Of a stretch of DNA of 64,000 nucleotides, positions 1 through 64,000 are shown in pieces. A program made the translations under genes and the position numbers. Origin of the DNA: a bacterium (GTDB lineage Bacteria > Joyebacterota > Joyebacteria > Joyebacterales > Joyebacteraceae); NCBI GenBank assembly GCA_025774935.1, contig JALGZK010000004.1, positions 124,001-188,000 on the forward strand. The letters are read 5' to 3'. Each line of letters opens with the position of its first letter. Within the stretch, counting starts at the first letter, position 1. The notes under the pieces were generated by a model. The model had not been told where the DNA came from. It saw only the letters and a program-made list of their open reading frames with translations, and made no database searches.

Positions 1-216
1 CGTCTCGCTTTGTGCGCGGCTACGCGCGGGGCGACCTCGATCGGCGCGGGACACGCCTGCTCCTGAATCCCCTTGACACCGGAAACTCCCGGTGGAAGAA
101 TGCCGCCACCGAGGACGCGGGCCCGATGCCGCGGGGCCAGCGCGTGCGGCCGGCGTGATCCCGTCACGCCGAGGCCGGGCCTCGGCTGACCAGCGGCGGC
201 GAGAGGAGCCTGCCGG
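1..216. other. Window-edge leader before the first gene
   Basis: No gene can be assigned here. A short open frame enters from the left edge on the plus strand and stops near position 158. It could be the tail of an upstream gene, but its arginine-rich composition is also what random high-GC sequence gives, so I do not call it. The region also holds a promoter-like sequence (separate entry). Confidence 0.4.
73..101 (+). promoter_or_regulatory. Sigma-70-like promoter for the SLC13/Usp unit
   Basis: TTGACA at 73-78, a 17 bp spacer and AAGAAT at 96-101. The same -10 with the same spacing occurs before the WecA-like gene at 17087, which supports it. It would give a leader of about 110 nt before the GTG at 217. 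Confidence 0.5.
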
Positions 217-1602
217 GTGAGGCGAGCGAAGATCCTCTCCATAGTCATCGCCCTCGTTCTGCTCGGCGCGATCGCGTTCGCGCCGTCGCCCGCCGGTCTC
301 TCGCGGGCCGGTCAGAACGCCATCGCCATCTTCGTCCTCTGCTTCGTCCTCTGGGTATCGAACGCCCTTCCGCTCGCCGTCACGAGCCTCCTCGCCATCG
401 TCCTTCTGCCCATGCTCGGCGTGGTCCCGCTGACGCGTTCGTTCGCGCTCTTCGGAAGCCCCGTCGTCTTCTTCATCCTCGGTGCGTTCATGCTCGCGGC
501 GGCTCTCATGCGCTCCGGCCTCTCGACGCGCCTCGCCGTCGCGTTCATCCGACGCTTCGGGAAGACGCCGAAGTCGCTCATCGCCGGGATCATCCTCTCC
601 GGTGGGTTTCTCGCGTTCTGGATGCCTGAGCACGCCGTCGCGGCGATGCTCTTCCCGATCGTCCTCGAGATCGCGCGCGCGCTCGACCTCCAGCCGAGGA
701 AGAGCGGTTACGGCGCCGCGCTCTTCCTCGCCCTGGCCTGGGGCGCGGTCGTCGGAGGCATCGCCACGTTCCTCGGAGGCGCCAGGGCACCGCTCGCCCT
801 CGGCATCCTCTCCGAGCACTACGACCTCACGATCGGCTTCCTCGACTGGATGGTCGCCGTGGCGCCCCTCTCGATCATCCTGATGTTCGCGGCCTACTTC
901 GTCCTTACGAAGTTCTTCCCGATGGACGTGCAGGACATCGCGCGCGCCAAGGACGCGCTCGACGCGAAAGCCCGCGAGCTCGGTCCGGTCTCTGCGCGCG
1001 AGAAGGGCGTGAGCGCGATCACGGCCCTCACGATCGCGGCTTGGATCTTTGCGGGGCGCGACTTCGGGCTGGCGCCGATTGCGCTCTTGGCCTCCGTCGC
1101 GCTCTTCGTCTTCGGCCTCATCGAGTGGAAGAGCGTGGAGGAGTACGTCAACTGGGGCGTCATCCTGATGTACGGCGGGGCGCTCGCGATCGCGGCGGCG
1201 CTCCACGAGACGGGCGGGGCGAAGTGGATCGCGGACGTCGTCATGGCGCGCGCCGCCGGACTCCCGAGCATGTGGGTCGTGGCCACCTTCGCGCTCCTCG
1301 CGGCCTTCCTCACGGAGGCGATCAGCAACGTAGCCGCGGTCGCGCTCCTCCTGCCGATCTGCTTCGGTGTTGCCGAGGGCGCGGGCATCGGGCCGATCAC
1401 GGTGGTGTACGCCGTCGCGGTACCGGCGGGCCTAGCGTTCGCGCTGCCGATGGGCACGCCGCCGAACGCCATCGCCTTCTCGGCAGGCTACTTCAGGCTG
1501 AAGGACTCGGTCGCAGCGGGCGCGATCCTGAAGCTCGTCGCGCTCGTCATACTGTTAGTAGTGGCGAAGTTCTACTGGGCGTTCCTGGGGATCACGGGCT
1601 AG
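217..1602 (+). CDS. SLC13/DASS-family anion permease
   Basis: Polytopic inner-membrane transporter of 461 residues, the usual size for the divalent anion:Na+ symporter (DASS/SLC13) family, which imports dicarboxylates, sulfate or similar anions with sodium. Hydrophobic helices cover nearly the whole chain. The C-terminal repeat has the expected SNVAA motif (about residues 370-374) and MGTPPNA (about 412-418), which line the anion/Na+ site. In the N-terminal repeat the usual SNT motif is replaced by a PEH sequence (WMPEHAVAAM), so the binding site is asymmetric and the substrate cannot be predicted. The GTG start follows a GAGAGGAG ribosome site at about 201-208. A universal stress protein follows 23 bp downstream, probably in the same transcript. 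Confidence 0.85.
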   Translation: MRRAKILSIVIALVLLGAIAFAPSPAGLSRAGQNAIAIFVLCFVLWVSNALPLAVTSLLAIVLLPMLGVVPLTRSFALFGSPVVFFILGAFMLAAALMRSGLSTRLAVAFIRRFGKTPKSLIAGIILSGGFLAFWMPEHAVAAMLFPIVLEIARALDLQPRKSGYGAALFLALAWGAVVGGIATFLGGARAPLALGILSEHYDLTIGFLDWMVAVAPLSIILMFAAYFVLTKFFPMDVQDIARAKDALDAKARELGPVSAREKGVSAITALTIAAWIFAGRDFGLAPIALLASVALFVFGLIEWKSVEEYVNWGVILMYGGALAIAAALHETGGAKWIADVVMARAAGLPSMWVVATFALLAAFLTEAISNVAAVALLLPICFGVAEGAGIGPITVVYAVAVPAGLAFALPMGTPPNAIAFSAGYFRLKDSVAAGAILKLVALVILLVVAKFYWAFLGITG

Positions 1603-1625
1603 TCGATCGCTCCCGGAGGGTGCAC

Positions 1626-2105
1626 TTGAAGCGAATACTGCTACTGCTCTCGCCTTCGCGCGTCTCGTCGAAGTGCGTCGAGGCCGCCATCGGAGCGGCC
1701 GTGAAAGAGAACGGCGAGCTCGTCGCCCTCTACATCGTCGACACCTCGCTCTCGGACGACGTCAGGGAACGCCTGCAGGATCTCGGCTTCCTCGGAGAGA
1801 GGCCGAGCGACCAGCTCCTCGAGGAGATGCGGCGGGAGCAGGAGCGACAGGGGAAAGGAGAGCTCGCGCGCATCCGCGAGCTGGCCGGACGGCGCGGGGT
1901 CGACTGCAGGACGAATCTGGTCGAGGGGGAGTTTCTCGAGAGCTCGCTCGAGGTCGCGAGGAAGGAGTCCGCGGACGCCATCTTCGTGACGCGCCGCGAG
2001 CGGTCGGCGATCTCGAGGCTCGTCGCCGGGTCCGTGGTCGCGAGCCTCCGGAACGCCGCCCCCTGCCGGGTTCTCGTGCATGATCCCCGCGGATCCGAAG
2101 GCTGA
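1626..2105 (+). CDS. Universal stress protein (UspA family)
   Basis: Protein of 159 residues with the Usp alpha/beta Rossmann-like fold: an N-terminal RILLLLSPS strand, a central helical region rich in charged residues, and a C-terminal strand ending CRVLVH. The usual G-x2-G-x9-G(S/T) nucleotide loop is degenerate: the first glycines are missing and only the final GS (VAGSVVAS) remains, so ATP binding is doubtful. A TTG start at 1626 is chosen because GGAGG at 1615-1619 lies 6 bp before it; a GTG at 1620 would sit directly on the ribosome site. It probably works with the upstream permease, an arrangement common for Usp proteins. Confidence 0.8.
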   Translation: MKRILLLLSPSRVSSKCVEAAIGAAVKENGELVALYIVDTSLSDDVRERLQDLGFLGERPSDQLLEEMRREQERQGKGELARIRELAGRRGVDCRTNLVEGEFLESSLEVARKESADAIFVTRRERSAISRLVAGSVVASLRNAAPCRVLVHDPRGSEG

Positions 2106-2154
2106 CGCACCGGGTCTGATCCCCGGGGACGACGCCCCGTGTCCCGGGCGCCGG

Positions 2155-4671
2155 CTAGTCTCCGAGCGCCGCGATCTCCGCCTCGAGTCGCTCCCGGAAC
2201 CTCGGGTCTTCCGTCAGAGCGATCGCACCCTCGAACTCCGCCCTCGCCTCGCTTGTCCTCCCCATCTCGGCGAGAAGCCGTCCGAGGTTCGCGCGCGGGG
2301 CCGGGGACCTTGGACGGAACACGATCTCCTTCCGGAGTTCCGCCTCGGCCATCTCCAGATCTCCGAGCTCGTAGTACGCTTCCGCGAGCCGCGTGTGGAC
2401 GTGTTCGACGGGAGTGCGCCCCGAGAGCACGGCCCTCAGTGACGCGATCGCATCGCGGTACTGCCCGTTCGCGAGCAACATGTCGGCGAGCCTCGACTGC
2501 GCGAGGCTGTGGCGGGGGTCGATCATCACGGTCAGCTTGAGCGCCTCGAACTCCTCCACCAGGTCGCCCTGATCCATGTGAACCAGCGACAGGGTGTAGG
2601 CCGCGTCCGTGCTCTCCGGGTCGATCTCGAGGGCTCTGTTGAGCGAGGCAATCGCACCGTCCGGGTCGCCCGACAGCTTGAGCGTCTGCCCGAGCCCGAC
2701 GTGCGCCATCGGGTCGTCGGGCGTGATCGCGATCGCCCGTCTGAACGCGCGTCCCGCTTCCCCCAGTCTCTCGAGGCGAAGGTAGACGCTCCCGAGACCC
2801 AGGTACGCCTGTGGATCTTCCGGGTCGGCCTCGACCGCGTCCCGGTACGACTCGGAGGCGCCCTCGAAGTCTCCTCTCCGGAACCGCTCGAGCCCCTCGC
2901 GCAGGTAGCGCGCCACCTCCGTGCCGCTCTCCGGGTCGACCATCTCGAAGGAACTCGCGGTGCGGGCGGCCTCTGCGAAGCTCGTGTTCGCGAGCTGTTC
3001 CCTGAGGACGACCGAGTCCGTTGCGTTCGCGAAGTAGCCCGCGATCACGAGCGCGAACGCCAGCACCGCGAACGTGCCGGGCAGGCTCCCGGGCGGCCTC
3101 GTCAGCGCGGCGGCGCCTCCGACGACGCCGACGACCGCGCCCGGGATCAGGAGCACGGGCATCTTCAGGAACACGGCCGGCAGCAAAGACGCCACGAGCG
3201 CGAGCACGCCGAGCAGGACGCGGAGCTTCTTCTCTCCGAGGGTCGTCGACAGGTTCCAGGCGCCCTCGCGAAGCGCGGGCGACGTCTCCCATAGGTCGCG
3301 CCCGGTAAGGACGAGCACGGGAACCACGATGAAGGTCACGAGGATCGCCGGCGGGAGCCAGAGCGCGGCGGCCCCTCCGGCGTAGCCTGAGTATCCGAGC
3401 AGGAACAGGAAGACCGTCGCGCCTCCGACCATGAACCCGGCCAGGAGCGGGAACCTCGCGAGCCTGAACGGCGGGGTGTAGTAGAGGTAGTACACGGCCA
3501 GAACAGCCAGCACGTGCGTGAGCGCCACGTAACTCACCGACAGCGCCATGAGGGTGGCGAACGAGAACGAGACGAGACCCACCTCGAGCAGATGCTGGTG
3601 ATGTTCCGGTTCCGCGTCGACGTCCCCGGCGGTCATGCGCCGGAGGGCGACGACGGCCATGCTCGTGAAGAATGCCGCGCCGAGGATCCCGATCAGCGCG
3701 ATCACGTCGAACGGGTGCGTGATCTTCAGGAGTCCGGTCGAGTTCAGGAGCAGCCGCGCTCCGAGGACGAGTCCCCCGAACGTGACGAGCACGTGGTACG
3801 GTGTCTGCACGGGGTCGATAGTGCTCCGGAGCACCGCGAACCTGGTCCTGTCGTAGAGCCTGACCCAGAGCGCGAGGACCGGCGCGATCACGATAAGGTC
3901 GATCAGTGCGTTCGAGAGGTCAGAGAGCCCGAAGGGCGTCGCGTTCACGAACGCGCGGTGGACGCTCGCCTTCGCGAAGAGGAGCTGGTAGACGTTCGCC
4001 ACGTCGCCGCCGAGGAACCTCACGACCGCGACGGTGATGGGCGGGAGCGCGAAGAAGAAGAACATCGTCGTGTAAATGACGAAGAGCGACCCCACCGCGC
4101 GGGCGACGTTCCGCGTCTTCAGATGCACGTAGAACGCTCCCAGGAGACATCCGAGCGCCGCCTCGATCCTGATCCCGGCGGTCGTTCCCTGGAACTCGCG
4201 GTAGGCCGGGTTCATGAGGTTCACGAACGCCGGCCAGAGCCGATCCCCCTTGGGCAGGAGGTAGCCGATGAGCTCCGGCGTCTCTCGCGTGCGCGCGAAG
4301 GCGATGTCGATGAGAGGGGGGAGGAGCGTCAGAAGCCACGCGAAGAGCATGAGCTTCGTGACGCGTTCGATCCGCTCGCCTGACAGCCACGAGAGGACGA
4401 CCGACAGGGTCAGGAGGGGCGCGATGTAGGCGAGCGGGTAGTGTACGAAGTACGAGAGGAAGTAGAGCGTCTTCTGCTGCCCGGCGACCTGTTCTAGGAA
4501 GTGCCGCAGAACGATGATCGCGGCGAGCACGAGGAGCCACCTGCCGAGACCCATGGGCAGCTCCTCGATCGTGTCGACTATCCGGAGGACCCACCCACGA
4601 AGTCCGCCTCCGCCTCCCGCCTCAGCCGTCAGCTCGTCAGCCGGCCCCGCCGGCGCTCTCTCCTCGTCCAT
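2155..4671 (-). CDS. Membrane protein: degenerate UbiA-like domain fused to TPR repeats
   Basis: Protein of 838 residues. Residues 1-40 are cytoplasm-like, about 41-285 hold several membrane helices, about 290-545 resemble a UbiA prenyltransferase, and about 590-838 are tandem TPR repeats (for example EADPEDPQAYLGLGSVYLRL). UbiA resemblance rests on YYTPPFRLAR (397-406), which matches the conserved Y-x-PP-x-RLKR segment, and on RDLWE...LGEKKLR (459-484), which matches the second Asp motif and the LGEEKAR tail. The catalytic aspartates are poorly kept: motif 1 reads GDVDAEPEHH and motif 2 has D-x2-E with the last Asp lost. A scaffold or a changed activity is more likely than normal prenyl transfer. 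The ATG at 4671 has a GGAGGGG site upstream and is preferred over an earlier in-frame ATG. Monocistronic on the minus strand. Confidence 0.65.
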   Translation of the reverse strand: MDEERAPAGPADELTAEAGGGGGLRGWVLRIVDTIEELPMGLGRWLLVLAAIIVLRHFLEQVAGQQKTLYFLSYFVHYPLAYIAPLLTLSVVLSWLSGERIERVTKLMLFAWLLTLLPPLIDIAFARTRETPELIGYLLPKGDRLWPAFVNLMNPAYREFQGTTAGIRIEAALGCLLGAFYVHLKTRNVARAVGSLFVIYTTMFFFFALPPITVAVVRFLGGDVANVYQLLFAKASVHRAFVNATPFGLSDLSNALIDLIVIAPVLALWVRLYDRTRFAVLRSTIDPVQTPYHVLVTFGGLVLGARLLLNSTGLLKITHPFDVIALIGILGAAFFTSMAVVALRRMTAGDVDAEPEHHQHLLEVGLVSFSFATLMALSVSYVALTHVLAVLAVYYLYYTPPFRLARFPLLAGFMVGGATVFLFLLGYSGYAGGAAALWLPPAILVTFIVVPVLVLTGRDLWETSPALREGAWNLSTTLGEKKLRVLLGVLALVASLLPAVFLKMPVLLIPGAVVGVVGGAAALTRPPGSLPGTFAVLAFALVIAGYFANATDSVVLREQLANTSFAEAARTASSFEMVDPESGTEVARYLREGLERFRRGDFEGASESYRDAVEADPEDPQAYLGLGSVYLRLERLGEAGRAFRRAIAITPDDPMAHVGLGQTLKLSGDPDGAIASLNRALEIDPESTDAAYTLSLVHMDQGDLVEEFEALKLTVMIDPRHSLAQSRLADMLLANGQYRDAIASLRAVLSGRTPVEHVHTRLAEAYYELGDLEMAEAELRKEIVFRPRSPAPRANLGRLLAEMGRTSEARAEFEGAIALTEDPRFRERLEAEIAALGD

Positions 4672-4798
4672 CCGTTCCCCTCCGAGTCCGTCCGATTGCG
4701 CGACTGCCGTCGCGTCGGTCGCGCCCCCTCGCCGCGCGCCGTGGAGAGCGCGGGGATGGCGAGAACGGGGCGCTGTTCGGGTCCTCAACCTCTTCACG

Positions 4799-4827
4799 AG
4801 CCTAAGCTTGGGGATAGGCCGAGTCAA
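4799..4827 (-). promoter_or_regulatory. Minus-strand promoter for the UbiA-like/TPR gene
   Basis: Reading the minus strand, TTGACT (4827-4822), a 17 bp spacer and TAGGCT (4804-4799). It predicts a leader of about 120 nt. It is divergent from the plus-strand promoter at 4867, about 40 bp away. Confidence 0.6.
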
Positions 4828-4866
4828 GCGACTAGCTCCGATGCGGCGGTGATTTGGGCTTCTCGC

Positions 4867-4895
4867 TTGACCCGGGGGGCTTCTGACCGTAGAAT
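4867..4895 (+). promoter_or_regulatory. Promoter for the small helical protein
   Basis: TTGACC at 4867-4872, 17 bp spacer, TAGAAT at 4890-4895. One of the best matches to the promoter form seen across the window. Confidence 0.65.
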
Positions 4896-4924
4896 GCCCC
4901 CTTGGGACTCACTCGACGGACGAC

Positions 4925-5218
4925 ATGAAGGAGCGGCCTTCCACTATGACCGAGCAGTTCAACGACGCCGAGATGGCGCGGCTTCTCTCGGAAGAAGAGC
5001 ACAAACTCGAGCGGCTGAGAGAGCTGGTCGACAGCGCCTGCGAGGAGATCATCCGCGGGAGACTCGATCGCCAGGAGGCGACCGTCCTCGCGCAGCGCGT
5101 GAGGCGTCAGGCCCACGAGATCATCCCCGACCTTATGGACAAGTTCGATCTCATCTACGCCAGCCGCTTCGAGCGGCTCATCTCGCAGTACATCGACGAA
5201 CGCGGCAGCGGGAGCTGA
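4925..5218 (+). CDS. Small helical hypothetical protein
   Basis: A 97-residue, charged, almost entirely helical protein with no signal peptide, membrane segment or cysteine. I do not recognise a family. Its reality is supported by the strong promoter ending 30 bp upstream and the perfect hairpin 26 bp after its stop, which make it a stand-alone transcription unit. The start is uncertain: ATG 4925 lacks a good ribosome site, while ATG 4946 (residue 8) has AAGGAG at 4928-4933 at a rather long spacing. A heptad-like leucine/isoleucine pattern (residues 18-50) suggests a coiled coil or helical-bundle oligomer. Confidence 0.55.
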   Translation: MKERPSTMTEQFNDAEMARLLSEEEHKLERLRELVDSACEEIIRGRLDRQEATVLAQRVRRQAHEIIPDLMDKFDLIYASRFERLISQYIDERGSGS

Positions 5219-5243
5219 CCACCGACACACGAACTACCCAAGA

Positions 5244-5271
5244 CCACCCGAAGCGGACCCGCTTCGGGTGG
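5244..5271 (+). terminator. 12 bp hairpin after the small helical protein
   Basis: Perfect inverted repeat, arms 5244-5255 and 5260-5271, with a 4-nt loop. No T-run follows, so it may act as a transcript-end stabiliser rather than a classical intrinsic terminator. Confidence 0.55.
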
Positions 5272-5351
5272 CCGCTATCCAGGTACCCGGTCTTGCGGCC
5301 GGGTCCCGCGCGGGCGCCGCTGCGCCGGCGCCGCCGCGCCGGCGACACCTA

Positions 5352-5381
5352 TTGACCGGGTCGCGGGGCGTGTGCTACCGT
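5352..5381 (+). promoter_or_regulatory. Promoter for the MBL-fold hydrolase/EPS operon
   Basis: TTGACC at 5352-5357, 18 bp spacer, TACCGT at 5376-5381, with an extended TG one base before the -10. It gives a leader of about 75 nt to the ATG at 5465. Confidence 0.5.
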
Positions 5382-5464
5382 CCGGAACCGGTCTGCGGCG
5401 GCCATCCAGGCGCGTCTAGCGGGGCGGTCTATGCCGTGGAGGCACGTCACCCGAGGGGAGCGGG

Positions 5465-6274
5465 ATGAGGGTCGCCGTACTCGCGAGCGGGAGCTCCGGA
5501 AACGCCATCGTCGTCGAGTCGAACGGGACGGCCGTGCTCGTGGACGCCGGCATCTCCGGCAAGCGCGTGACTGCCGCGATGGACTCCGCGGGCCTCGCCA
5601 CCGAGTCGCTCTCGGCCGTTCTCGTCACTCACGAGCATTCCGATCACATCGGCGGCCTCGGTCCCGTGGCCCGTCGGTTCGGCCTGCCGGTCTACGCGAC
5701 CTCGGGAACACACGAGGCGATCGATGGCCGTGTGGGCACGTGTCCGGACAGGGCCGTCATCGAGGCCGGCCGGCGGTTCGAGATCGGGGATCTCGAGGTC
5801 GCGCCCTTCTCGGTGAGCCACGACTGCGCCGATCCGGTGGGGTACTCGATCACGGACGGCGCGAGCAGGGTCGCGATCGCGACCGACCTCGGCGTCGTGG
5901 GCCGGAGCGTCCGTCGCCACCTGGAGATGGCAGACTGCGTGATCCTCGAGTTCAACCACGACGAACACATGCTGGTCGACGGGACGTATCCCTGGCCATT
6001 GAAGCGGCGCATCATGAGCAACGTCGGACATCTGTCGAACGTGACCGCGGCGCGGGAGCTGATGCGACTCGCCGACGGGCCGATGTCGACGCTCGTTCTG
6101 GCGCATCTGTCTCAGGAGAATAACACGCCCGAGCTGGCGGCGGAGAGCGCGGCGGATGTTCTCGACCGCACCGGCCGCGCCGACGTGGCCGTTCACGTCG
6201 CATCGCAGAACGATCCGCTCGGGCCGATCGAGATCGAACGCACCGTGAGCGCGGGCGAGACCGCGCGAACGTAG
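5465..6274 (+). CDS. MBL-fold metallohydrolase (YycJ/WalJ type)
   Basis: Metallo-beta-lactamase-fold hydrolase of 269 residues, cytoplasmic, with no signal peptide. The first residues (RVAVLASGSSGNAIVVES) are the typical opening of the YycJ/WalJ subfamily, and HEHSDH (about residues 57-62) is the di-metal motif; later ligands include the His of SHDCAD and the Asp of ATDLG. WalJ-type proteins are putative nucleases linked to cell-wall or DNA-repair functions; the substrate here is unknown. The ATG follows GAGGGGAG. The UDP-glucose dehydrogenase gene begins 20 bp downstream, so this gene may be the first of the polysaccharide operon, though the functional link is unclear. Confidence 0.85.
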   Translation: MRVAVLASGSSGNAIVVESNGTAVLVDAGISGKRVTAAMDSAGLATESLSAVLVTHEHSDHIGGLGPVARRFGLPVYATSGTHEAIDGRVGTCPDRAVIEAGRRFEIGDLEVAPFSVSHDCADPVGYSITDGASRVAIATDLGVVGRSVRRHLEMADCVILEFNHDEHMLVDGTYPWPLKRRIMSNVGHLSNVTAARELMRLADGPMSTLVLAHLSQENNTPELAAESAADVLDRTGRADVAVHVASQNDPLGPIEIERTVSAGETART

Positions 6275-6294
6275 GGGGGGAGTTCAGAGGGCCG

Positions 6295-7608
6295 ATGCAC
6301 AAGATCGCGGTGATTGGCACAGGCTATGTGGGGCTCGTCGGCGGCGCCGGGTTGGCGGACTTCGGGAACGACGTGACGTGCGTCGACCTCGTCGAGGAGA
6401 AGATCGAGGCACTCAGGCGAGGCGAGATACCGTTCTACGAACCGGGCCTCTCCGAGGTCGTGCTCCGAAACGTGCGCGAGGGCAGACTCGCATTCACGAC
6501 GGGCCTCGAGGGCGCGATACGCGAGTGCGACGTCATCTTAATCGCCGTCGGCACGCCGGAGGGAGACGGCGGCGCGGTAGACCTGTCGCAGGTGGACGCC
6601 GTCGCGAGGGACATCGGCAGGCACATGGACGGGTACCGCACAATCGTCCAGAAGAGCACGGTGCCGGTGGGCACGGCGCAGAGGCTCCGGAAGATCGTCG
6701 AGGAGGAGCAGAAGGAACCGCACGAGTTCGACGTCGTCTCCAACCCCGAGTTCCTGCGGGAGGGGTCAGCGGTCGGGGACTTCATGCGCCCCGACAGGGT
6801 CGTCGTCGGCACCGACACCGAGAAGGCGATGGAGATCATGCGGAGCATCTACGCGCCGCTCTATCTCATCCACACGCCCATCGTCGAGACGACTCCCGAG
6901 TCGGCCGAGCTGATCAAGTACGCATCGAACGCGTTCCTCGCGACGAAGATCTCATTCATCAACGAGGTCGCGAACATCTGCGAGAAGGTCGGGGCCGACG
7001 TTCAGGTCGTCGCGTACGCCATGGGGCTCGACGGCAGGATCGGACCGAAGTTCCTCCACGCCGGCGCGGGATACGGCGGGTCGTGCTTCCCGAAAGACAC
7101 GAAGGCGCTCGTGCGTATCGCGGAGGCGGCCGGCGCGGAGGCGAGGATCGTCGGCGCCACCGTCGGCGTGAACCGTGACCAGAAGGAGCGAATGGTCGAC
7201 AAGGTCGTCGCGGCGGCGGACGGCAGCGTGGACGGGAAGACGATCGGAGTTCTCGGGCTCTCCTTCAAGCCGAACACGGACGACATGCGTTACGCCTCCT
7301 CGATCGTCCTCATCGAGGGACTTCTAGAGCGCGGAGCGACGGTCAAGGCGTTCGACCCCGTCGCGATGGACAACGCCCGCGCGATCATGCCGGGTATCGA
7401 GTATGTCGACGAGAGATACAAGGCCGCCGAGGGCGCGAACGTGCTCGTCGTGGTCACCGAGTGGAACGAGTTCAGGCAGCTCGACTTCGACCTCCTGAAG
7501 AGCATCATGACGGAGCCGGTCGTCGTCGATCTCAGGAACGTATACGAGCCGGGCGACATCGAGGCTCACGGTTTCCGTTACGTCGGTGTCGGGCGCGGGA
7601 GGCCGTAG
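6295..7608 (+). CDS. ugd: UDP-glucose 6-dehydrogenase
   Basis: NAD-dependent enzyme that oxidises UDP-glucose to UDP-glucuronate for exopolysaccharide. It has 437 residues, typical for bacterial Ugd/TuaD. The N-terminal Rossmann motif GTGYVGLVGG lies at residues 7-16, the central domain has EFLREGSAVGDF, the catalytic cysteine is in GYGGSCFPKD (about 258-267), and the C-terminal UDP-binding domain carries GLSFKPNTDDMR. Its neighbours fit: an RmlC-like epimerase 24 bp downstream, then export and chain-length genes. The dehydratase at 15985 could use its UDP-glucuronate product if it is a decarboxylase. Confidence 0.93.
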   Translation: MHKIAVIGTGYVGLVGGAGLADFGNDVTCVDLVEEKIEALRRGEIPFYEPGLSEVVLRNVREGRLAFTTGLEGAIRECDVILIAVGTPEGDGGAVDLSQVDAVARDIGRHMDGYRTIVQKSTVPVGTAQRLRKIVEEEQKEPHEFDVVSNPEFLREGSAVGDFMRPDRVVVGTDTEKAMEIMRSIYAPLYLIHTPIVETTPESAELIKYASNAFLATKISFINEVANICEKVGADVQVVAYAMGLDGRIGPKFLHAGAGYGGSCFPKDTKALVRIAEAAGAEARIVGATVGVNRDQKERMVDKVVAAADGSVDGKTIGVLGLSFKPNTDDMRYASSIVLIEGLLERGATVKAFDPVAMDNARAIMPGIEYVDERYKAAEGANVLVVVTEWNEFRQLDFDLLKSIMTEPVVVDLRNVYEPGDIEAHGFRYVGVGRGRP

Positions 7609-7632
7609 GTCCGTCTCCCGAAGGAGGTGACG

Positions 7633-8169
7633 ATGGCTGCGGACAACGAGGGCGGAGGCGGCGGGAGCGGCGGTGCCGGACCGGGCCTGCCCAGAGGCGT
7701 CAAGGCCGGGCGACTCATCGACGGCGTCGCCATCAAGCAGCTCGCGCTTCTTCCCGACGAGCGGGGCTACCTCATGGAGATGCTCCGCGCGGACGACGAG
7801 ATCTTCCGGCAGTTCGGTCAGGTCTACCTGTCGGTCGCGTTCCCGGGGGTCGTCAAGGGCTGGCACTACCACAAGGTGCAGACCGACTACTTCACGATCG
7901 TCAAGGGGATGATGAAGGTCGTTCTCTACGACGGACGTCCGGACTCTCCGACGCACGGAGAGGTCAACGAGTTCTTCATGGGCGAGCTGAACCCCCTCCT
8001 CATCACGATCCCGCCAGGGGTCCTTCACGGGATGAAGGCGATCGGCACCGAGCCTGGGTATCTCATCAACTGCCCGACCGAGCCCTACAGCTACGACGAT
8101 CCGGACGAGTACCGGGTCAACCCTCACAGCGCCGAGGTGCCCTACGACTGGGATCGTAAGGACGGCTAG
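7633..8169 (+). CDS. RmlC-like cupin (dTDP-4-dehydrorhamnose 3,5-epimerase family)
   Basis: Cupin-fold protein of 178 residues. It opens with a Gly-rich, probably disordered tail (to about residue 25), then the RmlC core: LLPDERGYLMEMLR, GWHYHK (metal/active-site His region), IPPGVLHGMKAIG and a C-terminal PDEYR...PYDW. The family epimerises 4-keto sugar nucleotides. This belongs to the shorter sugar-epimerase branch, and without an adjacent RmlA, RmlB or RmlD the exact substrate is open. The ATG at 7633 is set by AAGGAGG at 7621-7627; a GTG at 7627 overlaps that site and is rejected. Same operon as ugd. Confidence 0.8.
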   Translation: MAADNEGGGGGSGGAGPGLPRGVKAGRLIDGVAIKQLALLPDERGYLMEMLRADDEIFRQFGQVYLSVAFPGVVKGWHYHKVQTDYFTIVKGMMKVVLYDGRPDSPTHGEVNEFFMGELNPLLITIPPGVLHGMKAIGTEPGYLINCPTEPYSYDDPDEYRVNPHSAEVPYDWDRKDG

Positions 8170-8188
8170 CTGGAGGCAGCCGCGACCG

Positions 8189-8218
8189 TTGACTCGCCCT
8201 CACATGCCGGGCTATCAT
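8189..8218 (+). promoter_or_regulatory. Promoter for the exporter/chain-length/polymerase genes
   Basis: TTGACT at 8189-8194, 18 bp spacer, TATCAT at 8213-8218. It lies just after the RmlC-like stop, so the export genes can be transcribed on their own. It also shows that an in-frame TTG at 8189 is the -35 and not the start of the exporter. Confidence 0.6.
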
Positions 8219-8308
8219 ATAGGTTCGGACCTGAGCAATCCGTCCAGGCTCCGACGGCGACGGATCGGGACCGCCCCGCGGGGGCGACCGCACCTCGAGG
8301 AGACGAGT

Positions 8309-9922
8309 TTGAGGAACACCGGACGCTTCATGGTTCTGGTCCTGGCGCTGGCCGCCGTCCTGGCCGGCGCGCCGCCCGGCGGCGCCCAGAGCCCCGACCC
8401 CGTGGAGGAAGGGCTGCCGGCGGAGTTCACCATCCCCGAGGTTCCCCTTCCGAGACCGACCGCCGCGCTCGACGCCCCCGTTGACCGGGCCGAGTACATT
8501 GTCGGCCCCGACGACGTCTTCGCCCTGAAGCTCTGGGGCGAGCTCAACGCCACCCTCACGATCGAAGTGACTCCCGAGGGGAACTTCGTGCTTCCCGTCG
8601 GGGGCCCCGTCACCGTGGTGGGCCTCTCGATCGACGAGGCGGCAGCCGCCGTGCGCGCGAGGATCGACGAGTACTACCGCGACATCGCCATGACGCTCAC
8701 CCTGATCGCGCCCCGCGAGCTCGTCGTGCACGTTACGGGCGCCGTGGCGGTCCCCGGGCAGCACAGCGCGACCGCGGCGACAAGGGTCTCGGCGGTGATC
8801 GCGCTCGCGGGCGGGATCCTCGAGGAAGGATCCCAGCGCACGATCAGGCTCTCCGGCTTCGAAGGACGCGTCCGCACCGCCGACCTCGTGAAGTACAGAA
8901 ACGAGGGCGACCTCGACGCGAACCCTCTCGTCATGGTGGGAAGCCAGATCCACGTACCGTTCCGGGAACGCTCGGTCGACGTCGTCGGCGCCGTCAACCT
9001 CCCGGGGACCTTTGAGCTCGTCGAGGGAGACAGCCTCCTCGGGATCATCGAGCTCGCCGGAGGCGCGCGGCCCGACGCCAATCTGTCCGATGTGGAGCTC
9101 GTGCGCTTCGCCGCCGACGACCCACTGAGCTACACTGCTCTCTCGCTCGACCTGACCGACGGCGAAGCCTCCGGGGGCCGCGGAGTCGATCTCCAGGACG
9201 GTGACAGGATCTTCGTCCGCGCCATCGAACACTGGCACGAGGACGCCCGCGTCGAGGTCGTCGGAGAGGTCGCTAACCCCGGGACCTTCTCGATCACGGA
9301 AGGCGAGGACCGTCTCACGGACGTCATCGCGAAGGCCGGCGGCTTCACGCCTTCCGCCGACCTTGCCGGCGCAACGCTCCGGAGGGGCGCCTCCGGGGAG
9401 CGGGAGACGGCGATCGACCGCGCGGTCGCGCTCCTGGAAGAAGGCGAGCGGGGCGCTCTCACCGAGGAGGAAGCCTCGTTCCTGGGGTCGCAGCGGATCG
9501 AGCTCGCGGACCAGGTGTCGGTCGACTTCCCCGCGCTCTTCCTGCACTACGACGCGACCGAGGACGTCCTGCTCCTGGACGGGGACATCCTCGACGTGCC
9601 TCGCGCGCTCCACGTCGTCCGCGTGAGCGGCGCCGTCCACACGCCCGGTTTCATTCGCCACGACGTTGACGGCGACGTCGACTACTACATCGATCTCGCG
9701 GGCGGCTACACGAGCGACGCGTACCAGAGCCGGGTCAGGATCGTGAAGGCCAACTCCGGGAGCCGGCTCAAGCCGTCGAGCACGATTGCCATCGAGCCGG
9801 GCGACACGGTCTGGGTACCACGAACGCCCGACCGCGACTGGTGGGAGATCACGAAGGAGATCCTGCTGGTCGCCGCTCAGGTGGCGACCATCTATCTGGT
9901 TGTGTACACCACGCAGAACTAG
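8309..9922 (+). CDS. Polysaccharide export protein with SLBB repeats (Wza-like)
   Basis: Outer-membrane/periplasmic exporter of 537 residues. An N-terminal signal peptide (about residues 1-28, cleavage near GGAQS) is followed by a poly_export domain starting YIVGPDDVFALKLWG, then several SLBB beta-grasp domains marked by repeated VTGAVAVPGQH-, VVGAVNLPGTF-, VVGEVANPGTF- and VSGAVHTPGFI-type segments. A hydrophobic C-terminal helix (about 510-532) resembles the membrane-spanning helix of Wza. No lipobox cysteine is seen. TTG at 8309 is chosen because GAGGAGA lies 5-6 bp upstream and it gives a complete signal peptide. It would form the outer-membrane pore of a Wzx/Wzy-dependent system with the Wzz-like gene 47 bp downstream. 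Confidence 0.88.
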   Translation: MRNTGRFMVLVLALAAVLAGAPPGGAQSPDPVEEGLPAEFTIPEVPLPRPTAALDAPVDRAEYIVGPDDVFALKLWGELNATLTIEVTPEGNFVLPVGGPVTVVGLSIDEAAAAVRARIDEYYRDIAMTLTLIAPRELVVHVTGAVAVPGQHSATAATRVSAVIALAGGILEEGSQRTIRLSGFEGRVRTADLVKYRNEGDLDANPLVMVGSQIHVPFRERSVDVVGAVNLPGTFELVEGDSLLGIIELAGGARPDANLSDVELVRFAADDPLSYTALSLDLTDGEASGGRGVDLQDGDRIFVRAIEHWHEDARVEVVGEVANPGTFSITEGEDRLTDVIAKAGGFTPSADLAGATLRRGASGERETAIDRAVALLEEGERGALTEEEASFLGSQRIELADQVSVDFPALFLHYDATEDVLLLDGDILDVPRALHVVRVSGAVHTPGFIRHDVDGDVDYYIDLAGGYTSDAYQSRVRIVKANSGSRLKPSSTIAIEPGDTVWVPRTPDRDWWEITKEILLVAAQVATIYLVVYTTQN

Positions 9923-9969
9923 CGCCGCGGGGGGAGACGACTGCGGCCGGTGAACCCGAGGGGAACGCG

Positions 9970-11217
9970 ATGCCCGACGGGAACATGATGCCCGAGCGCG
10001 AAGTAAAGCCATTCGCCGACTACATCCACGTCCTCATTAGATGGCGCCGGGTCATCTACTGGAACTTCATCGTCATCGTCGTAGCGACGGCCATCGTGTC
10101 GCTCCTGCTCCCCAAGTGGTACACGTCCAAGGGTTCGATCCTCCCGACAGAGGCGGACGCCGGCGCGGGCGGACTCATGGCCATCGTCGAGACAGCGCTC
10201 CCTCTGCTCAAGCTACCGCGGATGCCCGGCTCCTCGGAGACCGGTCTCGGGGTGCTGCTCAGCCGCACGGTTGCCGAGGACGTCATCCGCGAGAACGACC
10301 TCCAGACGGTCTATCGCGCCGACACCATCGACGAGGCCCTCGAGACCCTCGGCCGCCGGTCGGAGGTCTCCCTCGACGAGAACGGCGTCGTGACGATCGA
10401 GGTAGAGGCTCGCGATCCCGAGCGCGCCGCGAACATGGTCCGGTCGTACATCGAGGCCCTCGAGAGGTACAACGCCTACGCCCGGACGACCGCGGCGCGG
10501 CGCACCCGCGAGTTCGCCGAGTCGCGACTCGAGGCGACGCTCGTAGAGATGACGGAGGCCGAAGAGAGCCTGGCGGCCTTCCAGAGGGAGCACGGTGGGG
10601 TCGGGCTCGACCAGCAGGCGCAGGCCGCCGTCGCAGCCTACGCGGAGCTCGAGGCGGAGGCGGCCAAGGCCGAGATCGAGCTCGAGGTCGCGCGCAACTA
10701 CGCGAGGAGCGGCCACCCGGAGGTCCTGCGTCTCGAGACGAAGGTGAACGAGTATCGGGAGTCGCTCGACGAGCTCCGATCGGGAAGAGGGATCTCGGGA
10801 GACGCAGACAGCGAGAGCGTCGTCCTGCCGGCACTGTCCACGCTGCCCGATCTCGCGATGGAGTACGCGCGGCTCGTGCGCGACGTCGAAGTCGGGAACG
10901 CGCTGTACCTGTTTCTCGTCCAGCAGTACGAGGCAGCCAGACTTCAGGAAGCGAAGGACACGCCGACCGTGCAGGTTCTCGACTGGCCGGTACCTGCGGA
11001 GCTCAGGACGCGTCCCAGACGCACCGCGATGGTCGTCATCGCGGGGATCATAGGACTCATCGTGGGGGCCGCCGTCGCGCTGTTCCTCGAGTTCCTGTCC
11101 ACGTCGGACGAGACGAACCCCGGACGCCGGACGCTCGACGCGGCCGTCTCGGCGTTCCGCCTCGACCTCGCGCGTCTGCGTGGCCGGGGCAGGGCCTCTC
11201 CGCCGGGCGACGCCTGA
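9970..11217 (+). CDS. Chain-length determinant protein (Wzz/GNVR family)
   Basis: Inner-membrane polysaccharide co-polymerase of 415 residues. A first helix near residues 27-47 and a second near 355-378 flank a long periplasmic region rich in coiled coil (about 150-280, many Glu/Ala/Arg heptads). The segment DWPVPAELRTRPRR before the last helix is the conserved Pro-rich element of Wzz proteins. There is no C-terminal Walker A, so no fused BY-kinase, and no separate kinase gene nearby. ATG 9970 has GAGGGG upstream; nearby alternative ATGs make the start slightly uncertain. It would set polymer length together with the Wzy-like polymerase downstream. Confidence 0.85.
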   Translation: MPDGNMMPEREVKPFADYIHVLIRWRRVIYWNFIVIVVATAIVSLLLPKWYTSKGSILPTEADAGAGGLMAIVETALPLLKLPRMPGSSETGLGVLLSRTVAEDVIRENDLQTVYRADTIDEALETLGRRSEVSLDENGVVTIEVEARDPERAANMVRSYIEALERYNAYARTTAARRTREFAESRLEATLVEMTEAEESLAAFQREHGGVGLDQQAQAAVAAYAELEAEAAKAEIELEVARNYARSGHPEVLRLETKVNEYRESLDELRSGRGISGDADSESVVLPALSTLPDLAMEYARLVRDVEVGNALYLFLVQQYEAARLQEAKDTPTVQVLDWPVPAELRTRPRRTAMVVIAGIIGLIVGAAVALFLEFLSTSDETNPGRRTLDAAVSAFRLDLARLRGRGRASPPGDA

Positions 11218-11354
11218 TCCGCCGCACGGCGCTCCGGACGCCACCCGTTCCGACACGTCGTTCGCTGCGCCGGTGAATCATCTCGTTCGTCCGGCGACCC
11301 CAGCCACGAAGCACGACCGAGTCCTCCCGCACGCAGACTCCGGGACCAGAGCTC

Positions 11355-12821
11355 ATGAGAGAGACCACGCGAATGCAGGGGATGGGGACCGGCGACGGCG
11401 TCGCGGCGTCGGGATCGTCCCCCTGGAACGTCCTCCTCGATCCTGCCCGGCCGGCCCGCGCGAGAGCGGGGATGCTCGCGGGCATCGCCGCGATCGTCGT
11501 GGCGCAGATCGCGGTAGCCGTCTACGGCGCGCGGGAGCCTCTTCTTCTGCTCGCGGCGCTCGCCTACGTGGCCGCGCTCATCCTGTCACTGCGCTCGGCA
11601 ACCTTCGGTCTTGCCATCATGATCCTCGTCCAGGTGCGGCTGCTCCAGGGGAGTGAGGGAATCGACTTCGAGGAGGTCGCCTACGCCGGTATCTTCTTCG
11701 CCACGATCGGCGGGTGGCTTCTTCGACGCGGACCTACGCTCGCCGGGAGGAGCATCCTGCGCTCGCCCCTCGGGAGGACCATCCTCATCTTCCTGGGCGT
11801 GTGTTTCGCGTCGGTCGTCCAGACGGTCGTCTTCAAGGGCAGCGTCGAGTGGTGGCTTCGCGACCTCGTGAGGATCTCGTACCTCCTCCTGTTCTTCCCG
11901 CTCGCGGACGCGTTGCAGGAGAAGCGGAGCGCGGTCGTCCTTCTGACGTGCTTCCTCGCCGTCATCACGATCCACGCGATCGTCGCCGTGTCGTGGTATC
12001 AGGCGTCGGCGTCCGCTGCGTCGCTCGAGCAGATCCAGTACCTGCGGGCGCCGTTCCACGAGGTCTTCGCCATGGCGACGCTCGTCGGTGGGTTCGCCGT
12101 GTTCCTCCACGCGAGATCGCGCGGCGCGTTCGTCGGCTCGATCGTCTTCTCGATCATCGCGGCCCTCGCGCTTGCGGTCTCGCTCACCCGGGGCTACTGG
12201 CTGTGGGGAGCGCTCGCGATGCTCATCGTCGCGGCGAGAAGCAAGCGCCCGGGGAGGGTGGTCGGGTTCGGGTTCATGATCCTCGCGTGCTTCGTGGCGG
12301 CCGGCTTCGCCGCCTTCGGGACGAGGCTCATCGAGATCGTGGGATCTCTCGCGCAGCGCGCGACCACGATCAGCTCGCCGATGCGCGACATGGCCGTGCT
12401 CGAGCGCGCTGCGGAAACGGCTGGCTGGTTCAGACAGATTCCCGAGAGCCCCGTGGTCGGACACGGTCTCGGCACGTACGGGTCGTACATGTCGCCCGCG
12501 CTCGGCTACCGGGTCACGCGCACGTTCGCGCACAACGCCTACCTGTTCTTCCTCTTCAAGATCGGAATCGTCGGCCTCGGCGCGTTCCTCGCCTTCTACG
12601 GAAACGGGATTCGCAGGGCGTGGCGATCCTCGAAGATCGCCGTCGGCATCTACGAGCACGCCGTGCTCATCGCCGGTGCCAGCATCCTCATCACGTTCCT
12701 TCCGCTCTCAGTCACCAGTCCGCAGTTCTACAGACGGGCGTCGGTCCTCGTTCTCGTGCTCATCCTCGGCTACGCGCAGGCGGTCTACGAGCGGCACCGC
12801 GCCCGCGGGGCGACGCGCTGA
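11355..12821 (+). CDS. O-antigen ligase/polymerase-like membrane protein (Wzy-like)
   Basis: Polytopic protein of 488 residues with about 11-12 hydrophobic helices and a large periplasmic loop between about residues 330 and 385. That loop, with VVGHGLGTYGS, and the preceding SLTRGYWLWG segment match the Wzy_C (O-antigen ligase/polymerase) signature. It would polymerise or ligate undecaprenyl-linked repeat units on the periplasmic face. The start is not firmly fixed: ATG at 11355, 11373 and 11385 are all possible and none has a strong ribosome site. The next gene is convergent, ending at 12890, with no clear terminator between them. Confidence 0.8.
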   Translation: MRETTRMQGMGTGDGVAASGSSPWNVLLDPARPARARAGMLAGIAAIVVAQIAVAVYGAREPLLLLAALAYVAALILSLRSATFGLAIMILVQVRLLQGSEGIDFEEVAYAGIFFATIGGWLLRRGPTLAGRSILRSPLGRTILIFLGVCFASVVQTVVFKGSVEWWLRDLVRISYLLLFFPLADALQEKRSAVVLLTCFLAVITIHAIVAVSWYQASASAASLEQIQYLRAPFHEVFAMATLVGGFAVFLHARSRGAFVGSIVFSIIAALALAVSLTRGYWLWGALAMLIVAARSKRPGRVVGFGFMILACFVAAGFAAFGTRLIEIVGSLAQRATTISSPMRDMAVLERAAETAGWFRQIPESPVVGHGLGTYGSYMSPALGYRVTRTFAHNAYLFFLFKIGIVGLGAFLAFYGNGIRRAWRSSKIAVGIYEHAVLIAGASILITFLPLSVTSPQFYRRASVLVLVLILGYAQAVYERHRARGATR

Positions 12822-12889
12822 GCCGCGGGGCGTCCGGTGAGGTCGAGGGTACCGAGCTCGGGAGTAGGAGGTATCTCTACGGGATGGGA

Positions 12890-14440
12890 CTATCCTCGGG
12901 ACGCCGAGCTCAGCCGCGCCAGGAATCTCCCCAGCGTGCCGGGGAGGGCCGAGACGAGACCTTCGTCGAGCTCGGGGAGCGGACGGAGGAGCGCGAGCAT
13001 CGCGAGGTAGATTCCAAGGAAGAGAACGCCGTGGCCCAGGACCTGGACGAGTCCCTCGGGTCCAAGGAAGATCGACGGGGCGAGCGCCACGGCCATGGCG
13101 ACGAGGATCCCCGGGACGTGCCCGAGCGGAATGCGGGTCCCGAGTACGCGTCTCACGGCCAGGGCTTCGATGACGTACATGCCTGAGTTCACGAGTCCCG
13201 TCCCGAGGAGCGCTCCTATCGGCCCGAGCTCGCGGATCAGGAAGATGTTGACGACGACGTTCGTGACGACCGCCGCCGTGCGCACGCGGACCGACGTGCG
13301 CATGTGGTCCGTCGACTGAAGCGCGGTTCCGCTCGACTCCCCACCGAACAGCCACCCCACGCACATCGGCGCGGCGAAAGCCAGGAGGAGCGTGGACGCT
13401 TCTGCGTAGCTCGTCCCGTACACAGCGAGCACGCAGGCCCGGGCGTTCGCGATCAGAAAGACGACAGGTGGGACGACGACCGCGCCGAGCACGACCACGG
13501 CCGACCGCCAGAGGGCGCCGACCGATCCTGGACGCGCCCGGTGGCGTCTCGAGAAGAGCGTGAGCGCCACGCCGATCATCCCCATCGGGAGAACACCCGC
13601 CACGGCGCGCACGAGCGCGTAAGCGACATCGTAGACGGCGACCTCGGTCTGGCTGTGTCGGATCGCGTTCAGGAGGATGACGTCGGCCGGGCGGCCGAGC
13701 CCGAAGCTGACGACCCCTAGGACCGAACCGTTCACGGCATACATCAGGAGGCGCGGCAGGTCGATCGGTCGCGACGGGCCGCCGAAGGCCGTCCTGATCC
13801 TGGAGAGGTACGCGAGGAAGAGCAGGAGGCTCGTCACGCCGAGGAGCACCATGATCTCGCCGACGCCGGCCCCTCTCGAGAGGAGCACGTACGCGAGGAC
13901 CAGGTTCGCGACTCGGAACGCCAGCGTGAGGATTCCGACGATCCGTGTCCGGAGGAAGCTCGTGAGGACTGCCACCGCGAACATCGCGAGGCTCTGCGTC
14001 ACGAGATAGAGCACGGCGATCGCGATGAGGGGAGCGATGGTCTCGTTCTCAAACCACGCCGCGATCAGCCCGCGTCCGAAGAAGAGAGCAGCCGTGAGCG
14101 CCCCGATGAGAACCAGCCTTGAGAGGAAGAGCGCGCGGACAATCGTGGGGACTTCGAGGGCGCTGTCGGGCGACGCCGCTGCCGCTCCGAGGTAGCGGTT
14201 GAGCGCCTTGCCGATGCCGGCGTCGGAGATGACGAGTACGAACGTCGCGAGAGAGACGATCGAGGTGTAGCTGCCGTAGCCCTCCGGATCGAGCATCCTC
14301 GCGAGGAGGACCGAGAAGAGGTACGCGAGCCCGAACTCGCCGATCCGGGCGACCGAGTTCCAGACGTAGCTCTCGAAGTACCCCTGGGCGGGCCCACCGC
14401 CGGGTGGAGTGTCGTTCCGGGGGGTCGTCTGGTTCAGCAC
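12890..14440 (-). CDS. Polysaccharide flippase (Wzx/MATE-like)
   Basis: Polysaccharide biosynthesis (MOP superfamily) flippase of 516 residues with about 12-14 hydrophobic helices; it would carry lipid-linked repeat units across the inner membrane. The N-terminal NSVARIGEFGLAYLFSVLLA and the following GYGSYTSIVSLATF are typical of Wzx proteins (no-gap, first two helices). GTG at 14440 is the start: GGAGG lies about 5 bp upstream, and the codon overlaps the stop of the glycosyltransferase gene by 7 bp (GTGCTGA), so the two are probably translationally coupled. The pair is transcribed away from the dehydratase gene. Confidence 0.85.
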   Translation of the reverse strand: MLNQTTPRNDTPPGGGPAQGYFESYVWNSVARIGEFGLAYLFSVLLARMLDPEGYGSYTSIVSLATFVLVISDAGIGKALNRYLGAAAASPDSALEVPTIVRALFLSRLVLIGALTAALFFGRGLIAAWFENETIAPLIAIAVLYLVTQSLAMFAVAVLTSFLRTRIVGILTLAFRVANLVLAYVLLSRGAGVGEIMVLLGVTSLLLFLAYLSRIRTAFGGPSRPIDLPRLLMYAVNGSVLGVVSFGLGRPADVILLNAIRHSQTEVAVYDVAYALVRAVAGVLPMGMIGVALTLFSRRHRARPGSVGALWRSAVVVLGAVVVPPVVFLIANARACVLAVYGTSYAEASTLLLAFAAPMCVGWLFGGESSGTALQSTDHMRTSVRVRTAAVVTNVVVNIFLIRELGPIGALLGTGLVNSGMYVIEALAVRRVLGTRIPLGHVPGILVAMAVALAPSIFLGPEGLVQVLGHGVLFLGIYLAMLALLRPLPELDEGLVSALPGTLGRFLARLSSASRG

Positions 14441-15651
14441 CGTTCCTCCGCCGCACGTTCCCGGACGATCCTCTCGCAGAGCTCCACGAGCGGCGCCCGG
14501 TCCTTCATGGCGTCGTGCTTCTCGAACGCGAGCTCGCGTCCCCGGCTCCCGAGCGCCCGACGCTCCTCGGGCGAGTCGAGGAGCCGCACCACCTCGTCTG
14601 CGAACGCCGACGGTTCGTCGGCGACGACGAGGTGCTCGCCGCTCGCGACCTCGAGCCCCTCGCAGCCCTTCGACGTCGTGACGATCGCCCGTCCCATGGC
14701 CATCGCCTGGACGATCTTCACGCGGACGCCGCTCCCGATCCGGAGCGGCACGACGACGACGCGCGATCTCCGGAAGTACGGGGCCGCGTCCTCGACCCAC
14801 CCGTGGACGCGGATCCTCGTGTCCCGTTCGCCGAGCCTGCCGACCCACGCGGGCGCACCGGCTCCGACGATCGCGACGTCCGTCTCCGGGCGCCGTTCGT
14901 GGACGAGCGGCAGGATTTCATCGAGGAACCAGGAGAGGCTGTCCAGATTGGGGGCCCAGCCGAAGTAGCCCACGAAGAGGATGTCGGTCTCTTCGGTCTC
15001 CTCGCCCCTCGCGAGGGCGGCGACGTCCAGGGCGACCGGCACGATCTCGACCTCGGCCTCCGGCGACAGCTCCAGTAGACCTGCCCGGTCCGCCTCCGAG
15101 TAGACGAGCACCCGGTCGAACCGGGACGCCATCGCCCCCTCGTACGCTGCCGTCTTCCCCCACTGGATCCGGGCGTAGAGCCGCGACGCCGGGTTCCGGA
15201 GATGGCGCCAGTAGAGGTCCATGATCGTCGCCTGGACGTTCGGCGCGAAGAGCAGGAAGGGTGCCGCCGTGGCTGACCGGACCGCCTCGAGCCGCGTGGC
15301 GCTGTGGATGCTGTGTCCGATCACCAGATCGAATCGCTCGTTCGAGAGGATCTCCCGGACGCGCCGGTCGGCGGCTCGGGACACGTATTTCCGGATCGGC
15401 CAGGGGAGGGGGTCGAGTAGGTTCACGAGGTACCGCCACGCTGAGGCCCGCGGGACGGCCGTGACGGTCTCTACGCGCGCGATCCTGGAGAGCTCGTCGG
15501 CGCCCGCGTCGGCCTCTTCGGGCGTGACGAGGGAGAAGACCACGACCTCGTGACCGGCCCTCGCCAGCTGCGCGATCCGGTAGAAGCTCGTGATGTTGCC
15601 GCCCCGAGCCTGGCTCTCCGGGACGCCGTGCGTGAGATAGAGGATCTTCAT
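14434..15651 (-). CDS. Glycosyltransferase, GT4-like
   Basis: GT-B-fold glycosyltransferase of 405 residues, cytoplasmic or membrane-associated. It opens MKILYLTHGVP and has the Gly-rich acceptor loop (RGGNITSFYRIAQLARAGHEV). The donor-side motif is PLRIGSGVRVKIVQAMAMG followed by IVTTSKGCEGL, where GT4 enzymes usually have a Glu before AMA; here it is Gln, which may alter donor use. FVGYFGWAPNLDSLSWF is the start of the second domain. ATG 15651 is chosen for the canonical start although its ribosome site is weak. It heads a two-gene unit with the flippase. Confidence 0.82.
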   Translation of the reverse strand: MKILYLTHGVPESQARGGNITSFYRIAQLARAGHEVVVFSLVTPEEADAGADELSRIARVETVTAVPRASAWRYLVNLLDPLPWPIRKYVSRAADRRVREILSNERFDLVIGHSIHSATRLEAVRSATAAPFLLFAPNVQATIMDLYWRHLRNPASRLYARIQWGKTAAYEGAMASRFDRVLVYSEADRAGLLELSPEAEVEIVPVALDVAALARGEETEETDILFVGYFGWAPNLDSLSWFLDEILPLVHERRPETDVAIVGAGAPAWVGRLGERDTRIRVHGWVEDAAPYFRRSRVVVVPLRIGSGVRVKIVQAMAMGRAIVTTSKGCEGLEVASGEHLVVADEPSAFADEVVRLLDSPEERRALGSRGRELAFEKHDAMKDRAPLVELCERIVRERAAEERC

Positions 15652-15724
15652 GCCTGAGGTAAGCCCTTTCCGGGGGTCCCCGCGGCGTTGCGGCGCCACC
15701 GGGCACCCCTCGCGCAGGGCTCAG

Positions 15725-15754
15725 ATGGTACGCGACCGCCCGCCCGGGGGTCAA
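15725..15754 (-). promoter_or_regulatory. Minus-strand promoter for glycosyltransferase/flippase
   Basis: On the minus strand, TTGACC (15754-15749), 18 bp spacer, TACCAT (15730-15725). Leader of about 70 nt to the ATG at 15651. Confidence 0.6.
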
Positions 15755-15875
15755 CACCAAAGCCCCGCGAGTTCCCCCGTAACTTGCCTTCTGATGCGCG
15801 CTTTGGCCGAGTACCGCCTCGCGGCACGACGCTTGCACGAACTCGCCGAACGGAGGGCGGCGCAGCCGTTTACGG

Positions 15876-15904
15876 TTGCGCTCCCGACAGCCCGTCTCTA
15901 TACT
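15876..15904 (+). promoter_or_regulatory. Promoter for the sugar-nucleotide dehydratase
   Basis: TTGCGC at 15876-15881, 17 bp spacer, TATACT at 15899-15904. It predicts a leader of about 74 nt. Confidence 0.6.
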
Positions 15905-15923
15905 ATGCAGTTACGGTTGAATG

Positions 15924-15943
15924 GACGCGACGGGCGTCGCGTC
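15924..15943 (+). promoter_or_regulatory. Leader hairpin before the dehydratase
   Basis: Perfect 8 bp stem (15924-15931 with 15936-15943), GGGC loop, followed by TCTTTAT. It lies in the transcribed leader and resembles a short intrinsic terminator, so attenuation is possible; it may equally be only an mRNA structure. Confidence 0.4.
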
Positions 15944-15984
15944 TCTTTATGTGCGGGCCGCGGAAAGCGGGAAAGCGAGGTCGG

Positions 15985-16944
15985 ATGAAGGCACTCGTGA
16001 CAGGGGGAGCGGGCTTCATCGGGTCGCACCTGGTCGAATCGCTCCTCGATCGGGGCGACGAGGTCTGGGTCATCGACGACCTCTCGACCGGCCGCTTCGA
16101 GAACATCGCCCACCTGGAGAGCCATCCCAAGTTCCATTACACGATCGACACCATTCTGGATGAGCGCGTGGTCGCTGACGCGACCTCGAAGTCGGACGTG
16201 GTCTTCCACCTCGCGGCCGCCGTCGGCGTGGCCTACATCATCGACAACCCGCTGAAATCGCTCGAGACGAACATCAAGGGGACGGAGATCGTCCTCCAGC
16301 ACGCGAACGAGGGGAAGAAGATGGTCGTCATCTTCTCGACCTCGGAGATCTACGGGAAGGCGAACTCCCAGCCGTGCAAGGAGACCGACGACAGGATTCT
16401 CGGGACGACGACCATCTCGCGGTGGGGATACTCGTCCTCCAAAGCGATCGACGAGTTCCTGGCTCTCGCTTACCACAGGGAGAAGAAGCTCCCGGTGGTG
16501 ATCGTCCGCTGCTTCAACACGTGCGGTACCCGACAGACCGGCCAGTATGGCATGGTGATCCCGAGGTTCGTGAAGCAGGCCCTCCTGGACCACCCCCTGA
16601 CCGTCTACGGCGACGGGAAGCAGACGCGCTGCTTCTGCGACGTCTCCGACGTCGTCCGCGGCGTCCTGGGACTCGTGGAGGAGCCCGCGGCGAACGGCGA
16701 GGTCTTCAACCTCGGAAGCGACGAGGAGACCTCGATAGAGGAGCTCGCCGAGCGGATCAAGGAGCTGACCGCGTCGGTCTCGTCGGTCGACTACATCCCG
16801 TACGACAAGGCCTACGAGCAGGGATTCGAGGACATGCGCCGGCGCGTCCCGGATCTCACGAAGATCAGGACCACGATCGGATACGAGCCGCAGGTGTCGC
16901 TGCAGGAGCTCCTGGAGAGGGTCGTCGCGCACTTCAAGAGGTGA
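15985..16944 (+). CDS. NAD-dependent sugar-nucleotide epimerase/dehydratase
   Basis: Extended SDR of 319 residues acting on nucleotide sugars. The NAD loop is GGAGFIGSH (residues 7-15), the catalytic Ser/Thr segment is STSEIYG, and YSSSK is the catalytic Tyr-x3-Lys. RCFNTCGTRQTGQYGMVIPRF and VYGDGKQTRCFCDVSDV are typical of the UDP-glucuronate decarboxylase/epimerase branch, so UDP-glucuronate made by ugd is a plausible substrate, but C4 epimerase or 4,6-dehydratase activity cannot be excluded. The ATG follows GCGAGG. It has its own promoter and is part of the EPS locus. Confidence 0.82.
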   Translation: MKALVTGGAGFIGSHLVESLLDRGDEVWVIDDLSTGRFENIAHLESHPKFHYTIDTILDERVVADATSKSDVVFHLAAAVGVAYIIDNPLKSLETNIKGTEIVLQHANEGKKMVVIFSTSEIYGKANSQPCKETDDRILGTTTISRWGYSSSKAIDEFLALAYHREKKLPVVIVRCFNTCGTRQTGQYGMVIPRFVKQALLDHPLTVYGDGKQTRCFCDVSDVVRGVLGLVEEPAANGEVFNLGSDEETSIEELAERIKELTASVSSVDYIPYDKAYEQGFEDMRRRVPDLTKIRTTIGYEPQVSLQELLERVVAHFKR

Positions 16945-17022
16945 CATGCGGGCGCCGGGGTCATCCCCGAGTTCCGGCGTCGCCCTACCGCCCGGGGAGG
17001 AGGTGAGCGCCAGAGAAAGAGC

Positions 17023-17051
17023 TTGACAGCTGTGTGTCCGTTGAGAAGAAT
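17023..17051 (+). promoter_or_regulatory. Promoter for the WecA-like gene
   Basis: TTGACA at 17023-17028, 17 bp spacer, AAGAAT at 17046-17051. A G/C-rich hairpin (16956-16969) just upstream may end the preceding transcript. Confidence 0.6.
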
Positions 17052-17086
17052 CCCCGCATACGGGACCGGTAGGACAAGGAACTGTC

Positions 17087-18256
17087 ATGGTCTTTCTTAG
17101 CGCTTTCGGGCTGTCGTTACTGGCGGTCCTCGCCCTCACCCCGGCTGTCCGCAGCCTGGCTACGAGGCTGCGTTTTCTCGACTTCCCGAGTCAGAGCAAG
17201 GTGCATCTGACGCCGACGCCGCTCATGGGCGGCATCGCCGTCGCGCTCGCGAGCCTCTCGGCGGCCGCCGCCGCTCTGGCACTCATCAAGTGCCCGTACA
17301 GCGCTCGGATCGTCGGGTTCATGTCGGGCGGGCTCATCGTCGTAGTGCTCGGTCTCGCCGACGACGCGAACGGGATGCGTCCCGCGGTGAAGCTGACCGG
17401 CCAGGCCGCCGCGGCTGCCGTCATGCTCCTCTCAGGCGGCGTCGAAGGCCTGCCGCTCCCGCTTCCGATCGCGTTCCCGCTGGCCCTCTTCTGGATGGTC
17501 GGCCTCATGAACGCGTTCAACTTCCTCGACAATATGGACGGCATCACCTCGGGGCTCGCCGCGATCGCGACCTTCGGCATCTTCACGCTCGCTCTCGGCC
17601 AGGGGAACACCCACACTGCCATCGCCGCGATCGCTGTTGCGGGCGGCGCGCTCGGGTTCCTCCGATACAACTTCTCGCCGGCGTCGATCTTCCTGGGCGA
17701 CGCAGGGAGCCTCTTCCTCGGGTATGTCGTCGGGGGTCTCTCGCTCCGCGCGGTCTCCTACGCCGGGGCGGGCTCTACGGCTCTGCTGATACCCGTCCTC
17801 ATGCTCGGCTACCCGATCTTCGACGCGTTCTTCGTGACGGTCGCCCGCCTGAGGGAGGGCCGGGACGTCGCGCAGGGCGGGAGGGACCACAGCTCGCACC
17901 GGCTCGCGCGGCTGGGGATGACGGCGCGGCAGACGGCGACCACGATCTACCTCATCTCTGCGTCGCTGACGGGCGTGGCGGTCTACCTGTCGTTCTTCCA
18001 GATGGACCGTCCCCAGGTCGTGGGCCTCGCGGCGCTCGCGGCGGCGGGCGGCATGGCCTTTCTCGGACTCAGGCTCTTCCGCGTTCCAGTCGCCGAGCGT
18101 GCGATCGAGGCCCTCGCCGACGCTCGCGTTCTCCACGAGCCGACTCAGGAAGAGCTCGCGCTCCTGACGCCTCCTCCCACCGTGGCCAAGGCGACCTCGG
18201 CGACGACCGAGGTACTGGAGCCAGAGGAATCACACGACACCATCGAAGTGCGTTGA
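17087..18256 (+). CDS. Undecaprenyl-phosphate sugar-1-phosphate transferase (WecA/TagO-like)
   Basis: Polyprenyl-phosphate glycosyl-1-phosphate transferase of 389 residues with about ten membrane helices. It would start polysaccharide synthesis by moving a HexNAc-1-phosphate onto undecaprenyl phosphate. Family motifs are all present: LADDANGMRPAVKLTGQ, NAFNFLDNMDGITSG with its catalytic Asp pair, FLGDAGSLFLGY, and the cytoplasmic loop HSSHRLARLGM. A hydrophilic tail of about 50 residues follows the last helix. ATG 17087 has AAGGA upstream. It closes the EPS locus; seryl-tRNA synthetase follows 42 bp later. Confidence 0.88.
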   Translation: MVFLSAFGLSLLAVLALTPAVRSLATRLRFLDFPSQSKVHLTPTPLMGGIAVALASLSAAAAALALIKCPYSARIVGFMSGGLIVVVLGLADDANGMRPAVKLTGQAAAAAVMLLSGGVEGLPLPLPIAFPLALFWMVGLMNAFNFLDNMDGITSGLAAIATFGIFTLALGQGNTHTAIAAIAVAGGALGFLRYNFSPASIFLGDAGSLFLGYVVGGLSLRAVSYAGAGSTALLIPVLMLGYPIFDAFFVTVARLREGRDVAQGGRDHSSHRLARLGMTARQTATTIYLISASLTGVAVYLSFFQMDRPQVVGLAALAAAGGMAFLGLRLFRVPVAERAIEALADARVLHEPTQEELALLTPPPTVAKATSATTEVLEPEESHDTIEVR

Positions 18257-18298
18257 CGCGTGCCGGCGTCGCGGCGCGCCCCGTGAGCGGATAGGTCT

Positions 18299-19570
18299 AT
18301 GCTGGATCTGAAGTTCATACGCGGAAACCCCGAGGTCGTCCGGAAGGCAATCATCGACAAGGGCGAGAAGGCCGATCTCGATGACCTCCTCTCGCTCGAC
18401 GAGGACCTGCGGAAGACCATCGTCGAGTCGGAGGCGCTCAAGAACGAGCGGAACGTCGAGAGCGAGAAGATCGCCCGGCTCAAGAAGGAGGGCGCGAACG
18501 CCTCCGCGGAGATCGAGCAGATGCGCGAGGTCTCCGCGCGGATCAAGGAGTTCGACGAGAAGATCGGGGGCGTCCGCGGCAAGCTCGACGCGATCCTCCT
18601 CACGATCCCGAACGTCCCCCACGAGTCGGTTCCCGTCGGCCGCGACGAGGATGAGAACGTCGTGGTGCGCGAGTGGGGAGAGCCCTCATCGCTCGTGCCG
18701 ACACCGGTTCCCCACTGGGAGATCGGCGAGACCCTCGGCATCCTCGACCTCAAGGCCGGGAGCCGCATCGCCGGCTCCGGCTTCGTCGCGTTCACCGGTG
18801 CGGGGGCGCGCCTCGAGCGCGCTCTCATCGCGTTCATGCTCGACCTCCACACGCGAGAGCACGGGTACACGGAAGTGTCGCCGCCGTTCGTCGCCGACCG
18901 CGACGCGATGGTGGGGACCGGGCAGCTCCCGAAGCTCGAGAACGACATGTACCACAGCCCGGAGGACGACCTCTTCCTCATCCCGACGGGCGAGGTTCCT
19001 CTCACGAACCTCCATCGCGGGGAGATCCTCGACGGAGACAGGCTTCCCCTGAAGTACACCGCCTACACGCCGTGCTTCCGCCGCGAGGCGGGGTCCTACG
19101 GGAAGGACACCCGAGGCCTCCTCCGAGTGCACCAGTTCGACAAGGTCGAGATGGTGAAGCTCGTCGAACCGGAGACGTCGTACGACGAGCTCGAGTCGCT
19201 GACCGCGAACGCCGAGAAGGTCCTCCAGCTGCTCGGTCTACCGTACCGGGTCAAGGTACTCTGCACGGGCGACCTCTCGTTCTCAGCGGCGAAGTGCTAC
19301 GACATCGACGTGTGGTCGGCGGGCGTGAGCCAGTGGCTTGAGCTGTCCTCGTGCAGCAACTTCGAGGACTTCCAGGCGAGGCGCGCGGGGCTCAAGTACC
19401 ACCCCGTCGGCGGAGGGAAGGCTCGCTTTGTGCATACGCTGAACGGCTCCGGCGTCGCGATGGCGCGCACGGTCGTCGCGATCCTCGAGAACTACCAGAC
19501 CGAAACGGGCACGATCGTCGTACCGGAGGTGCTGCGTCCCTACATGGACGGCCTCGAGGAGATCACGTAG
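18299..19570 (+). CDS. serS: Seryl-tRNA synthetase
   Basis: Class II aminoacyl-tRNA synthetase of 423 residues that charges tRNA-Ser and, in organisms using selenocysteine, also tRNA-Sec, relevant to the tRNA-Sec at 55043. The N-terminal helical arm (about residues 30-100) is an antiparallel coiled coil. Motif 2 is [15 protein letters not shown] with HQFDKVEM after it, and motif 3 is [18 protein letters not shown] near the C terminus. Length and gene order of domains are standard. The ATG has GGATAGG upstream. A hairpin terminator lies 64 bp after the stop. Confidence 0.95.
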
Positions 19571-19633
19571 CAGGGGTCCGCGACCGCGCTCGGCGAGCAG
19601 AGCTGCGACCCGTCCACGATCGAAGACCGCTAC

Positions 19634-19659
19634 GAGAGGCCGGTACCACCCGGCCTCTC
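19634..19659 (+). terminator. Hairpin terminator after serS
   Basis: Perfect 10 bp stem (19634-19643 with 19650-19659), 6-nt loop, with a pyrimidine-rich but short T tail. It lies between serS and the next promoter at 19743. Confidence 0.55.
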
Positions 19660-19742
19660 TCGCGTGAGAGCCCGCCCGAGCGCCTCTCTGCGAGTGCTCC
19701 TCCGCGAGAGAAGGCGCACGGACAGCCGGCGCTGGCGTGACC

Positions 19743-19771
19743 TTGACTTGCCGCCACGGCGCCGCTAGACT
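19743..19771 (+). promoter_or_regulatory. Promoter for the PorY-PorX unit
   Basis: TTGACT at 19743-19748, 17 bp spacer, TAGACT at 19766-19771; leader of about 36 nt. Confidence 0.65.
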
Positions 19772-19813
19772 GCGAAACAGACGGTCGAAAGGCGCGTTAC
19801 GAGGAGTGAGGAT

Positions 19814-21091
19814 ATGCCCGCTCGGAAGACGAAATGGGCCGACGGCGAACGGCTCGGGGCGATCCGCTCGCGGGCGTACGTCTTCGTCGCGATCTCCGTC
19901 CTCGCGCTCGCCATCTTCCTCTACACGAACAACATGATTCGGCGTCTGGAGCACCAGACGGCCACGCTGTCGAGGTCGATCGCGGGCCTCTGCGCCTCGG
20001 CGACCTACGCCGCCGGGGAGAACGAGGAGCTCCGCGCGATCTTCTCCGACCTGATCGAGCGCATCAACTTCCCGATCGTCATCTCGGACGTCCGCGGCGT
20101 GCCGATCACGTGGCGGGGGCTCCCGATCGACGTCGACCCTTACGAGGTGACGCACCAGGAGTACCTGGACGCGAGCTCCGACAATCCGCCGGAGACGGCG
20201 CTCGGCGGGGTGATGCACTTCATGCGCGAGCTCGACCGGTTGCACGCGCCGATCCCGATGACGCACCCCGGTTCGGAGAGCGTTCTCGGGTACATCCACT
20301 ACGGCGAGTCGAGCCTCGTCCGCGAGATGAGATACATGCCCGCGCTCGAGCTCATCGCGTTCGGCGTTCTCGCCGCGCTCGGGTTCCTCGGGTTCCGGAA
20401 CGCGAAGATCGCGGAGCTCCGGTCGATCTGGGTCGGGATGGCGAAGGAGACGGCGCACCAGCTGGGGACCCCGATCTCGTCCCTCATGGGTTGGATCGAA
20501 CTCATCAGGGAGACGGCCGTCGAGGGGTGCGACGTGGCCGAGGTCACGCGGATGACGCAGGAGATGCAGCGCGACCTCGAGCGGCTCGAGAAGATCTCCC
20601 TCAGGTTCAACCAGATCGGCTCGGTCCCGAAGACCCGGAGGCAGGACCTGGTCGTCGTGCTCCGGGAGGCGGTCGATTACCTGAGACGCAGGCTCGAGGC
20701 TCTCGGCAAGGACGTCGAGGTCAGAGAGAACTATGCGGAACTCCCGCCCGTCGAGATCAACAGGGAGCTCATGGAGTGGGTCATCGAGAACCTGGTGAAG
20801 AATTCCGCGGAGGCACTTCCCCAGAAGGGCGGCCTCATTGAGATCTCGACCGAGTACGCGGCCAAGGACGGCATGGTGAGGGTCCTCTTCACCGACAACG
20901 GCAAGGGGCTCTCGGCCGCCGACAGGCGCCGCATCTTCGCCCCGGGCTACTCGACCAAGAGGAAGGGCTGGGGGCTGGGGCTGGCGCTCGCCAGGCGTAT
21001 CATCGACGAGTACCACAAGGGACGGCTCTACGTCGGTTGGTCTGAGGCGGGGAAGGGCACGACGTTCGTGGTGTCGTTGCCCGCGAGCTGA
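19814..21091 (+). CDS. Sensor histidine kinase, PorY-like
   Basis: Membrane sensor kinase of 425 residues. One helix near residues 20-39 and another near 173-193 flank a periplasmic sensing domain of about 130 residues. The cytoplasmic part has the H box AKETAHQLGTPISSL with His215, an N box ENLVKNSAEAL (Asn330), DNGKGL and GWGLGLALARRI. The AHQLGTPISSLMGW form of the H box is typical of the PorY group, which partners PorX to control type IX secretion in Bacteroidota. The PorX-like gene lies 62 bp downstream, which strongly supports pairing. No HAMP domain is evident. Confidence 0.82.
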   Translation: MPARKTKWADGERLGAIRSRAYVFVAISVLALAIFLYTNNMIRRLEHQTATLSRSIAGLCASATYAAGENEELRAIFSDLIERINFPIVISDVRGVPITWRGLPIDVDPYEVTHQEYLDASSDNPPETALGGVMHFMRELDRLHAPIPMTHPGSESVLGYIHYGESSLVREMRYMPALELIAFGVLAALGFLGFRNAKIAELRSIWVGMAKETAHQLGTPISSLMGWIELIRETAVEGCDVAEVTRMTQEMQRDLERLEKISLRFNQIGSVPKTRRQDLVVVLREAVDYLRRRLEALGKDVEVRENYAELPPVEINRELMEWVIENLVKNSAEALPQKGGLIEISTEYAAKDGMVRVLFTDNGKGLSAADRRRIFAPGYSTKRKGWGLGLALARRIIDEYHKGRLYVGWSEAGKGTTFVVSLPAS

Positions 21092-21153
21092 GGGGCGCGG
21101 GCCGTCTCCCGCGAGCGAACTCGAACGACGAACAGGAAGAAGGGCGGCTTCGG

Positions 21154-22719
21154 ATGGACGCACCGGCGCGCAGGATACTCTGGGTGGACGATGAGATCGA
21201 CATGCTCAAGCCGCACATCATCTTCCTCGAGCAGAAGGGCTTCGAGATCGGCACGGCCTCGGGTGGAGAGGAGGCAATCGACCGCCTGAAGGACTCGAGC
21301 TTCGACCTGGTGCTCCTCGACGAGATGATGCTGGGGATGGACGGGCTCGAGACGCTGGGGGAGATCAAGGAGCTCGACCCCTCGCTTCCGGTAGTGATGG
21401 TGACGAAGAGCGAGGAAGAGGAGCTCATGAACGACGCGCTCGGGAAGCGCATCGACGACTTCCTCATCAAGCCGGTGAAGCCGACGCAGGTCTTCCTGGC
21501 CATCAAGCGCATCCTCGACGGGCGCAGGCTCCTCCGGGATCAGCTCGCGCAGACGTACGCGCAGGAGTTCAACGAGCTGCGCTCTCGCCTCATGGGTCCT
21601 CTCGACTGGGAGGAGTGGATCCAGCTCTACCTCCGGCTGGTCAACTGGGACATCGAGCTCGACAGGTTCCGCGACCCGGGGCTCAGGCAGACGCACTCCG
21701 ACCTGGAGCAGTCGGCGAACGTCGAGTTCGCGCGCTACATGGTCGACGTCTACCACGACTGGGTCAACGGCGCCGAGGGCAGCCCGCCGCTCTCGGTCGA
21801 CATCTTCAAGACCTACGTGGCGCCCAGGCTAAAGGCCAAGGAGAAGGTCTACTTCGTCGTGCTCGACTGCATGCGGCTCGACCACTGGCTGAGCCTGCAG
21901 CCGAGCCTGGAACCGTTCTTCAACATCACGAATCACTTCTACTACTCGATCCTCCCGACCGCGACTCCGTACTCGAGGAACGCGCTCTTCAGCGGGCTCT
22001 ATCCGATCGAGCTCACGAACCACTTCCCGGACCTCTGGAAGAGGCCGCAGAAGGACGAGTACAGCAAGAACCGGTACGAGCGGCAGCTGATGGACATCCA
22101 GCTCAAACGGCACGGCATCCGCCTCTCGCCCGAGCACAAGTACGTGAAGATCTACGAGAAGGACGAGGCGGACAACGTCCGCCGGCAGATGTCGTCGATG
22201 CACGAGCACCAGTTCGTCTCGCTCGTCTATAACTTCGTCGACATCCTCTCGCACTCGAGGTCGGAGTCCGAGATCCTCCAGGAGATCGCTCCGGACGAGC
22301 CGGCGTTCAGGTCGCTAGTCCGCTCGTGGTTCAACCACTCGGCGCTCTACCACATCATCGCGGAGATGGCGCGCCAGAAGGCGACGGTCGTGCTCACCAC
22401 CGACCACGGCGCAGTGCTGGGGCGTCGGGCGGCGCTGGTCCGCGGGAACAGGGAGACCTCTACCAACCTCAGGTACAAGTTCGGGAGCAACCTCGGGTGC
22501 GACGAGAAGGAGACCTTCCTCATCAAGGTGCCGTCCGAGTACAGGCTCCCGAGCGACGGGCCGAGCAAGCAGTACGCGATCGCCAAGGAGGACTACTACT
22601 TCGTCTACCCGACGGAGTTCCACCGCTACGAACGCCAGTACAAGGGCAGCTTCCAGCACGGCGGGATCTCGCTCGAGGAGATGATCCTGCCCTGCGCCGT
22701 CATGCTCCCGAGGACATAG
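21154..22719 (+). CDS. porX: Response regulator with PglZ domain, PorX-like
   Basis: Protein of 521 residues: a receiver domain (about 1-120) with acidic pocket VDDE, phospho-acceptor Asp56 (LLDEMM) and switch Lys in VTKSEEEE, a helical linker, and a C-terminal PglZ/alkaline-phosphatase-like domain (about 215-520) with VVLDCMRLDHW, the TATPYSRNALFSG segment and TTDHGA metal ligands. This architecture is that of PorX, whose PglZ domain is a zinc phosphodiesterase acting on oligonucleotides and which regulates type IX secretion in Porphyromonas. There is no DNA-binding domain. GGAAGAAGGGCGG precedes the ATG. It forms an operon with the kinase upstream. Confidence 0.88.
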   Translation: MDAPARRILWVDDEIDMLKPHIIFLEQKGFEIGTASGGEEAIDRLKDSSFDLVLLDEMMLGMDGLETLGEIKELDPSLPVVMVTKSEEEELMNDALGKRIDDFLIKPVKPTQVFLAIKRILDGRRLLRDQLAQTYAQEFNELRSRLMGPLDWEEWIQLYLRLVNWDIELDRFRDPGLRQTHSDLEQSANVEFARYMVDVYHDWVNGAEGSPPLSVDIFKTYVAPRLKAKEKVYFVVLDCMRLDHWLSLQPSLEPFFNITNHFYYSILPTATPYSRNALFSGLYPIELTNHFPDLWKRPQKDEYSKNRYERQLMDIQLKRHGIRLSPEHKYVKIYEKDEADNVRRQMSSMHEHQFVSLVYNFVDILSHSRSESEILQEIAPDEPAFRSLVRSWFNHSALYHIIAEMARQKATVVLTTDHGAVLGRRAALVRGNRETSTNLRYKFGSNLGCDEKETFLIKVPSEYRLPSDGPSKQYAIAKEDYYFVYPTEFHRYERQYKGSFQHGGISLEEMILPCAVMLPRT

Positions 22720-22727
22720 CGAGGTTC

Positions 22728-23225
22728 ATGGACACCCGCTCCGAACGCTTCCGCACGTCCTCCCCGGACGAGACCCGGGAGATCGGGCGCGCGCTCGGCG
22801 CGCTGCTCGGGCCTGGCGATCTGGTCGCCCTCACGGGAGACCTCGGAAGCGGCAAGACGGTGATGATCCAGGGCATCTCGCGAGGGCTCGGGTTCGACGG
22901 ATACGTGTCGAGCCCCTCGTTCGTCATAGTCAACGAGTACGAGGGACGCGCGCCCATCTACCACGTCGATCTCTATCGCATCGAAGGTGCCGACTCGCTT
23001 CACGACATCGGCTACCGGGAGTTCTACTTCGGCGACGGCGTCGTTCTCGTGGAGTGGGCGGACCGCGCGCCGGAGCTCCTGCCCGCGGAGCGGCTCGAGG
23101 TCGCGATCGGGATGACCGGCCGCGACGGACGGGAGCTCGCCCTCGAAGCGCGTGGCGCCCGTGCGGCCGCGCTTCTCGAGAGGCTCACGCAGGCAGTCGA
23201 GGACCAAGGCGGCCGCCCCGCCTGA
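22728..23225 (+). CDS. tsaE: tRNA threonylcarbamoyladenosine biosynthesis ATPase TsaE
   Basis: ATPase of 165 residues needed to recycle the TsaB-TsaD complex that makes t6A37 on ANN-decoding tRNAs. Walker A is GDLGSGKT (about residues 38-45), SSPSFVIVNEY and YHVDLYRIEG are the conserved TsaE strands, and VLVEWADR holds the Walker-B-like segment. ATG 22728 lies 8 bp after the PorX stop with GCGAGG upstream. TsaB follows at 11 bp; TsaD is not in the window. Confidence 0.92.
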   Translation: MDTRSERFRTSSPDETREIGRALGALLGPGDLVALTGDLGSGKTVMIQGISRGLGFDGYVSSPSFVIVNEYEGRAPIYHVDLYRIEGADSLHDIGYREFYFGDGVVLVEWADRAPELLPAERLEVAIGMTGRDGRELALEARGARAAALLERLTQAVEDQGGRPA

Positions 23226-23236
23226 CCGGAGGGACC

Positions 23237-23926
23237 GTGCTCGTTCTCACAATCGAGACATCGACGCCGAGCGAGGAGGTCGCCGTCGTCGACGACGGCG
23301 GGGTACTCGCATACGAGCGCCGGGTCGCCGGACGCGGACACGCCGACGAACTCCTCTCGGCGATCTCGGCCGTGCTCGGGCAGTCGGGGACGCCGCTCGA
23401 ACGGCTCGACGCCATCGCGGTCTCGATCGGCCCGGGGAGGTTCACCGGGCTCCGCGTGGGTCTCTCGACCGCAAAGGGCCTCGCCGCGGCGTCGGGTGTC
23501 CCGGTGCTTCCGGCGCCGACGCTCGAGGCGCTCGCCAAGAGCGGCGGAGTCTTCGATGGGCTCGTCTGCCCCATGCTCGACGCGCGACGGGGCGAGGTGT
23601 ACGCCGGGCTCTTCTTCGGGAGCGCCGGGCACGGCAGGATACTCCCCGACGCCGCTCTCCCGCCCGAGCGGCTCGTCGAGCGGGTGACCGAGAGCGCCGC
23701 AGGCGAGTCGGTTCTCTTCCTGGGGACCGGCGTGGCGGCGTGCGGCGACCTCGTCCGGTCCTCCTTCGGTGACCGGGCGGTCTTCCCATCTCCGGAGATC
23801 GAGGCGCCGTCGCCGATCGCCGTCGCGGAGGCTGCCCTCGAGGCGGCTCGCCGCCTGACGGGCGACCACCACGAGACGGCGACGGACCTCGACGCGCTCG
23901 AGCCCGTCTATCTCAGGGGCCTCTGA
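23237..23926 (+). CDS. tsaB: tRNA threonylcarbamoyladenosine biosynthesis protein TsaB
   Basis: Protein of 229 residues with the ASKHA fold, partner of TsaD in t6A synthesis. The N-terminal LTIETSTPSEEVAVVDDGG and the GPGRFTGLRVGLSTAKGLA segment are diagnostic of TsaB. The GTG start follows GGAGGG by 5 bp. Standard tsaE-tsaB-rimI order. Confidence 0.92.
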   Translation: MLVLTIETSTPSEEVAVVDDGGVLAYERRVAGRGHADELLSAISAVLGQSGTPLERLDAIAVSIGPGRFTGLRVGLSTAKGLAAASGVPVLPAPTLEALAKSGGVFDGLVCPMLDARRGEVYAGLFFGSAGHGRILPDAALPPERLVERVTESAAGESVLFLGTGVAACGDLVRSSFGDRAVFPSPEIEAPSPIAVAEAALEAARRLTGDHHETATDLDALEPVYLRGL

Positions 23927-23972
23927 CCGGGGGGTCCGGGTCGTCTCGCCGTGGCGCGGAGGAGAAGTGGCG

Positions 23973-24437
23973 GTGTCCGATCTCACCATCAGGCCGATGA
24001 CGATGCGCGACCTCGACGGCGTGTGCCGGATCGAGAACATCTCGTTCAGCGCACCGTGGTCGCGCGAGTCCTTCGAGACGGAGGTCCTGAAGAGCAAGGC
24101 CGCGGTCTCCTGGATCGCCGAGAGGGCGGGTGTTCTCGTCGGCTACCTGATCTCGTGGCTGGTCGTCGACGAGCTTCACATCGGGAACATCGCCGTCGAT
24201 CCCGACGTCCGCGGCTCGGGCATCGGGGCGGCGCTTGTCCGGAAGTCGCTCGGCGACGCGGCGGCGCGGGGCGTCACCTACGCGACGCTCGAGGTACGGG
24301 TCTCGAACGAGCAGGCGATCGCCCTCTACGAGCGGTTCTCCTTCCGGGGGGTAGCGATGAGAACGAGATACTACTCCGACACCGGCGAGGACGCGCTCGT
24401 CATGATGAGGGAGCTCTCCACGGAGGACGCGGAGTGA
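23973..24437 (+). CDS. rimI: Ribosomal-protein-alanine N-acetyltransferase RimI
   Basis: GNAT-fold acetyltransferase of 154 residues. The acetyl-CoA pyrophosphate loop is VRGSGIGAALV (about residues 82-92), the opening TIRPMTMRDLDGVCRIEN and the C-terminal ALYERFSFRGVAMRTRYYSD are typical of RimI, which modifies ribosomal protein S18 and is often encoded beside tsaB. GTG 23973 is preferred over GTG 23967 because GGAGGAG at 23958-23964 is then 8 bp away; the other would be only 2 bp away. Its stop overlaps the next start (GTGA). Confidence 0.88.
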   Translation: MSDLTIRPMTMRDLDGVCRIENISFSAPWSRESFETEVLKSKAAVSWIAERAGVLVGYLISWLVVDELHIGNIAVDPDVRGSGIGAALVRKSLGDAAARGVTYATLEVRVSNEQAIALYERFSFRGVAMRTRYYSDTGEDALVMMRELSTEDAE

Positions 24438-25267
24438 GCGCGAAGCTGAGAGACAGGGGCGATGCGGACCGCGACGTCGAACGCGCCGCGAAGCTCCTCG
24501 AGAGGCGCGGCGCCGGACGCCCCTCGCTCGCGGTCGTCCTCGGCTCCGGCCTGTCGTCGTTCGGCGAGGATTTGGAAGACGCGGTAGTCGTCCCGTACGC
24601 GGACGTGCCGGGCATGCCGGCGCCCGCGGTGAGCGGCCACGCCGGCTCGGTCGTGGCCGGCAGGCTGGGTGGCAGACAGGCTCTCGTCTTCTCCGGGCGC
24701 GTCCATCACTACGAGAACCGGATGCCCGCGGAGGTGACGTTCGCGGTCAGGCTGGTGGCGAGGCTGGGGGTTCCGGTGCTCGTCGTGACGAACGCCGCCG
24801 GCGGTCTCGACCCGGGTTTCGAGGTGGGCGACCTCATGCTCATTCGCGACCAGATCTCGATGATCTCGGGGCCGCGCAGGCTCACGGCCGCGCTCGCCGG
24901 CGGCACGTTCCGAATGGGGGAAGCCTATTCGGAGCGCCTTCAGGCTCTCGCGCGCGTCGCCGCCGCTGAGCGCGGGATACGGCTCCGCGAGGGCGTCTAC
25001 CTGGGGTCGCTCGGTCCGACCTACGAGACCCCCGCAGAGATCGGCCTGGCACGAACGGTGGGGGCGTCCGCGGTCGGCATGTCGACCGTTCCCGAGGTCC
25101 AGATGGCCACAGCACGGGGTCTCGAGGTCCTGGGGATCTCCCTCATCACGAACGTCCCTCTCCCCGGGCGCTTCCACGAGACCACTCACAAGGAGGTGCT
25201 CGCGGCGGGAAGGGAGGGAGGAAGGCGTCTCCTTTCGCTCGTCTCGGGGGTCGCCGAGAAGCTATAA
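24434..25267 (+). CDS. Purine nucleoside phosphorylase
   Basis: Trimeric-type (PNP/MTAP family) phosphorylase of 277 residues, splitting purine nucleosides with phosphate. Visible motifs are VVLGSGLSSFGE (phosphate loop), GHAGSVVAG, SGRVHHYE, TNAAGGLDPGFEVGDLM, GPTYETPAE, VGMSTVPE and SLITNVPLPG, where the Asn selects 6-oxopurines in this family. The GTG start overlaps the rimI stop. The last codons are followed at once by a TATAAT box for the next gene. Confidence 0.9.
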   Translation: MSAKLRDRGDADRDVERAAKLLERRGAGRPSLAVVLGSGLSSFGEDLEDAVVVPYADVPGMPAPAVSGHAGSVVAGRLGGRQALVFSGRVHHYENRMPAEVTFAVRLVARLGVPVLVVTNAAGGLDPGFEVGDLMLIRDQISMISGPRRLTAALAGGTFRMGEAYSERLQALARVAAAERGIRLREGVYLGSLGPTYETPAEIGLARTVGASAVGMSTVPEVQMATARGLEVLGISLITNVPLPGRFHETTHKEVLAAGREGGRRLLSLVSGVAEKL

Positions 25268-25268
25268 T
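25263..25268 (+). promoter_or_regulatory. Probable -10 for accD-folC
   Basis: A perfect TATAAT overlaps the stop of the phosphorylase gene. No good -35 is seen at 16-18 bp. The predicted transcript would begin inside a 7 bp GC hairpin (25274-25280 with 25287-25293), leaving a leader of about 90 nt. Confidence 0.45.
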
Positions 25269-25363
25269 ATGGAGGCGCGCCTGCGGGCGCGCCCGGGCCG
25301 GTCGGCCCCCGCGTTCGCCGGCCGGATGACTCGAGGACAGCCCTCGTCAGGAGGGGTTTGCGC

Positions 25364-26266
25364 ATGGACCAGGTATCGTGGCTCAAGCGGCGTAAACGGG
25401 GCATCAAGGACAGCAAGAAGCGAGAGATGCCCGACGGCCTCTGGCGCAAGTGCGAGGGGTGCGGCGAGATCGTCTACCACAAGGAGCTCGAGCGGAACCT
25501 GTGGACCTGCAACAAGTGCGGATACCACTTCCGGCTCCAGGCGAATCAGTACCGCGACATCCTCGTCGATCCCGGCAGCTTCGTAGAGCTGCTCTCGGGC
25601 ATCGAGTCGACAGACCCGCTCGAGTTCGTCGACTCGAAGAAGTACTCTGACAGGCTCACGGCCGCGAAGAAGAAGACGGGGCACAACTCCGCGGTGCTGA
25701 CAGGGAGCGGGCGGCTGGGCGGTCACCTCGCGATGCTCGCGCTTCTGGATTTCGGCTTCCTGGGGGGGAGCATGGGATCGGTGATGGGTGAGAAGATCGC
25801 CCGGCTCACGCGGATGGCGATCGAGGAACGCGTGCCGCTCATCACGCTCTCGAGCACGGGGGGAGCCCGGATGCAGGAAGGGATCCTCTCGCTCATGCAG
25901 ATGGCCAAGACGAGCGCGATGCTCGCGAGGCTCCACGACGAGGGACTCCTGCACGTCGCGATCCAGGCGCACCCGACGACCGGGGGCGTCACCGCGAGTT
26001 TCGCGTCCCTCGGGGACGTCATCATAGCCGAGCCCGGCGCGCTCATCGGCTTCGCCGGGCCGAGGGTGATCCAGCAGACGATCCGAGAGGACCTTCCCGA
26101 AGGCTTCCAGCGTTCCGAGTTCCTGATGGAGCACGGCATGATCGACATCGTCGTGCACCGCAAGGAGCTCAAGGACGTGGTGGTCAAGGTCCTCGACTTC
26201 TTCACGAACGACGGTCCGGACCGCGCGGAGGACACGCTTGGCCAGGCAAGGAAACAAGGTCTTTGA
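25364..26266 (+). CDS. accD: Acetyl-CoA carboxylase carboxyltransferase subunit beta
   Basis: Beta subunit (300 residues) of the carboxyltransferase that makes malonyl-CoA for fatty-acid synthesis. The N-terminal zinc ribbon has Cys30, Cys33, Cys49 and Cys52. The crotonase-like core includes LTGSGRLGGHLAMLALLDF, STGGARMQEGILSLMQMAK and TTGGVTASFA, with GEPGALIGFAGPRVI-like sequence near residue 220. ATG 25364 has AGGAGGGG 7 bp upstream; an upstream TTG abuts that site and is rejected. folC overlaps its 3' end, an order seen in many bacteria. Confidence 0.95.
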   Translation: MDQVSWLKRRKRGIKDSKKREMPDGLWRKCEGCGEIVYHKELERNLWTCNKCGYHFRLQANQYRDILVDPGSFVELLSGIESTDPLEFVDSKKYSDRLTAAKKKTGHNSAVLTGSGRLGGHLAMLALLDFGFLGGSMGSVMGEKIARLTRMAIEERVPLITLSSTGGARMQEGILSLMQMAKTSAMLARLHDEGLLHVAIQAHPTTGGVTASFASLGDVIIAEPGALIGFAGPRVIQQTIREDLPEGFQRSEFLMEHGMIDIVVHRKELKDVVVKVLDFFTNDGPDRAEDTLGQARKQGL

Positions 26267-27554
26267 TTCCTACCAGTCGTGCCTCGACTGGTTGTTCGCC
26301 AGACACAGATTCGTGATGAAGCCCGGGCTCGAGCGCGTTGAGTGGCTGCTCGGCACGGTGGGCAATCCGCACGAGAAGTTCCGGATCGTCCACGTCGGCG
26401 GCACGAACGGCAAGGGCTCGACCTCCTGCATGATCGCCTCGATGCTCTCCGAGCACGGAGTGCGGACGGGTCTCTACACGTCCCCTCACGTGGTCGACTT
26501 CACCGAACGCATCTCGATCGACGGCAACCGGATCGAGCCCGATCAAGTCACCGAGCTCGTGGAAAGGCTCAAGCCCGGCGCCGACGAGATCGAAGCGACG
26601 TTCTTCGAGATCGCGACGGCGGCGGCTGCGCTCTACTTCGGCGAGGAGGGCGTTGACCTGGTCGTGGCGGAGGTGGGGCTCGGCGGACGGCTCGATGCGA
26701 CGAACGCGCTCGACGCAGTCATCTCGGTCATCACGCGGATCGCGATCGACCACGCCGACGTGCTCGGCAGCGACACCGCGGAGATAGCCGCTGAGAAGGC
26801 AGGCATCATCCGGGAGAACGGAGTCGTGGTCTGCGGTGCCGAAGGCGTCGCGCTGGAGGTCATCCGGGGCGTGTCGGCCGCGCGGAAGGCGATGTTCGTC
26901 CCCGTGATCGAGGACGCGATCGTCAACAACATGTCGATCACGCCGAACGGCAACCTCTTCGATTTCACCTACCGCATGGACTCGTACGAGAAGCTGTCGA
27001 CGTCGATGCTCGGGCGGCATCAGGCCGAGAACGCTGTCACCGCGCTCGTCGTCCTGCACGAGCTCGAGAGACTCGCGCTCCTCGAGGTGTCGGAGCCCGC
27101 GATCAGGACCGGGCTCGGGGACGCGTGTTGCATCGGACGCATGCAGATCATCGACAGGCGCCCGACCGTCGTCGCGGACGTCGCCCACAACCCGGACGGC
27201 GCGAAGGCGCTCATGGAGGGCATCGACGAGGTCTTCGCGCCCGATCGCGTGATCGTCGTCCTGGGCATCATGGGGGACAAGGACGCCCGCGGCTTCCTCG
27301 CGGAGCTCGTGGACAACGTTGACCTCGTCATACTGACGAAGCCCGCGACTGCGCGAGCCTCCGATCCGGAGGAGCTGGCCGTCATCGCGGACGATCTCGG
27401 GCTTACGAACCGCGTCGTGCCCACCGCCGGGGCCGCGATCGAGAACGCGCTCTCCGAGGCTCGCGAAGGAGACCTTGTCTTGATCACGGGTTCCCACTAC
27501 ACTGTCGGCGACGTCATGACGAGCCTCGGCGTCGGGCAGCTCCTGAGACCGTAG
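26238..27554 (+). CDS. folC: Folylpolyglutamate/dihydrofolate synthase
   Basis: Mur-ligase-family enzyme of 438 residues that adds glutamate to folates and may also form dihydrofolate. The P-loop is VGGTNGKGSTS, followed by TSPHVVDFTERISIDG; LVVAEVGLGGRLDATNAL and ADVAHNPDGAKALME are the other family signatures. The TTG start lies 29 bp inside accD with GAGGA upstream. Ends 17 bp before the ABC ATPase gene. Confidence 0.92.
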   Translation: MARQGNKVFDSYQSCLDWLFARHRFVMKPGLERVEWLLGTVGNPHEKFRIVHVGGTNGKGSTSCMIASMLSEHGVRTGLYTSPHVVDFTERISIDGNRIEPDQVTELVERLKPGADEIEATFFEIATAAAALYFGEEGVDLVVAEVGLGGRLDATNALDAVISVITRIAIDHADVLGSDTAEIAAEKAGIIRENGVVVCGAEGVALEVIRGVSAARKAMFVPVIEDAIVNNMSITPNGNLFDFTYRMDSYEKLSTSMLGRHQAENAVTALVVLHELERLALLEVSEPAIRTGLGDACCIGRMQIIDRRPTVVADVAHNPDGAKALMEGIDEVFAPDRVIVVLGIMGDKDARGFLAELVDNVDLVILTKPATARASDPEELAVIADDLGLTNRVVPTAGAAIENALSEAREGDLVLITGSHYTVGDVMTSLGVGQLLRP

Positions 27555-27571
27555 GCAGCCTGGAGGTTGAG

Positions 27572-28690
<1,119 letters not shown>

Positions 28691-28696
28691 TCCCCG

Positions 28697-29647
28697 GTGG
28701 GCTCTTATCTCGGAATCGACATAGGCGGAACGAACATCAAGGCCGGCCTCGTAACGGAGGACGGCTCGGTCGTGGCGTCCGGCAGCAGGGGGTGGTCGGG
28801 CGGCGATCCCGAGGACGCCGTGGCCACGGCCTCCGACGTCGCCTCCGAGCTCGCGGCGCCAGGCACGGCAGAGCCCGTCGCGTGCGGCGTCGGGTGCGCG
28901 GGACTGGTCCTCCGCGAGACGGGAATCGTCGTCCGCTCGCCGAATCTCCCCACCTGGCACAGCGTCCCACTCAGGAAGCTCCTCGAGGCTTCGCTCGGCC
29001 TTCGCGTGATCGTCGAGAACGACGTCAACGCGGCGGCCTACGCGGAGTACCTCCTCGGCGCGGCCCGCGGGAGCACGAGCGCCGTCGTGGTAGCGCTGGG
29101 CACGGGCGTCGGCGGGGGCATCGTCATCGACGGACGGCTCTACCGCGGGGGGCACGGGTTCGCCGGGGAGCTCGGGCACTCGACGGTCGACATCGACGGC
29201 AGTGACTGCGTGTGCGGCGGGTCCGGGTGCCTCGAGGGTTTCGCGAACGCGGCGTCCATCGTTGGGCGCGCTGCGAGCGCGATCGGCGCGGGCGAGGAGA
29301 CGATCCTGACGGCCCTCGCCGACGAGCGTCCCCTCACCGCGAAGGACGTGGGAGACGCAGCGAACGCCGGAGACCGCGTCGCTCTCGAAGCGGTCGAAGC
29401 GGCCGGCCGCGTCTTCGGGGCCGGGCTCGCGAACATCGTGCAGATCCTCGACCCCGACGTGATTGTCGTCGGCGGAGGTGTGGCGGCGGTCGGCGAGGTG
29501 CTCCTCGGTCCGGCCCGGGCGGAGATGGCCGCGAGGGCGTGCGGCCGCGAGGGGCACGAGACCCGCCTGGTCACGGCCGAGATGGGCGAGCTCGCGGGTG
29601 CGACAGGCGCGGCCCTTCTCGCGCGCGACGAGATCGCCCGGGGATGA
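28697..29647 (+). CDS. ROK-family sugar kinase (glucokinase-like)
   Basis: Cytoplasmic sugar kinase of 316 residues. The phosphate-1 motif GIDIGGTNIKAGLV opens the protein; ENDVNAAAYAEY holds the catalytic Asp, GTGVGGGIVIDGRLYRG is the phosphate-2 loop, GHSTVDIDG carries the zinc/sugar His, and CVCGGSGCLEG is the CxCGxxGC zinc motif of ROK kinases. Glucose is the commonest substrate in this branch but is not proven. The GTG start sits 6 bp after the ATPase stop. Confidence 0.88.
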   Translation: MGSYLGIDIGGTNIKAGLVTEDGSVVASGSRGWSGGDPEDAVATASDVASELAAPGTAEPVACGVGCAGLVLRETGIVVRSPNLPTWHSVPLRKLLEASLGLRVIVENDVNAAAYAEYLLGAARGSTSAVVVALGTGVGGGIVIDGRLYRGGHGFAGELGHSTVDIDGSDCVCGGSGCLEGFANAASIVGRAASAIGAGEETILTALADERPLTAKDVGDAANAGDRVALEAVEAAGRVFGAGLANIVQILDPDVIVVGGGVAAVGEVLLGPARAEMAARACGREGHETRLVTAEMGELAGATGAALLARDEIARG

Positions 29648-29704
29648 CGCGCCAGTAGACCAGCGCCCCAACCGGTTCTCACCCGTCACCTCGAGGCGAG
29701 TCCC

Positions 29705-32700
29705 TTGAAGATCCTCCGAAGGCTCCTCCTCGTTCTGACCCTGGCCTGCGCGTTCGCGCACGTCGCCTCCGCACAGGACACCGGCGGCGTGACTCCCGAC
29801 CGCGCCGTCCCCGGCGCCGGCCCCGACGGCTTCGTCATCACGGCCGACAGCGTCGAGGGGGAGGAGACCCCGCGGGGCCGTATCATCTACCTCCGCGACA
29901 ACGTCACGATCACGAGAGGCGGCGCGACCCTGGTCGGCGCCCTCGGGATCTACCGCGAGTACGATCGCATCGCCATCCTCTTCGGCGACGTGCACGGTGT
30001 CGACGGCGGCACGACGATCGCCTGCGACACTCTCACCTACTACCAGACCACAGACGTAGCGATCCTCACCGGGAGTCCGTCCTACTCGGACACGACCGGC
30101 GTCACGACCGCCCGGCGCATCGAGGTCCACCGCCGCGAGCAGATCGCGCACTGCGAGGGCGACGTCGTGGTCGTCGACCACGACGGCACGTCGGAGCTCA
30201 CGGCCGGCCGGCTCGTCTACGACTTCGAGCGGCGGGAGGCGCGGGCGTACGAGTCGCCGGTGCTGACGACGGCTGGCGAGGGCGACGAGCCCGACGCCAC
30301 GCTCTCGGCCGACGTCGTGGAGCTCGCCTCCGACGGTGAGACCCTGCGCGCGTTCGGGAGCGTCGTGATTCTGAGGGGCGAGATCCTCGGGCGGGCGAGG
30401 GTCGCGGTGCTCACGGGAGACTCCCGCATCACGCTCGAGGGAAGCCCCGTCGTCGAGCGCAACTCAGACAGGCTCACCGGCGACACCATCCATCTGTCCG
30501 GGACGGACGGACAGATCTCGCGAGTCATCGCGCTGGGCTCGGCGCGCACCGACTACCACATAGAGCCGAGCGACCCCGAGGAAGAGCCGCAGCACGGGCA
30601 CGTGGCCGGCGACACGCTCACGATGTTCTTCCAGGACGGCGAGCCCGTCCTGACCACCGTCCGCGGCCGGGCCGTGAGCGAGCACGCCGTCGGGAGCGGC
30701 GGAGAGACGAACCGCGTCGCGTCCAGGGAGATCGACATCCTGTTCGACGACGGCGCCATCGAGCGCGCGGTCTTCCGGGGAGACGCCAGCGGCGCGTACG
30801 CGTTCGTTCCGGGCGAGAGCGCGGGACCTCTGGGCGAGCCGGGGGAGGGCCCCGAGGAACCGGCCCCCCGGCCTCCCGATCCCGGCGTCCCCGAGTTCGA
30901 GCCTACGGAGCCGCCGGCGCCGACGGAGCCGGAGGAGACGGTCGCGCCGCCGGGCGGAGTCCCGCCAGCCGATCTTCCGTACGCCGAAGGAGGGGCTGCG
31001 CCCGACGATTCGCTCGCCATCGACAGCGTGGGGTACGCGGCGAGCCAGATCGATTACTACGTCGCCAGGAACCGGATCGTGCTCTCGGGCGGCACGACCG
31101 TCGAGTACAAGACCACCGTCCTCACGGCGGAGGAGGTGGTCTTCGACCCCGACGAGCAGGTTCTCACCGCCACGGGCGCGCCGGACCTCAGGGACCGTTC
31201 CGAGCGGATCGTCGGACACGACCTCAGCTACGACCTCGAGACCGAGACGGGTTCCATCTCGAACGGTATGTCGACGTTCGAGGACGGGCTCTACATGGGG
31301 GAGGACGTCATCCGAGAGCCCGACGGCACCCTGAGGGTGCGGAACGGCGTCTTCACCACGTGCTCCGAGCCGCATCCGCACTACCGCATCTCGTCGGGTC
31401 AGATGAAGGTCTACCTGGACGACAAGGCGATCGCGAAACCGATCGTCCTCTACCTAGGGGAGATCCCCGTCCTCCCGCTCCCGTTCTTCGTCTTCCCGAT
31501 CAGGACGACGCGGCACTCCGGGTTTCTCATCCCGCGTATCGACATCGGGTTCAGCGAGAGCACAGGCCGGTTCGTAAAGAACTTCGGCTACTACTTCGCA
31601 CCGAGCGACTACTGGGACCTGACGCTCTGGGCGGACTTCTACGAGCAGACGAGGTGGATCACCAACGCCCTCGCCAGGTACAAGATCCGGTACAAGTTCA
31701 GCGGGTCGGTGGAGGCCTCGTTCATGAACGAGTTCTCCGGCGGCGCGAGGCGCTGGGACCTCAGGCTCAGGCACCAGCAGGAGGTCAACAGGAACTGGAC
31801 GCTCGGGGCGACCGGCGACTTCCGCAGCGACGCCACCTACGCGAGCGACGCGAACCAGTCGATCCAGGACGTCGTCAACCGGGACCTGCACTCCCAGTTC
31901 TGGGCGCGAGGGCGCTGGAGCGGCCTGTCGGTCGGCGTGACGCTCGACCGCAGGGAGGACCTCGACGAGGGGAGCGTCAACTCGCTGCTGCCGAAGCTCG
32001 AGGTCACTGCCTCCCAGCGTCCGTTCGTCGCGGCTACCGACGGGATCACGGGTCTCCAGGGATGGCTCTCCAAGACCTCGTACAGCTGGCGGGCGTCGGC
32101 CGTGAACGACCGCCAGGACGTCGGAGACGAGCGCGTCTCCCGCCAGGGGATCGGAGCGGGGGGAAATCTCAAGAACGTCAGCAAGCTCGCGGGGTGGCTG
32201 AACCTGACTCCGAGGTTCGACTTCCGCTGGAACGTCTACGACTTGGACAAGCTCGGCAACGAGTTCCCGACGCGACTGACCTACAGCGCCGGGCTGTCGG
32301 GAGGGACGACGGTCTACGGGACCTTCTTCCCCCGGGTCGGAGCGCTCGAGGGAATCCGGCACATCGTCGAGCCGACCGCGTCGCTCTCCTGGGTCCCGGA
32401 CTTCGAGCAGTACTTCGACGAGGACGGCAACGACATCTTCTACAGCTTCAGGGGCGGATTCACGTCGACGCCGCGCGAACGCAAGTCGCTCGGCCTGTCG
32501 CTGGTCAACAAGGCGCAGGTCAAGTACGAGAGCGGCGGACAGGAGAAGCGGCTCGACAACCTGCTCCGCTTCGGTCTCACGAGCTCATACAACTTCCTTG
32601 AGGAGGAGGAGCCCTGGACCGACCTCCTGGCGAACCTCGAAATCCGCCCGGGCCGCCCGTTCTCGTTCAGGTGGAACACGCGGCACGACGTCTACGACTG

Positions 32701-33187
32701 GAGCCTCGAGAGCTCTAGCCTCACCGCCACGGTCAACCTGTCCGGGCGGCCGCCCCTCCTCACGCCGGTCGAGCTACCGGGAGCTCAAGCGGCCGGCAGT
32801 ATGACACCGTCCGAGGAGCTTCGCCGTCAGCTCGAGACGGTCACTGCGAGCACCATGCTCACCTCCCGTCCCTGGGACGCGTCGGTGACCTTCCGGTACT
32901 CGAGGGGCTCGGATCCGGGGAACGTCAACTACTGGACCGAGGGCGCCGTGGCGTTCTCGCTGACGCGGAAGTGGCGGGTCAACTACGGCATCCAGTACGA
33001 CCTGGACGACCGGGAGATCGCGAGCCAGGAGTTCACGATCTTCCGGGATCTGCACTGCTGGGAAGCCCAGTTCACCGGCCGCTACTTCGAAGAGGAGTGG
33101 CGGTACTACTTCCGCATCAACGTGAAGGCCCTTCCGGAAATCCAATACGAGCGTGGGGACCGGTACCTGCAGCGACGGGTCAAGTGA
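29705..33187 (+). CDS. LPS-assembly protein LptD-like (OstA domains plus beta-barrel)
   Basis: Outer-membrane protein of 1160 residues. A signal peptide (about 1-24, ending ASAQ) leads into a periplasmic LptA/OstA-type beta-jellyroll region (about 40-350: repeated GD-x-V-x3-G and DTLTYYQ-like strands), a proline- and glutamate-rich linker (about 375-435), a second OstA-like segment (about 440-560), and a C-terminal barrel of about 600 residues rich in aromatic alternating strands. It would insert LPS into the outer leaflet with LptE. It is longer than the roughly 780 residues of Escherichia coli LptD, mainly from the duplicated OstA region and linker. TTG 29705 follows GAGGCGAG. The window holds no other lpt gene. 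Confidence 0.82.
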   Translation: MKILRRLLLVLTLACAFAHVASAQDTGGVTPDRAVPGAGPDGFVITADSVEGEETPRGRIIYLRDNVTITRGGATLVGALGIYREYDRIAILFGDVHGVDGGTTIACDTLTYYQTTDVAILTGSPSYSDTTGVTTARRIEVHRREQIAHCEGDVVVVDHDGTSELTAGRLVYDFERREARAYESPVLTTAGEGDEPDATLSADVVELASDGETLRAFGSVVILRGEILGRARVAVLTGDSRITLEGSPVVERNSDRLTGDTIHLSGTDGQISRVIALGSARTDYHIEPSDPEEEPQHGHVAGDTLTMFFQDGEPVLTTVRGRAVSEHAVGSGGETNRVASREIDILFDDGAIERAVFRGDASGAYAFVPGESAGPLGEPGEGPEEPAPRPPDPGVPEFEPTEPPAPTEPEETVAPPGGVPPADLPYAEGGAAPDDSLAIDSVGYAASQIDYYVARNRIVLSGGTTVEYKTTVLTAEEVVFDPDEQVLTATGAPDLRDRSERIVGHDLSYDLETETGSISNGMSTFEDGLYMGEDVIREPDGTLRVRNGVFTTCSEPHPHYRISSGQMKVYLDDKAIAKPIVLYLGEIPVLPLPFFVFPIRTTRHSGFLIPRIDIGFSESTGRFVKNFGYYFAPSDYWDLTLWADFYEQTRWITNALARYKIRYKFSGSVEASFMNEFSGGARRWDLRLRHQQEVNRNWTLGATGDFRSDATYASDANQSIQDVVNRDLHSQFWARGRWSGLSVGVTLDRREDLDEGSVNSLLPKLEVTASQRPFVAATDGITGLQGWLSKTSYSWRASAVNDRQDVGDERVSRQGIGAGGNLKNVSKLAGWLNLTPRFDFRWNVYDLDKLGNEFPTRLTYSAGLSGGTTVYGTFFPRVGALEGIRHIVEPTASLSWVPDFEQYFDEDGNDIFYSFRGGFTSTPRERKSLGLSLVNKAQVKYESGGQEKRLDNLLRFGLTSSYNFLEEEEPWTDLLANLEIRPGRPFSFRWNTRHDVYDWSLESSSLTATVNLSGRPPLLTPVELPGAQAAGSMTPSEELRRQLETVTASTMLTSRPWDASVTFRYSRGSDPGNVNYWTEGAVAFSLTRKWRVNYGIQYDLDDREIASQEFTIFRDLHCWEAQFTGRYFEEEWRYYFRINVKALPEIQYERGDRYLQRRVK

Positions 33188-33320
33188 CCCGTCCGTCGAG
33201 GCGGGAGCCCTTCCCCGGTCCACCGGGCCGTCCTCTATCTCGCCGGTTCAGCGTCATACCGCAGGACGGCGCCACGAGGTCGAAGAGCCCCGGAGAGGCC
33301 GGTTCTAGGGCCGATTCCTA

Positions 33321-33349
33321 TTGACAAGATTTGGGACGTGTTGTAGCGT
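33321..33349 (+). promoter_or_regulatory. Promoter for the HU gene
   Basis: TTGACA at 33321-33326, 17 bp spacer, TAGCGT at 33344-33349; leader of about 64 nt. Confidence 0.6.
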
Positions 33350-33419
33350 GTCCCGGAATCTAGGACGTACCGCAAATCAAGAGACGGAAGGGCGGCCATT
33401 GGCCAGAAGGAGGAGTTTG

Positions 33420-33704
33420 ATGAACAAGGCTGAGCTTATTGAGAGGCTGGCGGACAAGGCGGAGATGTCGAACAGACAGGCCAGGGACATCGTTGACACA
33501 CTGTTCGCGCCGGAGCACGGCATCATCTCAGGTGAGCTCAAGGGTAGACGGAGGGTCCAGATCACGGGCTTCGGCACGTTCAGCGCCGAGCACCGCAAGG
33601 CCCGCGACTGGAGGATTCCCGGCACCGACAAGACGAAGCACGTCGGGGCGCACCACTACCCGAAGTTCAAGGCCGGCAAGTCTCTGAAGGATTCCATAAA
33701 GTAG
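33420..33704 (+). CDS. HU/IHF-family DNA-binding protein
   Basis: Histone-like protein of 94 residues, binding and bending DNA as a dimer. MNKAELIERLADKAEMSNRQ is the typical dimerisation helix start and GRRRVQITGFGTFSAEHRKAR carries the beta-arm base; the usual RNP tip reads RIPGTDK. ATG 33420 is set by AAGGAGGAG about 6 bp upstream. It is a single-gene unit bounded by its own promoter and a strong terminator, as expected for an abundant nucleoid protein. Confidence 0.92.
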   Translation: MNKAELIERLADKAEMSNRQARDIVDTLFAPEHGIISGELKGRRRVQITGFGTFSAEHRKARDWRIPGTDKTKHVGAHHYPKFKAGKSLKDSIK

Positions 33705-33738
33705 CACAGGTGGTTTAGGGGAGCGCAAGACTCTGCGA

Positions 33739-33774
33739 GGGGAGCAGAGAGTCGACGACTCTCTGCTCCCCTTC
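33739..33774 (+). terminator. Strong intrinsic terminator after HU
   Basis: Near-perfect palindrome with arms 33739-33754 and 33756-33771 (about 14 bp of stem after allowing a loop), followed by TTCGTTTAT. The clearest terminator in the window. Confidence 0.8.
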
Positions 33775-33882
33775 GTTTATGGGGCGTACGCGGGCTCGCG
33801 CGGGGCGCCCCGGGATCTCGCCCTTGAGCCACACTTCAGACGCCGACCGTCGACCAGGGACATCAAGGACGAGGGAACTACC

Positions 33883-35301
33883 ATGCAGCGACTGCTCGTG
33901 AAGGTACTCAAGAAGACGCAGGAGACGCGCTATCGGGACCGGAACGGTCTCGACTACGCGAAGTACAGGCTCCGGGTGAAAGTCGAGGGGTCCGCCATCG
34001 GCGCGCTCTCCGTGCCGAAGGGCGTGATCGGCAAGGAGACGACGATCGGGCGCGAGGCGATGCTCCCGTGGGGCATCAAGACGCGCGACCTGATCGTTCT
34101 CGATCCGGGCGAGAGCGCCAGGGTCCTGAGACCCAGGAAGCCCGTCGTCGATCTCGGCTGCGCGGGACCGGGCCGCATCGAGCTCAGGTCCGGCGACCCC
34201 GACCGGGACGGGTATCCCGAGGACGTCCTCGCGAACCAGTTCCTGGCGGCGGTCGTCCAGCCGCACCGCGGTGCCCGCCTCCTCTCGCTCAAGGACTGCT
34301 CCGGACGCGACCGCTTTGCGAGCCCGTTCGAGTACATCATGGCGGGGAAGTACATCCTCCTGGGCGGGGCCGAGCCCGTGCTCTACGAGTCGGGCTCTCC
34401 CGGGGAGATCTGGAAGTCGGAGTTCGAGCGGGGCGAGCCCGTCGTCTCGGACACCGCCGTCGAGATCGACTATTCACGCAAGCTGAAGGAGCCGGAGGGC
34501 GTCGCGCTCCGGAAGCACGTGCGCGTCTCGTCCGACTTCCCGGGCACCACCGAGCTCTACACGGTGTCCTACGCGGGGAAGAAGAAGCCCGCGGAACGGG
34601 AAGACGGAGCCGGGAACGGCGAGGACGGCGACGGCAAGAAGAAGAAGGACGAGACCGACGTCTCGTTCGGCATCCGGATGTCGACGCGGTCAGAGGGCGA
34701 TCCCGTGTCGCTCAATGTCTTCGAGCTCCCGGCGGGAGGCGACCTCGTGAGGGTGCGCTACCACCGTCCTCCGTACGGTAGACGGTGGCGCTGGCGCGAC
34801 TGGCGGGACGAGCACTTCGGTCTCAAACCGGGCTTCCTCGTGGCGCGGAACGAGGGCGACGGCCGTGCGATGGCGGTCCTCTTCGCCCCGGGAAGCGGAT
34901 GTCTGGCCGCCGTCAGAAGCGACTACCCGGGGCCGGAAGTGACGATCCGGCACGCCCCGCGGAAGGTGAAGAAGGGCGGGAGGACCAGGTTCGGCCTCGC
35001 CTTCCTCATCGGGAACGACGCGGCCTCGACGGGGACATCGATGTTCATGGGCTCCGTGGGACGCGGCGGACGGGGCGGAATCCCCGTCGCGCTCACTCTC
35101 AGGACGGCGCGGCGCGTCGACGCGCCCCGGGCTTCGGTCCGGACGGCGACCGGACGGAGGTCGGTCACCCTCGCGGCGGTCGACGTCCCCGGAGCCGGGC
35201 GCATTCACACAAAGACGATCACGCTGCCGAGAGCGGCGTTCCCGCTCGACTGCACGGTCCGGGCGGGCGGCGAGCGACTCTCGGTGCGACTGGAGGCATA
35301 G
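33883..35301 (+). CDS. Conserved hypothetical protein, possible sugar-mutarotase-like fold
   Basis: Protein of 472 residues without signal peptide or membrane helix; I do not recognise its family with certainty. Around residues 120-145 the sequence NQFLAAVVQPHRGARLLSL resembles the first strands of galactose-mutarotase-like beta-sandwich proteins. A charged low-complexity insert (about 228-256, Lys/Glu/Asp/Gly) and a Trp/Arg cluster (RRWRWRDWRDEHFG, about 300) are unusual. Its stop codon directly abuts the ATG of the GCS2-family ligase, so the two are almost certainly co-translated. The ATG at 33883 has a GAGGGA site. Confidence 0.6.
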   Translation: MQRLLVKVLKKTQETRYRDRNGLDYAKYRLRVKVEGSAIGALSVPKGVIGKETTIGREAMLPWGIKTRDLIVLDPGESARVLRPRKPVVDLGCAGPGRIELRSGDPDRDGYPEDVLANQFLAAVVQPHRGARLLSLKDCSGRDRFASPFEYIMAGKYILLGGAEPVLYESGSPGEIWKSEFERGEPVVSDTAVEIDYSRKLKEPEGVALRKHVRVSSDFPGTTELYTVSYAGKKKPAEREDGAGNGEDGDGKKKKDETDVSFGIRMSTRSEGDPVSLNVFELPAGGDLVRVRYHRPPYGRRWRWRDWRDEHFGLKPGFLVARNEGDGRAMAVLFAPGSGCLAAVRSDYPGPEVTIRHAPRKVKKGGRTRFGLAFLIGNDAASTGTSMFMGSVGRGGRGGIPVALTLRTARRVDAPRASVRTATGRRSVTLAAVDVPGAGRIHTKTITLPRAAFPLDCTVRAGGERLSVRLEA

Positions 35302-36519
35302 ATGGGACGGATCTTCGAGCCGCTCACGGTCGGCTACGACTGGGAGATGGCGATACTCAGGGCGTCGGGGGAGAACGTCACCGAGAAGGACGTCGAGCTC
35401 CTGTCCGACGACCTCAGGCGGAAGCTACCGTGGGCCGCCCCCGGTACGGACCTCGAGCTCATCGAGAGCCGGATCGGCGCGGTCGGGAGCATTCCGGAGC
35501 TCATCAAGAAGAGCGAGCGTCTCGAGCGCGAGCTTCGGGCGCTCCTGAAGAAGAAGGGCTGGTTCCTTCTGCGGTCGGGTGCGCGGCCGTTCGAGCGCGA
35601 GCCCGTCGGCGCGCACATCCACGTGGGCACGATCGGCGAGTGGGCCGGCGCGATCCGGATCCAGAACGCTATGGTGCCCTACGCGGCGCCGCTCGCGGCG
35701 CTCATGGCGAACAGTCCCGTCTACCGGGGGAGGGCCGGGGAGTACAAGAGCTACCGGGTGGCGTCGAACGCCGAGTGGTGCTCGGCTCCTCAGCCGCTTC
35801 TGTCTCCCATGTTCTCCCGAGCGGAGTGGGGACGCGACGTCGACGTCAAGACGGCGTGGGGAGCGACCGTGGAGCTCAGGGTCGGCGACGGCGTGAGCTC
35901 GACGAGACTCATGTGCGAGCTCGTAGCGCTCTCGGCCGGGTTGATGTACCACCTGTCCGAGCACGAGCTCGACCGCGAGATGGCGGAGAAGGACTACCGC
36001 GCCATGATGGTCAATCGGTGGCGCGCGACGAAGTACGGGTTGCAGGCGGTCTTCCGCTGGAATGGAGAGGAGCTGCCCGTGCGAACCCTGTTGACACGCA
36101 TGGTGGACATGGCGCAGGATGGAATGGAGCTCCTCGACTTCGACAAGAGCGATCTCCGCATCATCAGGAGCATGATCGCCAAAGGGCAGACACAGGCGGA
36201 CTTCCAGCTCGCGGTCTTCGCGAAGGAGAAGGGCGACGCCCACCGGTACACGCGGGCGCTCGCGAACATCCAGAGGGATCCGGCGGCGTTCGAGAAGTAC
36301 CTGAGAAGGGCCCCGGTCCTCTCCGACGTCGCACCCGCGAGCCACAGGGACGAGCTCCTGTCACGCATCGAGGTCGAGACGCCGCACACGGACCTCTTCC
36401 GGGCGACGCCGCTCTCGCCTGCGCAGCTCGACGCGGTCCTCGCCGGGTTTGCGGCGGATGGCCTCATCCGGGAGGGACGCGACAGCAGGGGTCTTCGGAC
36501 CTACACGCGGGTCCGGTAG
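35302..36519 (+). CDS. GCS2-family carboxylate-amine ligase (glutamate-cysteine-ligase-like)
   Basis: Protein of 405 residues related to the GCS2/YbdK group of glutamine-synthetase-fold ATP-dependent ligases, which join a carboxylate (usually glutamate) to an amine. Evidence is the opening VGYDWEMAIL, GTDLELIESRIG, the GAHIHVG motif (about 109-115), the ALMANSPVYRGRAGEYKSYR segment and TVELRVGDGVSS. The last 80 residues look like a winged-helix-like extension. The amine acceptor is unknown; ordinary glutathione synthesis is not implied because no gshB is near. GGAGG of the preceding gene serves as its ribosome site. Confidence 0.7.
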   Translation: MGRIFEPLTVGYDWEMAILRASGENVTEKDVELLSDDLRRKLPWAAPGTDLELIESRIGAVGSIPELIKKSERLERELRALLKKKGWFLLRSGARPFEREPVGAHIHVGTIGEWAGAIRIQNAMVPYAAPLAALMANSPVYRGRAGEYKSYRVASNAEWCSAPQPLLSPMFSRAEWGRDVDVKTAWGATVELRVGDGVSSTRLMCELVALSAGLMYHLSEHELDREMAEKDYRAMMVNRWRATKYGLQAVFRWNGEELPVRTLLTRMVDMAQDGMELLDFDKSDLRIIRSMIAKGQTQADFQLAVFAKEKGDAHRYTRALANIQRDPAAFEKYLRRAPVLSDVAPASHRDELLSRIEVETPHTDLFRATPLSPAQLDAVLAGFAADGLIREGRDSRGLRTYTRVR

Positions 36520-36582
36520 GAGCGCCGGGACGGGGCGGCACCCGTCGCCCCGCCCGACCCGCAACACCGAACGGAGGCACTC

Positions 36583-36921
36583 GTGGGCGAGTTCACGGGC
36601 CTGCTCGATCTCCTCGGAGCGCTCTTCAAGCTCTTCGGGCTCGACCAGAGCGCGATCATGCCGGCGATGGCTCTCCTTATAGTGTTCTTCCTGTTCGCGG
36701 TCCCTATTGGGCTCCTCGCTCAGGGACGCCGCGTGAGCACTGGCCGCGAGGCGATGGTCGGCGAGACCGGCGAAGTCGTGACCGACATCAGGCCGGAGGG
36801 ACGCGTCTTCGTCAGGAGCGAGTACTGGAACGCAGTCGCCGACGAGGAGATAGCCGCCGGGACTCGCGTCGTCGTGGAGTCGGTCGACAGGATGGTCCTC
36901 ACGGTCAGGCGTCTGACATAA
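36583..36921 (+). CDS. NfeD-like short membrane protein
   Basis: Protein of 112 residues with one membrane helix (about 25-48) and a C-terminal OB-fold (about 60-112: GETGEVVTDIRPEGRVFV...GTRVVVESVDRMVLTVRRL), the NfeD1b-type short form without the protease domain. Such proteins pair with SPFH-domain slipins, and the slipin gene indeed follows by 11 bp. GTG start with GGAGG 6 bp upstream. Confidence 0.85.
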   Translation: MGEFTGLLDLLGALFKLFGLDQSAIMPAMALLIVFFLFAVPIGLLAQGRRVSTGREAMVGETGEVVTDIRPEGRVFVRSEYWNAVADEEIAAGTRVVVESVDRMVLTVRRLT

Positions 36922-36932
36922 GGAGGTGACGC

Positions 36933-37685
36933 ATGGGTGGACTCCTCATTCTGGTGCTGGTGCTGCTTGTGCTCTTCTCGAAGGCGGTCTACGTTCTGCG
37001 GGAGTACGAGCGCGGTGTGATGTTCAGGCTCGGTCGCCTCGTGGGCGTGAGGGGGCCCGGCTTCATCCTGATCATCCCTTTCATCGACCGGCTCGTCAGG
37101 GTCGGCCTTCGCATCATCGCGATGGACGTGCCTCCGCAGGACGTCGTGACGAAGGACAACGTCTCCGTGAAGGTGAACGCCGTTGTCTACTACAGGGTCT
37201 TTGAGCCCGACAAGGCGATCGTCGAGGTCCAGGACTACGCGTACGCGACCTCGCAGCTCGCGCAGACGACGCTCAGGAGTGTGATCGGCGCCGCGGAGCT
37301 CGACGAGCTCCTCTCCGAGAGAGAGAAGATCAACCAGGAACTTCAGTCGATCCTCGATCGCGCCACTGACAGCTGGGGCATCAAGGTGTCGGCCGTCGAG
37401 GTCAAGCACGTCGATCTGCCCGAACAGATGCAGCGGGCGATCGCGAAGCAGGCGGAGGCGGAGCGCGAGAGGCGGGCGAAGATCATCCACGCCCAGGGCG
37501 AGCTCCAGGCGTCCGAGACGCTCGCGGGCGCCGCGAAGGTCCTGGCAGCTGAGCCGACCTCCGTTCAGCTCAGGTTCCTGCAGACGCTTGCCGAGATCGC
37601 CGTCGAGAAGAACTCGACGATTATCTTCCCCGTGCCGATCGACCTGATAGAGCACTTCATGAAGAAGAAGGGTGGCACCGAGTAG
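36933..37685 (+). CDS. Slipin (stomatin/prohibitin-like SPFH protein)
   Basis: Membrane-anchored SPFH protein of 250 residues with an N-terminal helix (about 1-17), the [16 protein letters not shown] opening of the SPFH domain, [21 protein letters not shown], and an Ala/Glu-rich coiled coil (about 165-215) for oligomer formation. Slipins form membrane microdomains, with NfeD partners controlling them; targets here are unknown. AAGGAGGTG precedes the ATG. Confidence 0.9.
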
Positions 37686-37753
37686 CGATCGTCCCGAACA
37701 GCGTGCGCGGAGGCCGCGCGGGAAGGACGCCGGCTTCACTCCCACGGAGACTC

Positions 37754-39457
37754 ATGATCCTGAAGGGCCTGAAGTACGAGTGGAGCTACGATCCACCCGA
37801 CCCTGACCTCGTCGAAGGGATCCGCAAGGCGGCCGGCGCGTCCGACGTGCTGGCCAGCGTGCTCGCGTCGAGGGGGGTCTCGTCTCCGTCCGAGGCGGCG
37901 CGCTTCCTCCGCACGGACCCCGACTCGCTTCCCGACCCACACCTCCTGCCGGACGCGGACGAGGTCGTCCGGCGGGTCCGCGCTGCGCTCGAGGGTGGGG
38001 AGAAGATCGCCGTGCACGGGCACGACGACGCCGACGGCGTGACCGCGACCGTGATCATGGCCGAGGCTCTGCTCCAGCTGGGCGCCTCAGTCATCTGCTA
38101 CATCCCCGACAGGAGGAGCGAGGGGCACGGCATGAACCGCGCGGAGCTCGATCGGCTCGCGGCCTCCGGGGTCACTCTCGTCGTCACCGTCGACAGCTGC
38201 GTGAGCGACAGGGACGCCATCGGGTACGGGAACGTTCTCGGCATCGACACGATCGTGACCGACCACCACGAGATCCCGCCGGAGCTCCCGCCTGCAGTCG
38301 CCATCGTGAATCCCAAGCTCCCCGAGTCGCGCTTCCCCTACAGGTACATGGCCGGCGTCGGCGTGGCGCTTCGCGTGACCGATCTTCTCTTCGACGAGCT
38401 CGGTGGGGAGTTCGGTCCGGCCGCCGAACCGAAGCCGTGGTACGGCGGCACGTGGCGGGACGAGGCCCTCGGGCTCGCTGCGATCGGCTCGATCGCGGAC
38501 AAGGTCCCCCTCACGTTTGACAACAGGACGATCGTCGTCGCGGGAACGGCGCGCATACCCCTCACCGAGCGGCCCGGGCTCCTCGCGCTCCTCGAGGAAG
38601 CGCGCCTGTCGGGGCAGTCGCTCGACGCCGACGACGTCCGCAGCTCACTCGGTCCGGCGTTCGGTCGCGTCTCGGACGGAAAGGGGGGCAACTACGCTCT
38701 CGATCTCCTCCTGACGTCCGACCTGGACGACGCGCGGGAGAGGGCGCAGCAGCTCGCACAGGGAAGGACACGCTGGAGGGACGCGGCGTCGAAAGCGTGG
38801 AAGGACACGCAGGCCGCCATCAAGGCTGATCCTCTCGCGAAGGAACGGCCTGTTCTCATCATCGAGTCGACCGTTCCTGTGGAGGTCATGGGGTATGTCA
38901 CGTCCCGTCTCGCCGACGAGACGGGACTTCCGACCGTGCTCCTGTCCGACCTCAACGGGGACGCCATGGCCGAGGCGAGGGGCCCCACCGGCTTCAACCT
39001 CGTCGACGCGTTCCACTCCATGTCCGAGCTCTTCCTCGGGTACGGAGGCCACCCCCGGGCGGCCGGATTCACCATGAAGAGGACGAACGTCGCGGAGTTC
39101 CGCGAGCGGATGCTCGAGTTCGTCGACGAGAACCCTCCGACGCCCCAGCCCAGGTCGGTCGACGCCGAGCTTCAGTTCGATGGTGCGACCCCCGAGATCG
39201 CACGCGAGCTCGGGCTCCTGGAGCCGTTCGGGCAGAGGAACCCCCCCGCGGCGCTCGTCGCACGAGGAGTGACCCTCGACGACTATGAGGCCGCCCGGGC
39301 GAGCGGCGTGGTCTTCACGTCGACCGAGCGGCCGGGACGGGAGCCTGCCGACGCCGTCTACCGTCTCAGGAACGACGGCGAGACGACGTTCGCCAACATC
39401 CTCGACGTGATCGTACCGGAAGGACCCGGAGGACAGGACGTTGCCGTCAGCGAGTAG
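37754..39457 (+). CDS. recJ: Single-stranded-DNA exonuclease RecJ-like (DHH family)
   Basis: DHH-family phosphoesterase of 567 residues, the usual length for RecJ, which degrades single-stranded DNA 5' to 3' in repair. Motif 1 reads VHGHDDADGVTAT (DxDxDG form altered to HDDADG), a second motif VTVDSCVS replaces the common VDxGI, VTDHHE is the DHH motif, and YRYMAGVGVALRV follows. The DHHA1 domain has FLGYGGHPRAAGFTM, and PFGQRNPPA marks the C-terminal OB domain. The motif 2 change is unusual and could affect metal binding. ATG 37754 has GGAGA upstream. rsmI overlaps its 3' end by 17 bp. Confidence 0.85.
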   Translation: MILKGLKYEWSYDPPDPDLVEGIRKAAGASDVLASVLASRGVSSPSEAARFLRTDPDSLPDPHLLPDADEVVRRVRAALEGGEKIAVHGHDDADGVTATVIMAEALLQLGASVICYIPDRRSEGHGMNRAELDRLAASGVTLVVTVDSCVSDRDAIGYGNVLGIDTIVTDHHEIPPELPPAVAIVNPKLPESRFPYRYMAGVGVALRVTDLLFDELGGEFGPAAEPKPWYGGTWRDEALGLAAIGSIADKVPLTFDNRTIVVAGTARIPLTERPGLLALLEEARLSGQSLDADDVRSSLGPAFGRVSDGKGGNYALDLLLTSDLDDARERAQQLAQGRTRWRDAASKAWKDTQAAIKADPLAKERPVLIIESTVPVEVMGYVTSRLADETGLPTVLLSDLNGDAMAEARGPTGFNLVDAFHSMSELFLGYGGHPRAAGFTMKRTNVAEFRERMLEFVDENPPTPQPRSVDAELQFDGATPEIARELGLLEPFGQRNPPAALVARGVTLDDYEAARASGVVFTSTERPGREPADAVYRLRNDGETTFANILDVIVPEGPGGQDVAVSE

Positions 39458-40205
39458 GGATCAGGGCCCCGGACGCCTCTTCGTCGTCGCCACGCCGATC
39501 GGGAACCTCGAAGACCTCTCGTCGCGCGCGGTCGAGGTGCTGAGCTCCGTCGCAGGCATTGCCGCCGAGGACACGCGCCGCACGCGGAAGCTCCTCTCAC
39601 GTTACTCCGTGAGGACCCCGCTTCTGTCGTACCACGAACACAACGAGACCAAAGCCGCCCGTCGGATTGTCGACCGGATCAGCGAGGGCGCCGACGTCGC
39701 GCTCGTCTCGGACGCCGGCACGCCGCTCGTCTCCGATCCCGGCTACCGCATAGTCTCCCTCTGTGTGCGGGAGGGCATCGAGGTGGTCGCGGTGCCCGGC
39801 CCCGCCGCCGTGACGGCGGCGCTCTCGGTGGCGGGTCTTCCGCCGCACCCGTTCTACTTTGCGGGCTTCCTCCCGAGGAAGCAGTCGGCGCGCAGGAAGG
39901 CACTCCGGTCGCTCGTCGACCTTCCCTGCACGACCGTCTACTACGAGTCGCCGCACAGGGTGGAGAAGTGCCTTCTCGACATGCTCGATGTGCTCGGCGA
40001 CCGCCCGGCGGCGCTCGCGAGGGAGCTCACCAAGGTCCACGAGGAGGTCGTGCGGGGGTCCCTCTCGGAGCTCGCGGCGCGGGCGGGGGAGAGCCCGCTC
40101 CGCGGCGAGATGGTGATTCTCGTGGCGGGGCCCGGCAGGGAGTGGGGTTCGGGCGGGGGTGAGCCGGGCGAGCCAGAGGTGGCCGACCCCGGGATTCCCG
40201 GCTGA
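39441..40205 (+). CDS. rsmI: 16S rRNA (cytidine-1402-2'-O)-methyltransferase
   Basis: SAM-dependent methyltransferase of 254 residues in the tetrapyrrole-methylase fold. VVATPIGNLEDLSSRAVEVL, AAEDTRRTRKLL, LVSDAGTPLVSDPGYRIV, VPGPAAVTAALSVAGL and the YYESPHRVEKCL segment are diagnostic of RsmI, which modifies the ribosomal decoding centre. The TTG start lies inside recJ, preceded by GGAGGA. The C-terminal 20 residues are Gly/Pro-rich and probably disordered. Confidence 0.92.
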   Translation: MPSASRDQGPGRLFVVATPIGNLEDLSSRAVEVLSSVAGIAAEDTRRTRKLLSRYSVRTPLLSYHEHNETKAARRIVDRISEGADVALVSDAGTPLVSDPGYRIVSLCVREGIEVVAVPGPAAVTAALSVAGLPPHPFYFAGFLPRKQSARRKALRSLVDLPCTTVYYESPHRVEKCLLDMLDVLGDRPAALARELTKVHEEVVRGSLSELAARAGESPLRGEMVILVAGPGREWGSGGGEPGEPEVADPGIPG

Positions 40206-40223
40206 GGCCGGGTTCCGCGGGGC

Positions 40224-40253
40224 TTGACGGCGGCTTCCGCGGGGTGATAGGGT
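40224..40253 (+). promoter_or_regulatory. Promoter for the inositol-lipid gene pair
   Basis: TTGACG at 40224-40229, 18 bp spacer, TAGGGT at 40248-40253 with an extended TG. Leader of about 50 nt to the ATG at 40309. Confidence 0.55.
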
Positions 40254-40308
40254 AGAACGTTCTAGGCGGGTATTGGCCACAGGCTCATCCTGGAGCGGGC
40301 GTTCGGGT

Positions 40309-40905
40309 ATGGCGGCGAGCGCGTTGAAGGAGAGACTCCGGAAGCTCGTCAGTCCGCTTGCGCGTTTTCTGGCGGACGTAGGGGTTCCGCCCGACGCGAT
40401 CACCCTCGCGGGTCTCGTCCTGTCGGTGCTTGCCGGGTGGAGTCTCGGAACCGGTCACTTCCCGGGCGCAGGCATCCTCCTCATTCTCGCGGGGATCTGC
40501 GACATGATGGACGGGGCCGCCGCGCGCGCCGGGAACAGGGCGACCGACACCGGCGCGTTCCTGGACTCGACGATCGACCGTTACTCGGAGATCGCGGTCC
40601 TCGTCGGAGCGCTCTACTACTACCTCGTGCGCTCGGCGACCAGTCCGGAGATACTGACGGCCGTGATCGTCCTCCTGGCCCTCGCCGGCTCGCTCATGGT
40701 GAGCTACACCAGGGCGCGGGCCGAGGCCATAGGAGAGAGCTGCAAGGTAGGGTTGGCCGAGCGGCCCGAGCGTCTCGTGATCCTCATCGTCGGGGCGCTC
40801 CTCGGGCCGAACGTGTTCAGGGTGGCGCTGTGGATCCTCGCGATCCTCTCGCACCTGACGGCACTGCAACGAATCCGGCACGTCCTCAGATGCGGGAGAG
40901 CCTGA
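40309..40905 (+). CDS. CDP-alcohol phosphatidyltransferase, probable inositol-phosphate acceptor
   Basis: Integral membrane enzyme of 198 residues with about six helices. The family signature DG-x2-AR-x8-G-x3-D-x3-D is complete (about residues 65-87), so catalysis is expected: transfer of a phosphatidyl group from CDP-diacylglycerol to an alcohol. The next gene makes inositol 1-phosphate, so phosphatidylinositol-phosphate synthesis is the best guess; glycerol-phosphate or serine as acceptor cannot be excluded by sequence alone. The start is uncertain: ATG 40309 is preferred because a TTG at 40273 falls only about 13 nt after the predicted transcription start. Confidence 0.8.
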
Positions 40906-40942
40906 CGCGCCGGCGGACGGAACCTCTCGGGAGATGCACCTC

Positions 40943-42097
40943 ATGGGCAAAGACAAGAAGGTGAGAGTCGCGCTCATCGGCGTCGGCAACTGCGCGTCCT
41001 CGCTCGTCCAGGGCGTCGAGTACTACAAGAACGCCGCGGCGGACGAGTTCGTGCCGGGCCTCATGCACGTGAACCTCGGCGGCTATCACATCGGGGACGT
41101 GGAGTTCTCGGCGGCCATCGACATCGACAAGAACAAGGTGGGCAAGGACCTGTCGCAGGCGATCTTCACCAAGCCCAACAACACCTACAAGTTCAGCGAC
41201 GTTCCGAACCTGGGTGTTAGAGTGGCGCGGGGGATGACCCACGACGGTCTGGGGAAGTACCTCTCCGAGATCATCGAGAAGGCACCGGGGTCGACGGAGG
41301 ACATCGTCGAGCTGCTGAAGGACTCGAAGACCGACGTCGTCGTGAACTTCCTGCCGGTGGGGAGCGAGGAAGCGACGAAGTGGTACGTAGAGCAGATCCT
41401 CGAGGCGGGCTGTGGCTTCGTCAACGGCATCCCGGTCTTCATCGCGGGTGAGCGCTACTGGCAGCAACGTTTCGAGAAGAAGGGGCTGCCGGTGATGGGC
41501 GACGACATCAAATCGCAGGTCGGCGCGACGATCGCCCACCGCGTCATGACGCGGCTCTTCTTGGACCGCGGCGTAAAGCTGGAGCGGACGAGCCAGCTGA
41601 ACGTCGGCGGCAACACCGACTTCCTCAACATGCTCGAGCGCTCGCGGCTCGAATCGAAGAAGATCTCGAAGACGAACGCCGTAACGTCTCAGCTCGACTA
41701 CGACATCGGCGGCGACAACGTGCACATCGGTCCTTCCGACTACGTCGCGTGGCTCACCGACAGGAAGTGGGCGTACATACGCATGGAGGGGACGACGTTC
41801 GGAGACGTTCCCCTGAACGCCGAGATGAAGCTCGAGGTCTGGGACTCACCGAACTCCGCCGGCGTCATGATCGACGCCGTGCGCTGCATGAAGCTCGCGC
41901 TCGAGAGCGGGATCTCGGGAGCCATTGAGGCTCCGTCCGCGTACTTCTTCAAGTCGCCGCCGACCCAGTTCAGGGACGACGACGCGAGGCACATGACCGA
42001 GGAGTTCATCGAGGAGCACTCGGGCGGGGGCGTCAGGGATGCGAACAGCGCCGCTGGCTCGGGGGAGAAGCTGGTCGAGGAGCTCTCGGGGTCGTAG
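40943..42097 (+). CDS. ino1: Inositol-3-phosphate synthase (myo-inositol-1-phosphate synthase)
   Basis: NAD-dependent isomerase of 384 residues converting glucose 6-phosphate to inositol phosphate, bacterial/archaeal short form. [20 protein letters not shown] is the Rossmann start; [54 protein letters not shown] and [13 protein letters not shown] are conserved in the family, including the lysines that bind phosphate. ATG 40943 is chosen because GGGAG ends 9 bp before it and abuts the earlier in-frame ATG. It lies 37 bp after the phosphatidyltransferase. Confidence 0.9.
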
Positions 42098-42150
42098 GCC
42101 GGGGCGCGTTCATTCGGAAGCCCCGGACGCCCCGTCCGCGTTGATGTTGA

Positions 42151-42175
42151 TCAGGCCGGGCGGCGCCCGGCCTGA
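42151..42175 (+). terminator. 11 bp hairpin after inositol-phosphate synthase
   Basis: Perfect stem 42151-42161 with 42165-42175 and a 3-nt loop; no T-run. It separates the inositol unit from tmk. Confidence 0.5.
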
Positions 42176-42253
42176 CGCTCATGGCCCCGGACGAGACCGG
42201 GCGGTCCCGGACGAGGCGGCCGGCGGGAGACCGACGGACGCGGGGAGCATCTA

Positions 42254-42916
42254 ATGAAGGGCGAAGGGACCGTTGGGCTCTTCATCACGTTCGAGGGCGT
42301 CGAGGGGTCGGGGAAGTCGACGCAGGTCCGCGAGCTTCGCTCCCACCTCGAGGAGATGAGCGTGCCGGTGACCGTGACCCGGGAGCCCGGGGGCACGCCT
42401 CTCGGGGAGAGCCTCAGGGACATCCTTCTCGACCTCGGACAGACCGGGATGCTGCCCGCGACAGAGCTGTTCCTGTACCTCGCTTCCAGGACGGAGCACG
42501 TCGCCCAGGTCGTCCTTCCCGAGCTCGAGCGGGGCTCGGTCGTCATATCGGACAGGTACGGCGACGCGAGCGTCGCGTATCAGGGGGGCGGAAGGGAGCT
42601 GGGGGCCGACCTGGTCGAACCGTTGAACGATGTCGCGACGGGCGGCGTCAAACCAGATGTGACGTTCCTTCTCGACCTCGACCCGAAGGCCGGGTTGGAC
42701 AGGCTCTCCGGAGGGACCGCGGGCGCGCGGCCCGGGGGGCGGGACAGGATCGAGAGCGAGGCGCTGGCATTCCACGAGAGGGTCCGGGCGGCCTACCTCG
42801 ATGCGGCCGGCAGAGACCCCTCGCGTTTCGTGGTGATCGACGCGGGCCTCGATCCCTCCGAGATCACCACCATCATCACCGACAGGGTCGACGAACTTCT
42901 GGCAGAGCGCGGGTAA
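42254..42916 (+). CDS. tmk: Thymidylate kinase
   Basis: dTMP kinase of 220 residues. The P-loop is FEGVEGSGKSTQ (about residues 11-22); TREPGGTPLGESLRDILL carries the conserved DR/EPG region, ISDRYGDASVAYQG is the DRY motif, and LLDLDPKAGLDR the LDxxPExxxxR-like helix. The lid region is short and Gly/Arg-rich. GGGGAG precedes the ATG. The ctp protease gene follows at 19 bp. Confidence 0.93.
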   Translation: MKGEGTVGLFITFEGVEGSGKSTQVRELRSHLEEMSVPVTVTREPGGTPLGESLRDILLDLGQTGMLPATELFLYLASRTEHVAQVVLPELERGSVVISDRYGDASVAYQGGGRELGADLVEPLNDVATGGVKPDVTFLLDLDPKAGLDRLSGGTAGARPGGRDRIESEALAFHERVRAAYLDAAGRDPSRFVVIDAGLDPSEITTIITDRVDELLAERG

Positions 42917-42935
42917 GGGCAAAGGAAGGTCTTCC

Positions 42936-44522
42936 ATGACACGCAGATTCAGGCGATACGCACCGATCCTGACGGCGCTCCTCGTTGGCATCGTGCTCGG
43001 CGGCTGGGCCGTCGAGAGGGTGAGCGCCCGGAAGGACCTCTACACATACCTCGACCTTTTCAACGACTCCCTCGCGAAGATCGAGGGAGCGTACGTCGAG
43101 GAGGTGGACCCGAAGGAGCTCATGTACGGGGCGATCCGCGGGATGCTCGACTCGCTCGACCCGTACTCGACGTTCCTCGACGAGAACGACTTCAGCGACT
43201 TCCAGGTGACGACGGAGGGCGAATTCGGTGGGCTTGGGATCCAGATCACCGTGCGCGACGGCATCCTCACCGTCGTCAGCCCGATCGAGGGCACGCCCGC
43301 ATACGACCTCGGCATCCAGTCGGGCGACAGGATCGTCGGGATCGAGGGTGAGTCGACCCGCGGGATCACGGTGGACGGAGCGGTCAAGCTGCTCCGCGGG
43401 GACCCGGGGACGCAGGTCGAGATCACCGTCAGGCGAGAGGGAGTCGAAGACCTCCTCGAGTACACGGTGACGCGCGACATCATCAAGATCGACAGCGTGC
43501 CTTACTCGTTCATGCTAGACGGCGGCGTGGGCTACGTCCGCATCTCGCGCTTCGCGCGGACGACGGCCGACGAGATCAGGAAGGCACTCGACGAGCTCGA
43601 TGGGCAGGGGATGCAGAGCCTGATCCTCGACGTCAGAAGCAACCCGGGCGGGCTTCTCTCGCAGGCGGTCGACGTGAGCGACATCTTCCTCGACACCGGC
43701 GAGCTGGTCGTGAGCACGAAGGGCAGGCTCAAGCAGCAGAACACCGAGTACTTCGCCCGCACCGGAGCGCGGTACGACCGCGACTTCCCGATCCTCGTGC
43801 TCGTCAACGGGGGAAGCGCGAGCGCGTCTGAGATCCTGGCGGGCGCGATCCAGGACTGGGATCGCGGAATCGTCGTCGGCACCACGAGCTTCGGCAAGGG
43901 GTCCGTGCAGACGCTCATGCGCCTCCGCCCGCTCACGAAGGAGTGCGCGATGAAGCTGACGACCGCGAAGTGGTACATCGCGAGCGGTCGGCTCATCGAG
44001 AAGCCGGAGAGATGGGACACCGAGGACGAGGAGCTCGCCGAGGGCGAGGCCGGGGCCGAGCCCGAGAGGCCCGAGTACCAGACGGCCGGCGGGAGGGTCG
44101 TCTACGGTGGCGGAGGAGTGACGCCGGACATCGTGGTGGAGCCCGTCAGGCGCGCCGACGTCGTCGTCGATCTCGAGAGGCGCGAGGAGTTCTTCGAGTT
44201 CGCTATCGACTACGCGGGTCGCCACGGCTCTCCGCCGAGCGGCTACGAGATCGGGGATGGCGAGTGGACCGAGTTCCTGGAGTTCCTGGACCGGGACGAG
44301 TTCGAGTACGAGCTCTCCGACGTCGAGGCCGAGAGGACCGAGATCGAGCGCGCCATCCGGCGCGACATGGCGAGGAAGTTCGACAGCCGCGAGACGGCGT
44401 ATCTCATCGCGGCCGAAGGCGACGAGCAGGTCATGCGGACCGCTGAGTTCGCGAGGCAGTCGGCGGACCTCGACGACCTCTTCACGCTGGCCGAGGACTA
44501 CGAAGCAGTCCTCGTCGAGTAG
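42936..44522 (+). CDS. S41-family C-terminal processing protease
   Basis: Periplasmic serine protease of 528 residues, anchored by an uncleaved or cleavable N-terminal helix (about 9-27). A PDZ domain (about 85-170, FGGLGIQITVRDGILTVV...) precedes the S41 catalytic domain with LDVRSNPGGLLSQAV, the nucleophile Ser in GGSASASEIL and the catalytic Lys in FGKGSVQTL; GGGVTPDI closes the domain. About 120 extra residues follow, rich in acidic coiled-coil sequence. Such CtpA proteases trim envelope proteins. A terminator follows. Confidence 0.9.
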   Translation: MTRRFRRYAPILTALLVGIVLGGWAVERVSARKDLYTYLDLFNDSLAKIEGAYVEEVDPKELMYGAIRGMLDSLDPYSTFLDENDFSDFQVTTEGEFGGLGIQITVRDGILTVVSPIEGTPAYDLGIQSGDRIVGIEGESTRGITVDGAVKLLRGDPGTQVEITVRREGVEDLLEYTVTRDIIKIDSVPYSFMLDGGVGYVRISRFARTTADEIRKALDELDGQGMQSLILDVRSNPGGLLSQAVDVSDIFLDTGELVVSTKGRLKQQNTEYFARTGARYDRDFPILVLVNGGSASASEILAGAIQDWDRGIVVGTTSFGKGSVQTLMRLRPLTKECAMKLTTAKWYIASGRLIEKPERWDTEDEELAEGEAGAEPERPEYQTAGGRVVYGGGGVTPDIVVEPVRRADVVVDLERREEFFEFAIDYAGRHGSPPSGYEIGDGEWTEFLEFLDRDEFEYELSDVEAERTEIERAIRRDMARKFDSRETAYLIAAEGDEQVMRTAEFARQSADLDDLFTLAEDYEAVLVE

Positions 44523-44551
44523 TGTGTCCGTGGGGCACGAGTCGAATCACC

Positions 44552-44584
44552 GGGGCGGCGCGCGGTGCGCCGCCCCGACCTTTT
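44552..44584 (+). terminator. Intrinsic terminator after the S41 protease gene
   Basis: 10 bp perfect GC stem (44552-44561 with 44567-44576), 5-nt loop, then GACCTTTT. Good intrinsic terminator. Confidence 0.7.
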
Positions 44585-44633
44585 CGGGGCACGGGGCGGT
44601 GTTCGCCCCCGGCGGGCCGTCCGGGCGGCTTCC

Positions 44634-44663
44634 TTGACGCCCCCGAGCGGCCGCCCATATACT
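44634..44663 (+). promoter_or_regulatory. Promoter giving a leaderless dusB transcript
   Basis: TTGACG at 44634-44639, 18 bp spacer, TATACT at 44658-44663. Only 6 nt lie between the -10 and the ATG at 44670, so transcription should start at or within 1-2 nt of the A of the start codon. No ribosome site precedes the ATG. Confidence 0.65.
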
Positions 44664-44669
44664 CCAATC

Positions 44670-45656
44670 ATGCGGATAGACAGCGTCGAGCTCGACCATC
44701 CATTCGTTCTGGCGCCCCTGGCGGGCATCACGGACAGCCCCATGCGACGGCTCTGCCGGCGCTTGGGCGCCGCCATGGTCTGGACGGAGATGGTCAGCGC
44801 GGAGGGGATCATCCGCGGAGGCGAGAAGACCTTCGACCTCCTCAGGTTCGAAGCCGAGGAGCGGCCGATCGCCTTCCAGATCTTCGGCGCGAATCCCGAG
44901 TCGATGGCCGGGGCCGCGGCCGCGGTCGCGCGGCTTGGGCCGGACGTCCTCGACGTGAACGCGGGCTGTCCGGCGAGGAAGGTGGTCCGGTCTGGTTCGG
45001 GGTCGGGTCTCATGCGGGACCTCGGGCTCCTTCGTGAGATCGCCGCGGCCGTCGTCGAGGCGTCGAGCGTGCCGGTCACGTTCAAGCTCAGGAGCGGCTG
45101 GGACGCGGAGTCTGTCAACGCCGTCGAGGCCGCGAAGGTCCTGGAGGGGGCGGGCGTCGCGGCGGTCGCCGTCCACCCAAGGACGAAGGCCCAGGGGTTC
45201 AGCGGGTCGGCCGACTGGTCGGTCATCCGGGAGGTGGTCGACGAGGTGGGCGTCCCCGTCATCGGAAGCGGTGACGTGAAGACGCCTGAGGACGGCCTCC
45301 GTATGATCGAGGAGACCTCCTGTGAGGCGGTCATGATCGGGAGGGCGGCCGTCGGCAACCCGTGGATCTTCAGAGCGACGACGGAACTCGCGCGCTCCGG
45401 GCGCGTCCCCGATGCGCCGTCGCTCGAAGAGAAGCTCAGACTCGCGGTCGAGCACCTCGAACTCATGGTGGAACACAAGGGCGACCGCAAGGGCGTCTTC
45501 GAGACACGGAAGCACCTCGTCGCGTACCTCAAGAGCTTCCCGGGCGCGTCGGCGCTTCGTGCGGAGCTCGTGAGGATCGAGGAACACGACTGCCTCCGCG
45601 CCAGGCTCGTGGAGGCGGCCGCGGCCGCGCGAGGAGTGGAAGGAGGAGACTCGTGA
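44670..45656 (+). CDS. dusB: tRNA-dihydrouridine synthase
   Basis: FMN-dependent enzyme of 328 residues reducing uridines in tRNA D-loops. APLAGITDSPMRRLCRRLG opens the TIM barrel, the catalytic Cys is in VNAGCPARKV (about residue 101), FKLRSGWD holds the conserved Lys/Arg, VHPRTKAQGFSG the substrate loop, and GSGDVKTPED and MIGRAAVGNPWIF the FMN phosphate site. This motif set matches the DusB branch. First gene of a four-gene unit joined by 4 bp overlaps. Confidence 0.9.
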   Translation: MRIDSVELDHPFVLAPLAGITDSPMRRLCRRLGAAMVWTEMVSAEGIIRGGEKTFDLLRFEAEERPIAFQIFGANPESMAGAAAAVARLGPDVLDVNAGCPARKVVRSGSGSGLMRDLGLLREIAAAVVEASSVPVTFKLRSGWDAESVNAVEAAKVLEGAGVAAVAVHPRTKAQGFSGSADWSVIREVVDEVGVPVIGSGDVKTPEDGLRMIEETSCEAVMIGRAAVGNPWIFRATTELARSGRVPDAPSLEEKLRLAVEHLELMVEHKGDRKGVFETRKHLVAYLKSFPGASALRAELVRIEEHDCLRARLVEAAAAARGVEGGDS

Positions 45657-46477
45657 CCGACGGACGCCGAAGGAACGGGCCAGTGGGACGGAGCGTCCCG
45701 GCGTCGCTCGCGCGGATCCCGTTCGGGCTGCTGCCTGCCGCAGCCGTCGTCTTCCTCTGCTCGGGGTGTTCGCTCCCGCCGGGCACGAGCGGAAGCGGCG
45801 AGGACACGGTCGAGATCGTCTCTCACGAGGTGTCGGAGGGGGAGACGATCGCGTCGATCGCCGACGACTACTACGGCGACCGCGCTGCCGATCAGTATCT
45901 GGCGGACAAGAACGACGTCTCTCCCGACTACGAGCTCGAGCCGGGGTCCGTCCTCAACGTCCCGGTCGGATCGAGCGACGTCGAGCGCTACCGGCGCAGG
46001 ACCGAGGCGAAGATCCTCTACAACCGCGGCACGCTCCTCGCCGAGCGGGGCGACCTGCAGAAGGCGGAGGAGGAGTTCCGTGCGGCGCTCACGGCGGACC
46101 CGACGTTCTTCGACGCCGGGTACAACCTCGGCGTGGTGCTTCTGATGTCTGGAGAGGCAGCGCGCGCCGTGGCCGCGCTCGAGCGCACGGTCTCCCTCAG
46201 ACCGAAGGACCCAACGGCCCTCTTCGCTCTCGGGCGGGCATACTTCGAGGAGGAGCGGACCGAGCAGGCGATCGTCGCATTCGACCGAGCACTCGATGTC
46301 GATCCGGGGAACGAGGACGCCCACTACGCGCGCGCGGTCGCGCTCCTCAAGGTCGGGCGGCGCGAGGAAGGCATCATCTCGCTCGACGCGTACGTCCGGC
46401 GCTACCCCGACGGCGTGTGGGTCGATCAGGCGCGCGCGAGGCTCGAGGAGCTCGCGCGAGAGGTGGCAGACGAGTGA
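45653..46477 (+). CDS. LysM-like and TPR repeat envelope protein (putative lipoprotein)
   Basis: Protein of 274 residues. An N-terminal hydrophobic segment ends in FLCSGCSLPPG, a possible but atypical lipobox (Cys at -3). A LysM-like domain follows (about 55-100: HEVSEGETIASIADDYYGD...YELEPGSVLNVP), then three or four TPR repeats (about 110-265). This suggests a peptidoglycan-associated scaffold of the envelope. GTG start overlaps the dusB stop (GTGA), with AAGGAGGAG 4-5 bp upstream, and its own stop overlaps the next gene. Confidence 0.75.
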   Translation: MTDGRRRNGPVGRSVPASLARIPFGLLPAAAVVFLCSGCSLPPGTSGSGEDTVEIVSHEVSEGETIASIADDYYGDRAADQYLADKNDVSPDYELEPGSVLNVPVGSSDVERYRRRTEAKILYNRGTLLAERGDLQKAEEEFRAALTADPTFFDAGYNLGVVLLMSGEAARAVAALERTVSLRPKDPTALFALGRAYFEEERTEQAIVAFDRALDVDPGNEDAHYARAVALLKVGRREEGIISLDAYVRRYPDGVWVDQARARLEELAREVADE

Positions 46478-47310
46478 TCGAGTTCGACGGCGTCAGCCTG
46501 ACGTACGAGGGGGCACAGCGACCCGCCCTTGCCGGGATAGACCTGACGATCCAGGACGGCGAGTCGGTCGCGGTCGTAGGCCCGAGCGGGTCGGGCAAGA
46601 CCAGCTTCGTCAGACTCCTGAACGCCCTCCATCTCCCGACGGGCGGCCGCGTCCTCGTCGACGGTCTCGACACGGCCGACGCGTCGAACCTCTGGAAGGT
46701 GCGCCGACGCGTCGGTCTCATCTTCCAGAACCCCGACAACCAGCTTGTCAGCACGACGGTCGAGAGGGAGATCGCCTTCGGCATGGAGAACCTCGGCCTG
46801 CCGTCCGCCGAGATCTCGACCCGGGTCGAGGCCGCGCTCGACCGGATGGGTCTCGGGAGGTTCCGCGACAGGGCGCCGCACCGGCTCTCCGGCGGCGAGA
46901 AGCAGCGCGTCGCCATCGCAGCCGTGCTCGCGATGCGGCCCGACTACCTGGCGCTCGACGAGCCGACGTCGCTCCTCGACGCGACCGGACGCCACGAAGT
47001 GTGGCGCGTCCTCGATGAGCTCGGACGCGACTCCGCGAGAACCGTGGTTCACGTCACTCAGTTCCCGGAGGAGATCGCCCTCTCGTCGCGGGTCGTCGTC
47101 CTCGCCGGGGGGCGCGTGGTCTTCGACGGTTCCCCCGAGCAGCTGTTCTTCCCGGGCGCGCATCTCTCCGAGTGGGGACTCGCGCGGCCTCCTGCGATGG
47201 AGATTGCCGGTGAGCTCAGGAGCGCGGGGTACGAAGTTCCGGCAGCGCCCCCCACCGTGCGCGCCATCGCGGACGCGCTCCTTGCCGGGAACGGAGGGGG
47301 GCGCGGTTGA
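46474..47310 (+). CDS. ECF-type transporter ATPase, EcfA1-like, with Gln in the H loop
   Basis: ABC ATPase of 278 residues resembling the energy-coupling-factor ATPases of vitamin and metal importers. Walker A GPSGSGKTS, Q loop IFQNPDNQ, signature LSGGEKQRVAIA and Walker B YLALDEPTS are intact. The switch His expected after the D loop is replaced by Gln (HVTQFPEEIA), so hydrolysis at this site may be slow or the site degenerate. The GTG start overlaps the lipoprotein stop, and its stop overlaps the second ATPase (TTGA). Confidence 0.8.
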   Translation: MIEFDGVSLTYEGAQRPALAGIDLTIQDGESVAVVGPSGSGKTSFVRLLNALHLPTGGRVLVDGLDTADASNLWKVRRRVGLIFQNPDNQLVSTTVEREIAFGMENLGLPSAEISTRVEAALDRMGLGRFRDRAPHRLSGGEKQRVAIAAVLAMRPDYLALDEPTSLLDATGRHEVWRVLDELGRDSARTVVHVTQFPEEIALSSRVVVLAGGRVVFDGSPEQLFFPGAHLSEWGLARPPAMEIAGELRSAGYEVPAAPPTVRAIADALLAGNGGGRG

Positions 47311-48128
47311 AGATCGAACTCTCGTCCGTCTCGGTCACCTACGAAGAAGGCATGCCCTCCGCGACGCGGGCGCTCTCCGGCGTCGACCTGACCCTCGTGG
47401 AGGGGGAGTGTGTGGCGGTGGTCGGGCCCGCGGGCTCCGGGAAGACGACGCTCCTCGAAGTCATCGCGGGTCTCACGCGTCCAAGTTCAGGGAGGATCGC
47501 CGGCAGCCCTGACGGATCCGCGGCCTCTCTCAGGACGAGCGTCGGGCTCGTGCACCAGTTCCCGGAGGCGCAGTTCTTCGAGGAGACGGTCTTCGAAGAC
47601 GTCGCCTTCGGGCCGAACCGCCAGGGGCTCGAGCCGGCCGAGGTCCGCGACCGCGTCTCGGCCGCTCTCACCCGCGCGGGGCTCCCTCCTGAGGAGTTCG
47701 GAGAGCGGGCGCCCCTGTCTCTGTCTGCAGGGGAGAAGCGGCGCGGGGCGATCGCGGCGATCCTGGCGCTCGGCAGGCCGTTCCTTCTCCTCGACGAGCC
47801 GACGGCCGGGCTGGATCCGGCCACTCGCCGGCGCGTCGCGGACCTGATCGAGAACGAGGTGGCGACCGGACGCGGAGTGGCCATCGTCACCCACGACCTC
47901 GCGCTGGCGGCGGAGCTTGCCTCGCGTACGATCGTGATGTCTGAGGGATCGATCCTGGCAGACCGCGGGACGGCGTCGGTCTTCTGCGACGACGCGCTCC
48001 TCGGCAGGATCGGTCTTGAGCCGCCGCCGCGCTACGCGCTCGTCTGCAGGCTCAGGCGGGAGAATCCAGCCATGGCGGAGGAGATCGGGCGTCTCCTCGG
48101 GGCGCCGCTTGCGGAGCCCGGAGCGTGA
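47307..48128 (+). CDS. ECF-type transporter ATPase, EcfA2-like
   Basis: Second ATPase of the pair, 273 residues: Walker A GPAGSGKTT, Q loop VHQFPEAQFFEETV, signature LSAGEKRRGAIA, Walker B FLLLDEPTAGLD and a normal H loop VTHDLALAAE. EcfA1/EcfA2 form a heterodimer that drives a transmembrane EcfT and a substrate-binding EcfS; neither is encoded nearby, so the substrate cannot be named and the module may be shared. TTG start overlaps the previous stop, with GGAGGGGGG upstream. Confidence 0.8.
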   Translation: MKIELSSVSVTYEEGMPSATRALSGVDLTLVEGECVAVVGPAGSGKTTLLEVIAGLTRPSSGRIAGSPDGSAASLRTSVGLVHQFPEAQFFEETVFEDVAFGPNRQGLEPAEVRDRVSAALTRAGLPPEEFGERAPLSLSAGEKRRGAIAAILALGRPFLLLDEPTAGLDPATRRRVADLIENEVATGRGVAIVTHDLALAAELASRTIVMSEGSILADRGTASVFCDDALLGRIGLEPPPRYALVCRLRRENPAMAEEIGRLLGAPLAEPGA

Positions 48129-48137
48129 TGTTAGGCT
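48109..48137 (+). promoter_or_regulatory. Promoter for pyrR
   Basis: TTGCGG at 48109-48114, 17 bp spacer, TAGGCT at 48132-48137, overlapping the end of the second ATPase gene. The leader of about 44 nt is too short for the PyrR antiterminator/terminator arrangement of Bacillus. Confidence 0.5.
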
Positions 48138-48142
48138 CGTAA

Positions 48143-48736
<594 letters not shown>

Positions 48737-48806
48737 CAGCGGGGACGGACCTCCCGCCCGGGGCCCCGTGCCCCTCTTCCGAGCCTCCGGAGGAGTCACC
48801 AGACCC

Positions 48807-50720
48807 GTGTCGAAACGAACCTTCATCCTGCTTCTCGCGCTCCTCGCGTCACTCTCCTTTCACGGCTGTGTGTACTACAACACGTTCTACCACGCCCAGC
48901 TCGCCTCCGAGGAAGCGGAAGCCCTGAGGAAGGAGAGACCTCCCGGCTCCCAGCCTTCGTCGACGGAGATGGAGCTCTACGAGCGTGTCGTCGAGAAGGC
49001 GGGCAGGGTCGTCCGCAAACACTCCGATACGAAGTGGGTCGACGACGCACTCCTCCTCATGGGAACCGCGCTCTACCACCAGGGGAAGTACGAGAGCGCG
49101 GAACAGCGCCTGACCGAGCTGATCACGACGTACCCCGAGAGCGATCTCCGGACCGAAGCGGAGTACATGCTCGCATCCGTCAAGCTCGCGAAGGGGAGCG
49201 CGGTGTCCGCGGAGCAGCTCCTTCTCGCGATCGCGACCGCGGACCCTCCTCACGAACTCTCAGACGATGCGCTCATCCTGATCGGTGAGACACTCCGCGC
49301 GAGGGGCCTGTACGGGGAAGCCGCCGAGGCGTACGTCGACGCCTTGGGCCGGTTTCCCGACAGCGACCTTCGCGCCAGGGCGCACTACTTCGCTGCCGAG
49401 AACTACATGGAGATCGGGGACCTCCCGTCTGCGGTCCGGCACTTCGCCGAGGCCGCGACCGAACGTGGCAGCACCAGCATCCTCTTCGACGCAAGGATGC
49501 GCATGGCCGAGGCCGGCATCGAGCTCGGCCAGTTCGAGACGTCCCTCGAGGTCATAGACGATCTCGAGGCGAGAACCGACGACAGGGACAACCTCGACGA
49601 GGTCCTACTCCTGCGGGGGCGGGCCTTCGAGACGATGGGAGACCTCCCGGAGGCGATCGAGACGTACGAGGGAGTCGTCGCCGCGCACGCGCGATCGCCG
49701 GCTGCCGCGGAGGCCTACTACCGGATCGGTCTGATCCAGCGCGACGAGATGGAGGACCTCGAGCAGGCCAAGGAGTTCTTCGACAAGGCGAGGGAAGAAG
49801 CGGCCCGGAGTGACGCGGGCCAGCTCGCTCTCGAGGCCTCGCGCGACATCGAGGAGCTTTCGCGGCATCTCGCCGTCATCGCGGCGAGCGAGGAGGCTCC
49901 CGAAGCCATGGCCGAGGGCGAGGCTCCCGCTGAGGACCAAGGACCGTCGGAGCGCGAGCGGGTGGAGGGTGAGGCCGGGACCGGGTCCATCGTCGACACC
50001 ACGCACACGGAGATGCTGCCCGTGACCCCGCTTCCCGGGGAGGCGGGCGAGCTGAGCCCGACGGATCCCGACACGCTCGGCGCGGTCGCGCCGTCCTCCG
50101 GTGAGGTCGTCGCGGACGCCGCCGACACGACCAGAGCCGCCGCTGACGCCCTGGCCGACCAGGGCCCCGCCGAGGACGCGGTCGCCGACGCCCGGTTCCA
50201 CGCCGCCGAGCTCTACCTGTTCAGTCTCGGGGATCACGAGAAGGCGCTGGAGCAGTACCGGGTCGTAGTCGAGGAACACCCCGAGAGCGCGGAAGCGCCA
50301 AGTGCGGCGTTCGCCATCGCGTGGACGCACGAGAACGTGAGTGCCGACTCGATGGCCGCGGCGGCGGCGTACCGGGTGGTCGTCGACGAATACCCGATGA
50401 GCGACCAGGCGGCCGCCGCAAGGGAGTGGCTCGGTCTGCCTCCGCTCGTGGTGGAGGAGGAGGTAGCGGCCGAGGAAGTCGGGCCGCCGTCCCCTCCCGA
50501 CACGCTCGCCGCGGGGGACCAGCCACCGTCCGAGAGCCCCGGGGAGCTCGAGGCGCCGGGCGAGACGGTGCCCGGCGGCGCCGTGACCGGGACCGAGCCC
50601 GACGACGCACCGTCAGGGCCCGCAGACGCGCCGCCCGAGCCCGACGACGCGCCGTCCGAGTCCGCCGATGAGCCTCCCGAACCCGAGGAGGCCGGGAGCG
50701 AAGAGCCCTCGTCCCCGTGA
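48807..50720 (+). CDS. Large TPR-repeat lipoprotein (possible PorW/SprE- or BamD-like)
   Basis: Envelope protein of 637 residues. A signal sequence ends in LSFHGCVYYNTFYHA; the Cys would be the lipidation site although the -3 residue is Phe. The CxYYNTFYxA opening occurs in TPR lipoproteins of FCB bacteria. At least eight TPR-like repeats cover about residues 60-350, a linker rich in Pro/Glu/Ala follows, a second TPR block spans about 440-510, and the last 110 residues are an acidic, repetitive Pro/Asp/Glu/Ser tail. A role in type IX secretion (PorW/SprE-like) or barrel assembly (BamD-like) is possible but unproven. GTG 48807 is chosen with GGAGGAG 11 bp upstream. Confidence 0.65.
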   Translation: MSKRTFILLLALLASLSFHGCVYYNTFYHAQLASEEAEALRKERPPGSQPSSTEMELYERVVEKAGRVVRKHSDTKWVDDALLLMGTALYHQGKYESAEQRLTELITTYPESDLRTEAEYMLASVKLAKGSAVSAEQLLLAIATADPPHELSDDALILIGETLRARGLYGEAAEAYVDALGRFPDSDLRARAHYFAAENYMEIGDLPSAVRHFAEAATERGSTSILFDARMRMAEAGIELGQFETSLEVIDDLEARTDDRDNLDEVLLLRGRAFETMGDLPEAIETYEGVVAAHARSPAAAEAYYRIGLIQRDEMEDLEQAKEFFDKAREEAARSDAGQLALEASRDIEELSRHLAVIAASEEAPEAMAEGEAPAEDQGPSERERVEGEAGTGSIVDTTHTEMLPVTPLPGEAGELSPTDPDTLGAVAPSSGEVVADAADTTRAAADALADQGPAEDAVADARFHAAELYLFSLGDHEKALEQYRVVVEEHPESAEAPSAAFAIAWTHENVSADSMAAAAAYRVVVDEYPMSDQAAAAREWLGLPPLVVEEEVAAEEVGPPSPPDTLAAGDQPPSESPGELEAPGETVPGGAVTGTEPDDAPSGPADAPPEPDDAPSESADEPPEPEEAGSEEPSSP

Positions 50721-50749
50721 CGGGGACGCTGCGACCGGAGCGAGAGAGC

Positions 50750-52102
50750 ATGTCCCTGATCAGGAGTGTCTCGGGAGTCCGTGGGGTCGTCGGCATCGAT
50801 CTCACCGCCGAGCTGGCGCGGCGCTACGGCCGGGCGTTCGGGCGCACCGTCCGTGGTGACGTCGCAGTGGGATGGGACTCGAGGCGGAACGGCGCCGAGC
50901 TCGTGGAAGCCGTCGCCGCCGGGCTGCGCGAGAGCGGGTCCCGCGCGGCTCACCTCGGCATCGTACCCACCCCCACCGTGGGGATCGCGATCAGGAAGCA
51001 CCGACTCGCCGGAGGCGTCGCCGTCACCGCGAGCCACAACCCCGAGGAGTACAACGGTCTCAAGTTCTTCTCTTCGGAAGGGATGTTCCTCGACGGGCGC
51101 GAGGGCCGGGAGCTCTACGAGCTCGCCGATGCCGACCCGCCCCCCGAAGAGGGAGAGGGCCTGCCGCCGGTCACGCTCGACGGCGCGATCGACGACCACA
51201 TCGGCCTCGTTCTGGCGTCGGATGCGGTCGCGGTCGACGCGGTCCGCGCCGCGCGCCCGAAGGTCGTCGTCGACTGCGTCAATGCCGCGGGATCGGTCAT
51301 CCTCCCGCGGCTCCTTCGCGAGCTGGGCTGCGAGACTCACGAACTCAGCACCGACGTGTTGCAGCCGTTCCCTCGCGGAGCCGAGCCGACGCCCGAGCAT
51401 CTGACCGATCTCGGGCGCGAGGTCGTCGAGCGGGGCGCCGCCGCCGGTCTCGCGTGCGATCCGGACGCGGACAGGCTCGCCCTCGTGGACGAGAACGGGC
51501 GCGCGGTGGGGGAGGAGTACACTCTGGCCGTGGCGGCACGGATCGTGCTCTCCGGGAAGAAGGGGCCGGTCGTCGCGAACGTCTCGACGAGTCGGATGAT
51601 CGAGGACCTTGCCGGCGAGGCGGGCGTCCCCGTCTACCGCACACCCGTCGGCGAGATCAACGTCGTCGGGAAGATGGTCGAGGTGTCGGCCGTCGTGGGA
51701 GGTGAGGGGAACGGGGGGGTGATCCTCCCGGAGGTGCAGCCAGGTCGCGACGCCGCGACCGCCGCAGCGCTCGTGGCCTCGGCCCTGGTTACGTCAGAGA
51801 CCGGGGTCCTGAGCGAGCTCGTCGCCCGATTCCCGGCGTACGCCATGGTGAAGCGGAAGGTCACGCTCGAGTCACCGTCCCGCGAGGGGATCGTGGAGGT
51901 CGTGCGGGGAGCGTTTCCCGACGGCGATCTCGATCTCACCGACGGCGCAAAGATGGCTTGGACGGACCGTTGGGTTCACGTTAGGATGTCCGGTACGGAG
52001 CCCGTGGTGCGGGTCATCGCCGAGGCGCGCCATGCCGACGTGGCCGGCGCCCTTGTGGAGCGTGCCGTCTCTGCCCTGTCTCGACAGACGAGGGGAGCCT
52101 GA
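50750..52102 (+). CDS. glmM: Phosphohexomutase, probable phosphoglucosamine mutase
   Basis: Alpha-D-phosphohexomutase of 450 residues. Catalytic phosphoserine loop TASHNPEEYNGLK, metal loop CDPDADRLA, sugar-specificity loop GGEGNGGVILPE and phosphate loop RMSGTEPVVRV are all present. The GEGNGG loop is found in glucosamine- and mannose-type enzymes; glmS starts 3 bp after its stop, so conversion of glucosamine 6-phosphate to glucosamine 1-phosphate is the likely role. ATG 50750 has GGAG 9 bp upstream; an upstream GTG overlapping the TPR gene stop is less likely. Confidence 0.85.
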   Translation: MSLIRSVSGVRGVVGIDLTAELARRYGRAFGRTVRGDVAVGWDSRRNGAELVEAVAAGLRESGSRAAHLGIVPTPTVGIAIRKHRLAGGVAVTASHNPEEYNGLKFFSSEGMFLDGREGRELYELADADPPPEEGEGLPPVTLDGAIDDHIGLVLASDAVAVDAVRAARPKVVVDCVNAAGSVILPRLLRELGCETHELSTDVLQPFPRGAEPTPEHLTDLGREVVERGAAAGLACDPDADRLALVDENGRAVGEEYTLAVAARIVLSGKKGPVVANVSTSRMIEDLAGEAGVPVYRTPVGEINVVGKMVEVSAVVGGEGNGGVILPEVQPGRDAATAAALVASALVTSETGVLSELVARFPAYAMVKRKVTLESPSREGIVEVVRGAFPDGDLDLTDGAKMAWTDRWVHVRMSGTEPVVRVIAEARHADVAGALVERAVSALSRQTRGA

Positions 52103-52104
52103 GC

Positions 52105-53937
<1,833 letters not shown>

Positions 53938-53959
53938 GGACGCTCGGGGAGGGAGTCGC

Positions 53960-55006
53960 GTGAGCGAGGGTGCCCCCAAGCTGACGCAGTTCGTGGAGTG
54001 CGCCGGCTGAGCGTCGAAGCTGGGTCCGGAGGACCTGCGCTACGTGCTCGACCGGCTCGCCGGAATTGATGATCCACGCGTGCTCGTTTCGTCGAACACG
54101 GTGGACGACGCCGGGGTGTATCTCATGGACGACGGCTCGGCGCTCGTCCTCACCGTCGACTTCTTCACGCCGATCGTCGACGATCCGGTCGACTACGGGC
54201 GGATCTCCGCGGCGAACGCCCTCTCCGATGTCTACGCCATGGGAGGACGCCCGCTCGCCGTCCTGAACGTGCTCTGTTTCCCCGACGAGGCCCTCCCGCC
54301 CGAAGTGATGCTCGGCATCCTGAAGGGCGGACAGGAGAAGGTGGCCGAGGCGGGAGCCGTCGTGATCGGCGGCCACAGCGTGAAGGACAAGGAACTCAAG
54401 TTCGGATGCTCCGTCGTCGGCACGGTCGACCCCGGCCAGGTGGTCGCGAACGCGGGCGCGAAGCCGGGGGACGTGCTGGTGCTCACGAAGCCGATCGGCG
54501 TCGGCGTTCTCACCACGGCTCTCAAGAACGAGAAGCTCGACGCCGCGAAGCTCGCGGAGATCACCGCGCTCATGGCGGAGCTGAACCGAGACGCCGCGGA
54601 GGCGATGGTCGAGGCGGGAGCGACCGCGGCGACGGACGTGACTGGGTTCGGACTGGCCGGTCACGCGGTCGAGATGGCCGACGGGAGCGACGTCACGCTC
54701 GAGATCGAGCTCGGAGGTCTGCCCCTCATCGGCGGGGCGGTCGAGACGCTTCGCGACGGGTTCATCCCGGGCGGGCTCGCCAAGAACCGCGACTACTACG
54801 AGCGCTTCGTCTCCGTGGATTCGGGCCTCGACAGCTACGCGGTCGAGCTCATCTACGACCCGCAGACCTCCGGAGGGCTCCTCGTTGCGCTTCCGGAGGT
54901 GCGGGTGGCGGACTTCCAGACGGCCTTCGCCGCGAGAGGTCACGCCCCGGCGCCGGTCGTCGGGCGGGTGGTCTCGAGGGGCGAGAGCGCCGTCAATCTG
55001 AGATAG
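53960..55006 (+). CDS. selD: Selenophosphate synthetase with in-frame UGA (selenoprotein SelD)
   Basis: ATP-dependent enzyme of 348 residues making selenophosphate from selenide, the selenium donor for Sec-tRNA. Codon 17 is TGA (54008-54010) in the segment FVECAG-U-ASKLGPEDL; this is exactly where SelD proteins have the catalytic Cys or Sec, followed by the conserved Lys at residue 20. Downstream the frame is open and contains DDAGVYLM, TVDFFTPIVDDP, GRISAANALSDVYAMGG, IGGHSVKD, TDVTGFGLAGHA and DPQTSGGLL, all diagnostic. A SECIS-like hairpin lies just after the UGA. Annotation that treats TGA as stop would start this gene near 54044 and lose the active site. GTG start 53960 has GGGAGGGAG upstream. 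It sits 22 bp after glmS and 36 bp before tRNA-Sec. Confidence 0.93.
54008..54040 (+). promoter_or_regulatory. Putative bacterial SECIS element of selD
   Basis: After the UGA (54008-54010), 17 nt separate it from a GGA apical loop at 54028-54030, closed by a 7 bp stem (54021-54027 with 54031-54037, including two GU-type pairs). Bacterial SECIS rules ask for a loop with G among its first two bases 16-37 nt after UGA, which this meets. It lies inside the coding sequence, as in all bacterial selenoprotein genes. Confidence 0.65.
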
Positions 55007-55042
55007 CGCCGCCCCGCCGGCGCGTTGCCACAACGAGAGAGC

Positions 55043-55141
55043 GGGAATGGATGGGTCCTGGTGGGCCCCGAGGGCTTCAAACCCTTATGTTGGGCGGCTG
55101 ACCCCGTCCGAGGTGGGTTCGATTCCCACACATTCCCGCCA
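55043..55141 (+). tRNA. selC: tRNA-Sec (anticodon UCA)
   Basis: A 99-nt tRNA including an encoded CCA end. It has the special features of selenocysteine tRNA: a long acceptor arm (7 Watson-Crick pairs plus a terminal G-A), a 6 bp D stem (GGGTCC with GGGCCC) closed by a 4-nt loop, anticodon loop CTTCAAA with UCA, a very long variable arm, and a T arm GTGGG/CCCAC with loop TTCGATT. The discriminator base is G, allowing charging by SerS. It lies between selD and a PP-loop gene, on the same strand. Confidence 0.96.
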
Positions 55142-55172
55142 AACCTGTCTCTCCTGAAGGGGTGTCCAAAGA

Positions 55173-56147
55173 GTGAAGGCGCTCGCGCTCCTCTCAGGTG
55201 GCCTGGACAGTATCTTGGCCGCGCGGCTTCTCACGGAGCAGGGCGTCGAGGTCATCGGGGTGAGTTTCGTCTCCCCGTTCTTCAGCGCGACCTCTGCCAA
55301 GCGCTCGGCCGAGGAAGCGGGCATCGAACTCGTCGTCATCGACCTCTCGGAGGAGATCCTCAAGGTCATCGCTTCTCCGAAGCACGGATTCGGGAGGCAC
55401 GTCAATCCCTGCATCGACTGCCACGGCCTGATGCTGAGGATGGCCGCCGCGAGAATGGAGGAGCTGGGAGCGTCGTTCGTCGTGACCGGTGAGGTCGTGG
55501 GGCAGCGCCCGAAGTCGCAGATGCGCTTCGGGCTGCAGGCGGTCGAACGTGAGTCGACTCTGGGGGGGCTCCTCTTGAGGCCGCTCTCCGCGAGGCTCCT
55601 CCCGCCGACGATCCCCGAGGAGAAGGGCTGGGTCGACCGGGAGAAGCTCCTCGGGCTCCACGGGCGGACGAGGAAGCCGCAGATGGAGCTCGCGGAGAGA
55701 TTCGGAATCACGCGCTACGCGTCGCCGGCGGGAGGGTGTCTCCTCACCGACGCGAACTACGCCCGCGGCGTGCGGGACCTGATCGAACACGACCAGCTCG
55801 ACATCGACGCCGTGAGGCTCCTCGCAGTCGGTCGTCAGTTCAGGGTCTCGAAGACCGCGAAGCTCACGGTCGGGAGGAATCACGGGGAGAACGAGACGCT
55901 CTTCGGCACGAAGCCGCCGGACGCGCTCTTCGTGAAGGTCATCGACCGGAGGGGGCCCGTCGGCGTGCTCTCGGGCGAGCCGGACGAGGAAGACCACGAG
56001 ACGGCAGCGCGCATCGTCGCGCGCTACGCCGACACCGCCCGCGGCGAGGTCGTCCGGGTGCGCCTGTGGGACGGCGAGGACGGCGAGTCGCACGAACTCA
56101 CGGTGCGCCCGCTCGAGCCGAAGGGCGTGAGGGGGCACGCGATTTGA
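55173..56147 (+). CDS. PP-loop ATPase, MnmA/ThiI-like tRNA thiolation enzyme with NFACT-R-like tail
   Basis: Protein of 324 residues. The PP-loop SGGLDSILAARLLTEQG opens the protein (residues 8-24). Two likely catalytic cysteine sites, CIDC in NPCIDCHGLML (about 84-87) and the Cys of SPAGGCLLTD (about 191), sit where MnmA-type 2-thiouridylases have theirs. The C-terminal third (RVSKTAKLTVGRNHGENETL...) resembles the RNA-binding NFACT-R/DUF814 module. It is therefore probably a tRNA sulfur-transfer enzyme, not MnmA itself. It starts 31 bp after tRNA-Sec and could share its transcript with selD, making a selenium/sulfur tRNA function possible. GTG start with GAAGGGG upstream. Confidence 0.72.
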   Translation: MKALALLSGGLDSILAARLLTEQGVEVIGVSFVSPFFSATSAKRSAEEAGIELVVIDLSEEILKVIASPKHGFGRHVNPCIDCHGLMLRMAAARMEELGASFVVTGEVVGQRPKSQMRFGLQAVERESTLGGLLLRPLSARLLPPTIPEEKGWVDREKLLGLHGRTRKPQMELAERFGITRYASPAGGCLLTDANYARGVRDLIEHDQLDIDAVRLLAVGRQFRVSKTAKLTVGRNHGENETLFGTKPPDALFVKVIDRRGPVGVLSGEPDEEDHETAARIVARYADTARGEVVRVRLWDGEDGESHELTVRPLEPKGVRGHAI

Positions 56148-56692
56148 GGTCGACCGGGGCGGTCGCCGCGTGCGTCGTGCTGGCGGGAGTCCTCGCGGCC
56201 TCCGGGCCGGCGACGTGCCTCGCGCAGGGGAACGAAGCGGTGGGGCGGACCTCGGTCACCGGAGGCGGGATTCAGTACACGGCGTTCGGGCAGCCGACGG
56301 GGTTCCAGGCCGGACTGGCCTCCGGGCTCTACCCCGGGCTGGGACAGCTCCTGAACGGGAAGGAGACCAAGAGCCTCATCATCGGCGCAATCGAGTCGTA
56401 TCTCATCGCGCGACTCATACTCGAGGACCGAAGGACGCGGTACAACTACCACCTCTATGAGGAGACCGGCGACGAGAAGTACTTCGAGCAGTACTCGAAG
56501 CACTTTGACTCGCGACAGAACATCCTGTGGTGGACGGTCGTGGCAGCGATCTACGGGATCGCCGACGCGTACGTCGACGCGCACCTCGCCGGCTTCGACG
56601 AGTCGGCGTCCCCGAGGCTCGAGGGCGAACTCGCAGGCGGCCCCGATGGGATGGCGGATGGGCTAAAGCTCGCGGTGGTCGTGAGGTTCTGA
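56144..56692 (+). CDS. DUF5683-like small envelope protein
   Basis: Protein of 182 residues with a signal peptide (about 1-28) and the segment LYPGLGQLLNGKETKSLIIG, typical of DUF5683 proteins, followed by two hydrophobic helices (about 75-90 and 125-142). Function is unknown; the family is frequent in FCB bacteria. TTG start overlaps the PP-loop stop (TTGA). Confidence 0.7.
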   Translation: MRSTGAVAACVVLAGVLAASGPATCLAQGNEAVGRTSVTGGGIQYTAFGQPTGFQAGLASGLYPGLGQLLNGKETKSLIIGAIESYLIARLILEDRRTRYNYHLYEETGDEKYFEQYSKHFDSRQNILWWTVVAAIYGIADAYVDAHLAGFDESASPRLEGELAGGPDGMADGLKLAVVVRF

Positions 56693-56744
56693 TCCGCCCG
56701 ACAACTCAACTGAACACGACGAACGACGAGGGAGGACGACGAAG

Positions 56745-57380
56745 ATGGCGAAGAAGGCGCAGCGTCGCAGACGGTCCGGGAGACAGAAGGACTACTTCAG
56801 GGACTTCGTCGAGACGGTCGTGACTGCCGTCGTTCTGGCGCTGATCCTTCGCGCGTTCGTCGTGCAGACCTTCAGGATTCCCTCTGGTTCGATGGAGGAC
56901 ACGTTGCTCGTGGGCGACTTCCTCATCGTCAACAAGTTCATCTACGGAATCCGGGTTCCGTTCACCGACATCCACGTCCGAGGAATCCGGGAACCGGGGC
57001 GCGGCGACGTCATCGTGTTCGAGTACCCGAACCCGGACCCGCGGTCCAAGAAGGAGAACTACGTGAAGCGGTGCGTTGGCGTCGCGGGCGACATCATCGA
57101 ACTCAAGAACAACGTCCTCTACGTGAACGACGAGATGGTGGAAGAGGAGCACATCAAGCTCAAGCCGCCGACCCCTCGCTGGTCGAACTTCGGTCCGGTC
57201 AAGGTCCCGGAGGGATCGCTCTTCATGATGGGCGACAACAGGAACTGGAGCGCCGACAGCAGGGACTGGGGGTTCCTCGACACCGCCCTCCTCAAAGGGA
57301 AGGCCGTCGTCATTTACTGGTCCTGGGACGGGAAACTCAAACGTCCGCGCTTCGACCGCATGTTCGATCTCATCCACTAG
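56745..57380 (+). CDS. lepB: Signal peptidase I
   Basis: Membrane serine protease of 211 residues that removes signal peptides. An N-terminal helix (about 20-40) is followed by box B RIPSGSMEDTL with catalytic Ser49, box D with catalytic Lys108 (YVKRCVGVAGD), and box E GDNRNWSADSRDWGF. GGGAGG precedes the ATG. A type IX-like and several Sec-dependent proteins in the window would be its clients. Confidence 0.94.
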   Translation: MAKKAQRRRRSGRQKDYFRDFVETVVTAVVLALILRAFVVQTFRIPSGSMEDTLLVGDFLIVNKFIYGIRVPFTDIHVRGIREPGRGDVIVFEYPNPDPRSKKENYVKRCVGVAGDIIELKNNVLYVNDEMVEEEHIKLKPPTPRWSNFGPVKVPEGSLFMMGDNRNWSADSRDWGFLDTALLKGKAVVIYWSWDGKLKRPRFDRMFDLIH

Positions 57381-57422
57381 CGTCCGCCGCGCTCTCGGCC
57401 TGCAGAGCGATTCCACCAGCGG

Positions 57423-57488
57423 CGGACGACAACGTCCGCATCCAGCGAAGTCGTGTCTCTTGCTTCGAGCCGGGGCGGTGCCCGGCTC
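57423..57488 (+). terminator. Two hairpins between lepB and the PaaK-like gene
   Basis: A 6 bp hairpin (57423-57428 with 57433-57438) and an 8 bp GC hairpin (57467-57474 with 57481-57488). Neither has a T-run; they may mark the transcript end of the glmM-lepB group. Confidence 0.35.
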
Positions 57489-57523
57489 GTCCGGAAAACA
57501 CCGGCCAGGGAGTAGCTGGACTC

Positions 57524-58999
57524 ATGTGGAACGCGGCCCGCAAGACCTACAAACACCTCCCGTTCACCGTCCAGAAGGCGCTCGTCGACTGGTACGGGCG
57601 CTACATCCGCCGCGACCGATTCGGACCGGAGTACGAGGAGCTATCCGCGTTCCTCGAGCGCTCGGAGCGCTCCGACCCGGAGGAGCTCCGGGCCTACCAG
57701 GAGTCGCGCCTCCGCGAGATAGTCCGTCACGCCTACGAGACCGTGCCGCACTATCGCGACGTCATGGACGAGAGGAATCTGAAGCCGACTGACATCACAG
57801 GCATCGAGGACCTGGCGAAGCTGCCGGTTCTCCGAAAGGACGACGTTCGGGACGCCGGCGACCGACTGAGGTCGAGCGCGGTGCGGAGGACCGGCCTCGC
57901 CCGCGCCGGAACGTCCGCCACGAGCGGCACTCCGCTCCAGGTCTACCGGGACCGGCCCGTCTCGCTCATGAACCACGCGTGCTACATGCGCTTCCGGAGG
58001 TGGGCCGGATTCCCCTTCGGGATGCCCTACGCGACCATGCAGGGGCGCCTCGTCGTTCCTCCCCAGCAACGGAAGCCCCCGTTCTGGAGGTACAACAGGA
58101 GCTGGAACCAGATCATGTTTTCCACCGTTCACATGAGCGAGGGGAACCTGCCGCTCTACGTGGAGAAGCTCCGCGAGTTCGGGACGCAGGCGCTCGAGTC
58201 CTTCCCTTCGTGCGCGTACGTCCTCGCGCGCTATCTGGAGAACAGGGACGAGTACCTTCCGCTCTCCGCGGTGACCACGACCGGCGAGCCGCTCCTGCCT
58301 CCCGAGCGCGATGTCATCGAGGACCGATTCCAGACGAAGGTCTTCGACGCCTACAGCACCGCGGAGCGTGTCGTGTTCTCGAGCGAGTGCGAGCAACACG
58401 AGGGCCATCATCTGTTCTCGGAGTACGGCGTGACCGAGGTCGTCGGAGACGATGGCAGCCCGCTGTCGCCGGGGAGTACCGGTCTCCTCGTCGGGACGAG
58501 CCTCCACAATCTCGGATCACCCATGATTCGCTACGCGTGCGGCGACGTGGGCGCGCTCTCCGAACGGACCTGCTCGTGCGGAAGGACGCTTCCGATGCTC
58601 GACGGCCTCATGAGCAGGATCGGGGACTACGTGGTCACGCCTGACGGGCGGATGATCCCCTCTATCATGGTGAGCTGGTCGATCAAGAGCATCTCCGCAG
58701 TGAGGCAGTGGCGTCTCACCCAGGAGAGCGTCGACGACATCCGGATGGAGATCGTGAAGGACGAGCCGATCGAGCAGAAGGAGCTTCAGTCGATGATGGA
58801 CTACTTCTCGAGACGGCTCGGTCCGGACGTCCGGGTGCACGTCGAGCGGGTGCCGGACATCCCGCGAACCGCGGGCGGGAAGGTCCGTCACGTGATCTCG
58901 CACGTCCCGCTCGTCTGGGGTGACGCGCCGCGGTCCTCAGGGGGCTCGCGGAGCGGGCCAGACGCCGGGAGCGAGAGCGGACCAGACGCGGAGGCGTGA
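57524..58999 (+). CDS. PaaK/CapK-like adenylate-forming enzyme
   Basis: Protein of 491 residues of the phenylacetate-CoA ligase-like group. SATSGTPLQVYRD is the AMP/phosphate loop (usually S-T-S/G-G-T-T-G), TTTGEPLLPPERDVI, DAYSTAERVVFSSEC (A5-like), and RYACGDVG plus a Cys cluster ERTCSCGRTLP complete the family signature. CapK-like members occur in polysaccharide loci and their substrates are mostly unknown. The C-terminal 30 residues are Gly/Ser/Asp-rich and probably disordered. No partner gene is obvious. Confidence 0.78.
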   Translation: MWNAARKTYKHLPFTVQKALVDWYGRYIRRDRFGPEYEELSAFLERSERSDPEELRAYQESRLREIVRHAYETVPHYRDVMDERNLKPTDITGIEDLAKLPVLRKDDVRDAGDRLRSSAVRRTGLARAGTSATSGTPLQVYRDRPVSLMNHACYMRFRRWAGFPFGMPYATMQGRLVVPPQQRKPPFWRYNRSWNQIMFSTVHMSEGNLPLYVEKLREFGTQALESFPSCAYVLARYLENRDEYLPLSAVTTTGEPLLPPERDVIEDRFQTKVFDAYSTAERVVFSSECEQHEGHHLFSEYGVTEVVGDDGSPLSPGSTGLLVGTSLHNLGSPMIRYACGDVGALSERTCSCGRTLPMLDGLMSRIGDYVVTPDGRMIPSIMVSWSIKSISAVRQWRLTQESVDDIRMEIVKDEPIEQKELQSMMDYFSRRLGPDVRVHVERVPDIPRTAGGKVRHVISHVPLVWGDAPRSSGGSRSGPDAGSESGPDAEA

Positions 59000-59008
59000 C
59001 CCGCCCGC

Positions 59009-59037
59009 TGGGAAGCGCCACACAGACGTGGTAGAAT
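59009..59037 (+). promoter_or_regulatory. Promoter for the beta-helix gene
   Basis: TAGAAT at 59032-59037 with a weak TGGGAA 17 bp upstream; leader of about 30 nt ending in GGAG 6 bp before the ATG. Confidence 0.5.
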
Positions 59038-59073
59038 GGGCAGCAAAGGCGACTGCAGCCTGCGGAGCCCACG

Positions 59074-61242
59074 ATGCCCAGACCGTTCACCTTCCTCCTT
59101 CTACTCCTTATTCCAGTCCTGGCAGTACGCGCCGGCGCAGTCACGCTCCGGGAGGCCTACGAGGCGGCCGGCCCGGGCGGCGGGTACGACCGCGACGTCA
59201 TCCTCGAGACGGGCCGGATCTACACCGGCGGGTTGCTCATCGGGCCGGTGCTCTCGCCGATCAGCTGGGACCTCGAGGGCGACCGGGGAGAGGACGTCAG
59301 GATCACCGGGAACGGCGCGGTCCTCGACCTCCGGGGCGAGCAGATCTGCGTATCCTACTGCTCGAGCCGGCTCGACATCGAGGACTGCGTCGTCCTGAAC
59401 GGAAACGTCCGGTTCAGGGGCGTCAATACGAGCGACCACGTAGCGATGCCACAGGGCTCGGTCCGCTACTGCACCTTCTACCGTCCACACGACTACGGCG
59501 TCCGGCTCCAGGGCGCGGGCGACGGCGTCACGATCGAGCGGAACATCGTCGTCGACGCCGTCGACACCGGGTGGGACTTCATCTACACGACCGGCGTGCC
59601 GAGCGACTGGCTTCCGACCGGCACCAACATCTCGATGAGCGGGCAGTTCGGTTACTACGGCGTCCCGGTCGTGCGTGAGAACTGGACGTGGCACTCCGAT
59701 CCTGCCCTGAACGGCACGCCGCTCGCGCACTTCTCGTTTCTGTGCGAGTACGGCTGATTCGCGCCCTTCGGCTGGCCGGAGGCCGGTCAACCCCCGAACT
59801 CGAACGTGGTCGGGGAGGACCCCCGACTGATCGACCCTGCTCACGGCGACTTCCGTCCAGAGTCCGGCTCCCCCGCGGCGGCCTACGGGTGCCAGACGTT
59901 CGCGTCGGGGGACTCGCGCCCGCCCGAGGCCATCCGCGTCGCGTCGTCCTCGCGGACACGGGGCGGCATCCCGGGGGCGCGATCGAGCGTCGAGGTGTCG
60001 GGTGCGGTCGCGGCCGACACGTTCTGGGACGCCGACACCGTGCGCGTGATCGGGAACGTCGACGTCGAGAACGGGGTGACGCTCGAGGTGGCGCCCGGCA
60101 CGCGCGTCGAGTTCGCGGGCTTCTACTCGCTCACCGTCCGCGGGCGCGTCCTCGCCGTCGGGACGGCGGAAGCCCCGATCGTCTTCACGACCGACGAGCC
60201 TGCGGCGTTCGCCGTTGACACGACGGACGTCGGCTGCTGGAATGGGATCCGGTTCCCGTGGACGGCGTCGACCAACCCGGAGTCCCGGCTCGAGCACTGC
60301 GTCCTCGAGTACTCGAAGGCGCTCGGCGACGAGGCGTTCGGAGGGGCGCTCTCGGTCGTCGGCTTCTCGAAGCTCCTCGTGCGGAACTCGGTCCTCCGGA
60401 GCAGCGTCGCGGACTACGGGGGGGCCGTCTTCTGCTCCCACCAGGCGGCGCCCTCATTCGTCGGGAACCTGTTCGAAGGGAACTTCGCGTTCACCGCCGG
60501 GGCCGCGATCTACGACCTCTATGCGTACCCCGACGTCACGAACTGCACCGTCGTCTCGAACGCCGTACTGAACGACGAACCGTTCGACGCGACCGGGACG
60601 ATCCACAACCACATCTCGAAGCCGCGCGTGACCGGCGCGATCGTCCGCGCGAACTCGAACGCGTTCTTCATTCCGACGGAGCTCCTCGACTCGAAAGCCT
60701 ACTACACGACCTTCTCGAACGTAGAGGGCGGGCACGCAGGGGAGGGGAACCTCGACGCGGATCCTCTCTTCGTCGGAAGCGGGGAGCATCCGCACGCGCT
60801 CGGACCCGGATCGCCGTGCGCGGACGCCGGGGATCCGGACACGCTGAATCTCAGGCTCCCGATGGCCGACCTTGCAGGGCGTCCCCGGTTCGACGGCGAC
60901 CGCGTCGACATGGGGTCCTACGAGGGGCCGGGCGGGACCGGCGTCGAGGAAGGGCCGGCGCCCGGTGAGATGCTCGTCCGCGCGAGGCCGAACCCGTTTC
61001 GCGACGGAACGACCGTCGTCGGCGCGGTGCCTGCGGGCTCGCGGGTCACGGTCCGGATCTACGACGTCGCCGGCCGGAGCGTCCGGACTCTCCACGAAGG
61101 CGTCGCGGATGCCGGCTCTCTCGAGATCGGCTGGGACGGGACCGACGAAGGCGGAAGGACGGTGCCCTCAGGCGTCTACTTCGTTAGAGTCGATACCGAC
61201 GCCAGCGCCTCTTCGACGGCCAAGCTCGTCTTCCTTCGATGA
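59074..61242 (+). CDS. Secreted beta-helix protein with type IX-like sorting domain and in-frame UGA at codon 228
   Basis: Reading through one TGA (59755-59757), this is a 722-residue secreted protein. A signal peptide (about 1-22) leads to right-handed beta-helix repeats (for example NGNVRFRGVN, ERNIVVDAV, VRNSVLRSSV, FVGNLFEGNF) and two DP-x4-D... GSP blocks typical of such proteins. The last 90 residues (RARPNPFRDGTTV...VRIYDVAGRSVRTL...PSGVYFVRV) form a FlgD-like/type A sorting domain. The frame on both sides of the TGA is plainly one gene: FLCEYG precedes it and FAPFGWPEAGQP follows, with no other start or ribosome site close by. The TGA may encode Sec, or be a nonsense mutation or sequencing error (TGG or TGC to TGA). 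ATG 59074 has GGAG upstream. Confidence 0.7.
59770..59788 (+). promoter_or_regulatory. Possible SECIS-like hairpin after the in-frame UGA
   Basis: An 8 bp stem (59770-59777 with 59781-59788, two GU-type pairs) closes a GGA loop starting 21 nt after the UGA. Loop sequence and position resemble the selD element. CCGGAGG is common in this GC-rich DNA, so chance is a real alternative. Confidence 0.35.
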
Positions 61243-61274
61243 CGTCCGGCGTGTCTTCTCTCCTTCATACGTTC

Positions 61275-61303
61275 TTGCAGCGTTGCACCGGATACTCTAA
61301 GGT
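61275..61303 (+). promoter_or_regulatory. Promoter for the Phenol_MetA-type barrel gene
   Basis: TTGCAG at 61275-61280, 17 bp spacer, TAAGGT at 61298-61303; leader of about 45 nt. Confidence 0.5.
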
Positions 61304-61354
61304 CTGACCCGGACACACAGACCGGAGATCTCCCTTCGCGGAGAGGAGACGATC

Positions 61355-62281
61355 ATGGCACGGGGTCGACGGACGGTAACGGTGGCGGCAGCGCTCTGCT
61401 TCGTGATCCTCACGACTGCGTCCATCGCACCGGCGGCAGAGGATGCGAGGTGCGTCTATCCACTCGGTCGCTCCGAAGCGCTGTGGGGCATCCCGATCGG
61501 TCCGGGCTTCTACATCCTGAACGACTTCTACGCCTACGGCGGCAAGACCGGGGTACTCACGTCCGGGCAGAACCAGCTCGACGAGTCCACAGAGGGCGAC
61601 AGGATGGTGAACTACCTGAGCCTCGCGTGGAAGCACGACGGGCGCGTTGCGAACGGCAGGCTCGCCGTCTGGGCGACCGTTCCGTATGGCCGCGACGAAG
61701 TGATCCAGGACGAACGACGATCGAAGGTGTCCGAGGAGTCGTCGGGCGTCGGCGACGTCTCGCTGAGCTCGTCCCTCGCGTGGGGACTTCCGCCGATGCA
61801 GTGGAATCTATACGGCTCGTTGTACCTCCCGACCGGCGAGTACGACGCGGAACTCGACGCGAACATGGGCGTGAACCACTGGGCGTTCGATTTCGGCACC
61901 GGGTACCGCTGGCTCACGAGCCCCGGAGGCATGGAGTTCGACTCGGTCCTCGGGCTCGTCGTGAACGGGGAGAACCCTGACACGGGCTACAAGACGGGCC
62001 TCCAGCTTCACTGGGAACTCGCCCTCGAGCAACGCTTCGACTCCGGGTTCTCGTTCGGCATCATCGGATACCACTACCGCCAGATCACCACCGACACCGG
62101 AAGCGGCACCTTCTCCGGAGCCAACAAGGGGCGCGTCACGAGCATCGGCGCCGACGTCGCCTACAACTTCGGCGGGAAGGAGGAGGGCGTGGCCCTTGGA
62201 CTCAAGTACTACGCCGAGTTCTGGGCGAAGAACTGGCTCGAGGGTGACGCCGTCTACCTGACGCTGTCGATCCCCTTCTGA
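61355..62281 (+). CDS. Outer-membrane beta-barrel, Phenol_MetA_deg-like
   Basis: Protein of 308 residues with a signal peptide (about 1-28, ending APAAE) and a barrel of alternating aromatic strands ending in LTLSIPF, a typical BamA-recognised C terminus. LPTGEYDAELDANMGVNHW and the strands around FDFGTGYRW match the Phenol_MetA_deg/SphA-type outer-membrane family, thought to carry hydrophobic compounds. The substrate is unknown. GGAGAGGAG precedes the ATG. It is convergent with the minus-strand barrel gene. Confidence 0.75.
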   Translation: MARGRRTVTVAAALCFVILTTASIAPAAEDARCVYPLGRSEALWGIPIGPGFYILNDFYAYGGKTGVLTSGQNQLDESTEGDRMVNYLSLAWKHDGRVANGRLAVWATVPYGRDEVIQDERRSKVSEESSGVGDVSLSSSLAWGLPPMQWNLYGSLYLPTGEYDAELDANMGVNHWAFDFGTGYRWLTSPGGMEFDSVLGLVVNGENPDTGYKTGLQLHWELALEQRFDSGFSFGIIGYHYRQITTDTGSGTFSGANKGRVTSIGADVAYNFGGKEEGVALGLKYYAEFWAKNWLEGDAVYLTLSIPF

Positions 62282-62317
62282 TCCCCGGAGCCTCCGAGCT
62301 CCTCGCCGTAAACGAGA

Positions 62318-62349
62318 AGGCCGCGGGGCGAGCCCGCGGCCTCTTCTCT
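62318..62349. terminator. Bidirectional terminator between convergent barrel genes
   Basis: Perfect 10 bp stem (62318-62327 with 62333-62342), 5-nt loop, followed on the plus strand by CTTCTCT and preceded by a purine run that gives a pyrimidine run on the minus strand. Confidence 0.7.
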
Positions 62350-62366
62350 GGAGCGTGGAATCCGGG

Positions 62367-63674
62367 CTAGAACCGGTAGCCCAGTTCCGTCAGCACGCGG
62401 TGCCCGACCACGTCGTCGCCCCAGTCGTACTCGTAGCTGGCGAACGCATAGAGTCGCGCCAGCAGTTCGAACTGACCGTCGACCCGGACGCGATGGCTGA
62501 CGCGCTGCGATTCGTCCAGGTCGAGGTCGTACGTGTAGTTCCCGTAGCTCAGGTCGAGCGAGTGCCCGCCGCGGAGCCGCTTCCCCAGACGAATCTCGGG
62601 GCTGTACCCGGAGGAGAGCGGGTTCGAGAACCCGAGGAGGCTCACGTCGAGCGTCAGTCCGTCGATCACGACGCCGGACTTCCTGGCCCGGAGCGCGTAG
62701 GAGTACGTTTCGTCGCTGGCGGACTCGACCGCCCGGACCCCGAGGTCCACTCCCAGGAGCCATGCCCCGGGGAGCCTCGCGTCCAGGCTCGCCCTCAGGC
62801 CCTGCCGGAACGCGTCGTCGAAGAGGCTGTCGGCCTCGGAGCGCATCTCGCGGGTGACATAGGTCCTTCGGCTGTCGTAGCTCAGGGCGGCCGAGAGCGA
62901 CTCGGCCGTCCTGTACCTCGCGGTGAGGAAGAGCCCCGAGACGCTGAGATCCTCGCCCACGAGGTCCCTTCTCCACTCGCGATTGACGTCGAGCTCCAGG
63001 CTTCCGTAGGCGCCCCAGTGCCTATCGAGCTGGAAGCTCGACTGGAGGTAGACGTACTCCCTGCTGACGTCGGAGCCGTGGTACTCGCCCGCCGCCGCCA
63101 GCGTCGCCTCGAGACGGTTTCCGGAGAAGTCTCCTTTCAGGTACTTCACGAAGACCCCGTACTTGTGGACCGACGTCTGGAACTCCGACGTCTCCCAGTC
63201 CGGCTGCGTGCCTGCGAAGACACCCCACCGCCAATGTGCGGAGGCGTTGTGCTGGAGCAGGAGACCGTCGATGTAGCCGATACCGCTCATGACGTTCGAG
63301 ACGATCCGGCCGACCCTGAGGTTCACCGGTGCGGCCGGGTTGTCGTAGGAAAGCACGCCTTCGTAGACCCGGTTCCTCCACTCCGTCTCCGGGACGTCGT
63401 CCCTCAGGCTCCGCGACCTGTCGTTGTATCTCGAGCGGAACTTGATGCCGAGGTTCCACGCGCTTCCCCAGAGGCGCTTCGCCTTGAGCTTGAGCCTCAA
63501 CGTGGGTTGACTGAAGTCCAGGTCGCTCTCCGTGAGGTCTTCGAAGTGGTACCAGGAGAGCGCAACGCTCCCGTGGATCTCCGTCGGTCGCGAGGGTGGT
63601 GTCGCGTCCTGACCGGCTGCGAGCGCGGGCACGAGTAGCAGAGCGAGTGTCAGAACGGCGGCTCGCACGCTCAT
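62367..63674 (-). CDS. Outer-membrane beta-barrel coupled to a multihaem cytochrome
   Basis: Protein of 435 residues with a signal peptide (about 1-21, VPALAAGQ) and about 20 amphipathic strands (for example RLKLKAKRLWGSAWNLGIKF, VNLRVGRIVSNVMSGIGYID), ending in LGYRF. I do not recognise a named family with certainty; it resembles uncharacterised FCB barrels. Its ATG overlaps the stop of the multihaem cytochrome gene by 4 bp (ATGA), so the two are made together. The barrel is smaller than the usual 28-strand MtrB/PioB porins, so a direct equivalence is not claimed. Confidence 0.75.
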   Translation of the reverse strand: MSVRAAVLTLALLLVPALAAGQDATPPSRPTEIHGSVALSWYHFEDLTESDLDFSQPTLRLKLKAKRLWGSAWNLGIKFRSRYNDRSRSLRDDVPETEWRNRVYEGVLSYDNPAAPVNLRVGRIVSNVMSGIGYIDGLLLQHNASAHWRWGVFAGTQPDWETSEFQTSVHKYGVFVKYLKGDFSGNRLEATLAAAGEYHGSDVSREYVYLQSSFQLDRHWGAYGSLELDVNREWRRDLVGEDLSVSGLFLTARYRTAESLSAALSYDSRRTYVTREMRSEADSLFDDAFRQGLRASLDARLPGAWLLGVDLGVRAVESASDETYSYALRARKSGVVIDGLTLDVSLLGFSNPLSSGYSPEIRLGKRLRGGHSLDLSYGNYTYDLDLDESQRVSHRVRVDGQFELLARLYAFASYEYDWGDDVVGHRVLTELGYRF

Positions 63675-64000
63675 CGTCTCCTTCTCGACGACCGGCCCGG
63701 CGCGGGCGAGCGTCGGTCGTCCTCCGGGACCTGTCCGTTCGGGTGGCACGCAAAGCAGGCGAAGCTGCTGTACCAGTACCCGGGCTCGTCGTCGTGTTCC
63801 TCGTCCATTTCCGACTGGTTGTGTGCGTGGCAGTTCAGACAGGAGAACGTCCCGTAGTCCCCGGGTTCGGTGTGGCAGGTGCTGCAGGAACTCCACTCGC
63901 CGGCGTGCTCTCCCGCGTAGATGGGGAAGGAGCCGAGGTGCCTTCGGAGTGAGCTCGGATGCCACGCCATCTGCGAGTGGCACTCCTCGCAATCGGTCCC
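63671..64000 (-). CDS. Multihaem cytochrome c, C-terminal part (gene runs off the window)
   Basis: The visible 109 C-terminal residues carry four CxxCH haem sites: CEECH (in the last 30 bases of the window), CSTCH, CLNCH and CFACH. The spacing FPIYAGEHAGEWSSCSTCH...SCLNCHAHNQSEMDEEH...GYWYSSFACFACHPNG matches a multihaem family found in Bacteroidota and relatives, in which further haems lie upstream. The N terminus, signal peptide and total haem number are beyond the edge. An in-frame ATG at 63970 is internal, since the CEECH site lies before it. The tail is Arg-rich. Likely periplasmic or surface electron carrier. Confidence 0.85.
   Translation of the reverse strand, partial: GTDCEECHSQMAWHPSSLRRHLGSFPIYAGEHAGEWSSCSTCHTEPGDYGTFSCLNCHAHNQSEMDEEHDDEPGYWYSSFACFACHPNGQVPEDDRRSPAPGRSSRRRR

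Follow-up and report, generated by a model that had tools for sequence, protein, structure and literature searches.

Sec-type SelD proteins, i.e., selenophosphate synthetases (selenide, water dikinases) that carry selenocysteine (Sec), are already on record from the first surveys of selenoproteomes. They are among the commonest bacterial selenoproteins known (PMC13188914; PMC1794560). FdhA or SelD occurs in every selenoproteome, and SelD may help to keep the Sec trait in organisms without FdhA (PMC1794560).

The selD gene described here lies in a window of 64,000 nucleotides (the whole stretch of DNA that was analysed), located on contig 14 of a 3.24-Mb genome that is 96% complete. The Sec codon, the active site, the hairpin with its UGA-type conservation, the tRNA-Sec, selA and selB were all seen in the sequence. 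With a probability of roughly 97%, the gene encodes an ordinary Sec-containing selenophosphate synthetase, which is decoded via the hairpin, SelB and the adjacent tRNA-Sec. A Sec-type selD next to tRNA-Sec is a well-known, widespread arrangement, found here in an uncultivated bacterium, and the general understanding is unchanged because Sec-type SelD is so common among bacterial selenoproteins. What is gained is a corrected annotation and the documentation of a complete Sec-decoding system for an uncultivated bacterial lineage; a search for selenoproteins in Eisenbacteria found no papers in the literature collection covered.

Reading Frame and Active Site of selD

The frame of selD runs from a GTG start at position 53960 to a TAG stop at 55004-55006 and contains a single in-frame TGA, at codon 17, while it is open everywhere else (Table 1). 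With the TGA read as Sec, the product has 348 residues. The initial annotation had described a continuous selD frame with TGA at codon 17 and lysine at residue 20, and had proposed aligning the readthrough protein with SelD families: frame reading, the TIGR00476 selD equivalog model (cut-off 125 bits, residues 7-312 covered) and an alignment with the solved SelD of E. coli (3u0o) all confirm this description. The latter alignment extends over the length of the protein and places the TGA opposite the catalytic Cys17, with Lys20 retained three residues further on (UxxK). The motifs DDA, VDFF, NALSDVYAMGG, GGHS, TDVTGFGL and DPQTSGGLL are retained as well, and with them the catalytic-loop and ATP/Mg motifs of the E. 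coli enzyme.

The protein is thus predicted from its sequence to be a selenocysteine-type selenophosphate synthetase. It shares the fold family and the aligned catalytic residues with the Cys-type SelD of E. coli, but has Sec17 in place of Cys17 and Ser19 in place of Cys19; Ser19 is the commonest state among UGA-type relatives (33/61). No essential difference was found from Sec-type SelD/SPS2 (TIGR00476, UxxK), with which it has in common Sec at the Cys17 position, Lys20, AIRS N- and C-terminal domains, and a bSECIS directly after the UGA.

TABLE 1. Positions of selD and associated features (window positions, except for the two AhpC/TSA-domain proteins, which lie elsewhere in the genome).
Feature	Position	Strand	Evidence
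glmS, upstream neighbour, not a selenium gene	52105..53937	+	TIGR01135 800 bits
selD, selenide, water dikinase	53960..55006	+	TIGR00476 377 bits; PDB 3u0o (E. coli SelD) 5e-67
In-frame TGA, Sec codon 17 of selD (E. coli Cys17 position)	54008..54010	+	Frame reading, alignment, conservation
bSECIS apical hairpin, GGGUCC-GGA-GGACCU, loop 54028-54030	54022..54036	+	Folding; pairing kept in UGA-type, not Cys-type genes
tRNA-Sec (selC), anticodon UCA, encoded CCA	55043..55141	+	ARAGORN; Rfam RF01852 71.5 bits
Putative protein with ThiI/MnmA-like HUP domain and NFACT-R_2 RNA-binding domain	55173..56147	+	PF18297, PF02568, PF03054
AhpC/TSA-domain protein with in-frame UGA, UxxC (L127)	G000:C38:19459-19800		
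AhpC/TSA-domain protein with in-frame UGA, UxxC (L129)	G000:C28:90398-90754		

Automatic gene callers had been expected to drop the active site, and this holds for a plain table-11 ORF finder: its longest in-frame ORF runs from a GTG at 54044 to 55006 (320 residues) and begins past the catalytic residue, without the active-site loop. The NCBI annotation pipeline includes a selD model, so some annotators would catch the full gene. The same 320-residue ORF is what would speak for an internal start at this GTG, which would yield a SelD-like protein too short to include the Sec loop. Such a start is very improbable: the 16 residues preceding the UGA form a conserved in-frame SelD N-terminus (KLTQ...AG), the shortened form would miss the catalytic residue, and the UGA and the hairpin are conserved, for which an untranslated leader would have no need.

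Conservation of TGA at Codon 17

The comparison set comprised the 80 closest SelD loci, with one genome per species, from many phyla. The codon-17 column holds TGA in 61 and a Cys codon in 19 of these loci, and no other state. All family members with a full selD recovered (19/19) have TGA at this codon, among them G001 and G002, which belong to the same genus, and 16 other genomes of the family. That a single stop interrupts the frame of a gene that is intact elsewhere, in a draft assembly, could point to a sequencing or assembly error, or to a pseudogene ended at codon 17, but this reading is already refuted by the UGA kept in independent assemblies: TGA stands at exactly codon 17 of otherwise open frames in G001-G016, G018 and G019 and in dozens of genomes from other phyla, and selA, selB and tRNA-Sec are all in the genome. 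The initial annotation had named reads with TGC or another codon at the site as a refutation; a sequencing error at this codon is ruled out by its conservation.

The bSECIS Hairpin

A hairpin with a GGA loop 17 nt past the UGA had been described previously and is borne out by folding, by the published bSECIS limits and by conservation among UGA-type genes. Its arms (54022-54027 and 54031-54036) form 6 bp, starting 11 nt past the UGA, and the segment 54020-54048 folds with -11.3 kcal/mol. Published limits for a bSECIS are a loop of 3-9 nt, a G in the first two loop positions, a distance of 16-37 nt from the UGA, and a minimum free energy of at most -7.5 kcal/mol (PMC13188914); the selD hairpin, with a 3-nt loop and G at loop positions 1 and 2, lies within all of them. 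Compared with shuffled sequences, its energy is not exceptional (z -1.35 in one test, -0.95 in another), so energy alone proves little and conservation was tested instead.

The six pairs are formed at 99% in 15 distinct family sequences, and at 78% in 86 distinct UGA-type sequences vs. 43% in 20 Cys-type sequences; other registers reach at most 68% pairing in the UGA-type set. When synonymous codons were shuffled among sequences, none of 500 shuffles reached the UGA-type value, while 467 of 500 reached the Cys-type value. Since this control ignores relatedness and the UGA-type excess over it is small (0.783 vs. 0.764), stronger evidence for the hairpin comes from the difference in pairing between UGA-type and Cys-type genes.

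tRNA-Sec, Sec Machinery and Further Selenoproteins

ARAGORN finds one tRNA gene within the whole window, a tRNA-Sec(UCA) whose start is separated from the selD stop by 36 bp, and the full-length covariance-model match to RF01852 (gathering threshold 47 bits) agrees with this call and with the earlier placement of the gene. It has the UCA anticodon and the long variable arm of bacterial tRNA-Sec, but differs in adjoining selD and in the deletion of one acceptor-stem model position in the alignment.

Neither selA nor selB was found within the window. Both are encoded elsewhere in the genome above their curated cut-offs, selA at C1:230629-231996 (533 bits) and selB at C35:16334-18193 (345 bits), so that the Sec-decoding genes selA, selB and selC are all present. 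The split machinery implied by the initial annotation is thus real, with its genes scattered across three or more sites, selA and selB being on two other contigs; their absence from a near-complete genome had been named as a possible refutation, and both are present in this 96%-complete one.

In two AhpC/TSA-domain proteins of the genome, a UxxC motif includes a UGA that is in frame (FWGFT-U-GPC and GASW-U-PIC), one near the C-terminus of an open frame of ~560 residues and one inside an open frame of ~676 residues. Prx-like thiol:disulfide oxidoreductases with UxxC are a known class of predicted selenoprotein (PMC13188914). The two proteins are probably further selenoproteins, which would give the genome at least two besides SelD, and they suggest that the Sec system is in use. 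The notion of SelD as the sole selenoprotein of the genome was ruled out on account of these two UGA-containing proteins. In searches of the genome, selenouridine synthase (TIGR03167) had no match, Sec-type formate dehydrogenase alpha had nothing above the curated cut-off (weaker matches lack an internal stop), and TusA had one match, without UGA.

Some genomes of the family have a second SelD without UGA beside the Sec-type SelD (L137 at G009:C4 and L136 at G005:C68). The L137 frame reads like a NifS-like cysteine desulfurase with a Cys-type SelD (GCACK) after it, which would make it a probable NifS-SelD fusion, and a NifS-like part was also seen in the L136 stretch.

Proposed Mechanism

Recoding at UGA17, catalysis and any autoregulatory effect would be expected to proceed as follows. 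When a ribosome reaches the UGA at codon 17, SelB on the hairpin just past it would bring Sec-tRNA-Sec, the tRNA of which is encoded 36 bp past selD. Sec17 and Lys20 would become part of a flexible N-terminal active-site loop, and selenide and ATP would be converted to selenophosphate. Selenophosphate would in turn feed SelA, which would charge the same tRNA-Sec, making selD expression dependent on its own product. It is plausible that such autogenous Sec use adjusts the supply of selenophosphate, an idea that is not new.

Gene Neighbourhood

The one noteworthy local feature is the gene order glmS - selD(Sec) - tRNA-Sec - ThiI-like/NFACT-R_2, which is conserved family-wide. The end of glmS is 22 bp from the start of selD, and all 19 of the 19 family loci have glmS on the upstream side of selD. 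tRNA-Sec follows just downstream in 18 of the 19 and the ThiI-like/NFACT-R_2 gene in 17, the remaining one and two loci, respectively, being cut by contig ends. Promoter and terminator scans found nothing. Outside the family, a Candidatus Eisenbacteria record (L009) with a 53% identical SelD has the order glmS - selD(UGA) - tRNA-Sec, and the ThiI-like gene had no match at that locus.

The fusion of a ThiI/MnmA-like HUP domain with NFACT-R_2 stands directly after tRNA-Sec throughout the family (loci L087-L105). A lineage-specific selenium cluster, in which this protein would act on tRNA-Sec or in selenium handling (e.g., tRNA thiolation or selenation), is nevertheless unlikely. A selenium link by co-occurrence was considered and found unsupported: homologs (E<1e-60) occur in genomes without clear SelD (G022, G033, G046 and G048), so a selenium role has no support beyond synteny, and another paralog is encoded at a different place in the window's own genome (48% identical, G000:C4:25709-26674).

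The same-genus genome G001 has a second glmS-selD(UGA)-ThiI-like cluster (L135, G001:C97). It has diverged from the window (65%) about as far as the G008 copy has, and since it lies on a 4.6-kb contig, this contig was possibly binned from another genome.
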